Assembly (NCBI GenBank): GCA_017608305.1
Contig: JAFCGC010000006.1
Location: 1 to 33,711, forward strand
Reading direction: 5' to 3'
DNA length: 33,711 nucleotides
From: Candidatus Pacearchaeota archaeon
GTDB taxonomy: Archaea > Nanobdellota > Nanobdellia > Pacearchaeales > GW2011-AR1
Part shown: positions 1 to 33,711 of the stretch, piece after piece
How positions within the stretch are numbered: the first letter of the stretch is position 1
How the letters are laid out: each line of letters starts with the position of its first letter
Notes under the pieces: model-generated
Database searches by the model: none
What the model saw: only the letters and a program-made list of their open reading frames with translations
Told to the model about the DNA's origin: nothing
Made by a program: the position numbers and the translations under genes

Positions 1-2
1 TG

Positions 3-86
3 AGATACAATCATTTTAAACCACATACAAGCTTAAGCAATAAAACTCCAGATGAAAGATATTATGATTTTAGTTTATTATTTTAG
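3..86 (+). CDS. Insertion-sequence transposase, C-terminal end (partial)
   Basis: The frame is open from the window edge and ends in TAG at 84-86. The last residues read RYNHFKPHTSLSNKTPDERY and then six more. This is the usual end of an integrase-core (rve, DDE) transposase of the IS3/IS481 kind, where a YN..RPH.SL..KTP.E.Y pattern closes the catalytic domain. Only about 27 residues are in the window, so the family, the catalytic triad and intactness cannot be judged. The IS end should lie just after the stop, near the 90-103 palindrome, because a recombinase gene on the other strand is cut off there. Confidence 0.75.
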   Translation, partial: RYNHFKPHTSLSNKTPDERYYDFSLLF

Positions 87-89
87 GGG

Positions 90-103
90 GTGACATATGT
101 CAC
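90..103. repeat. 14-bp perfect palindrome at the IS/xer junction
   Basis: GTGACATATGTCAC is its own reverse complement. It lies 3 bp after the transposase stop codon and exactly where the recombinase frame on the minus strand runs into a stop (TGA, 102-100). It is probably part of the terminal repeat of the insertion sequence. The other end of the element is outside the window, so the matching inverted repeat and any target duplication cannot be checked. Confidence 0.55.
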
Positions 104-228
104 GTGGGAGCACAGTCTTCTACAAATTCCAAGTATTTTTTAACATGATTGAGATATCCTTTGATAGTTTCTTTTGAATAATTCTTAAGCTGAAGGTTTT
201 CCTCTAATTTTTTTAATAAACCATTCAT
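100..228 (-). pseudogene. XerA-like tyrosine recombinase, N-terminal fragment cut by the IS
   Basis: A 42-codon frame starts with ATG at 228. It encodes MNGLLKKLEENLQLKNYSKE and then TIKGYLNHVKKYLEFV. This is the start of the SAM-like core-binding domain of archaeal Xer/integrase recombinases (family pattern: LL..LE..L.LR.YS..TI..Y...V..FL.F). Full-length archaeal XerA proteins are near 280 residues. Here the match stops after about 37 residues and a stop follows inside the IS end, so the catalytic RHRY half is absent from this side. A TATA-like stretch at 243-258 keeps a plausible promoter. Whether the rest survives beyond the IS, or a second intact copy exists, cannot be seen. Confidence 0.75.
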
Positions 229-326
229 ACTTAACAAATTACTTTAAAATATATAAAGGTTACTATACCATCTTTAAGGGATAGTAATAGGAATTAATTT
301 AGATTTTCCAAGTAGTTCAACGAAAT

Positions 327-439
327 TTCTAATTCTCCTAAAATTACAAGTAAAACAAAATAGCTAAAATCTCTCTCAGCCATCCCCCGACCACCCACCC
401 CAGATAGGAGGTGCGCGCTGGTTTTATCGAAGATAAAAC
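327..439 (-). repeat. Diverged inverted copy of the 1862-1979 element
   Basis: Read on the minus strand, this stretch has, in order, TTTTATCTTCGATAAAAC, GCGCACCTC, GGGATGGC, GAGAGATTTTAG (375-364) and GGAGAATTAGAAA (339-327). The same blocks occur in the same order on the plus strand at 1862-1979. The two copies face each other around the gene at 547-1776. Sequence between the blocks has diverged, so this is an old or rapidly changing element. Confidence 0.65.
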
Positions 440-464
440 AGATAGTCTGAAACTTCGTTTCAGA
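421..464. other. Two adjacent 8-bp hairpins with 3-nt loops
   Basis: GTTTTATC-GAA-GATAAAAC (421-439) and TCTGAAAC-TTC-GTTTCAGA (446-464) are perfect inverted repeats separated by 6 bases. The loops, GAA and TTC, are complementary to each other. They lie 83 bp upstream of the gene at 547 and next to the left repeat copy. They may belong to that element or to the leader RNA of the gene; nothing decides between the two. Confidence 0.6.
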
Positions 465-546
465 ATTTATTTAGAAATAATCTTTTTTCCGCCACCCAAA
501 CAATAACTATTTAAGATACAAATATTTTATTTAAGAAAGTGAGAAA

Positions 547-1776
547 ATGATTGACAAAAATTTAATCAACTATATCAGCCAAAATATTAATGGAGGTTTT
601 AATATCCAATCAATTCAAAATACCTTAATCAAACGAGGGTATCCTACCAGAAATGTTTATGATACAATTAATTATGTTACAGGAACTAATCCAAACACTC
701 CACAAAAATCTCAATCTCAAAAATCTGGTAAAAAAATTTGGTTATTCATAGGAATACCTATAGGAATTCTTATTGTGGGGTTGTTAATTTTTTTATTTAT
801 GGGTTCTTCAAAAACAATTTCAGAAAATGAATTTTCTCAAGGAATAAATTTTGAGTTAAAAGAAAATAAAGAAGTAAAATTTATTCTTGATGAAGAAGAG
901 CATACTATAAAAATTAATTCTGTTAGTGGTGACACAGTAAATTTGATTATTCAAAGCAATCCCCTCCAAATCGATATTAAAATCGGAGAAGAAAAAAAAT
1001 TTGATTTAGATGACGATGGTTTTTATGATCTTAAAATTAAGTTAAAAGATATAAAACAAGGAATTCCAGAATTATACATAAAAAAAATTCATGAAAGAAT
1101 ATGCACTGAAAATTGGAATTGTGAAGATTGGAGTTCTTGTTCTGAACAAGAAAGTCAAACAAGAACTTGTACGGATTTGAATTCTTGTGGTACAATCAAA
1201 GAAAAACCTACCTCAACTCAAAGCTGTACTTATGTTGAAAATTGTGTTGAGGATTGGGATTGTGAGAATTGGAGTTCATGTGTAAACGAAAGTCAAGTAA
1301 GAGTATGTACTGATTTGAATTCTTGTGGTACAATTGAAAACAAATCTAATGAACAACAAGAGTGTGAAAATGTTGATGAATGTTTGATAGATGAAGACTG
1401 TAATGATGGGGATTTTTCTACAAAAGAGGTTTGTAGTGGAACTCCAAAAAAATGTTCACATAGTACAATGACGGAATGTATAACTGGAGATAATTACTGC
1501 CCAACAAATTGTGATTATTCAACAGATGAAGATTGTGAGTTGACAGATTCCATAAAAATTGAATGTGGAGAGAATATTTGGTGTTATCATGATAAGGTTG
1601 TGGAAACAAATGATTACACTTTGTGTTTCAATATAAATAATTATTGGAATGATGAGGATCAAGGAGTTGTGGGGTCTTGTATAGAATCTATTGCTAGAAA
1701 TCTTGATGACTGTTCCCTTTGTGAATATATTGTCAAACAGGATATCCATAATTCATGCGTACGAGATTTTTGTTAA
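547..1776 (+). CDS. Cys-rich surface protein with one membrane helix and two TSP1-like repeats
   Basis: 409 residues. Residues 1-45 form a short helical N-terminal module (LINYI.QNI..G...Q.I...LI.RGYP) of a type seen at the start of many DPANN membrane proteins. One membrane helix follows (about 64-86), then a beta-rich segment (about 95-180). Next come two thrombospondin-type-1-like repeats (about 186-228 and 233-274) with the motifs CE(D/N)WSSC and R.CTDLNSCGTI, then a Cys-rich tail. With the helix near the N terminus, most of the chain should be outside the cell. The paired cysteines suggest disulfides. A TATA-like AT stretch lies about 25 nt upstream. The gene sits between two inverted repeat copies (327-439 and 1862-1979). 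The role is unknown; adhesion or cell contact is a guess from the TSP1-like repeats. Confidence 0.85.
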   Translation: MIDKNLINYISQNINGGFNIQSIQNTLIKRGYPTRNVYDTINYVTGTNPNTPQKSQSQKSGKKIWLFIGIPIGILIVGLLIFLFMGSSKTISENEFSQGINFELKENKEVKFILDEEEHTIKINSVSGDTVNLIIQSNPLQIDIKIGEEKKFDLDDDGFYDLKIKLKDIKQGIPELYIKKIHERICTENWNCEDWSSCSEQESQTRTCTDLNSCGTIKEKPTSTQSCTYVENCVEDWDCENWSSCVNESQVRVCTDLNSCGTIENKSNEQQECENVDECLIDEDCNDGDFSTKEVCSGTPKKCSHSTMTECITGDNYCPTNCDYSTDEDCELTDSIKIECGENIWCYHDKVVETNDYTLCFNINNYWNDEDQGVVGSCIESIARNLDDCSLCEYIVKQDIHNSCVRDFC

Positions 1777-1861
1777 ATCCTTTTTTAATGTCGAATAAGA
1801 ATAATTTTTTAAAAACAATATATGTATAATCGCAGTCTTTTTAATTAAAAGGGATGTTAAA

Positions 1862-1979
1862 TTTTATCTCCCCTAAAAAAGAAGCAAAAAAGGGGCGCAC
1901 ACCTCAAATTTAATGGGATGGCAAAAAGCCCACCTGAACTAAGAGAGATTTTAGAAATATAATAACGGAGAATTAGAAA
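1862..1979 (+). repeat. Repeat element, right-hand inverted copy
   Basis: This carries the blocks TTTTATCT, GCGCACACCTC, GGGATGGC, GAGAGATTTTAG (1943-1954) and GGAGAATTAGAAA (1967-1979). They match the minus strand of 327-439 in the same order. It runs directly into the GC-richer repeat that starts near 1984. Open frames across it (1857-2147 minus, 1981-2310 plus) have no recognisable protein character and are not called as genes. Confidence 0.65.
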
Positions 1980-1983
1980 CTTG

Positions 1984-2260
1984 CTCCGTTTCACTTCGCA
2001 CCACTCTGCGTCCTCACCTTTGGCTCGGGTCGTTGAACAGGGCTTAAACAGAATTTTCCTCAGCTCGGAAAATTCCCAAATTTTTTCTTTCAGAAAAAAC
2101 TCTCGAATGTTCAAAATTTTTTCAGCTCTGAATTTTCCGCTCGTCATTTCGCTTCGCTACATTCCAGAGGTCAAATTCGAGGAAAAAATTTATCACTTCG
2201 AGCCTTCGCAATGCTTAGGTCTTTTAAGCCCGATGTTATGTCTAATTCTGCCACCTAGCA
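1984..2260 (+). repeat. GC-richer repeat element, copy 1 (cassette-like left flank)
   Basis: This intergenic block is richer in G and C than its surroundings, with many CTCG and TTCGC words. It shares with copy 2 (2635-2820), in the same orientation, GGCTCGGG followed by ..TT(A/G)ACAGG....TTAAAC, and the terminal CCCGATGTTAT (2229-2239). It ends with TCTGCCACCTAGCA (2247-2260), whose reverse complement recurs with one change right after the next gene (2635-2648). The gene at 2307-2633 is therefore framed both by a direct pair and by a short inverted pair. I see no coding potential in it. Confidence 0.6.
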
Positions 2261-2306
2261 AGTCCATTCTGATACATTTTAATAGAAGTAAAATAACTAA
2301 GTATAT

Positions 2307-2633
2307 ATGAATTGGAGAGAATTTTTTAAACTAACTATTGGAAAAGTTATCTTGCTCATAATTCTTTTTGGATTTTTTTCAGTTTTTCTTGGAAATCCAT
2401 ATGTATTTTCATTATGTGATCCTTGTGGATGCTATAACTCGTGGGGTTACCCCGTACACTTTGCAGAAGAAACAGCCATTGGAGCAAATATTCTCGATAC
2501 CAACACATTACCATTTGATTGCGGCACAAGAGTAACAAATTGGAATATTCCCATGTTACTTGTAGATTTCATGTTCTGGTACATTATTTCCGCAATAATA
2601 AGCTTGGCTGTGAATAAAATTAGAAAAAAATAG
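2307..2633 (+). CDS. Small membrane protein between two repeat copies
   Basis: 108 residues with two hydrophobic helices, about 9-30 and 83-101. The loop between them holds several cysteines (CDPCGC near 37-42 and DCGT near 71-74), a pattern that could bind metal or form disulfides outside the membrane. No family is recognised. A TATA-like TAAGTATATA lies immediately before the ATG, too close to act as its own promoter, so the true start or promoter is uncertain. The stop is followed after one base by a short inverted repeat and the second GC-richer repeat copy. Gene plus repeat looks like one movable unit. Confidence 0.65.
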   Translation: MNWREFFKLTIGKVILLIILFGFFSVFLGNPYVFSLCDPCGCYNSWGYPVHFAEETAIGANILDTNTLPFDCGTRVTNWNIPMLLVDFMFWYIISAIISLAVNKIRKK

Positions 2634-2634
2634 G

Positions 2635-2820
2635 TGCTTGGTGGCAGAACTCAAAATTCTTACGGATTTTGCCCCGCTGCGCTCTCGCCCATCGGCTCGG
2701 GGCAATTAACAGGAATTTAACGGTTCCGAAACCTTGCAGGCTCCGTCCAAATTTGATTTTCCAGCTCGTTTCACTCGCGGGAGAAATTAACTTTCCTTAA
2801 TCCCGATGTTATTTACTTTT
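2635..2820 (+). repeat. GC-richer repeat element, copy 2 (cassette-like right flank)
   Basis: It begins with TGCTTGGTGGCAGA (2635-2648), inverted to the end of copy 1. It contains an 8-bp perfect stem TTGCCCCG/CGGGGCAA (2669-2676 with 2698-2705), then AATTAACAGGAATTTAAC, and ends in CCCGATGTTAT before a T-rich run. The shared blocks with copy 1 are in direct orientation. The size and end motif recall integron attC sites, but the two outer boxes do not pair convincingly. Confidence 0.6.
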
Positions 2821-2823
2821 TAA

Positions 2824-3087
2824 TTATATTGTGCAAGGAGTATTTAGAGCTTCTCTATATCTTAAAGTTGCTTCATGATTATATATTTTAATTATCTCTC
2901 CACAGTTTTTACACTGATAAATATCGTTGGTAATATCACTTCTACTCTCATTTTCTGTCCATAAATAGGTTGTGTTTGGATGTCCTGCTTTTTTACATTC
3001 TTCATGTTCTTTTGCAATTTCTTCACAAACTTTTTTTATTTTAGCAGGATTATCTAATAATTCAATTATTTTTTTATTTAAATCCAT
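2824..3087 (-). CDS. Small protein with Cys/His zinc-binding pattern
   Basis: 87 residues from the ATG at 3087; a longer form would need a TTG at 3108 and is less likely. The chain starts with an amphipathic helix (MDLNKKIIELLDNPAKIKK), then EEHEECKKAGH, then YQCKNCGEIIKIYNH. The CxxC, with the preceding C and two His residues, suggests one structural zinc site. No named family is recognised. It is the most downstream of the minus-strand genes here and shares no overlap with cbf5. Confidence 0.7.
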   Translation of the reverse strand: MDLNKKIIELLDNPAKIKKVCEEIAKEHEECKKAGHPNTTYLWTENESRSDITNDIYQCKNCGEIIKIYNHEATLRYREALNTPCTI

Positions 3088-3121
3088 ATAAACAAAAAGA
3101 ATTCCCAATTTATATTAATTT

Positions 3122-3994
3122 CTATACAGGCTGCAAAGTAAACTCACTCTTTGCAAATATCTTGATAGTGTTAATTACTTTAAATATTCCTATAAATTGT
3201 TTACCAGAAAACACAGCAATTTTTGTACCTGTTTCAAATTTATATTTCTCTTTACTTTGGCCAAGCTTGGACGAAGTAGCTAGAGGCTTTGCCTCTTGTC
3301 TTAGATCTTTATCATAAATTGGTTGGCCATGAAGAATTCTGTCAACAGAATCTTTTTTAATCTGAACTTCAGGAAAAATTTTCTTAATAGCTTTTTCAGC
3401 AGGAGTAATTAAATCTTGAATTTTATCCTTTTTAATTGCTTCATCTAACTGATACAGTGTATAGCTTTCAATTTCATCAAAAATTCCTGCGCGAGTTCTT
3501 CTAAGTTCCAACATATGTGCCCCAACACCCAATTCTTGACCTAAATCATGAATTAATTTTCTAATATAAGTCCCTCCTTGAACTGTTGTTCTAAACAAAA
3601 AATCTTTATTATCAACTTCTAAAATTTCAAAACTCTTAATTTCTCTTTGCCTTTCAGCCCTTTTAACACGGGATTTTACAGGAGGAAGTTGAGTTATTAT
3701 TCCTTTAAATTTTTTCTTGATAATCTCTTCAACTTTCTTTTGATCTACTTGTTCATGAAACCTCATTATTCCAACATATTCTTTATCGTGCCCAAGAAAA
3801 AATCCAGTGAGTTTGCATGCTCTATTAAGTGCAATAGGTAATACTCCTGTGACTTTTGGATCTAATGTTCCAAAATGAGATGTTTTTCTCAAACCTAGTT
3901 TTTTTCTCACATGATCTGAAACAGTAAAACTAGTCGGCCCACGAGGTTTATCTATATTTATTACACCGAATTCTGTGGGTTTTTTTTCAATCAT
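3122..3994 (-). CDS. cbf5: tRNA/rRNA pseudouridine synthase Cbf5 (TruB family)
   Basis: 290 residues. Residues 1-180 form the TruB catalytic domain. INIDKPRGPTS (about 13-23) and HFGTLDPKVTGVLPI (about 40-54) carry the catalytic Asp45, and QGGTYIRKLIHDLG is the conserved later motif. The last about 80 residues are a PUA domain (FETGTKIAVFSGKQFIGIF). In archaea this enzyme is the catalytic subunit of H/ACA guide RNPs and can also make tRNA pseudouridine 55. Residues about 232-242 (RQEAKPLATSS) are an in-frame copy of a short palindromic repeat also present in the eL31 gene; they lie at the entry to the PUA domain where family members have no such segment. The start overlaps the end of the upstream alkylation-repair-like gene by 4 bp (ATGA), which implies coupled translation. 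Confidence 0.95.
   Translation of the reverse strand: MIEKKPTEFGVINIDKPRGPTSFTVSDHVRKKLGLRKTSHFGTLDPKVTGVLPIALNRACKLTGFFLGHDKEYVGIMRFHEQVDQKKVEEIIKKKFKGIITQLPPVKSRVKRAERQREIKSFEILEVDNKDFLFRTTVQGGTYIRKLIHDLGQELGVGAHMLELRRTRAGIFDEIESYTLYQLDEAIKKDKIQDLITPAEKAIKKIFPEVQIKKDSVDRILHGQPIYDKDLRQEAKPLATSSKLGQSKEKYKFETGTKIAVFSGKQFIGIFKVINTIKIFAKSEFTLQPV
3269..3301 (-). repeat. In-frame palindromic element, copy 1 (inside cbf5)
   Basis: On the minus strand this 33-bp core reads as codons for RQEAKPLATSS. It matches 4948-4980 at 27 of 33 bases, with identical codons AGA CAA GAG, CCT CTA GCT and TCG, some of them uncommon in this AT-rich sequence. It holds the hairpin AGAGGC-TTT-GCCTCT on the plus strand. 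Identity at base level in two unrelated proteins points to an inserted DNA element and not to shared protein ancestry. Confidence 0.7.
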
Positions 3995-4692
3995 ATTTCC
4001 TCCTTCAAATACTTCTTTCTTAATTCTTCAGGAAACCTTTCAATAGAATATCTTAACATGGTTCTTGGCATGTTTTTATAATGTTTTTTTAGGAACTTTT
4101 CTTCAACATCTTGATCTTTTTTACCAATTTCTCTTAACATCCACCCAACAGCTTTGTGAATAAGATCATGTTTATCATTAAGAAGAATCTCAGAAATCCT
4201 TAATGCATCTTTAAATTCTTCATCCTTAATATACCAAAAACATGAAAGAACTGAAATTCTCTTCTCCCATAAGTCTTTTGATTCAGCTAGCTCATATATT
4301 TTATCTTTCTTTTTATCTTCTAAAAAGGCTCCAACAATTTTATGTGCAGTTAAATCTACTAAGTCCCAGTTATTGATGTTTCTTGTGTTTTTTAAGTAAA
4401 AATTAAAAATATCTCCTTTGCCTTTTTCATCACTATTCTTAAATTTGTCAACTAAAATTAATAGTCCCACAAGCCTATGTTCATGAACCTTACTGTCTAG
4501 TAGTTTTTGAATATGTGGGAGATTAAGTCCTGTGTATTTTTTTGCAATTCCTCTTTGTACAGGAACTTTTATTCCTGAAAAAACATCTCCTTCGCCATAT
4601 TCTCCTTTTCCTGTTTTGAAAAAACGCTGAAGCAACACAGCTTGTTTTGGATTTCTTGCTTCTTGAAGTTCTTTTATTAGATTAGATAGCAT
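3991..4692 (-). CDS. AlkD-like HEAT-repeat DNA alkylation repair protein
   Basis: 233 residues, close to the usual AlkD length. The chain is all helical HEAT-like repeats with the family motifs NNWDLVDLTAHKIVG, SVLSCFWYIK, HDLIHKAVGWMLREIGKKD and MPRTMLRYSIERFP. In characterised AlkD proteins, Trp and Asp residues of the NNWDLVD and VGWMLRE segments line the DNA groove and allow excision of N3- and N7-alkylated purines without base flipping; those residues are present here. The activity is inferred from the family. The stop overlaps the cbf5 start by 4 bp, so the two genes form a unit. Confidence 0.9.
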   Translation of the reverse strand: MLSNLIKELQEARNPKQAVLLQRFFKTGKGEYGEGDVFSGIKVPVQRGIAKKYTGLNLPHIQKLLDSKVHEHRLVGLLILVDKFKNSDEKGKGDIFNFYLKNTRNINNWDLVDLTAHKIVGAFLEDKKKDKIYELAESKDLWEKRISVLSCFWYIKDEEFKDALRISEILLNDKHDLIHKAVGWMLREIGKKDQDVEEKFLKKHYKNMPRTMLRYSIERFPEELRKKYLKEEI

Positions 4693-4722
4693 ATAAATTT
4701 AAGAAATATTTAGTATAAAAAC

Positions 4723-5382
4723 TTATTTAGCCAAAGCCTTACGCTGTTGTCTTTTAGGTTGTTTCATGCTTGGTTGTTTTTGTTTTTTCATTTGCTTTGC
4801 TTGAACTTCTGCTATTTTTTGAGCAGCTTCTGCCCCTGCTTTTGCTTTTTCCTTTTCAGTAGTTTTTCTCTCTTCCTCTTTTTTCTGTTCTTCAGGAGTT
4901 TTTGGCTTTTCTTCAGGTTTTGTTTCGCCTTCTTTAGCTTGGCTTTCAGACGAGCTAGCTAGAGGTTTATCCTCTTGTCTTGCTTTTTCCATTAAAGTTT
5001 TCTTTTTTTCTACTGTTTTTAATGCTGCAGCTTCAACTTTTTCTGCTCTAAGTTTTTTGAATTTTAACTTATCTGGAAAATCTACTAAATTTACTTTTAC
5101 AATCCCATTAATATCTTTTATAGCTTTAACTTTAATTTTATGTGGAGGATTTTTTATTCCTCTTGCCCACATAAATTCATTAAGATATTTATCAAGTTTT
5201 ATTTTATTTAAATCCCTATCATAAATTTTCATATGTTTAGCTAAAAATTCTTTAATTGACTTTACTGCTTTTGGAGTTTTTTTGTATCTTACAGCTTTTT
5301 TAAATTTCTTTCTAAGAGGAATAACATATTCTCTTTCAATATCTTGATCTTTAGGTTGAATTTTTGGTTTTTTATCTGCCAT
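4723..5382 (-). CDS. rpl31e: Large-subunit ribosomal protein eL31 with a long charged tail
   Basis: 219 residues. About residues 16-105 match eL31: REYVIPLRKKFKKAVRYKKTPKAV, then YLNEFMWARGIKNPPHKIKV. Archaeal eL31 is normally 80-95 residues. Here a tail of about 110 residues follows, rich in Lys, Glu, Ala and Gln, surely disordered or coiled. The tail contains the in-frame palindromic element (residues 135-145, RQEDKPLASSS). A long basic and acidic tail on a ribosomal surface protein could contact rRNA or exit-tunnel factors, but this is speculation. It lies 48 bp downstream of the eL39 gene, with a strong inverted repeat (5411-5429) in the gap. Confidence 0.9.
   Translation of the reverse strand: MADKKPKIQPKDQDIEREYVIPLRKKFKKAVRYKKTPKAVKSIKEFLAKHMKIYDRDLNKIKLDKYLNEFMWARGIKNPPHKIKVKAIKDINGIVKVNLVDFPDKLKFKKLRAEKVEAAALKTVEKKKTLMEKARQEDKPLASSSESQAKEGETKPEEKPKTPEEQKKEEERKTTEKEKAKAGAEAAQKIAEVQAKQMKKQKQPSMKQPKRQQRKALAK
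4948..4980 (-). repeat. In-frame palindromic element, copy 2 (inside the eL31 gene)
   Basis: This is the second copy of the element found in cbf5 and encodes RQEDKPLASSS on the minus strand. It keeps the hairpin form (AGAGG-TTTAT-CCTCT) with a shorter stem than copy 1. Similarity extends past the core: both copies are followed by a Gln and Lys-Glu (LGQSKE and SQAKE). Confidence 0.7.
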
Positions 5383-5410
5383 TTTAGTTTATTTTAAAGT
5401 TCTGGTTTGG

Positions 5411-5429
5411 GAACCTTTTCAAAAGGTTC
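5411..5429. other. 19-bp inverted repeat between eL39 and eL31 genes
   Basis: GAACCTTTT-C-AAAAGGTTC is a perfect inverted repeat beginning 2 bp after the eL39 stop. In the transcript it would form a 7-bp stem with a 5-nt loop. Its place in the gap of a ribosomal-protein operon suggests processing, partial termination or protein binding. No T tract follows it on the minus strand, so a simple terminator is not favoured. Confidence 0.6.
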
Positions 5430-5430
5430 A

Positions 5431-5634
5431 TTATCCAAAATGTGATTTTCTTTGTTTACGTGGTTTGATGTGTAATTTAGTTCTTCTCCAAGATCTTCGA
5501 TGTCTAGTAATTGTTGATGGGTGAACTCTTTTTCCAATTCCAAATTTTTTTAATACAACCCATACAGGAGCCCATTTAGTTCTTCTTGCCTGTTTAGCAA
5601 GTTTTGTTTTTTTAGCTTGATTTTTTATTCCCAT
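5431..5634 (-). CDS. rpl39e: Large-subunit ribosomal protein eL39
   Basis: 67 residues, very basic. KTKLAKQARRTKWAPVWVVLKK is followed by TRHRRSWRRTKLH, which is the eL39 pattern (K..LAKA...N...P.W...KT....T.HP.RRHWRR.KL). The family is about 50 residues, so this copy has a somewhat longer loop (KFGIGKRVHPS) and C terminus. eL39 lines the peptide exit tunnel. The start overlaps the upstream CsrA-like gene by 10 bp, so the genes are translated as one operon with eS19. Confidence 0.9.
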   Translation of the reverse strand: MGIKNQAKKTKLAKQARRTKWAPVWVVLKKFGIGKRVHPSTITRHRRSWRRTKLHIKPRKQRKSHFG

Positions 5635-5864
5635 CTTACCTGTTCCTCTAATGTTTTTCTTTGTTTTTCAGAAAGTAATTCTCCTCTTGTTATTTCATAT
5701 CCAGGAGCACTTATAATTACAGCCATCTGTCCATTTCTAGATTTAAGGTAAGGTTTTATTCTTATAACTTCTCCACCCGTTCTATTAATCAAATATATTT
5801 CACTCTGTGGGTTAAGAGTTAAACATAAATTTCCATTTTTTTCTTTTTTCCCATGTTCATTCAT
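5625..5864 (-). CDS. Small beta-rich protein, CsrA-like
   Basis: 79 residues. The segment GEVIRIKPYLKSRNGQMAVIISAP and then GYEITRGELLSEKQRK can be laid over bacterial CsrA (G-E-x-I-x-I, the GNQ turn, an AP after the central strands, then V.IHREE and a C-terminal helix). CsrA dimers bind GGA motifs in mRNA leaders. The resemblance is short and judged by eye; the key Arg of CsrA aligns with the Arg of TRGE here. Its place between eS19 and eL39, overlapping both (4 bp and 10 bp), suggests a role tied to ribosome production or RNA binding. In other archaea this slot often holds a PDCD5-type protein, which this is not. Confidence 0.6.
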   Translation of the reverse strand: MNEHGKKEKNGNLCLTLNPQSEIYLINRTGGEVIRIKPYLKSRNGQMAVIISAPGYEITRGELLSEKQRKTLEEQVRWE

Positions 5865-6286
5865 TTTATCCCCTCCAAAAAAGATTTACCATTTTCAGTT
5901 AATTTTCTTCCGGGTTTTCTGCCTCTTACACCCTTAATTGTTTTTGCAATTTCTGTAAAACCCGCAGCATCTGTTTGCTGAAGAATTGTTCTAATTATTT
6001 TACCACCAGCTCTTTTGAATTTTTCTGGTTTATAACCTCTATTTTTTTTAGATCCATACTTTGTTCTAAGCCTATTAACTCCCACAATTTTTTTCCTATA
6101 AATTTGTTTTAAAATACTAGCAGCTCTTTTATACCAAAAATCAGGATCTTCTATTGGACGTTCTTTTGCAGGACCTGATTTAACAAATTTTACCCATTCA
6201 GGCTCCTTAAACTCTGGAATTTGTTTTAAAGCTTTAGCTAATTTTTTGTTATATTCATGAGCATCTAATTCATATATTGAGTTCAT
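5861..6286 (-). CDS. rps19e: Small-subunit ribosomal protein eS19
   Basis: 141 residues from the ATG at 6286. The start MNSIYELDAHEYNKKLAKAL fits the family start (M.SVYDVPA..LI..LA..L). The TTG at 6307 would add a poorly conserved heptapeptide. PEWVKFVKSGPAKERPIEDPDFWYKRAASILK and then YGSKKNRGYKPEKF are diagnostic eS19 segments, and the C terminus LQQTDAAGF..I.K...GRKLTENGKSFLE is also conserved. eS19 binds the head of the small subunit and is needed for 3' maturation of 16S-type rRNA. It is first in a 5'-eS19, CsrA-like, eL39, eL31-3' operon. A TTAAATAG box near 6323-6331 is a likely promoter. Confidence 0.95.
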   Translation of the reverse strand: MNSIYELDAHEYNKKLAKALKQIPEFKEPEWVKFVKSGPAKERPIEDPDFWYKRAASILKQIYRKKIVGVNRLRTKYGSKKNRGYKPEKFKRAGGKIIRTILQQTDAAGFTEIAKTIKGVRGRKPGRKLTENGKSFLEGIK

Positions 6287-6354
6287 CTTAGTCTTGCTTT
6301 TCAGCAATAGATAGCTATCAGCTATTTAACTTACAATAATTGAAGAATTTGAGT

Positions 6355-6537
6355 TTATAAAACTTTTTCTTTATCAAATTCTAAATTTTTTTCTAAATTT
6401 TTATTTAATGTTTTAAGCTCCTGATAAATTTTATCTTGAATTATATTTTTCTTTTTAGTTTGATATCCACCATACCAAAGACCAGAAGTAACTGCAGTAG
6501 AACACAAACCCCAAAAAACAATATACTCTAATTCCAT
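6355..6537 (-). CDS. Small membrane-anchored coiled protein
   Basis: 60 residues. One N-terminal membrane helix (about 6-23, IVFWGLCSTAVTSGLWYGGY) is followed by a charged helical segment with heptad-like leucines (LKTLNKNLEKNLEF). The ATG lies 1 bp after the stop of the CRM-domain gene, so it is the last gene of the RuBisCO operon. No family is recognised. Confidence 0.65.
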   Translation of the reverse strand: MELEYIVFWGLCSTAVTSGLWYGGYQTKKKNIIQDKIYQELKTLNKNLEKNLEFDKEKVL

Positions 6538-6538
6538 T

Positions 6539-6772
6539 TTATCTTCTTCCTCTCTTTATTGTTATTGTATATCCAATTGAATTATAACTATATCTTGGAC
6601 CAAGTCTTTCTAATATTTTTATGCTAATGTCTTTTAATGCTAACCTGTCTCTACAATATGATTTTAACACAGAAATTTTGACTATCTTATGTTTTTTGAA
6701 ATGATTTTTTAGAGTTTCAATAAAACCTTCTGTTACTCCATTTTTACCTAGTTGAAGTTGTGCGATCGTCAT
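6539..6772 (-). CDS. CRM-domain RNA-binding protein (YhbY-like)
   Basis: 77 residues, the size of a single CRM domain. It has the GKNG loop (LQLGKNGVTEGFIETLKNHFKKH), then IVKISVLKSYCRDR, and a final beta strand IGYTITIKRGRR. Single CRM proteins such as bacterial YhbY associate with pre-50S particles, and archaeal relatives occur widely. The start overlaps the NFACT-R gene by 4 bp. Together with NFACT-R it suggests a ribosome-related pair carried on the RuBisCO transcript. Confidence 0.85.
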   Translation of the reverse strand: MTIAQLQLGKNGVTEGFIETLKNHFKKHKIVKISVLKSYCRDRLALKDISIKILERLGPRYSYNSIGYTITIKRGRR

Positions 6773-7134
6773 TTCCCAAACCTTTGAATATCAATTTTTT
6801 TTATTTTCATGATTTTTCTTTTTCTTACACCATAGGTTCCTAATGGCATGATTTTTCCTTTGTAAACATCTTTTCCAGTGAATACATGAACAATTACATC
6901 TTTTTTATTATCTCTCCAATCTTGGCTTTTTTTTGCACAAAATAAAGCACATTCTTTTTTATCTCCCCTTTTAGGTTTTTCAGTTATAATACAAAAAGGA
7001 CTTCCTGGTTTTGCAGTATGTATTATAATATTACTTTTACCCACAAATTCTTTTACAAGTTTTTCATTTGAATTAGCATCTTTTCCTGCTAAAATTTTTG
7101 TGCCTGATTTTGTGGTATACTCGCGATGTTTCAT
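6769..7134 (-). CDS. NFACT-R (DUF814) RNA-binding domain protein
   Basis: 121 residues that correspond to the NFACT-R domain alone: YTTKSGTKILAGKDANSNEKLV, then NIIIHTAKPGSPFCII, SQDWRDNKKDVIVHVFTGKDVYKGK and MPLGTYGVRKRK. In full NFACT proteins (RqcH, Rqc2/NEMF) this domain binds RNA on the large ribosomal subunit in quality control; stand-alone versions are known in archaea and bacteria but their role is less clear. It lies 10 bp after the RuBisCO stop and overlaps the CRM gene by 4 bp. Confidence 0.88.
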   Translation of the reverse strand: MKHREYTTKSGTKILAGKDANSNEKLVKEFVGKSNIIIHTAKPGSPFCIITEKPKRGDKKECALFCAKKSQDWRDNKKDVIVHVFTGKDVYKGKIMPLGTYGVRKRKIMKIKKIDIQRFGK

Positions 7135-7144
7135 AGAATTACCT

Positions 7145-8401
7145 TTACCCCCACTTTTTTAAAGCTTCTCTTAATTCCTCATGAGTTTTAGCATATGATT
7201 TTAGATTTTGTTTTTTCATTACAGCATCAACAGCTTGTCTCATTGCTTGTGCTCCTGCCCGAGTTCCTTGAGGATGTCCATGGACGCCACCACCTGCCTG
7301 GATGATTAAATCTTTTCCAAGATGTTTCACTAAAAATGGAATATGGCCTGGATGTAAACCTCCTGATGAAACAGGAAAAACAGGTTTAATTTTTCCCCAT
7401 TTTTGAGATAATCTTTTTTTAGTTGCTTTTACATCTTTCATTGAAATATCTTCTGCTATATCTTCAATATCTTCAATATCTCCTTCAAGTTTTCCTATCC
7501 CAGTTCCAATGTGAATCTGATCAACTCCAATTAATCTCGCAAAATCAGCTAAAACCATCATGCTTATTCCATGATCTGGATTTCTATCAAAGGCAGCATG
7601 CATTGCTCTATGTGCATGAATAGCTAATTTAAATCCAGCTTCTCTTAGAGTTTGAACAGCCGCCCAACCAGCAGTAATAATATCAACCATAACATATTTC
7701 CCTCCTAAATCTTCAACTAATTGTGCTCTTTTTATCATTTCTTTTGTTTCTGCTGTCACATTAATTAAATAGGCTTTTTTCTCACCTGTTTCTTTTTCAG
7801 CGTCATGCAATTTTTCAAAACTCCTTGCAAGCCTTTCTTCAAACATATTAAACTTCTGTGACGCGAGATTTTCGTCATCTTTAACAATATCACATCCACC
7901 TAACCAAGATTCAGAAGCAGATTCAGCATGATGCCTTGTTTTTAATCCAAGCTTTGGTTTAATAATTGTTCCAACAATAGGCCGATTTTTTATTTTCAAT
8001 AGTTTTCTAATTCCTAGAATACCATATTTAGGTCCTTTATATGATTTAAGAATTTTTTTAGGAAAACTAACATCTTCTAATCTAATTGATTGAACAGCTT
8101 TCATTCCTAAAATATTTCCAGCAATTGATGATAAAATATTTGGAACATTATCTGGTTCAAATAATTCATAAGGATAAGCAACTTTTATCCAATTCCCTTT
8201 AATTGAAAATACTTTTGCCTTTAGTTTTTCAACATAATCCTGAGACTTTACTTTTGTCCATGTCCCAACACTTGATTCTAATGCCACTGTATTTGCAGCT
8301 TTTTTTATGCTTAATCCTTTTGCTGGTTTAATTTTAAATAAACAAATAAGGTCATTATTTGGTTTATATCTTAGGTTTATAAAATCAAGTTCTTTTACCA
8401 T
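7145..8401 (-). CDS. rbcL: Ribulose-1,5-bisphosphate carboxylase, form III large chain
   Basis: 418 residues, slightly short for the family but complete. The catalytic residues are all visible: GTIIKPKLGL (Lys148 and Lys150), GGCDIVKDDENLASQ with the carbamylated Lys174 and metal ligands Asp176 and Glu177, HAHRAMHAAF (His264, Arg265), HIGTGIGKLEG with His297 and loop-6 Lys304, SSGG (Ser346) and QAGGGVHGHP. The short N-terminal domain and general character are those of archaeal form III enzymes. In archaea these act in nucleoside monophosphate salvage, turning ribulose bisphosphate made from AMP into two 3-phosphoglycerates. The partner genes AMP phosphorylase and ribose-bisphosphate isomerase are not in the window. 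It is first in an operon with NFACT-R, CRM and a small membrane protein. Confidence 0.97.
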   Translation of the reverse strand: MVKELDFINLRYKPNNDLICLFKIKPAKGLSIKKAANTVALESSVGTWTKVKSQDYVEKLKAKVFSIKGNWIKVAYPYELFEPDNVPNILSSIAGNILGMKAVQSIRLEDVSFPKKILKSYKGPKYGILGIRKLLKIKNRPIVGTIIKPKLGLKTRHHAESASESWLGGCDIVKDDENLASQKFNMFEERLARSFEKLHDAEKETGEKKAYLINVTAETKEMIKRAQLVEDLGGKYVMVDIITAGWAAVQTLREAGFKLAIHAHRAMHAAFDRNPDHGISMMVLADFARLIGVDQIHIGTGIGKLEGDIEDIEDIAEDISMKDVKATKKRLSQKWGKIKPVFPVSSGGLHPGHIPFLVKHLGKDLIIQAGGGVHGHPQGTRAGAQAMRQAVDAVMKKQNLKSYAKTHEELREALKKWG

Positions 8402-8436
8402 CTTTTATTTTAAGAATAAGTTTGAGTTTTTATACT

Positions 8437-8670
8437 TTAAGGTTTTTTTCTATTAGGATTTCTTAAAATCATCTCCCTTCTAACTCTTTTTGCATATTTT
8501 ATTAAAGTTAAATAATTTTTATTAATTTGGCCTTGAATTAATTTTTCCAGTTCTTCCCCTGTATAATCCTCTTTATTCCTAACCCTGTAAAATCCTGGAC
8601 AAGAGTTTTGCCCCCATCCATTACATCTAAGTGCACCAGTAACTTCTGCTAATTTAAGATTTAATCCCAT
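8437..8670 (-). CDS. Hypothetical small basic protein
   Basis: 77 residues. The N-terminal half has two cysteines and several aromatic residues (ALRCNGWGQNSCPGFYRVRN). The C-terminal half is helical and basic (LIKYAKRVRREMILRNPNRKKP). No family is recognised. It lies 36 bp upstream of RuBisCO on the same strand and may share its promoter region. Confidence 0.6.
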   Translation of the reverse strand: MGLNLKLAEVTGALRCNGWGQNSCPGFYRVRNKEDYTGEELEKLIQGQINKNYLTLIKYAKRVRREMILRNPNRKKP

Positions 8671-8753
8671 GATTTTTTAATGAAAAGAGATTATTTAAAA
8701 ATTGTTATAATGGTTAGAGTAAGTTTTATAAACTCACTATTTTATTTTCTTTT

Positions 8754-9095
8754 ATGGCACAGAAATTTGAAGAATTAAAATCTTTAATAGAAAAAGTATT
8801 AATTATAATTAAAAAAAATAAATCTAGATTTGAAAATTATGGTCATCCTATTAAATCAATAACTTCAGAAAGATTAGATCAGGTTGCAGGAGACCATTTA
8901 TTTGATGATTATCCAGAATTATTTGAAATGGAAGAATTAGATGGGCATCGCTTAAGAGAATATTTTCAAACCCCGGGATATCAACATGTTTTTGATTTGC
9001 ATGAAAATTTTCCAAAATTAATGGACTCTGAAGATAAGGGATATATAGAAAGAGTAAATGATGGAAGGAAAAGACTTGGCTTATCTCTTTTTTAG
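8754..9095 (+). CDS. Hypothetical acidic protein
   Basis: 113 residues with an N-terminal helix (FEELKSLIEKVLIIIKKNK), then an Asp, Glu and His-rich middle. There is no signal peptide or membrane helix. No family is recognised. A TATA-like TTTTATAAACTC lies about 25 nt upstream (8728-8738), which supports the ATG at 8754. It diverges from the RuBisCO side and converges with the small zinc protein at 9099. Confidence 0.65.
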   Translation: MAQKFEELKSLIEKVLIIIKKNKSRFENYGHPIKSITSERLDQVAGDHLFDDYPELFEMEELDGHRLREYFQTPGYQHVFDLHENFPKLMDSEDKGYIERVNDGRKRLGLSLF

Positions 9096-9098
9096 AAC

Positions 9099-9242
9099 TT
9101 ATTTTAAACAAGCAGGAAGATCCCCTGATTCGCGATGATGTTCAATACACTCACAACAAATTCCTTTACGCGAGCATCCTGGCCAGTCACAAGTACAACC
9201 TTCTAGATTAATTTCTTTGTTCGGGCATGATTTACGTGGCAT
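9099..9242 (-). CDS. Small Cys-rich zinc-type protein (DUF6485-like)
   Basis: 47 residues from the ATG at 9242 (MPRKSCPNKEI); an ATG at 9281 would overlap the upstream gene by 38 bp. The chain has CPNKEINLEGCTC, then CSRKGICCECIEHHR and GDLPAC. This spacing of eight cysteines with a His matches a family of tiny proteins found in bacteria and archaea (the CP..N..CTC.....C.RKG.CC.C...H...GELPAC pattern). Metal binding is likely; the role is unknown. It starts 1 bp after the nucleotidyltransferase stop. Confidence 0.75.
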   Translation of the reverse strand: MPRKSCPNKEINLEGCTCDWPGCSRKGICCECIEHHRESGDLPACLK

Positions 9243-9243
9243 T

Positions 9244-9768
9244 TTAGAAATATCCTTTTGTCCAGAATTCTTTTGGAACATCTAAAAATATTTGGTTCAA
9301 TCTTTTTCGATTTATTTTATTTTTGATTATGGAGATGAGCTTTCGATCTCTTTTTATTTTTGGTAATGGTCTTTTTTCTTCTATTAGACATTGGATTTTA
9401 GAAATAAACATCTCCTCAAAGCCAATTACTTTTAGAGTGTATTTTTTGTATTTTTTATTTATTTTTCTTTTAATAAATATCGTTGAAGATATTTTTGAGA
9501 AGTGAACATCAAAAGTTGTTTGTCTTTTTTTAAGACAAATCCATAAATATTTTTTTCCCACCGCTTTTTTGTTTATTTCTTTCCAACCCTTTTTAGTAAA
9601 ATCCTTTTTTATCTCTCTGACATCTGAAATTTTCGTAGTAAATATATCAATATCATTTGAGGGTTCAATATTAAAATATAAAAAACTTGCAAATCCCCCA
9701 AAAATAGCATAGTTCTTTTTTTTAGATAAATAGTCTATTATTTCTAAGATCTCTTTATTTAAGCTCAT
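9244..9768 (-). CDS. Nucleotidyltransferase-fold protein
   Basis: 174 residues. YAIFGGFASFLYFNIEPSNDIDIFT is the G-G-x-A ... D-I-D-I signature of the polymerase-beta/MNT nucleotidyltransferase fold, and FDVHFSK may supply the third acidic position. A segment like GFEEMFISKIQCLIEE follows, as in AbiEii or MNT-type proteins where a lysine after the E..... ISK motif is conserved. The substrate is unknown. No HEPN or antitoxin partner is beside it, so a toxin-antitoxin role is not supported. It overlaps the 3' end of cysS by 14 bp, so the two are probably cotranslated. Confidence 0.75.
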   Translation of the reverse strand: MSLNKEILEIIDYLSKKKNYAIFGGFASFLYFNIEPSNDIDIFTTKISDVREIKKDFTKKGWKEINKKAVGKKYLWICLKKRQTTFDVHFSKISSTIFIKRKINKKYKKYTLKVIGFEEMFISKIQCLIEEKRPLPKIKRDRKLISIIKNKINRKRLNQIFLDVPKEFWTKGYF

Positions 9769-11086
9769 TTTTCCTCACAACAACTCCCTTTTTTGAATCA
9801 TCAATGCCATACCCTAATTTTTTAATCTTATTTCTAATTTCATCAGCTTTCTTGAAATCTTTTTTAACTCGAGCAAGCTCTCGCTTATTAATTAAATCTT
9901 GAATGTTTTTTGGAATTTTTACTTTTGATTTTTTTAATAAATCTAAACCAAAAACTTCATCTATTTTTTTTATTGTGCCTAATTTTCCTTTGGCCTTTGT
10001 GTCTCTGATTAATTTCCACAAAACTTGCAATGCCCTTGGAGTATTCAAATCATCATCCATAGCATCTTCAAATTTTTTTAAGTAAGAGGAGTTTGTTCCT
10101 TTATCATGAATTTCAGAAATTATATTTTTTAACCGTTCATAACCTGCTTTTGCATTGTCTAAAGCTTTTTTAGAAAAATCAATTGGTTTTCTATATTGAT
10201 TAGAAATTACAAAATATCTTATCACCTTTCCATCATATTCTTTTAAAATATCTCTAATTGTTTTAAAGTTACCTAAGCTCTTTGACATTTTTATTTTATC
10301 AACATTCACCATCCCATTATGTACCCAATAATTAGCAAACTTTTTTCCATATCCTGCTTCAGTTTGTGCAATCTCGTCTTCGTGATGAGGAAATATTAAG
10401 TCTTGGCCACCGCCGTGAATATCAAAAGGCAAACCTAAAATTTTTTTTGACATTGCTGAACACTCAATATGCCAACCAGGCCTCCCTTTGCCCCAAGGAG
10501 AATCCCATGCAGGTTCACCAGGTTTTGAAATTTTCCACAAAGCAAAATCCTTTGGATTTTTTTTACCTTCTGTATTTCTGACCCGCACTCCTACTTTTAA
10601 TTTTTTAATATTTTGATGACTTAATTTCCCATAATCCTTAAATTTTGACACCTCAAAATAAACACCATCATCTTTAACCAAATAAGCATAACCTTTTTTT
10701 TCTAACAAACTCACAAGTTCAATCATTTGTTTAATATATTTTGTCGCAAATGGTCTAACATCTGGCTCTTGAATTCCAATTTCCTTATAATCTTCTAAAT
10801 GAGATTTGAGGTTTTTCTTACTTAATTTTTCAATACTTATTCCTTTTTTCTTTGCAGCATCAATTATCTTATCCTCTATGTCTGTAACATTGGAAACAAA
10901 TTTTACTTTGTATCCTAGAAATTTTAGATATTTTCTTAATACATCAAAAGATATTTGTTGCCTTGCATGACCTAAATGAGGGACTCCATTTACAGTGGGC
11001 CCACAAACATACATCCCAACCTGACCTTTTTTTATTGGTTTAAAAATTTCTTTTTTTCTAGTTAAAGTATTATATAATTTTAACAT
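9755..11086 (-). CDS. cysS: Cysteinyl-tRNA synthetase
   Basis: 443 residues, a usual length. MYVCGPTVNGVPHLGHARQ holds zinc ligand Cys28 and the HIGH motif as HLGH (37-40). WHIECSAMS and FPHHEDEIAQTE supply the remaining zinc-site and active-site residues, and KIKMSKSLGNF is the KMSKS loop. The C-terminal helical part ends in a segment (KKLGYGIDDSKKGVVVRK) typical of CysRS. It charges tRNA-Cys, so this organism does not need the Sep-tRNA route of some methanogens. The start is preceded by an AT-rich stretch with a TATA-like element. Confidence 0.97.
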   Translation of the reverse strand: MLKLYNTLTRKKEIFKPIKKGQVGMYVCGPTVNGVPHLGHARQQISFDVLRKYLKFLGYKVKFVSNVTDIEDKIIDAAKKKGISIEKLSKKNLKSHLEDYKEIGIQEPDVRPFATKYIKQMIELVSLLEKKGYAYLVKDDGVYFEVSKFKDYGKLSHQNIKKLKVGVRVRNTEGKKNPKDFALWKISKPGEPAWDSPWGKGRPGWHIECSAMSKKILGLPFDIHGGGQDLIFPHHEDEIAQTEAGYGKKFANYWVHNGMVNVDKIKMSKSLGNFKTIRDILKEYDGKVIRYFVISNQYRKPIDFSKKALDNAKAGYERLKNIISEIHDKGTNSSYLKKFEDAMDDDLNTPRALQVLWKLIRDTKAKGKLGTIKKIDEVFGLDLLKKSKVKIPKNIQDLINKRELARVKKDFKKADEIRNKIKKLGYGIDDSKKGVVVRKNELK

Positions 11087-11123
11087 GGGTAGATAAAGGT
11101 AATTTAGATTTTAAATTTATTCA

Positions 11124-11681
11124 TTAACACATAGCAGAAGTAAAGCCCCCAACATGAGTTAAATCAATGTAAGAAGTGTGAGTTTTCTTTGTGCCAGTGT
11201 CTAAATTTTCTTCTTCTAGGATTATTTTTAAAGTTGTTTCAGAAATTTTATCTGGAACATCTAATACCAAAACAGTTACTGTGTCTTGACCAGGTGATAA
11301 AGTTCCTGACCAATCTTGATCTAACACCCAATTTTTCACATTTGCTGTAGGGGCTCCTTTTAGACTTTCTATATTTTTGATTTTTAGATTATACTCTGCT
11401 TGAGATTTTATATTTGCAACACAAAAAATCTGTTTTTTCCCACCATCTCCAAGTTTGACATCCTGGCCTTTTTCACCCATACATTTTATTCCATAATCAT
11501 TAACACTAAATAATCCTTTAATCTCGTTAACCATTCCTTCGTTTATTTGATCTGTTAAAATAATTCCTGAGCACATGATTTTTCTAACAAACACTAAACC
11601 TAGAATTAATACTGTAACAAGTAAAACTATTGTTACAACAGTTCCCATAGACATTTCCATTGCCGCGCGTTTATTTTTCAT
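11124..11681 (-). CDS. Membrane-anchored extracellular protein, pilin-like N terminus
   Basis: 185 residues. A short basic start (MKNKRAAMEMSMG) precedes one strong membrane helix (about 13-33), the layout of archaeal class III (pilin-like) signal anchors, although no clear peptidase site is seen. The rest is beta-rich with LSPGQDTVTVLVLDVP, as in CARDB-like or Ig-like adhesive domains, and contains five cysteines. It lies 1 bp after the gene at 11683-11958. A surface role is inferred. Confidence 0.7.
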   Translation of the reverse strand: MKNKRAAMEMSMGTVVTIVLLVTVLILGLVFVRKIMCSGIILTDQINEGMVNEIKGLFSVNDYGIKCMGEKGQDVKLGDGGKKQIFCVANIKSQAEYNLKIKNIESLKGAPTANVKNWVLDQDWSGTLSPGQDTVTVLVLDVPDKISETTLKIILEEENLDTGTKKTHTSYIDLTHVGGFTSAMC

Positions 11682-11682
11682 T

Positions 11683-11958
11683 TTAACCTACAGGGAAATT
11701 TTGCATTCCAGTTAAATTAGCTGAAGCAAAAAACATTGTGACAACTATTGAGAGTATCATCACAATTACTCCTATCACTATCCCGATTGTGTTTAGTTTT
11801 TTTGCCTTCTTTGAAAGATTGTCTTTTTGTTTTTTACAATAGATCAACCCAACTATCCCTAAAACAATTCCTGCTAAAGGCTGTAGAATTCCAAACACAA
11901 TACTCACTATCCCAAGTATATATGCTATAAGGCTAAAATCTATCTTTTTATCAACCAT
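11683..11958 (-). CDS. Two-helix membrane protein (DUF4190-like)
   Basis: 91 residues with two hydrophobic helices separated by a charged loop (YCKKQKDNLSKKAKKLNTIGIVIG). The G-I-V-L-G-I-V-G-L-I-Y-C pattern and loop spacing resemble DUF4190 membrane proteins. The function is not known. It forms a two-gene unit with the downstream surface protein. Confidence 0.7.
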   Translation of the reverse strand: MVDKKIDFSLIAYILGIVSIVFGILQPLAGIVLGIVGLIYCKKQKDNLSKKAKKLNTIGIVIGVIVMILSIVVTMFFASANLTGMQNFPVG

Positions 11959-12015
11959 CTTTTATATTTGAAATAATCAAGCTGTTTTTATAAATGTTTT
12001 TAAAAACTTAATAAG

Positions 12016-12087
12016 TGGGGATTCGGGGAGTCGAACCCCGGACACCATGATCTTCAGTCATGTGCTCTCCCGCTGAGCTAAATCCCC
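12016..12087 (-). tRNA. tRNA-Phe (GAA)
   Basis: A 72-nt cloverleaf: acceptor GGGGATT/AATCCCC, D arm GCTC/GAGC, anticodon arm CATGA-CTGAAGA-TCATG with anticodon GAA, variable loop GTGTC, T arm CGGGG-TTCGACT-CCCCG, discriminator A. There is no intron and no encoded CCA. A TTTTAAAG box at 12112-12121 lies about 25 nt upstream and appears shared with the divergent gene at 12140. Confidence 0.97.
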
Positions 12088-12111
12088 CCACAAAAATTAT
12101 AACAAAAAAGA

Positions 12112-12121
12112 CTTTTAAAGC
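12112..12121. promoter_or_regulatory. Shared TATA box between tRNA-Phe and the gene at 12140
   Basis: The near-symmetrical ACTTTTAAAGC box is centred near 12116. Counting 24-29 bases leftward reaches the tRNA-Phe 5' end (12087), and 24 bases rightward reaches the ATG at 12140. One box at archaeal TATA spacing for both directions suggests a bidirectional promoter. Confidence 0.5.
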
Positions 12122-12139
12122 TTGTTGATTCTTATTTTT

Positions 12140-12460
12140 ATGCCATCAAGATGTTATAGTCAATTTCCTGAATGTGAAAAATTTGGTTATGTTATTGTTT
12201 CTGAAAAAGCAATTAAACATGCAAAATCCATTTTATATAGAGGAACAAAAATTGCAAGACCAAGAAAAATCAATTATAATAATTTTGGTTCAAGAAAAGA
12301 TCTTGATTTAAAAGGATGTTCTTTTGAACTTCAGATAGCAACACACCCTCATATAGAAGAAAAAGGGTGGAGTATTAAGACAAATACAGATGAAGCAAAA
12401 AAATTAGATAAATTAGAAGAATTTTTGGAGTTAAATGAATATTTAAAAGAAGGGAAATAA
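12140..12460 (+). CDS. Hypothetical protein
   Basis: 106 residues from the ATG at 12140 (MPSRCYSQFPECEKFGYVIV). A TTG at 12122 opens the frame earlier but would fall upstream of the expected transcription start. There is no signal peptide. The C-terminal part is charged and helical (EAKKLDKLEEFLELNEYLKE). No family is recognised. It is followed 28 bp later by another small gene on the same strand. Confidence 0.65.
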   Translation: MPSRCYSQFPECEKFGYVIVSEKAIKHAKSILYRGTKIARPRKINYNNFGSRKDLDLKGCSFELQIATHPHIEEKGWSIKTNTDEAKKLDKLEEFLELNEYLKEGK

Positions 12461-12488
12461 ATATAAAATATCCTTGCTTGTTCCTTTT

Positions 12489-12791
12489 ATGAATTTAAAT
12501 CTAGGAACATACGTTAAAAAATATAGTTCAGATAATTCAAAAAAAGCCCAAGATTTTATTATTATTAATGAGAATACAAGGATGAGGGTAGTTAATTATG
12601 CTTTTAACAATTGGAGAAGAGTTCTTAGTAATTTAGAGGTACCACATCATGAATATCTTGGAGAGGATGGTTTATTCATTGTTGACACTAGAAAAGAAGA
12701 TGCAAATGATCTTGAATTACATTCTTTGACAGAAGCAGGTTTAGGAAAAATGATTAAAAAACTAGACATACCTTTTGAAAATAAAATGTAA
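12489..12791 (+). CDS. Hypothetical protein
   Basis: 100 residues from the ATG at 12489; the frame also opens at a TTG at 12474. An AATATAAAATAT box at 12461-12472 lies about 22 nt upstream of the ATG and fits a leaderless transcript. The sequence is mixed alpha/beta with no cysteine or membrane helix. No family is recognised. Its stop codon overlaps the P1 helix of the convergent RNase P RNA gene. Confidence 0.65.
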   Translation: MNLNLGTYVKKYSSDNSKKAQDFIIINENTRMRVVNYAFNNWRRVLSNLEVPHHEYLGEDGLFIVDTRKEDANDLELHSLTEAGLGKMIKKLDIPFENKM

Positions 12792-13100
12792 GTTGGAAAT
12801 AGGCCAGCTTCTGTACAACTTCGTATTCGAATAGTTGTTGTTAACATTTGACTAAGCAGCTTAAAGCCTTGCACCAGTCAAGATGGCTGTTTCATCAAAT
12901 CCTTATCTTCAAAGTTCCACACAAGTTTCATAACTCAGATAAGACTGTGTCATTTCTGTTCCAGAGCTTTACCTCACAGCAACAATGCTTTCGCAAAGTG
13001 ACTTATAATTGGTGGCCGGACCTTCCTAAGAACTCGATATCGATATAAACGAGACCTGGCAATTTAATGTCTGAGTTCCTATGTTAACTATCCAACTTAC
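12788..13100 (-). ncRNA. rnpB: RNase P RNA
   Basis: A 313-nt RNA whose ends pair perfectly as P1 (GTAAGTTGGA at 13100-13091 with TCCAACTTAC at 12797-12788). The conserved blocks appear in the right order: GGAAGGTCCGGCCACC (13026-13011), CTGGAACAGAAATGACACAG (12964-12945), TGGTGCAAGGC (12876-12866) and the 3' block ACAGAAGCTGGCCTA (12814-12800). These correspond to the CR-I, CR-II/III, P10-12 and CR-V parts of archaeal type A RNase P RNA. It is the ribozyme that makes tRNA 5' ends. A TTTTAAAAAC box at 13130-13121 gives a start at the P1 5' end. Confidence 0.93.
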
Positions 13101-13120
13101 AAAAATAGAGGGGGAAAAGG

Positions 13121-13130
13121 GTTTTTAAAA
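13121..13130 (-). promoter_or_regulatory. TATA box of the RNase P RNA gene
   Basis: TTTTAAAAAC on the minus strand, centred about 25 nt upstream of the predicted RNA 5' end at 13100. Confidence 0.6.
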
Positions 13131-13148
13131 TTATCTTTTTGCTTTTTT

Positions 13149-13487
13149 TTAAAAAAGCATGGAAGATGTTGCACATCTTATTAGATATTTTGTGTTTCCT
13201 TTTCTGTCTTTTACTTCTTCAAATTCAATGTAATTAAGTGATGAATACTTTATTTCTTGGTCAATAAGAGAAGGAGTAATTATTCTTCCTTCTTCTAATG
13301 AAGAAGCAATTCCTGTTTGGTATAATAATTCTGCCATTTCGTCTAGTGTTTTTGTGGTTTTATACTTAAAAAATCCTAAAGCTTTTCTTTTGAATTTTTT
13401 TGCCCCATCTAGTTGTCTTTTTTCTTCAGTTAGGAATTTATCTTTTCTTGATGCTTTTGCAAAAATATTTTCTATTTTATTTTCCAT
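13149..13487 (-). CDS. Hypothetical protein, last gene of the palindrome-controlled operon
   Basis: 112 residues. The first third is Lys-rich and helical (KIENIFAKASRKDKFLTEEKRQLDGAKKFKRKALGFF). The middle (TLDEMAELLYQTGIASSLEEGRIITPSLI) could be helical. No membrane segment or known motif is seen. It overlaps the upstream gene by 11 bp, so it belongs to the five-gene unit 15077-13149. Confidence 0.65.
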   Translation of the reverse strand: MENKIENIFAKASRKDKFLTEEKRQLDGAKKFKRKALGFFKYKTTKTLDEMAELLYQTGIASSLEEGRIITPSLIDQEIKYSSLNYIEFEEVKDRKGNTKYLIRCATSSMLF

Positions 13488-13776
13488 ATTCTCCAGGATT
13501 ATGATATTCTCTAAAAGGACACCTTTTCAATCTCTTTTTATGTAAACTTGCTCCTTGATAATCAATTGTCTTTCTAAAGATTAGATCAAAAAAAGAAGTT
13601 TCTTCAGCAACACACAAATTTCCAGTTAATTTACAATAACCTTTTGGAAATCTATCTTCTATAAGCCCTGTTCCCCCAACAGGATCGAGTTTTTTTGCTT
13701 CTTTTATTCTCCTTTTTTCTTCCATATTAAGTATATCAACTATTTCTAGATGTTTGCATAATTTTTCAGTTGTCAT
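13477..13776 (-). CDS. Hypothetical Cys-containing protein
   Basis: 99 residues. Four cysteines (CKHLEIVD at the start, YCKLTGNLC in the middle, RCPFREYH near the end) with nearby His could form one metal or iron-sulfur site, similar in spacing to small proteins that end in a CP motif. No family is recognised. It overlaps its neighbours by 11 bp on both sides. Confidence 0.65.
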   Translation of the reverse strand: MTTEKLCKHLEIVDILNMEEKRRIKEAKKLDPVGGTGLIEDRFPKGYCKLTGNLCVAEETSFFDLIFRKTIDYQGASLHKKRLKRCPFREYHNPGEYGK

Positions 13777-14296
13777 TTTTATTTATTCTTAAAACATAGT
13801 TATTTAAAGGAGTTACAGGATGGCCCGTAATAAAATTAGTGAAATATCCTTCAACACTTTTATTTTCAAATTCAAAATCAAGTCTAAGGTAAGGATTTTT
13901 ACCCATTCCCATCTTGATTATATTAAATTTTCCTTGAATGGGTTTTCCGAGTTTTATGACTCTTTTAGGATCTTGATATATTCCCCTCATTTTTGTTTGT
14001 CCATCAAGCATAAGATTTCTCATTGTTGCAATATCTAATTCTTCTATATCATTTTCTTGAATTATTCTTTCTGTAATGGTGTAGGCAGCTTGGGAAATAC
14101 AAATATGTACTCCTCTTGGAGTCAAATAATTTACAATGTTTTCTTTTGCTACCAAAGGTTCCTTTACATTAAACTTAAATAATGCACTTTTTTTATCATA
14201 GTCTACTTCTAAAAGTCCCATATATCCTGGGAGATAAACATGCTCTGCTAAAAATTCAGATGTGCTTAGTTTTTCTATTTGTGATTTATTTTTCAT
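13766..14296 (-). CDS. Possible hotdog-fold protein
   Basis: 176 residues. The central segment YLTPRGVHICISQAAYTITERII looks like the long helix of a hotdog fold (thioesterase or dehydratase, for example FcoT-like proteins), flanked by beta strands that end in LRLDFEFENKSVEGYF. The resemblance is by eye only. The gene at 15130 shows a clearer hotdog pattern and answers to the same palindrome, so two acyl-chain-related enzymes in one regulon is a consistent but unproven idea. It overlaps the upstream gene by 4 bp. Confidence 0.6.
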   Translation of the reverse strand: MKNKSQIEKLSTSEFLAEHVYLPGYMGLLEVDYDKKSALFKFNVKEPLVAKENIVNYLTPRGVHICISQAAYTITERIIQENDIEELDIATMRNLMLDGQTKMRGIYQDPKRVIKLGKPIQGKFNIIKMGMGKNPYLRLDFEFENKSVEGYFTNFITGHPVTPLNNYVLRINKNDN

Positions 14297-14679
14297 TTTT
14301 TTACTATTTTTACTGGAACACCCATCATATACTTTCGACCAAAAATATTTTTTTTATTAGATAATTGATAGTGGATTAATGTCTCTGCTTCTTCTAATTT
14401 TTTTAATGTGCTCCAAGGAAGTTCAAGAGTATTAGAACTAGAATCTATTAAATATTGTTCTTTGTTGTTGCTTCCCATACAAATTATTTTATACTTTTTC
14501 TTTTCTTTTCTTTCAAGCTCTTCTAAATTTCCTGGAAATCTTTTTAATTTTTTAAGAATGTATCTTGCGGCTTTTTTATGAACAATGTATGTTGCTTCTC
14601 GACTACCTTTTATCCAAGAACGTTTCATTTTAATCTCTTCTCTTTCTAAAATTTTATCTAGTTCTGAATTAATTGTCAT
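14293..14679 (-). CDS. Hypothetical basic protein, related at its end to the upstream protein
   Basis: 128 residues from the ATG at 14679, which overlaps the stop of the upstream gene (ATGA, 14676-14679). The open frame reaches 14715 but starting there would overlap 40 bp. Rich in Lys and Glu. The end MGVPVKIVKK is very like VGYPVQIVKK at the end of the upstream protein, which suggests an old tandem duplication. No family is recognised. Confidence 0.65.
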   Translation of the reverse strand: MTINSELDKILEREEIKMKRSWIKGSREATYIVHKKAARYILKKLKRFPGNLEELERKEKKKYKIICMGSNNKEQYLIDSSSNTLELPWSTLKKLEEAETLIHYQLSNKKNIFGRKYMMGVPVKIVKK

Positions 14680-15077
14680 TTTTTTACTATTTGCACAGGA
14701 TATCCTACAAACCAAGAAATACTATCTGGACCTTCTTCATGAATCCCAACCAATAAATTAACTCCTTTTTTCCCAAGTTCTAACCAATATTTTATTCTTT
14801 CTTCTTTACAAGAAGACTTTATTAAAGCCCTTCTTTTAGAATAAGGCATTGGTTCGTCTGATAATAGGATTAATTTAGAATTAGGAAAATATTCATTTGT
14901 TATTTTCTCTAAATCACAAGAATAAGATAAATTTACATTTCTGCCTTTTTTAATTAATTTCTGTTCTTCTGGAGTATATTGATTAATTATTTCTTCAATT
15001 TTATCTTCTTCCTTTTTCTTCCTTTCTTCTTTTCTTGATTTATACCAACCAGAAATTTTATTTACTATATTTACCAT
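14676..15077 (-). CDS. Hypothetical protein, first gene of the palindrome-controlled operon
   Basis: 133 residues. The first third is a charged helix (KSRKEERKKKEEDKIEEIINQ). The end WFVGYPVQIVKK resembles that of the next protein. No known motif is seen. It is preceded by a TATA box (CTATAAAATTT, 15114-15104) and, touching it on the upstream side, the operator palindrome 15113-15128. The spacing to the ATG (15077) fits transcription starting a few bases upstream of it. Confidence 0.65.
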   Translation of the reverse strand: MVNIVNKISGWYKSRKEERKKKEEDKIEEIINQYTPEEQKLIKKGRNVNLSYSCDLEKITNEYFPNSKLILLSDEPMPYSKRRALIKSSCKEERIKYWLELGKKGVNLLVGIHEEGPDSISWFVGYPVQIVKK

Positions 15078-15112
15078 AACCTTCCCTAAACCAATCCTTA
15101 CTTAAATTTTAT

Positions 15113-15128
15113 AGCGATACATATCGCT
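15113..15128. promoter_or_regulatory. Operator palindrome 1
   Basis: AGCGATA-CA-TATCGCT has 7-bp arms and a 2-bp centre. It shares the CGATA..TATCG core with 15767-15778 and 16429-16440. It overlaps the first bases of the TATA box for the operon starting at 15077, covering the TFB-recognition side, so bound protein could block or replace TFB contact. Confidence 0.7.
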
Positions 15129-15129
15129 T

Positions 15130-15729
15130 TTATTTGTTCTGGTTTAGAAATCTTTTTGCTCTGTTAATTTTATACTCTACACTTGAATTTAAATCTTTTT
15201 CAACACATTCTTGAGAATAGAGTTTTATTGCATAATTCATAAAACCACCTCCAATAATATTTTTGTCTTGATAAATAAGTGTATGTGCTTTTCCAATAAT
15301 TACCTTTTTAATTCTTTTTTCAATTCCATATCCTAATTCAACACTCGAGTGTTTTTCTTGTTTTAGAACAGTTTTTTTTATGAGAAATTTTTCACATCCT
15401 GTCCAATACATAACCTCAAATAAAATACCTCTTTTTTCTATTGCATAACTCCCAAGCTGAGCTAGACATTCTACATAATGAACTCCCTCAATTATTGGCA
15501 TTAAAGGATCTTCAAATATAGAATTTAAATCATATTTATCTCTGAGCAATATTGATCTATAAATTTCTCTTTCAGAATGTTTTAAAGGATTTCCAATTAT
15601 TACATTTCTGTCTTTTGTTTTATGTACTAATTCTTTGTCTGCTTGACCATATCCTGTTCTGGACAAATGGTCATAAAATAATTTATTCCAATTTTTTAAC
15701 TCAGATTCATTTAAACAATAATGCTTCAT
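15130..15729 (-). CDS. Hotdog-fold protein (FabZ/ApeI-like)
   Basis: 199 residues. The segment EDPLMPIIEGVHYVECLAQLGSYAI matches the P-x-M-P-G-V-x-x-x-E-A-x-A-Q region where FabZ/FabA-type hotdog dehydratases and related thioesterases start their long helix. Strands follow (GCEKFLIKKTVLKQ, KVIIGKAHTLIYQDKNIIGGGF), as in that fold. The catalytic His of FabZ is not obvious, so the activity could differ. Archaea generally lack fatty-acid synthase, which makes the substrate unclear. The gene stands alone between operators 1 and 2, with a TTTAAAATTT box at 15758-15749. Confidence 0.7.
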   Translation of the reverse strand: MKHYCLNESELKNWNKLFYDHLSRTGYGQADKELVHKTKDRNVIIGNPLKHSEREIYRSILLRDKYDLNSIFEDPLMPIIEGVHYVECLAQLGSYAIEKRGILFEVMYWTGCEKFLIKKTVLKQEKHSSVELGYGIEKRIKKVIIGKAHTLIYQDKNIIGGGFMNYAIKLYSQECVEKDLNSSVEYKINRAKRFLNQNK

Positions 15730-15766
15730 AACAAAATTCTAGAAATAAAATTTTAAATTATTAATA

Positions 15767-15778
15767 CGATATATATCG
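15767..15778. promoter_or_regulatory. Operator palindrome 2
   Basis: CGATATATATCG is a perfect 12-bp palindrome about 10 bp upstream of the TATA box of the hotdog gene (start 15729) and just after the stop of the regulator gene (15781). Confidence 0.7.
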
Positions 15779-15780
15779 GT

Positions 15781-16422
15781 TTATCCAAGAAGAAAAGGAA
15801 TAAGTTTTTGTTCTGCTTTTCTTAGATGAACTTGAAATGTTGCAAAACTCAATCCAGTAATTTTTGCAAGTTTTTGAACACTGGTTTTTCTAGGAACATT
15901 ATAATAACCGTTTTTTATTGCAAGCACCATGGCAGAATTTTGTTTTTCTGTAAGTTCTGGATGTATTTTCATTATAGAAATACTTCCAATTTTTTCTTGT
16001 TGTATTTTTAGTATTTTTCCGTCTCTTGATTTTTCTAAAAATCTGATAAATTTTGATAATTCTTTTTTATCCCAAGAAGCAACATGATAAATTTGATATC
16101 CTTGTTTTGAAATAAAAATAGGCTCAACATAAATTATTTTTGGATTATAAAACTTTTCAACAGACAAGGGCTCATAAATTAAAGCACTCATAAAATTATC
16201 TTTTATCTCAATATTTTTGATTCTTTTATCTTTTTTTATATCTTTAATAAAATTCTTTTTTTCTTTTTCTTCACCAAGAATTTCTCCAACAACAAAACAA
16301 ATTATATTATTACCTTTTTTATGGAAGGATATAGGATATCCTGTTATATCAGTTTGGTTTTTTTTCGCAGTGCTACCTATTAAAGTTTTTTCCGAATTGA
16401 TTTTTACCTTTGCTACCCACAT
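15781..16422 (-). CDS. Transcription regulator with bacterio-opsin-activator-type HTH
   Basis: 213 residues. The last about 60 (HPELTEKQNSAMVLAIKNGYY, then NVPRKTSVQKLAKITGLSFATFQVHLRKAEQKLIP) form the HTH_10 domain of archaeal Bat-type regulators. The first 150 residues are a mixed alpha/beta sensing part without a named domain. An SD-like GGAGG lies 4 bp before the ATG. Operator 3 sits between its TATA box (near 16443-16452) and the start, which suggests self-repression. The same palindrome stands before the two neighbouring transcription units, and the divergent P-type ATPase could also respond. The signal is unknown. Confidence 0.88.
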   Translation of the reverse strand: MWVAKVKINSEKTLIGSTAKKNQTDITGYPISFHKKGNNIICFVVGEILGEEKEKKNFIKDIKKDKRIKNIEIKDNFMSALIYEPLSVEKFYNPKIIYVEPIFISKQGYQIYHVASWDKKELSKFIRFLEKSRDGKILKIQQEKIGSISIMKIHPELTEKQNSAMVLAIKNGYYNVPRKTSVQKLAKITGLSFATFQVHLRKAEQKLIPFLLG

Positions 16423-16428
16423 TCCTCC

Positions 16429-16440
16429 CGATATATATCG
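16429..16440. promoter_or_regulatory. Operator palindrome 3
   Basis: CGATATATATCG, identical to operator 2, lies 7 bp before the regulator ATG (16422) and downstream of a TTTTAAACC box, a position that would block transcription. It is also about 30-40 bp upstream of the likely TATA box (TTAAACTTTA, 16472-16481) of the divergent ATPase gene. Confidence 0.7.
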
Positions 16441-16498
16441 TGGTTTAAAAGAGTTGTGCTTTCAAAACCTTCTTAAACTTTATGATCTTAATGACTCT

Positions 16499-19102
16499 AT
16501 GGACCCCCACGCAAAAGAGGTTAAAGAAATATTCAAAGAATTATCTACATCTGAAAAAGGACTTAGTTCTGAACAAGCAGCAGAGAGGCTGAAAAAATAT
16601 GGCAAGAACATTATTAAGAAAACCCATAAATTAAGACCCTTAAAAATAGTAGTTGAGCAGTTTAAATCCTTTCTAATTTATGTGTTGTTGGCTGCAGTTA
16701 TTATTTCTTTTTTTATTGGACATCTCACAGATGCAATTGTTATTCTTGCTATTGTTCTTGTTAATGCAGGAATTGGTTTTTTCCAACAATATAGGGCAGA
16801 AAAAGCAATAATAGGTTTGAGAAAATTATTAGTGCAGACAACAAAAGTAATCAGAGATGGCAAATATGTGGAAATTTCTTATTCTGAAATTGTTCCTGGA
16901 GATATTATCTTACTAGAATCTGGAAAAAAGATAAACGCAGATTCAAGGATTATTGAAGCTAATAATTTGCAGACAATTGAATCAGCCTTGACAGGAGAAA
17001 GCCTACCAATAAATAAATTTTCACAAAAACTTTTTCAATCAATAGAATTAGCAAAAAGACGAAATATGCTTTTTGCAGGAACTCAAGTTGTTAGAGGAAG
17101 TGCAAAAGCTGTTGTTGTTTCTACAGGAATGAATACTGTTTTTGGAAAAATTGCAATGACCTTACAAGATATTGAAGATCAAAAATCTCCAATGCAAAAG
17201 AGATTAGACACTTTTTCAAAACAAGTAGGATTTGTAATTTTAGGATTAGTTGCTTTTGTTTTTCTTTTAGGTTTATTTAGAGAAAATAATGCTGTAGACA
17301 TGTTTATGGTGGCAGTCACTCTTGCAGTTGGAGCAATTCCAGAAGGATTGCCTGCAGTGCTTGCCATAGGTTTTGCAATAGGTTCAAAACTAATGTCTAA
17401 AAACAAAGTCATAATAAGAAAACTTCCTGCAGTAGAAAGCCTAGGAAGTGTTACTGTTATTTGTACAGATAAAACAGGAACCTTAACAGAAGAAAAAATG
17501 CATGTGCAAAATATTTTTTCTGGAAATAAATTTTTCACAAAAAAATCCACAAAATTATTTTTAAAAGACAAGCCAATAGATGTTAGAAAAAATAAAGATG
17601 TTTTCCAATTATTAAAAACAAGTATTTTATGTAACAATGCTAGATTTGAATTGGCTAAGGGAAAATATGAAATTCTTGGCGATCCAACAGAAGCTGCTTT
17701 AGTTGTAGCATCTCTTGATTTAGGATTAAATAAAAAAACAATGATTGAGGCAGAACCAAGCATACAAAAATTTGAATTTGAATCTAAAAGAAAAATGATG
17801 TCTGTCATAAGAAAAGGAAAAAATAAAACAATTTATTCTAAAGGAGCTCTTGAAAAGATCCTTTCGATTTCTTCTTCTGAATTAATAAATGGAAAAATTA
17901 AAAAATTAACTGAAAAAAGAAAAACACAACTCTTAGATTATTCAAAAAAACTTGAAGAGCAAGCCTTTAGAGTTTTGGCTTTTGCATATAAAGATATTAT
18001 TGGAGAAAAAATTGATGAAAAAAATCTAATTTTTTTAGGATTTGTCGGAATGATAGATCCTCCAAGAAAAGAGGTTAAAGGTGCAATTCAACAATGTAAA
18101 AGTGCTGGAATAGAAGTTAAAATAATAACAGGAGATTCTGCTTTAACAGCAAAAGCAATTGCAACTCAAATAGGAATATCAGGGAAAATAATAACAGAAA
18201 CACAACTCCAAAAAATGAGTGATGTTGTTTTATCAAATTCAATTAATAATATTTCTATTTTTGCAAGAACAACTCCTCATCAAAAATTAAGAATTACTAA
18301 AATCCTTCAACAAAAAGGAGAAGTTGTTGCAATGACAGGAGACGGGATCAATGATGTTCTTGCCTTAAAATCTGCAGATGTTGGTGTTGCAATGGGTCAA
18401 AGAGGAACAGATGTTGCAAGAGATGTTTCTGATATTGTTCTTGTTGATGATAATTTTGCTTCAATTGTACAAGGAGTAAAACAAGGAAGAAGAACATATG
18501 ACAATATCAAAAAATTCACAAAATACATGCTTTCTGTTAATTTTGATACAATTTTATTAGTAAGTCTTTTGACTGTTTTTGGTTTTCCACTACCAATATT
18601 GCCCTTACAAATTCTCTGGAAAAATTTAATTACAGATTCTTTTCCTGCTTTAACTTTGGTCTTTGAAAAAGAAGAAGATGTCATGAAAACAAAACCAAGA
18701 AAAGAAAAAAGCATTTTATCTGGAATTTGGAAATTTATTATATGGGGTGGTGTGATGAATTTTATAGCTTGTTTAGCTGTTTTTTTAATAGGATATTTTC
18801 AATCACTAGAGATAGACTTGATAAGAACAATGGTTGTAACAACAGGAATAGTTTTTGAATTGTTATTTGTTTATACTTGCAGAAGTAAAAAGTCTTTGAC
18901 TAAAGTAGGAATTTTCTCTAATAAATGGTTAAACTACGCTATTTTATTGGGATTAATCTTGCACCTAGTATTACTATACACACCTCTCGCAACAATATTT
19001 CATGTAGTTCCACTAACATTAAATCAATGGTTCTTAATACTTCCTTTTGGAATTTCAGGATTATTAATATTTGAAATAGTTAAATATTTTAGAAACAAAT
19101 AA
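16499..19102 (+). CDS. P-type cation-transporting ATPase, type II (Ca2+/Mn2+-like)
   Basis: 867 residues from the ATG at 16499 (MDPHAKEVKEIF); the frame is open upstream but that part crosses the regulator gene. Order: cation-ATPase N-terminal domain, membrane pair, actuator domain with TGES (165-168), M4 with PEGLP (281-285), phosphorylation motif DKTGTLT (Asp324), TGDGIND (613-619), then the C-terminal helices. PEGLP in M4 and N..TD in M6 (LWKNLITDSFPA) are ion ligands of SERCA-type pumps. In M5 the segment YMLSVNFDTILLV keeps the Asn but has Thr where SERCA has the site-I Glu, so one ion site is expected, as in PMR1-type pumps. Divergent from the regulator; a link to it is likely but unproven. 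Confidence 0.93.
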   Translation: MDPHAKEVKEIFKELSTSEKGLSSEQAAERLKKYGKNIIKKTHKLRPLKIVVEQFKSFLIYVLLAAVIISFFIGHLTDAIVILAIVLVNAGIGFFQQYRAEKAIIGLRKLLVQTTKVIRDGKYVEISYSEIVPGDIILLESGKKINADSRIIEANNLQTIESALTGESLPINKFSQKLFQSIELAKRRNMLFAGTQVVRGSAKAVVVSTGMNTVFGKIAMTLQDIEDQKSPMQKRLDTFSKQVGFVILGLVAFVFLLGLFRENNAVDMFMVAVTLAVGAIPEGLPAVLAIGFAIGSKLMSKNKVIIRKLPAVESLGSVTVICTDKTGTLTEEKMHVQNIFSGNKFFTKKSTKLFLKDKPIDVRKNKDVFQLLKTSILCNNARFELAKGKYEILGDPTEAALVVASLDLGLNKKTMIEAEPSIQKFEFESKRKMMSVIRKGKNKTIYSKGALEKILSISSSELINGKIKKLTEKRKTQLLDYSKKLEEQAFRVLAFAYKDIIGEKIDEKNLIFLGFVGMIDPPRKEVKGAIQQCKSAGIEVKIITGDSALTAKAIATQIGISGKIITETQLQKMSDVVLSNSINNISIFARTTPHQKLRITKILQQKGEVVAMTGDGINDVLALKSADVGVAMGQRGTDVARDVSDIVLVDDNFASIVQGVKQGRRTYDNIKKFTKYMLSVNFDTILLVSLLTVFGFPLPILPLQILWKNLITDSFPALTLVFEKEEDVMKTKPRKEKSILSGIWKFIIWGGVMNFIACLAVFLIGYFQSLEIDLIRTMVVTTGIVFELLFVYTCRSKKSLTKVGIFSNKWLNYAILLGLILHLVLLYTPLATIFHVVPLTLNQWFLILPFGISGLLIFEIVKYFRNK

Positions 19103-19103
19103 A

Positions 19104-19598
19104 ATGGACACTATTTCACATGGATTGTGGGCAATTCTTCTTGTAAAAGGTATTTTCAATAAATCAAAACTTTGGCTTGCTTTTTTATTTGGAATTTTAC
19201 CTGATGTGTTTAGTTTCGGACTATTTTTTCTGGAGAATATTATTTTTGGGGCTAGGCAATTTGGAACCCCTGTTCCAAGCTCCATTCCTTCTTATATTTC
19301 TTTTTTATACAACATAACTCATAGCCTTGTTCTTGCTTTTATAGTATTTTTATTAATCTATATATTTAAAAGAAAAATTTATGTTTGGATGTTAGGATGG
19401 CCTCTTCATATTTTAGTTGATATCCCTACACACGCTAAAGAATTTTTTCCAACTCCTTTTCTTTACCCAATAAGTAATTTTGTAATAGGAGGAGTTAACT
19501 GGATAAATCCTTATGTGTTTTTTACTAATTGGTTTTTAATAGCATTGTTTTTCATATTAATATACAGAAAACAAATAAGAAAGTGGATTAAAAAATAA
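19104..19598 (+). CDS. Membrane protein, DUF457/metal-dependent-hydrolase-like
   Basis: 164 residues with four or five membrane helices. MDTISHGLWAILL, LFGILPDVFSFG, ITHSLVLAF and GWPLHILVDIPTH carry the H, PD, HS and H..xD..TH residues typical of YdjM/DUF457 membrane-bound hydrolase-like proteins, whose substrate is poorly known. The start is 1 bp after the ATPase stop, so the genes are cotranscribed. Confidence 0.8.
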   Translation: MDTISHGLWAILLVKGIFNKSKLWLAFLFGILPDVFSFGLFFLENIIFGARQFGTPVPSSIPSYISFLYNITHSLVLAFIVFLLIYIFKRKIYVWMLGWPLHILVDIPTHAKEFFPTPFLYPISNFVIGGVNWINPYVFFTNWFLIALFFILIYRKQIRKWIKK

Positions 19599-19599
19599 A

Positions 19600-20151
19600 T
19601 TAAATCAAACCAACAAAATAAGCAATTATTAAACTTATTCCTGCACCAAACATACATCCAGTCATTTTTCCTAGTGAGGATGAAAGCATTCTTCGCTCAG
19701 GTTTGAATTTTGTTAGTGATTTTTGTTTTTCAGAAACATAACCTTCAAAAAACCCACCTATTCCATCTGTGATTGTGTTGCCTGCAACCCCCCCAATTAT
19801 TGCTCCAACAACTCCCCCAACACTTCCACCAATTATTGCTGCAAAAACCATGACTCCATTATCTACAAAGCCAAAAACCAAGTCAGGATAAATAAATTTA
19901 GGTTTTATTCCCATCAACCACATAAACCCAAGATTTAATACACCAAGCCCTAAAAATCCAGGTCCAATCCATTTATTCTTAAAAATCAAAAAACCTGCTA
20001 CAGCCACAACAACAATTGCAACGAGAATAAGACTAAAAAGAGCTTTTAGAAAGTGTATAGAGCCCCCTATTTTAAGAGAAAATCTTGAAGAACCAGATTT
20101 TTGTTCTTCTTTTTTAATAGAAATTTTCGGAAGTTTACCCCTTTTTTTCAT
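19600..20151 (-). CDS. Glycine-rich membrane protein
   Basis: 183 residues. A basic N-terminal 30 residues is followed by three or four membrane helices, including a Gly-rich segment (IIGGSVGGVVGAIIGGVAGNTITDGIGGFFEG) of the kind that packs tightly or forms a glycine-zipper hairpin. The terminal helix is GAGISLIIAYFVGLI. No family is recognised. It converges with the hydrolase-like gene with a 1-bp gap. Confidence 0.7.
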   Translation of the reverse strand: MKKRGKLPKISIKKEEQKSGSSRFSLKIGGSIHFLKALFSLILVAIVVVAVAGFLIFKNKWIGPGFLGLGVLNLGFMWLMGIKPKFIYPDLVFGFVDNGVMVFAAIIGGSVGGVVGAIIGGVAGNTITDGIGGFFEGYVSEKQKSLTKFKPERRMLSSSLGKMTGCMFGAGISLIIAYFVGLI

Positions 20152-20283
20152 TTTATCTTTTATAATGAAAAGTGTAGCAAATTTTATATTTGCTCTTTTT
20201 TACTCTTTTCATACACCTAAATAGGGTTTAAGATTTAAAAAAGCTTTGAAATTCAGGGGTTTGGGTTAGGGTGGATCTTGTTC

Positions 20284-20293
20284 CATTTTATAC
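20284..20293 (+). promoter_or_regulatory. TATA box of the unidentified RNA gene
   Basis: ATTTTATACA lies about 25 nt upstream of 20315, the first base of the terminal stem of the RNA. Box and RNA end agree with archaeal initiation spacing. Confidence 0.55.
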
Positions 20294-20314
20294 AACTCTT
20301 TTTTTTTGTGAACA

Positions 20315-20487
20315 TTATTAGTGCAGCGAAAAGGGGAGGGGCAAAGTCCTTATGAAGAAGAACCACCACAAGATCTTTGAATCAAGGATTCAGCCATCAT
20401 AGTGTAGATAGTTTCAAGTGCCCTAAAGCTGTTAGAACCTTGCTCCAGATGACGGGGATTGATAGAAACCATTTGCCGCACTAATAA
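20315..20487 (+). ncRNA. Structured non-coding RNA of unknown class
   Basis: A 499-bp gap without protein genes (20152-20650) contains a unit whose ends pair perfectly over 10 bp (TTATTAGTGC 20315-20324 with GCACTAATAA 20478-20487). Further pairings are GGCAAA with TTTGCC next to the end helix, hairpin TGAATC-AAG-GATTCA (near 20378-20392), CCATCAT with ATGACGG (6 of 7), and GTTTC with GAAAC. The sequence is richer in G and C than its flanks. It has its own TATA box and a T-rich end. Blocks such as GGCAAAGTCC and CAGATGACGG recall RNase P RNA, but a full RNase P RNA is at 12788-13100, so this is something else. Possible roles include a guide RNA or a new class. Confidence 0.65.
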
Positions 20488-20506
20488 AGTTAAGTATGAT
20501 TATCTT

Positions 20507-20522
20507 TTATCCTCCTTTTTTA
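20507..20522 (+). terminator. T-rich terminator of the RNA gene
   Basis: The stretch TTTTATCCTCCTTTTTTA follows the RNA 3' end by about 20 bp. Archaeal polymerase stops at T runs without needing a hairpin. Confidence 0.5.
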
Positions 20523-20650
20523 TCATAGTAAATTTACTCTAATTTTGTTTATAAAGGGTAAGAAACAAAGATAATTATGCAAAATATATAGGATTGGTCT
20601 ATATTTTCCTCAATATAAAACTTTAAATAAATAGAGAAAATGTCAATTCT

Positions 20651-21337
20651 ATGGATGTCTATAGTTGGATAATATCTAATAAAGAAATTGTTAAGATATT
20701 CTATGCTTTAATAATTGTAATCGTTTGCACAATCATAGTTTTTAGGACAGATAAACTCTTTAAATTAAGCCTTCACAATGGAATAAGATACTTCAGAAAT
20801 GCTTTCTTTTTTTATGGAATTGCATTTATTTTTAGGTATTTTATAGGTTCAGGATTTATTGTAGATTTATTTTATCCAGAATATTATTTTGCAATAAATA
20901 TTTTATTTGAATTTTTTTTAATCATGGCAGGATTTTTTTTATTGTATAGTTTAATGTGGAGAAGATTTGAAAATGAAAAAGGATCTTTTAGTTCACTCTT
21001 TAATGTTAAAATATTAGTATTTTATTTAATGGCAATCACTCTTGTGCTATTTGATTTTTTTTGGGCAACTTCTTGTTTTATGTTTTTATCCCAAATAATT
21101 TTGTTTTTTGGAGCTTCAATCATGAGCTACATAAATTATAAAAAAGGAGGCAGTCAAAGAAAATTTTCTAAGTTTCATTTTGTTGCGATGATATTAGTTC
21201 TATTTGGATGGGTGTTAAATTTTCTTGCAGCACTATATTTTAACTGGAATCCTGCAGTTTTGATCAATGTTTATATTTTTAACATGATCTTCTTCTTAAT
21301 ATTTTTATATGGGGTAGCTAGGATAACAAGGGGATAA
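20651..21337 (+). CDS. Seven-helix membrane protein
   Basis: 228 residues with about seven membrane helices and short loops; Phe-rich. RYFRNAFFFYGIAFIFRYF and the next helices are typical of an archaeal membrane family of unknown role often found next to small winged-helix genes. The winged-helix gene starts 1 bp after its stop. The pair could be a membrane sensor with its regulator, which is inference from context. Confidence 0.75.
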   Translation: MDVYSWIISNKEIVKIFYALIIVIVCTIIVFRTDKLFKLSLHNGIRYFRNAFFFYGIAFIFRYFIGSGFIVDLFYPEYYFAINILFEFFLIMAGFFLLYSLMWRRFENEKGSFSSLFNVKILVFYLMAITLVLFDFFWATSCFMFLSQIILFFGASIMSYINYKKGGSQRKFSKFHFVAMILVLFGWVLNFLAALYFNWNPAVLINVYIFNMIFFLIFLYGVARITRG

Positions 21338-21338
21338 A

Positions 21339-21611
21339 ATGACAAGAAAACGTGAAAGATTAGATGTAATAAGAGATATCCTTAGATCTATCCAGGAAAA
21401 TCGTAAAATAAAACCCACAAGATTATTGTATGCTTCTAATTTATCTCCTCAAATGTTTAAAGAATATGTAGATGAACTACTCAATAAAAAATTTGTCAAA
21501 ATAGATATAGACCCAAAAGGAAAAAAAACTTTTTCCCTTACAACTAAAGGTTATGAATTTCTTGAAGAATATAAAGTAATTGAAAATTTCATTGAAAATT
21601 TTGGATTGTGA
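21339..21611 (+). CDS. Winged-helix DNA-binding protein
   Basis: 90 residues. KRERLDVIRDILRSIQE, then IKPTRLLYASNLSPQMFKEYVDELLNKKFVKI and a wing with KKTFSLTTKGYEFLEEY. This is the archaeal HTH_45-type winged helix, with the T-x-L-x-Y-x-S-x-L recognition region. It regulates transcription, targets unknown. Probably cotranscribed with the upstream membrane protein. Confidence 0.88.
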   Translation: MTRKRERLDVIRDILRSIQENRKIKPTRLLYASNLSPQMFKEYVDELLNKKFVKIDIDPKGKKTFSLTTKGYEFLEEYKVIENFIENFGL

Positions 21612-21658
21612 TCCCTTAAATATAACTTTTTCTTAATATAATCATTCAAAAAGTAGGT

Positions 21659-21784
21659 GTGATTTTAGTGTCAATTTTATTCTTAATATCAATTATTGGA
21701 GTTGTTAGTTCAGTGGAAAATGATATTACAGAAACAGGTTCATTTATCACAGGAAATGCTTTTTTAGATTATTGGTATAATTAA
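21659..21784 (+). CDS. Very small exported or membrane protein
   Basis: 41 residues from a GTG at 21659. The first 17 residues are hydrophobic (ILVSILFLISIIGVVSS), then VENDITETGSFITGNAF and a short aromatic end (LDYWYN). The layout is that of a signal peptide plus a short mature part, or a single-helix protein. SFITGN-like words occur in DPANN surface proteins after their signal peptides, so it may also be the remnant of a longer gene. It overlaps the convergent gene by 4 bp. Confidence 0.5.
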   Translation: MILVSILFLISIIGVVSSVENDITETGSFITGNAFLDYWYN

Positions 21785-22056
21785 TTCTCATAATACCTAG
21801 GATGTAAAACTAATGAAAGATTATATTCTGCACCTATTTTTCTTAAATTATTTTCCCAAGTATAATCCCTGTCAACTATACTTTGTTCTTTAATTTCTGT
21901 TGGCATAATGCATAGGGTTTGTTTTGATTCTTTTATTGTTTCAAATCTTTCTAGTTCTAAATCTTTTCCTGTGCCATTATAAGGATTCTCTTCTAAAAAA
22001 TTTCTTACTTTTTTTTCTAACCCTGGAAATAAATTATTAATATCTGAAAATTTCAT
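21781..22056 (-). CDS. Hypothetical soluble protein
   Basis: 91 residues, charged, no membrane segment, one cysteine. MKFSDINNLFPGLEKKVRNFLEENP suggests a helical start. No family is recognised. A TTTTTAAACCC box at 22074-22085 lies about 25 nt upstream of the ATG. Confidence 0.65.
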   Translation of the reverse strand: MKFSDINNLFPGLEKKVRNFLEENPYNGTGKDLELERFETIKESKQTLCIMPTEIKEQSIVDRDYTWENNLRKIGAEYNLSLVLHPRYYEN

Positions 22057-22106
22057 TCTTAATCTTGAAACTTAGGGTTTAAAAATTTAACTTTCTTCAA
22101 ATATAT

Positions 22107-22568
22107 ATGAAAAAAAGAGAAAAAACAATATTAACAGCTATAACTTTGTGTATTATTTTTATTTTTTTAGCAATCTTTCTTGATAGTGTTTTTGAAAAAC
22201 CTGTAATAACTAATTTTGAAGAATGTGAAAAAGCAGGCTATCCTATAATGGAAAGCCACCCAAGACAGTGCAGGGCTGATGGATTAATTTTCATAGAAGA
22301 CATAGAAATTCCAATAGGAGGAGATAAAGATGAATATGGTTGTTTAGTAGCTGCAGGATATAGGTGGAATAACACAGATCAGCGATGTGTTAGAGAATGG
22401 GAAAAAAATCATTGCACCTTAGAACAAAAAAACGCAGAAGCTTGCATAAGTCTTTATGACCCTGTTTGTGGTTATCCCACAAAACAAACTTTTTCTAATT
22501 CTTGTATGGCTTGTATGAATTCTAAAGTTAACTATTGGATAAAAGGAGAATGTGAAGAAGATAAATAG
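22107..22568 (+). CDS. Secreted or anchored Cys-rich protein with Kazal-like domain
   Basis: 153 residues. One N-terminal membrane helix (8-26) is followed by three short Cys modules: NFEECEKAGYPIMESHPRQC (a motif common in secreted proteins of small-genome archaea and bacteria), GGDKDEYGCLVAAGYRWNNT..RC, and a C-terminal Kazal-like domain with YDPVCGYPTKQTFSNSCMAC and GEC. Kazal domains inhibit serine proteases in animals; in microbes the role is unknown. The mature part should be outside the cell. Confidence 0.8.
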   Translation: MKKREKTILTAITLCIIFIFLAIFLDSVFEKPVITNFEECEKAGYPIMESHPRQCRADGLIFIEDIEIPIGGDKDEYGCLVAAGYRWNNTDQRCVREWEKNHCTLEQKNAEACISLYDPVCGYPTKQTFSNSCMACMNSKVNYWIKGECEEDK

Positions 22569-22603
22569 TTTTATAAAGAAAGTTTTATTTCTAAAAACAT
22601 AAA

Positions 22604-23053
22604 ATGGTGTGTGAAACAATTAAAGAATGTTTGGCTGTTGAAGGTTTAGGAGAAGCTTTTACAGGAGGGTTTCTAGGTGGTTTAGCAGCAATAGGTGTTT
22701 TTTTCATGGTTTTATTAATCGCGGCAATTTATGTTTATTCTTCTTATGCATGGATGATAATTGCTAGGAAATTAAAATATAAAAAATCCTGGCTTGCTTG
22801 GATACCTATAGCCAACATATCAATGGTATTACAATTAGGGGGATTTCATTGGGCATGGGTATTTTTAATTTTAGTGCCAATTGTTGGATGGATAGCTCTT
22901 TTGGTTTTAGCAATAATTTCAACATGGAGAATTTTTGAAAAAAGAAAATATCCTGGATGGTTTAGTTTATCAATGATAATTCCAAAGGTTGGAGGAATTT
23001 TGTATCTTGTTGCAATAGGATTTGTGGCCTTTGCTGATAAGAGAAAGAGATGA
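22604..23053 (+). CDS. DUF5684-like membrane protein
   Basis: 149 residues with four membrane helices. YAWMIIARKLKYKKSWLAWIPIANI is characteristic of the DUF5684-type family found in many bacteria and archaea, whose role is unknown. The tail FADKRKR is cytoplasmic. An AAGAAAG stretch upstream is weak; a TATA-like TTTATAAAG at 22569-22577 supports the ATG. Confidence 0.75.
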   Translation: MVCETIKECLAVEGLGEAFTGGFLGGLAAIGVFFMVLLIAAIYVYSSYAWMIIARKLKYKKSWLAWIPIANISMVLQLGGFHWAWVFLILVPIVGWIALLVLAIISTWRIFEKRKYPGWFSLSMIIPKVGGILYLVAIGFVAFADKRKR

Positions 23054-23123
23054 ATTTTTTCTAGAGTTATATATAAAAAATAAATCACAATAATCTTTTT
23101 ATATTTATGATCCTTATTTTATT

Positions 23124-23480
23124 ATGGTTAATATTAGGCTTGATGATGATGTTAGTAATGAACTTAGTTGCTATCACGACATAGAAGGAGAACATATACT
23201 ACTTGTTTCAGATTTTAATTCTTCTCCAATACTGGCTATTTTTGATACTTACATGGGAAGAGGAATTAAAACAAAAGGTGCAATTTATTTACATAAACCA
23301 GCATGTTTTGGGAAAAAGGTTCTTCCTTTAATCACAAAAGTCATTGAAGACCCTAAAGAAAAATGGGCTGATTATCTTCCAAAAAAATTCTATATAGGAA
23401 AATCAGAAATAAGAGAAGCTTTGAGATCTTTTGGACCTGAATGGGAACTTGCATACATATCTTCCTTAGATGAGTTATAA
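23124..23480 (+). CDS. Hypothetical soluble protein
   Basis: 118 residues, alpha/beta pattern, no membrane segment. NIRLDDDVSNELSCYHDIEGEHILLV and ILAIFDTYMGRGIK are the more notable segments. No family is recognised. A TTTTTATATTTA box at 23095-23106 lies about 25 nt upstream of the ATG. Confidence 0.65.
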   Translation: MVNIRLDDDVSNELSCYHDIEGEHILLVSDFNSSPILAIFDTYMGRGIKTKGAIYLHKPACFGKKVLPLITKVIEDPKEKWADYLPKKFYIGKSEIREALRSFGPEWELAYISSLDEL

Positions 23481-23538
23481 ACAAAAAATATTAAAAAGAT
23501 TTTATTCTTCTAAAAGATAACTAAAAGAGGTAGTTATT

Positions 23539-23709
23539 ATGAAAAATAAGAAAAAAGATAAAGATGGTTGGGCTGGTATGTTAATTCCTGCAGGCTTATT
23601 GATTGGATTAGGAATAGGCCTTATTACAGGCCAAGTAGCAGGATATTTGCTTATTGGTTTAGGATTAGGGTTTTTATTTACTTTCCTATTATCAAATAAA
23701 AAGAAATGA
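23539..23709 (+). CDS. Small two-helix membrane protein
   Basis: 56 residues. A basic start (MKNKKKDKDGW) is followed by two Gly-rich hydrophobic segments (LIPAGLLIGLGIGLITGQV and YLLIGLGLGFLFTFLL) and a Lys-rich end. The start is preceded by AAAAGAGGTAG. It overlaps the next small gene by 4 bp (ATGA). Function unknown. Confidence 0.65.
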   Translation: MKNKKKDKDGWAGMLIPAGLLIGLGIGLITGQVAGYLLIGLGLGFLFTFLLSNKKK

Positions 23710-23846
23710 AATCTTTAAAAGTGGTAATATTCTCAATAATTGCATTAGGTTTTTTAGTCCTGACTTTTTTAATTGACTGGCTATTTATAATTCCTGCTGT
23801 AATTTTAATGATATTAAATCAAAAAGAATTAATGAAAAAGAAATAA
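23706..23846 (+). CDS. Small two-helix membrane protein
   Basis: 46 residues starting in the ATGA overlap with the previous gene. Two hydrophobic stretches (VVIFSIIALGFLVLTFLI and LFIIPAVILMIL) are separated by a short DW turn, and the end is basic (MKKK). The coupling with its neighbour suggests the two work in one membrane complex. Function unknown. Confidence 0.6.
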   Translation: MKSLKVVIFSIIALGFLVLTFLIDWLFIIPAVILMILNQKELMKKK

Positions 23847-24209
23847 TTATTCTTCTAAACTTTTGTTTATAAAATCATTAATCTGTTCTTCAACTGGAAT
23901 GTTAAATATCCCCTCTAGTATTAAATTAATAATTATTAATTTTAAGATAAGATATACTATGATAAAACAAACAAGTAAAATTAAGCGTTTTACCCAAATA
24001 TTAAACTTACTATATTTTGGATAAATCTTAATAAGTTTTTTTTCAATAAACTTTGAAATAGGAAGAAGTTTAATAAGGAGTAAAAGTTCAAAAATTAGTA
24101 CAAGACTAACTGGCATATTCATTTTAAAATAAAAAAAGTAAATGATTATGAATGATAAAATAACAAACTTAGATATTCTATAAATTAGAGACTTTGATTT
24201 TTGATCCAT
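23847..24209 (-). CDS. Membrane protein with three to four helices
   Basis: 120 residues, strongly hydrophobic, rich in Ile and Leu, with a short acidic end (NKSLEE). No family is recognised. It ends directly against the stop of the small membrane gene on the other strand. Confidence 0.65.
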   Translation of the reverse strand: MDQKSKSLIYRISKFVILSFIIIYFFYFKMNMPVSLVLIFELLLLIKLLPISKFIEKKLIKIYPKYSKFNIWVKRLILLVCFIIVYLILKLIIINLILEGIFNIPVEEQINDFINKSLEE

Positions 24210-24290
24210 AATTAAATAGAGATATGATTGTTAATAAATCTAACTTACAAATAAAAAATAATAAAAAATAATAAAAATAAAAGACCTTAA

Positions 24291-24590
24291 TTAGAATCTT
24301 CTTCTTTGATTAAAATCTCTTCTAGGTGGCCTTCGAGGCCTATCAGGATCCATTGGTTTTGCTTCATTAACTTTAAGCTTTCTACCTTCAACTTCTTTGT
24401 CATTCATTTCTGCAATTGCTTTTTTTGCAGATTCATCTTCTTTAAAGGTTACAAATCCAAATCCTTTTGATCTACCTGAAAATTTGTCCTTAATAACAAT
24501 TGCTTCTTCTATTTCTCCATAAGGAGCAAAAAGTTCTTTTAACTTATCGTCTTCAATAGTAAAGGGCAAATTTCCCACATAAATTTTCAT
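24291..24590 (-). CDS. RRM-domain RNA-binding protein
   Basis: 99 residues from the ATG at 24590 (MKIYVGNLPF). A GTG 30 bp upstream opens the frame, but an AAGGAGG Shine-Dalgarno sequence (24609-24603) is placed for the ATG. One RRM domain: RNP2 IYVGNL (3-8) and RNP1 KGFGFVTF, followed by an Arg/Pro-rich tail (DRPRRPPRRDFNQRRRF). It is built like bacterial (for example cyanobacterial) RNA-binding proteins. RRM proteins are rare in archaea, so transfer from bacteria is likely. The 130-bp leader upstream of the gene has no frame and could hold regulation by the protein itself. Confidence 0.93.
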   Translation of the reverse strand: MKIYVGNLPFTIEDDKLKELFAPYGEIEEAIVIKDKFSGRSKGFGFVTFKEDESAKKAIAEMNDKEVEGRKLKVNEAKPMDPDRPRRPPRRDFNQRRRF

Positions 24591-24792
24591 GTTATTTCTA
24601 TCCTCCTTACACTTATCCACTCCCAGAATTAGTTCAAACTCAATATCCCTATTCCTAACAGTTAATATTAACTAATTGAGATGGTTTTTAAACCTTGTTA
24701 TTTGTTTACTTGAATAAATTATAAAGATAATATTAATTATTTAGTGGTTACAGCAGGGTAAGATTTATAAAGATTAAATTTGTGAAAAATGC

Positions 24793-25551
24793 ATGGTTGT
24801 TGAGATAATTGGAAGAAAAGTTGAAGCAGATACAAACGATGTTTTTGTAGAAAGAGATGGAGATGTTTATGCTTTTAAAAAGAGCATTGGAGCACTTAAA
24901 ACTGCTACCTCAATAAATCCAAGCGATTATGCTTTAATTCAAGAAGGAGATAAGTCAACAAGAGCCATTTCAATAAAGCAGGCTTATAATGGACAAAACC
25001 AGGCCAACACAATTATAAGTGTTTTAAATGATGGTTTAATTGTTCTTACTGCTGAAATTTTCATGCCCCATTATAAAAATGCTAATGATGCTCTAAAAGG
25101 AAAATCTGTTTTATATGATGCTTCTGGAAATTTAATTGAAGGAGATAAATTAAGAAAATATGTTAGTACATTAAATTCTAATTGTTGGGTTTGGTTAAAT
25201 GGAAAATTTGTTAAAGGTTCAGGATTTAAGGGTCTTGATTTAGAAATAGTCACTGATTTAGATAAAAATGGAAAGCCTGTATTTAGTAAAAGAGCTTTAG
25301 AAGATTGTTTAGATAAAAATTGTTATGCTGAATTAGGTTCACTAAATTCTCAAGGGTTTCCAACTCAAAGAGCTTCTGTTCAAAAGTTTGAGCCAGGAGA
25401 AACTTTTTACTTTTGGGTTCCAGGAAAAAATAATGCCGTGAGGTTCAGTGCTGACTCTGATAGGGCTAGCTTGTATTGCGTCGGGAATCCTCAGGTCTCG
25501 GAATCTAGGCTCGGGGCATTTACTTGCGCCGAAGGTGCGCAAAAAAAATAA
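24793..25551 (+). CDS. Hypothetical protein with a GC-richer C-terminal tail
   Basis: 252 residues, no signal peptide or clear membrane helix, beta-rich, five cysteines. No family is recognised. A GATTTATAAAG box (24762-24772) lies about 25 nt before the ATG and gives a nearly leaderless transcript. From about 25435 the base composition rises sharply in G and C and codons such as CTC, AGG, TCG and GCC appear, while the frame stays open to 25551. This tail shares the 11-mer GGCTCGGGGCA (25508-25518) with the repeat at 2694-2704. The tail may be an inserted repeat that became coding. Confidence 0.65.
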   Translation: MVVEIIGRKVEADTNDVFVERDGDVYAFKKSIGALKTATSINPSDYALIQEGDKSTRAISIKQAYNGQNQANTIISVLNDGLIVLTAEIFMPHYKNANDALKGKSVLYDASGNLIEGDKLRKYVSTLNSNCWVWLNGKFVKGSGFKGLDLEIVTDLDKNGKPVFSKRALEDCLDKNCYAELGSLNSQGFPTQRASVQKFEPGETFYFWVPGKNNAVRFSADSDRASLYCVGNPQVSESRLGAFTCAEGAQKK

Positions 25552-25625
25552 TTAAGTTTATAAATCAACTTTATCTTTGAAATTTATCCCTTTAAGGAAA
25601 CACTAATTAAAAAGAGGAAAAGAAG

Positions 25626-25826
25626 ATGACAAACAACAATCAAACATCTGGAGCATGTGTATCTGAAGCAAATATTACTTCTGGGGCATATACCACTAAT
25701 AATCCAATTGCTATATCAATGGAAGGACCAATAGGCTTTGGTGCGATGTCTAGTTCAATGGCAATAATTTATGTTCCTTCTGGGGCAAAAATTCATTATG
25801 TAGAACAGAGAATAGAACGAAATTAA
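25626..25826 (+). CDS. Hypothetical small protein
   Basis: 66 residues, rich in Ser, Ala, Ile and Asn (MTNNNQTSGACVSEANITSG), with a mildly hydrophobic middle. AAAAAGAGGAAAAG before the ATG is purine-rich and could be a ribosome site. No family is recognised. Confidence 0.55.
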   Translation: MTNNNQTSGACVSEANITSGAYTTNNPIAISMEGPIGFGAMSSSMAIIYVPSGAKIHYVEQRIERN

Positions 25827-25877
25827 AAATACCTACCAATAATAGTAAAATTATAAACCAGGCATTTCAAAAGAAGT

Positions 25878-26105
25878 TCAACATCTTGAGCAGTTTCTTT
25901 TCTTGTCAATAATGTTTTTAGGGACTTCTATTAAAACCTCCTCTTTCCCAATTCTGTTAGAAATTCCTAGCTCTTTTCCATCTAAAACTTTTCCAATAAC
26001 CGCATAACTCTTATTATTGGTTTTAAAAATTGCAGGACATGGTCCAGTAATACACATACTCTCTTTTGGGGTCAATTCCTTTTCAATTTTAAGTTCTTTT
26101 TTCAT
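25878..26105 (-). CDS. Small CITGPCPAI-type protein
   Basis: 75 residues. MCITGPCPAIFKTNNKSYAVIGKVLD, then RIGKEEVLIEVPKNII, ending in NCSRC. The CITG.CPAI...G.Y.VIGK motif with R.G..EV.IEVP is shared by small proteins in many bacteria and archaea, but the function is not known to me. The first pair of cysteines may bind metal. Confidence 0.7.
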   Translation of the reverse strand: MKKELKIEKELTPKESMCITGPCPAIFKTNNKSYAVIGKVLDGKELGISNRIGKEEVLIEVPKNIIDKKRNCSRC

Positions 26106-26175
26106 GTTTTATTAAAGATCCCATAGTATAAATAATTTATTGAAAGATAAAAAGTCTCGTTAACTCAACAACTCA

Positions 26176-26421
26176 TTATTTCTTCTTTAACACACTCTTT
26201 CTATTCTTTTTTCTCTTATGACCTCCACGTTTTTCCCTAGAAAAAATATGCACTAGTCTATCATCTGGTTTTACTGTTTTATATTTTGAAGATGTTGATC
26301 TTACTGCGCTTCTTCTGATAATATCTTCAACTTGTTCTGTAAGCGAGAGCATGTTCTTTTTTGCTCTTTTTTCAAGGACTTTTAATTCTATGTCAGATAG
26401 AGAAATAGTTACTTTTTTCAT
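26176..26421 (-). CDS. Ribbon-helix-helix-like protein with a basic tail
   Basis: 81 residues. KKVTISLSDIELKVLEKRAKKNMLSLTEQVEDIIRRSA has the strand-helix-helix pattern of RHH DNA-binding proteins. The last 25 residues are strongly basic (KRGGHKRKKNRKSVLKKK). It overlaps the stop of the upstream holin-like gene by 4 bp. No toxin gene of a classical type is adjacent. Confidence 0.7.
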   Translation of the reverse strand: MKKVTISLSDIELKVLEKRAKKNMLSLTEQVEDIIRRSAVRSTSSKYKTVKPDDRLVHIFSREKRGGHKRKKNRKSVLKKK

Positions 26422-26690
26422 TTTTTCACATATACTTTATCCACTTTAAATGATTTATAAATTCCTTCAAGTATATCTGTTCCTGCATAACCTGCAAGTA
26501 GACTTAATCTATAATCAAAATTAAAAATAATTCCTACAAAAACTCCAATAACAATTGCAACGACCACTGTTATGATATAATATCCCCAGAGAACTCTTCT
26601 TCTAAGTGATAAAGCTTTGAGTAATCCAACAACCCCTCTTGTTAAACCCCCTATTCCTCCTAATAATCCTGCAGTTACAGTTGGTTCTAT
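26418..26690 (-). CDS. Holin-like small membrane protein with a non-ATG start
   Basis: About 90 residues, open from 26699 to the TGA at 26418. TAGLLGGIGGLTRGVVGLLKA, then IITVVVAIVIGVFVGIIF and LLAGYAGTDILEGIYKS resemble LydA-type phage holins (a GG..R turn, a long helix, then AGY.G.D.L.G). No ATG, GTG or TTG is in frame before the first helix. An SD sequence GAGGTG (26703-26698), complementary to the 16S 3' end, stands 7 bp before an ATA codon at 26690, so initiation at ATA is the best guess. A sequencing error or a decayed gene is possible. Confidence 0.6.
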   Translation of the reverse strand: MEPTVTAGLLGGIGGLTRGVVGLLKALSLRRRVLWGYYIITVVVAIVIGVFVGIIFNFDYRLSLLAGYAGTDILEGIYKSFKVDKVYVKK

Positions 26691-26744
26691 TTTATCACAC
26701 CTCTAATATTTAATAAAAGAAAATCTATTTTTTATAGGTTTGGG

Positions 26745-27431
26745 TTAAAAGATGAAACTCGCATACCCCACAACTCGGGATTTATCTCCTGTAATATCTC
26801 CTGAATTTTTATATTCAATTAATTTAGGTTTCCAGTTATTTATTTTACATAATTCTATCAATACCAATAAAGGAAAAAATCCACAAGCATCATTTGAGTT
26901 TAATTTTTCTAAATCTAAGTCTTCAATTGCCTTTATTGTGGCCTTATCAACTTTAATTGCCTGATCATAAGATAAAAAATGACTTAAATCCGTTGAAATA
27001 ATAAAAATAGCATTTTCTTTACTGAGTTTTCCTGCTATTTTTTTAGCTTTTTCAATATTTATTTTTCCAATAACTAAAGGTAAAACTTCTTTAAATCCCA
27101 ATTTTTGCAAAAAAGGAATTTGATTATCCAAAGAATGTTCATATTCTAGTTTGTCATAAACATTAGGAGTTATTTTCATGGATCCTAAGGAGGTTTGAAT
27201 TTTTTCTATTGATCTAATTCCTATAAAACCCACATAGTGTGAGGGGGCAAGAATAATTGCTTTTTCTTTTTTAGGCAATATAGAAAAAGCTTTTCCAGCA
27301 ATTGCCCCTGAAAACACATATCCTGCATGAGGCACAATAATACCATGAATATTTTTCTTAGGATTTGGTTTTCCAAGATATTCTTCTAAAACCTTATTTA
27401 ATTCTTCTCTTGTTTCAGGATACCAATTCAT
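26745..27431 (-). CDS. AmmeMemoRadiSam system protein B (MEMO1 family)
   Basis: 228 residues. IVPHAGYVFSGAIAGKAF, ILAPSHY, then SLDNQIPFLQ, STDLSHFLSYD and NSNDACGFFPLLVL are conserved MEMO1 motifs; the His and Cys residues correspond to the metal-site residues of the family. The role of the archaeal system is not firmly established. It is divergent from the radical SAM gene with a 33-bp gap, and the third member (AMMECR1) follows that gene, so the set is complete. Confidence 0.93.
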   Translation of the reverse strand: MNWYPETREELNKVLEEYLGKPNPKKNIHGIIVPHAGYVFSGAIAGKAFSILPKKEKAIILAPSHYVGFIGIRSIEKIQTSLGSMKITPNVYDKLEYEHSLDNQIPFLQKLGFKEVLPLVIGKINIEKAKKIAGKLSKENAIFIISTDLSHFLSYDQAIKVDKATIKAIEDLDLEKLNSNDACGFFPLLVLIELCKINNWKPKLIEYKNSGDITGDKSRVVGYASFIF

Positions 27432-27433
27432 AA

Positions 27434-27462
27434 GTTATTTAACCTTCAGATCCTTATATAAA
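27434..27462. promoter_or_regulatory. Divergent promoter of the AmmeMemoRadiSam genes
   Basis: In the 33-bp gap a GTTATTTAACC box (27433-27443) lies about 26 bp before the radical SAM ATG, and ATTTATATAAGG on the minus strand (27461-27450) lies about 25 bp before the MEMO1 ATG. Both transcripts would be almost leaderless. Confidence 0.5.
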
Positions 27463-27464
27463 TT

Positions 27465-28337
27465 ATGGATGAATTAGTAATTTTACAGGATACTGAAAAG
27501 TCTGGAAATGTGAGGTGTTTAGCATGCGCACATAAATGTTTAATTCCAATTGATAAAACAGGTATTTGTGGGGTTAGAAAAAATGAAAAAGGAAAACTTC
27601 ATCTTCTTGTTTATGGAAGAGTTGTATCACGACATGTTGATCCAATAGAGAAAAAGCCTCTTTTTCACTTTTTACCTCATACTCAAACATTTTCAATTGG
27701 AACAGTAGGATGTAATTTTAAATGTGATTTTTGTCAAAACCACGATATTTCCCATTTCAGGGAATTTTATGGAAACAAAATTCTTGGAGAAAGACTTGAG
27801 CCTAAACAAATAGTTCAAAATGCAATAAAATCTAAATGTCAAAGTATTTCTTATACCTATAATGAACCAACAATTTTAATAGAATTTATTAAAGACATTG
27901 CAAAACTTGCTAAAAGAAAAAAACTAAAAAATATAATGGTGACAAATGGGTTCTTAAGCCCAGAATCTTTTAATTTTATTAAAAATTATATTGATGCTAT
28001 GAATATTGATATTAAATCCTTTAGTGAAGAATTCTATTCAAGACTTTGTAAAGCAAAACTAAAACCAGTGCTAGATACAATTAAAAGAGCTCATAATGCA
28101 GGAATTCATCTAGAAATAACTACTTTGATTATTCCAGGGGAAAATGATAATCTAGAAGAACTAACAAAAATAGCAAAATTTATTGCAAGTGTTGATAAAA
28201 ACATTCCTTGGCATATTTCTAGATTTTTCCCTCATCATAAATTAATGTATCGGCCAATGACTCCAATGGTAACAATGCAAAAAGCATATGATATTGGAAA
28301 AAAATATCTAAAAAATGTTTATATGGGAAATGTATAA
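27465..28337 (+). CDS. AmmeMemoRadiSam system radical SAM enzyme
   Basis: 290 residues. The radical SAM cluster motif is GCNFKCDFCQNHDIS (CxxxCxxC, about residues 85-92). CLACAHKCLIPIDKTGICGVR at the N terminus adds a second Cys cluster of the PflA-like family. Later TYNEPTILIEF, VTNGFLSPE, MNIDIKSF and EITTLIIPGEND are typical of this family. The substrate is not established. The stop overlaps the AMMECR1 start by 1 bp (TAATG). Confidence 0.95.
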   Translation: MDELVILQDTEKSGNVRCLACAHKCLIPIDKTGICGVRKNEKGKLHLLVYGRVVSRHVDPIEKKPLFHFLPHTQTFSIGTVGCNFKCDFCQNHDISHFREFYGNKILGERLEPKQIVQNAIKSKCQSISYTYNEPTILIEFIKDIAKLAKRKKLKNIMVTNGFLSPESFNFIKNYIDAMNIDIKSFSEEFYSRLCKAKLKPVLDTIKRAHNAGIHLEITTLIIPGENDNLEELTKIAKFIASVDKNIPWHISRFFPHHKLMYRPMTPMVTMQKAYDIGKKYLKNVYMGNV

Positions 28338-28861
28338 TGGACATTCTTCAACTAGCTAGAAAAACCCTTGAAAATTATTTTAATAATAAAAAATTTGAGC
28401 CAGATGCAGAAACAAAATTAAAATATTCTGAAAAAAAAGCTTCATTTGTAACTCTAACTAAAAATACAAGTCTTAGAGGATGTATTGGAAGTCTAGAAGC
28501 ACATCAAGAATTGTGGAAAGATGTTCAGTCTAACTCAGTTAATGCTGCTTTTTCAGATCCAAGATTCCCTCAACTAACTAAATCAGAATTATCTCAGATT
28601 AAAATAGAAGTTTCTGTTTTATCAATTCCAAAAAAACTAGAATATAAGAATGAACAAGAACTATTAAATAAAATAAATTCTCAAATGGGAATAATCCTAA
28701 AAAAAGGTTTTTCCACTTCGACTTTTCTTCCGCAAGTTTGGGAACAAATCCCGGATAAAATAAAATTTCTAGAACAATTAAGTTTGAAAGCAGGGCTTCC
28801 ACAAGATGCTTGGAAGACAGTAGAAATCCAATATTATACTGTGAAGAAATATAAAGAATAG
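28337..28861 (+). CDS. AmmeMemoRadiSam system protein A (AMMECR1 domain)
   Basis: 174 residues. SLRGCIGSLEAHQELWKDVQSNSVNAAFSDPRFPQLTKSEL carries the LRGCIG motif of AMMECR1, and STFLPQVWEQIPDKIKFLEQLSLKAGL is its conserved C-terminal part. AMMECR1 is a human disease-associated protein whose archaeal relatives occur with MEMO1 and this radical SAM enzyme. Translation is coupled to the upstream gene. Confidence 0.95.
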   Translation: MDILQLARKTLENYFNNKKFEPDAETKLKYSEKKASFVTLTKNTSLRGCIGSLEAHQELWKDVQSNSVNAAFSDPRFPQLTKSELSQIKIEVSVLSIPKKLEYKNEQELLNKINSQMGIILKKGFSTSTFLPQVWEQIPDKIKFLEQLSLKAGLPQDAWKTVEIQYYTVKKYKE

Positions 28862-28878
28862 GTATTTACCTTTAAAAA

Positions 28879-29184
28879 TTATTTTTTTTTAGGAGTATTG
28901 TTGTAGACTATGTTATTATTTGGAACATTATTTTCTGTAATTTTAAAATCTGTATAAACACCTAAATTTTCCCTATATCCTGTTAGTTTTATTTTGTTTC
29001 CTTCTTTTAATTCATTTAATAAATCTTTTTCATCTTTTTCAATACCATAGGCTAATTTCACAGACTTAACTTCTCTTTTTTTCCCTATTAAACAAATTCT
29101 AATTACATCTATCTCTAATTTTTTATCTCTTTCTTTTGTTGCATCGTTTAAAAGAGTTCCTGATAAATTTTTTTTATTTGCCAT
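28879..29184 (-). CDS. Hypothetical protein, possibly OB-fold-like
   Basis: 101 residues: NLSGTLLNDATKERDKKLEIDVIRICLIGKK, then KVKLAYGI-like strands and NKIKLTGYRENLGVYTDFKI. Alternating strands with a short helix could form an OB fold, but no signature is clear. The C terminus is Asn-rich. An ACTTAAAAACC box about 22 nt before the ATG is the likely promoter. It is convergent with AMMECR1. Confidence 0.6.
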   Translation of the reverse strand: MANKKNLSGTLLNDATKERDKKLEIDVIRICLIGKKREVKSVKLAYGIEKDEKDLLNELKEGNKIKLTGYRENLGVYTDFKITENNVPNNNIVYNNTPKKK

Positions 29185-29225
29185 TTAAGAAGTCTAGTGG
29201 GGGGGTTTTTAAGTATTTCTAAAAA

Positions 29226-29243
29226 AATAGTAGCAAAAGATTT
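29226..29243 (-). other. 23S precursor processing stem, 3' strand
   Basis: AAATCTTTTGCTACTATT on the minus strand is complementary over 18 bases (one G-U) to AATAGTAGCAGAAGATTT at 32566-32549. A second helix, CAGAAAAA..ACATAC (32504-32491) with the GTATATG..TTTTTCTG side at 29260-29246, lies just inside. Together these form the long stem that brings the 23S ends together for cutting in archaeal pre-rRNA. Confidence 0.75.
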
Positions 29244-30105
29244 ATCAGAAAAACATATACAAATTAAAGCTTTTAGTAGTTCTATGCTGAAATTCTCGGC
29301 GAACCTTGAATATTACACAAGAACTCTATCAACGTCATCTTCTTTGACGGCTTTAGTTGTCTCGTTTTGCGGACGACTTCGAGCTTAGATGCTTTCAGCT
29401 CTTATTCGCACAATGCGTAGCTATGCAGCCTGCCAAGTGACAACTGCTCACCAGAGGCATCCGAGTCAGGTTCCTCTCGTACTACTAACTCGTTCCACTC
29501 AGACAACAACACACCTAGTAGATATCATACTAACTGTCTCACGACGTTATTAACCCAGCTAACGATTCCTTTTAATACGTGAACTCCGGCACCCTTGCAC
29601 GCTTCTGCACGCGCAGGATAGGAAGAGCCGACAGCGATGTACCAAACCGCCCCGTCAATACGAACTATCGGGGGCGACAAGCCTGTTATCCTTGGGGTAA
29701 CTTTTCTATCAGACACAGCTTCTATTAAAAAAGCATGTGGGTTCACTAGGCCCGGCTTTCGCCTCTGCATTTCTTACTGTTCAAAATACAGTCAGATAAG
29801 CTTTTGCCCTCGCACTCAACTCCAGATTTCCAAGCTGGATGAGCTTATCTTTGGGTCCTATCGATATTTTTTCGACAGGGCACCGCCCCAAAAGTCTCGA
29901 CGCTCCTACCTATGCTATGCATTTTCGATAAAATTACAACAACAAGTTGCAGTAAAGTTCCACAAGGTCTTCGCTTCCCACTAGGTGTCTCCGGCCTTTT
30001 CACCGGAAGGTATTTTCAGAAGGATCCAATTAGGGACAGTGACAACCTCGTTAAACCATTCATGCAAGTCGCAATTCATACGACAAGGTATTACGCTACC
30101 TTAAG

Positions 30106-30606
30106 CAAACTGTTACTTTCATTCTAATAATAGAATTACTAACCATCTATTGATGGCGGATTAATATTTCTATTAATCTCTATATGTTTCCATATAGATC
30201 GGACTATATCTTCACAAATTAATGTGTTTGGCGTATAGTCTCTGAGGATTCTAGAATTATTTTAAAAGATTATAGAGTCCAATACCAAGACCAATAACTC
30301 CACCTATTCCAGCTACAGTGATTGTAGCATCATAGCGAGCTTTGCTTTTTTGGAAATAGTAATTAGTCTGTTCTTTTTTTAATTTCCAGACTTCATTTAC
30401 AATTTCTCCAATTTTTTTAGTATCTTTGTTTAATTTATTTCTTTCCATAATTTTTTATTAAATTATGGTTATTTAAATCTTTTTAATTCTAGTCTTTCCT
30501 GCTGATTGTCCTTATTCTTTGGATTTTTACTGACGATAAACGCCGAGTACCAAAGACCTATCAGGAGTTTCCAGCATACAGCCAAATTTAAACACCCCCT
30601 CATTTG
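30106..30606 (-). ncRNA. Group I intron in 23S rRNA (E. coli position about 1923)
   Basis: A 501-nt insertion. Removing it joins GTAACTATGACCCT to CTTAAGGTAGCG, the normal uninterrupted sequence. P1 forms between exon ACCCT plus the first intron base C and GGGGGT (30599-30594), with the required U-G pair at the splice site. The last intron base is G. Core elements: P TGCTGGAAACTCC (30576-30564), Q AATCAGCAGGAAAG (30507-30494), R CCTCAGAGACTATACG (30247-30232) and S AAGATATAGTCC (30212-30201); R and S form P7. P6 is CTAGAATT (30492-30485) with AATTCTAG (30258-30251), and its loop contains a gene (30257-30448). Confidence 0.93.
30257..30448 (-). CDS. Small membrane-anchored protein encoded in the P6 loop of the intron
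   Basis: 63 residues. The first 40 are charged and helical (MERNKLNKDTKKIGEIVNEV, then WKLKKEQTNYYFQKSKARYD); the last 22 form one Gly-rich membrane helix (ATITVAGIGGVIGLGIGLYNLL). There is no LAGLIDADG, GIY-YIG, HNH or His-Cys box motif, so it is not a normal homing endonuclease. A TTTAAATAAC box (30479-30470) stands about 27 nt before the ATG, inside the intron, so it may have its own leaderless transcript. Its stop codon overlaps the P6 stem. Whether it aids splicing, mobility or something unrelated is unknown. Confidence 0.7.
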   Translation of the reverse strand: MERNKLNKDTKKIGEIVNEVWKLKKEQTNYYFQKSKARYDATITVAGIGGVIGLGIGLYNLLK

Positions 30607-32548
30607 AGGGTCATAGTTACCCCCGCCGTTTCACGGACCTTAGCTCCCTTGAAAAGGAGTTTGAGACACCGCGACTGGGCAGGTCTCACCAAGTATACAA
30701 GTCTTTTCAGATTAGCACTTGGCTACGTTTTTGGTAAACAGTCGGGCCGTCCTTGTTACTGAGATCTATCAATGCACTAAACTTCTAACGAAAAAAAGCA
30801 CAAGGATAGACATCCCTTCAGCCGAAGCTACAGGACTAACTTGCCGAATTCCCTTAATTGGTTTTACCTTTCATGTCTTAGCCTATTAAGCCAGGGCACC
30901 AGTGTCGGTTATGGGTACAGCTAATTAAATTCGTTAAGCAAAATGACTTTTCACTGGCTCTTGGAATCAGTAATTTTGTCAAACAGATTCATTTACATCT
31001 ATGGATTACCCTCAATAAACTTCTCTGAAAGAACACCCTTTAAGGTGCTTACTTATCCGAAAGCAAACATTTTACAAAAAACTTAATCAGTACAGGAATA
31101 TTAACCTGTTGTCCATCGTCGCACTCAGTTAAGATACGACTTAGGTGCTGACTAACCCTCGGTTAACATATATTGCCGAGGAAACCTTACCCTTACGACA
31201 TTTTCCATTCTCAGGAAAATCACATCCTACTATTACCAGGATTCTCATTACTATTCGCTCCATCCTTTCTCTCGAAAAAACTTCTGTGCAAATAGTACGC
31301 CTGCTTACCCGAACACTCATACGAGTGCCGCTAAAGTATCGGTATTATGTTTGAGCCCCGTCCATTTTCAAGGCCCTGAACCTCAATAGGTGAGCTGTTA
31401 CGCTTTCTTTAAATGATAGCTGCTTCTGGGCTTACATCCCTAGTGTCTCAGGTTCAAGACACCCTTCGATACACTTAACATAAATTTTGGGACCTTAACT
31501 TTAGTCTCCGTTGTTCCGGTCTCGGAAATGTATCTTACATACACACCCTGATTCCTGTCTTAAGCAGTTAACAGCTTCTGAGTTGGAAAAAATTCCGTAA
31601 GCATTTGCCCCTGCAAATTTTATCCGTACTTTACACCGTTAACAAACAAGACAAGACTATACGTAGGCATATTTCAGCAGGAACCAGCCATCGCCGAGTT
31701 AGATAAGCTTTTCACCCCTATTCACAGATCATCCAAGTGCATGTCCACAACACTGGTTCAGGCCTCCATCCTTCTTTCGAAAGACTTCACCTTGTCCATG
31801 AATAGATCACCCGGCTTCAGGTCTTATCCGCATGACTAAACGCGCTTTCACACTTGCTTTCGCTTTGGTTACTCAATAAAATTGATTAGCCTCGCCATAC
31901 AGAAAAACTCCCTGGCCCGTTCTTCGAAACGTACGTTACAAACCTTTCTGATAAATCAGTTAAGACTAGTAACAAACTGTAACTGCTAGATTTCAAGTCT
32001 TTTCACACTCTGCTAAGAGTACTTTTCAGCTTTCCCTCGCGGTACTAGTTCACTATCGGACTTTGGTTTTATTTAGGGTTGGCAGTTAATCCTGCCATAT
32101 TCAGACTCCCAATCCAGGAAGCCCTACTCTTTTAGAGAACACCATATCATTTTCTTCTACAGGACTATCACCTTCTAAGGTCTTGCTTTCCAGCAAAGTT
32201 TGAATCAATGACTTAGGCATTTATCTCCACCACATCTCTAATTCTCTTTCAAGAACAGATTCAGCTTGCCCTGTTCCCTTTTCGCTCTCTGCTAATAAGG
32301 GAATAACTTATTGTTTTCTTTTCCTACTGGTACTAAGATGTTTCAATTCCCAGCGTGATTCCGTCTCTCGACGCATTCAGAAATCTTGGGATCAAAGCCT
32401 GCATGCGGCTCCCCCAAGCTTATCGCAGCTTGCCACGTCTTTCATCAAAACCAAAACCAAGCTATCCGTCTAACAGTATAAAATATAGTAGTATGTTTTT
32501 TCTGAAATTACCATTCGGAAAATTAATTTAATAACTCTCCGAGTGGGA

Positions 32549-32566
32549 AAATCTTCTGCTACTATT
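32549..32566 (-). other. 23S precursor processing stem, 5' strand
   Basis: AATAGTAGCAGAAGATTT on the minus strand, partner of 29226-29243. Between this helix and the 23S start (32504-32549) the leader can form its own hairpin. The open frame at 32470-32703 spans this stem and is not a gene. The rest of 32567-32711 shows no further feature besides AT-rich leader. Confidence 0.75.
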
Positions 32567-32711
32567 GTCATAGAACATAAATGTTCTCCCAGAATTTTAA
32601 TAAAATAAAACTCTGCAGAAAATACATAGTATTTTCTCGTTTGATCCAACACAAAATATGATGAACCATTTCTCATAATTGAGTATGATTGTAAATTATC
32701 CATTTAGAAAA

Positions 32712-32737
32712 ATTAAATGGACCTGCCGTGAATTGAG
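32712..32737 (-). repeat. Partial duplicate of the tRNA-Ala 3' end
   Basis: AATTAAATGGAC..GCCGTGAATTGAGC on the plus strand repeats, with a few changes, the end of tRNA-Ala at 32799-32825 (AATTAAAATGGAC..GCCGTGAATTGAAC), about 88 bp apart and in the same direction. It includes the T loop and the 3' side of the acceptor stem, but the 5' half of the T stem does not pair, so it is not a functional tRNA. Confidence 0.65.
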
Positions 32738-32805
32738 CCTCAGAATAACATTCCTCGACTTAGTCCGTCTTCTTACAAATCCGAACTAAACAAGTTCAAT
32801 TAAAA

Positions 32806-32916
32806 TGGACTCGCCGTGAATTGAACACGGGTCTCCTCGGTTCTTAACTTCCGCGACCATATTTGATTATCGCGTCGTGTGCAAGCGAGGTATCTTAGCC
32901 ATTGGACAACGAGCCC
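32806..32916 (-). tRNA. tRNA-Ala (TGC) with a 39-nt intron
   Basis: Exons of 72 nt: acceptor GGGCTCG/CGAGTCC with the G3-U70 pair that marks tRNA-Ala, anticodon stem CCTCG/CGAGG, anticodon TGC, T arm CCGTG-TTCAATT-CACGG, discriminator A. The D stem is weak (one C-A mismatch). The intron (32841-32879) lies between positions 37 and 38, the standard archaeal place, and holds a CGCGA/TCGCG stem suited to a bulge-helix-bulge. It lies between 16S and 23S, the usual archaeal position for tRNA-Ala. Confidence 0.93.
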
Positions 32917-33048
32917 GTTGTCCAAATAAATGTTTTTTGTTTTTTAAGGCTTTTGATTATCAAGATGAATGTAGAGACAGTCTAGCTGTTTTTTGAATAT
33001 TAATTTTAATCAATCACCCATGAGGACAAACTCAAGGGAGATGTCATA

Positions 33049-33063
33049 AGAAGAACCGTAGGT
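33049..33063. other. Short hairpin in the 16S-tRNA spacer
   Basis: AGAACC-GTA-GGTTCT, close to the 16S 3' end. It may take part in the 16S processing stem, whose 5' strand is outside the window. Confidence 0.45.
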
Positions 33064-33083
33064 TCTTTTTATTAATAATATAT

Positions 33084-33711
33084 AGGAGGTGATCCATCTG
33101 CAGGTTCCCCTACAGATACCTTGTGACGACTTAACCTACCTCATCTAGCCAAGGTTCTCTTTCGAAAAATTTCACCATAACTAAACTTGGTTGGTTTGAC
33201 GGGCAGTGTGTGCAAGAGACAGTGACATATTCACCGTTCGTTGATAACAAACGATTACTACGGATTCCATCGTCATGAGGTTGAGTTACAAACCTCAATC
33301 TGTACTGAGACGAACTTTAAGAGATTGGCTTCTCCTCTCGGAGTCGCATCTCGTTGTATTCGCCGTTGACGCGCGCGTGTTGCCCAGGGGATTCGGGCTG
33401 TACTCACCTAACGTAGCCCACACTTTCATCCTCGTTACCAAGGCAATCTCTATATTGTACACGTAGTAAATATAGATGTGGGTCTCGCCTGTTACCTGAT
33501 TTAACAGGTCACCTCACGGCACAGGCTGACGTCGGCCATGCAACTCCTCTCAGCGTGTCAGGTAAGCCCTTTAGACTGACCTTCATTCTGCTGTCGCTCC
33601 TGGTGAGGTTCACGGTGTATAATCTAATTGAACCGCACGCGTCACCCGTTGTAGTGTCTCCCCGCCAATTCCTTTAAGTTTCGGCCTTGCGACTATACTT
33701 CCCAGGTAGCA
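33084..33711 (-). rRNA. 16S rRNA, 3' part (5' end outside the window)
   Basis: The minus strand contains AAACTTAAAGGAATTGGCGG, GCATGGCCGACGTCAGC, the TGTCACTGTCTCTTGCACACACTGCCCGTC region (written here as its parts TTGCACACACTGCCCGTC) and the end AACCTGCAGATGGATCACCTCCT. The anti-Shine-Dalgarno CACCTCC is present and fits the SD sequences seen before the RRM and holin-like genes. About 628 nt are in the window; no intron is seen in this part. Confidence 0.97.

Follow-up and report, generated by a model that had tools for sequence, protein, structure and literature searches.

A group I intron in a Pacearchaeota 23S rRNA gene with a likely accessory gene in the place of a homing endonuclease gene

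Group I introns are usually presented as ribozymes whose gene content does not go beyond a homing endonuclease or a maturase. For archaea, Nawrocki, Jones and Eddy (2018; PMC6125680) described group I introns of subtype IB4 at LSU/1923 and LSU/1931, with rRNA genes as the only hosts. Among their introns, 21/39 had a Pfam match, in every case to LAGLIDADG, and cargo other than an endonuclease was not reported there. The rRNA insertions of CPR bacteria are comparable, as group I introns with ORFs are found in the 16S and 23S genes of these reduced genomes (PMC11270868). Here, 99% of the Pfam-annotated ORFs in 23S insertions are homing endonucleases, and the named exception is the 23S intervening-sequence protein, but promoter-driven accessory genes are not among them (PMC11270868).

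In this study, we analyzed an insertion in the 23S rRNA gene of a Candidatus Pacearchaeota archaeon (GCA_017608305.1, contig JAFCGC010000006.1); the whole stretch of 33,711 nucleotides under analysis is referred to as the window. The window intron resembles the described archaeal introns (PMC6125680) in host gene, insertion sites, long loop inserts and DPANN hosts (Woese- and Pacearchaeota), but differs in its non-endonuclease cargo, whereas those introns carry LAGLIDADG or nothing recognised. According to our main reading, to which we assign a probability of roughly 0.72, this is an LSU-1923 group I intron with an accessory gene, and not an endonuclease gene, in its P6a loop. The sequence itself demonstrates that the ribozyme core is intact, that the splice sites are exact, and that the intron contains an archaeal promoter of its own as well as a coding-like ORF in the endonuclease slot. 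Archaeal group I introns are already known; promoter-driven accessory cargo is likely new, and the open-licence literature searched contained nothing relevant on toxin-antitoxin pairs or other cargo in group I introns.

The intron and its ribozyme core

The intron comprises 501 nt, from C30606 as its first base to G30106 (omega-G) as its last. Its position, LSU-1923 in E. coli numbering, was assigned from the flanking helix 69/71 sequence and is a known archaeal group I intron site (PMC6125680). The predicted spliced junction, GTAACTATGACCCT followed by CTTAAGGTAGCG, is present uninterrupted in four intron-less relatives (L021, L039, L045 and L046). Using cmscan with permissive filters on a 631-nt stretch, RF00028 (Intron_gpI) matched with 37.2 bits (E=6.9e-8). 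The curated gathering cut-off of 50 is not reached, since the insert interrupts the model match and the 5' half is placed wrongly; some 20 sister introns score above this cut-off. An RF00028 scan of the organism's own whole genome at E<=0.001 missed the intron, and a covariance model of the 3' core, R1, was therefore built. R1 scores the 3' core of the window intron with 80 bits, the window itself being part of the training set.

Table 1 Features of the intron and its host gene in the window.
Feature	Position	Strand	Basis
Archaeal 23S rRNA gene (host), two exons around the intron	29253..32492	-	RF02540, 1936.9 bits, full model 1-2987
Group I intron, LSU position 1923	30106..30606	-	RF00028 E=6.9e-8, junction match, covariation
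P1/P10 internal guide	30594..30611	-	Read from sequence
5' half of core (P3 5' strand, P4, P5, P5a)	30501..30583	-	Compensatory changes in P4, P5, P5a
P6a 5' arm GACTAGAATT, clamp of the cargo cassette	30485..30494	-	Common to cargo-bearing introns at other sites
TATA box TTTAAATA	30470..30477	-	Starts at -29 from the ATG
63-aa ORF, very likely P6a-loop cargo gene, probable single-pass membrane protein	30257..30448	-	Codon usage, promoter spacing
P6a 3' arm AATTCTAGAATC	30247..30258	-	Inverted repeat of 5' arm; 15+ cargo introns with same arm
3' core (P6 3' strand, P7, P3 3' strand, P8, P9)	30178..30247	-	Model R1, P7 compensation
P9.1, P9.2 and P9.3 hairpins	30121..30178	-	Compensatory changes in 7/8 P9.1 pairs

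In P1, the exon nucleotides A30611-U30607 pair with G30598-U30594 (ACCCU/GGGGU), with the wobble U30607.G30598 as splice pair, while P10, likewise read from the sequence, joins G30601-G30599 to C30105-U30103 of the 3' exon (CUU/GAG). The five G of the internal guide are invariant across eight sister introns. The 5' strand of P3 lies at 30583-30578, and P4 is formed by 30575-30572 and 30504-30501. Covariation was counted on the aligned core of eight LSU-1923 introns, from which the P6 insert had been removed, using a hand-drawn structure from P3 to P9.3 including the P3/P7 pseudoknot. In this structure, 95.7% of cells are paired, and two-sided compensatory changes occur in 26 of the 59 pairs, compared to 12.4+-2.4 in shuffles (0/500 reach the observed count) and at most 8 in slid controls. 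These include changes from U-A to G-C in P4, from C-G to U-A in P5 and from A-U to G-C in P7, as well as five pairs of P5a; P3 itself shows little variation.

Covariation, the exact exon junction and the core identify the insertion as a group I intron. Splicing itself is inferred, as no RNA data are available, and the assignment to subtype IB4 rests only on insertion site and relatives. The original prediction, made without database searches, had placed a group I intron with a U-G splice pair, a terminal G and a perfect exon junction at exactly this place in an archaeal 23S gene. All of these claims held, including the coordinates, on the basis of RF02540, the sequence reading, the intron-less relatives and covariation; the Rfam group I model it had named as a check scored below its gathering cut-off.

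The open reading frame in the P6a loop

The 63-aa ORF is enclosed by the arms CTAGAATT (30492-30485) and AATTCTAG (30258-30251), and its stop codon overlaps the 3' arm. An ATG ORF of this length occurs in 1.2% of shuffled introns. Its codon log-odds score, with 111 ORFs from this genome as the training set, is 0.377 per codon, compared to 0.329+-0.161 for genes and -0.358+-0.287 for non-coding frames, only 0.2% of which exceed it; GC content by codon position agrees with that of genes as well. The distance at which the TATA box starts is the peak promoter position in this genome, where the motif is found in 22/111 genes. Since ORF length is rare in shuffles, codon usage is host-like and the TATA box is placed at this distance, the ORF very likely represents a real gene, although its expression is inferred and not supported by RNA data.

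The encoded protein contains one hydrophobic stretch at residues ~41-59, with a Kyte-Doolittle value (19-residue) of 1.71 at residue 41; no dedicated membrane predictor was applied. A membrane helix is thus likely, but hydrophobicity is moderate. The N-terminal half is predicted as a charged, basic helix of ~40 residues, and an AlphaFold2 single-sequence model without alignment shows one long helix with a pLDDT of 83.8. Profile searches gave no match to nuclease families (LAGLIDADG or other) and no credible match in Pfam, NCBIfam, PHROGs or PADLOC. The search for homologues covered 56 relatives, 180 genomes from the order and 234 from the class, GTDB and viral contigs, phages and the PDB, and found none, so that a test for selection was impossible. 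Two weak matches (G068 and G081) were rejected, as both fall within longer ORFs (302 and 416 aa). The window intron does not meet the criterion of a mobile (homing) intron, an encoded endonuclease, nor that of a type II toxin-antitoxin system, the respective fold with an adjacent antitoxin: there is a single ORF without family match. As a best guess, the protein might be a membrane-anchored accessory protein; its exact activity can at most be inferred in the absence of functional data.

With respect to the ORF, the original prediction was correct in its location (more precisely P6a), the spacing of the TATA box and the lack of a nuclease motif; its single membrane helix holds as probable only. 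The homology search it suggested revealed no relative in other intron loops or in the genomes searched.

Sister introns, their cargo and the P6 cassette

Using R1, we found introns in 51/200 genomes of the order and 55/371 genomes sampled in the phylum. In a hand tally of the order's rRNA introns (~54), 16 carry LAGLIDADG, 13 no ORF and 22 a non-LAGLIDADG gene, while three remain unresolved. This non-LAGLIDADG cargo sits in P6, P8 or P9, loops that tolerate insertions because they are located at the edge of the catalytic core. None of ~28 introns from the rest of the phylum has such cargo. The original prediction considered cargo of this sort unusual; it is recurrent in the order, which is beyond what a single locus could reveal.

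In the P8 loop of the LSU-1931 introns L090 (G067, minus strand) and L095 (G196), which belong to two genera, a ParE-type toxin is encoded together with an antitoxin that lies upstream and overlaps it, a type II pair which is missing from the window intron. The matches of the two toxins to PF05016 (3.9e-8 and 7.7e-9) both exceed the cut-off. In the same loop of two further LSU-1931 introns, L093 (G145) and L094 (G171), a NYN nuclease is encoded (4e-21 and 2.7e-10). For the L093 protein, there is also a match to HEC-09, a PADLOC candidate (7.7e-27). In L094, an insertion seems to interrupt the N-terminal part of the nuclease. Other introns carry a HIT-domain protein (L083; 1.3e-4, 23.0 bits at a cut-off of 21.5), a pair of a DUF4258-like and a DUF2283 protein (L096; DUF2283 2.3e-13) or one of five further membrane proteins (L040, L043, L074, L087 and L088), and L042 and L060 have cargo in P9 in addition to LAGLIDADG in P6. 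One of the 22, a 171-aa ORF in P6 of L084 (G060), has a PD-(D/E)XK-like motif (RPDF...VDVKYK) without a Pfam match; on this motif alone, it could be an unclassified PD-(D/E)XK-like (homing) nuclease.

Cargo families recur across genera (NYN 9e-58, toxin 1e-32, antitoxin 1e-16, two-helix protein 7e-13). In other genomes of the family, members of the two-helix group of L043 and L088 also occur without an intron, frequently next to tRNA or rRNA genes, and cargo therefore seems to be drawn from the local gene pool. In many genomes, the stand-alone relatives (L260-L271 and L277) adjoin tRNA, 5S, 16S, 23S or RNase P RNA genes, which points to a link between this small gene and structural RNA loci. 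A TATA-like element is located at -31 to -27 in 23/33 listed cargo ORFs, compared to 1.5% of other ATGs. This figure is biased upward because part of the cargo was found with a TATA filter, through which the window's own TATA box was not selected; downstream operon genes among the cargo ORFs are expected to lack their own TATA.

The closest intron, L042, is located at LSU-1923 in another genus of the same family. Its core is 93.5% identical to that of the window, and it encodes LAGLIDADG_1 (E=2e-21) in the slot where the window intron has the 63-aa ORF, so that 'in place of a homing endonuclease', as originally predicted, held literally. Altogether, seven LAGLIDADG-bearing LSU-1923 introns (L041, L042, L047, L066, L068, L076 and L091) share with the window intron the core (79-94% identical), the P6 slot and, in most cases, a TATA-like element near -29. 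In contrast, all seven combine their endonuclease with P6a arms like CCAAAG/TTGGGAT, unlike the window arms around a membrane-type gene. The window arms and a near-identical promoter stretch match cargo-bearing introns at LSU-1931 and other sites, as shown by the comparison of L095 and window for the arm (GGAAAGACTAGATTTAGAAAGATTTAAATAA versus GGAAAGACTAGAATTAAAAAGATTTAAATAA) and for arm plus promoter stretch (CAGCAGGAAAGACTAGATTTAGAAAGATTTAAATAA versus CAGCAGGAAAGACTAGAATTAAAAAGATTTAAATAA).

Because the core matches L042 while arms and promoter match LSU-1931 cargo introns, the P6 cassette was, on the simplest and likely reading, swapped between introns and did not arise by decay. This is an inference from arms and promoter, and the arms are short (~10 nt) and AT-rich DNA can yield such a promoter. 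A decayed endonuclease gene was rejected, as local nucleotide alignment of the insert with six LSU-1923 endonuclease genes was no better than with shuffles. For horizontal transfer, the alignment of the flanking 23S sequences was too gappy to be informative.

Several further observations were made during these searches. A pattern scan of genome contigs returned mostly bacterial group I introns, with endonucleases or nothing obvious. Tandem group I introns at LSU-1923 and LSU-1931 with only 8 nt of exon in between are found in L024 (G038), L090 and L092 (G116). Cargo-bearing introns are located at another LSU site (L049 in G203, near 1200-1750) and, with an 83-aa membrane protein, at an SSU site (L040 in G196). 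A 16S group I intron (L080 in G025) contains a tRNA gene on the opposite strand (667-738, minus strand) and a 60-aa ORF in P6. An LSU-1931 group I intron was also observed in an Asgard archaeon (L140, Candidatus Hermodarchaeum yapensis record). Finally, ten RF00028 matches (L022, L025-L028, L030, L031, L033, L035 and L038) have a 3' flank resembling a tRNA T-arm (GGTTCGAGTCC...) and, judged by the appearance of this flank, are likely group I introns in archaeal tRNA genes.

Proposed role of the cargo and rival explanations

According to the proposed mechanism, the rRNA operon transcript would self-splice and thereby restore helix 69/71. Transcription from the intronic TATA box would separately yield a leaderless mRNA, which would not depend on rRNA processing and would be translated into a small single-pass membrane protein. 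The P6 cassette, consisting of arms, TATA box and ORF, was probably gained by recombination from an LSU-1931-type cargo intron. Within this lineage, small genes of host or mobile origin, such as those for membrane proteins, toxin-antitoxin pairs or the NYN nuclease, may use intron loops as docking sites. As the weakest step, the 63-aa protein would be cargo which pays for or protects the intron by being useful or addictive to the host, and not a splicing factor. Introns without an endonuclease may persist via such cargo, either because it benefits the host or because the host is addicted to it (as with ParE), or via homing in trans.

A bolder reading, which could as well be wrong as right, considers the rRNA group I introns of this one DPANN order as a cargo platform. 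Here, the P6, P8 and P9 loops would be interchangeable landing places for accessory genes under their own promoters (membrane proteins, toxin-antitoxin pairs and a nuclease matching a candidate anti-phage family), and the introns would persist through cargo rather than homing; the window intron would be one member, with a P6 cassette swapped between insertion sites.

One rival explanation accepts the intron, but considers the ORF a chance frame in AT-rich filler left after endonuclease loss. The lack of any homologue in the collections searched and the occurrence of ORFs of this length in shuffled introns, even if rare, speak in favor of this explanation. Nevertheless, it is unlikely given the gene-like codon usage (beating 99.8% of non-coding frames), the GC content by codon position, the TATA box at the genome peak and an insert without residual similarity to an endonuclease gene.

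A toxin-like or addictive action of the 63-aa protein, by which loss of the intron would become costly, is also unlikely. In support, L090 and L095 carry ParE-type toxins with their antitoxins and L096 a DUF4258/DUF2283 pair; furthermore, short single-helix membrane peptides are a common toxin form (type I systems). However, neither a partner gene nor an antisense RNA is visible beside the ORF, and a charged N-terminal helix like this one is not typical of short toxins. The five other membrane cargo proteins also have different sequences and sizes. The originally proposed free-rider or addiction gene fits better than a splicing or ribosome-tethering factor, since sister introns carry ParE-type pairs, but neither role has been shown for the 63-aa protein itself.

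The other original guess, a splicing or ribosome-tethering factor, has no support. More broadly, the protein might aid the intron in splicing or in tethering the rRNA operon to ribosome or membrane. Its location within the intron and its basic, helical N-terminal half would be compatible with this very unlikely role, but sister introns with near-identical cores do without the protein, and cargo differs wholly from intron to intron, which rules out a common splicing need. An identity of the insertion other than a group I intron, or a non-archaeal origin (an assembly chimera), is all but excluded: the RF00028 score under the gathering threshold and the missed whole-genome hit are opposed by covariation, the exact exon junction, an archaeal LSU match of 1937 bits, an archaeal RNase P on the same contig and the sister introns in 51/200 genomes of the order.

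If rRNA introns routinely carry promoter-driven host-type genes, including addiction modules, this would explain without homing why introns persist in the cell's most conserved gene. In that case, rRNA introns would be a place to look for small accessory or defence genes that are skipped by annotation pipelines. The survival of endonuclease-less introns would also become testable with genome data by comparing cargo-bearing and empty introns within one family.
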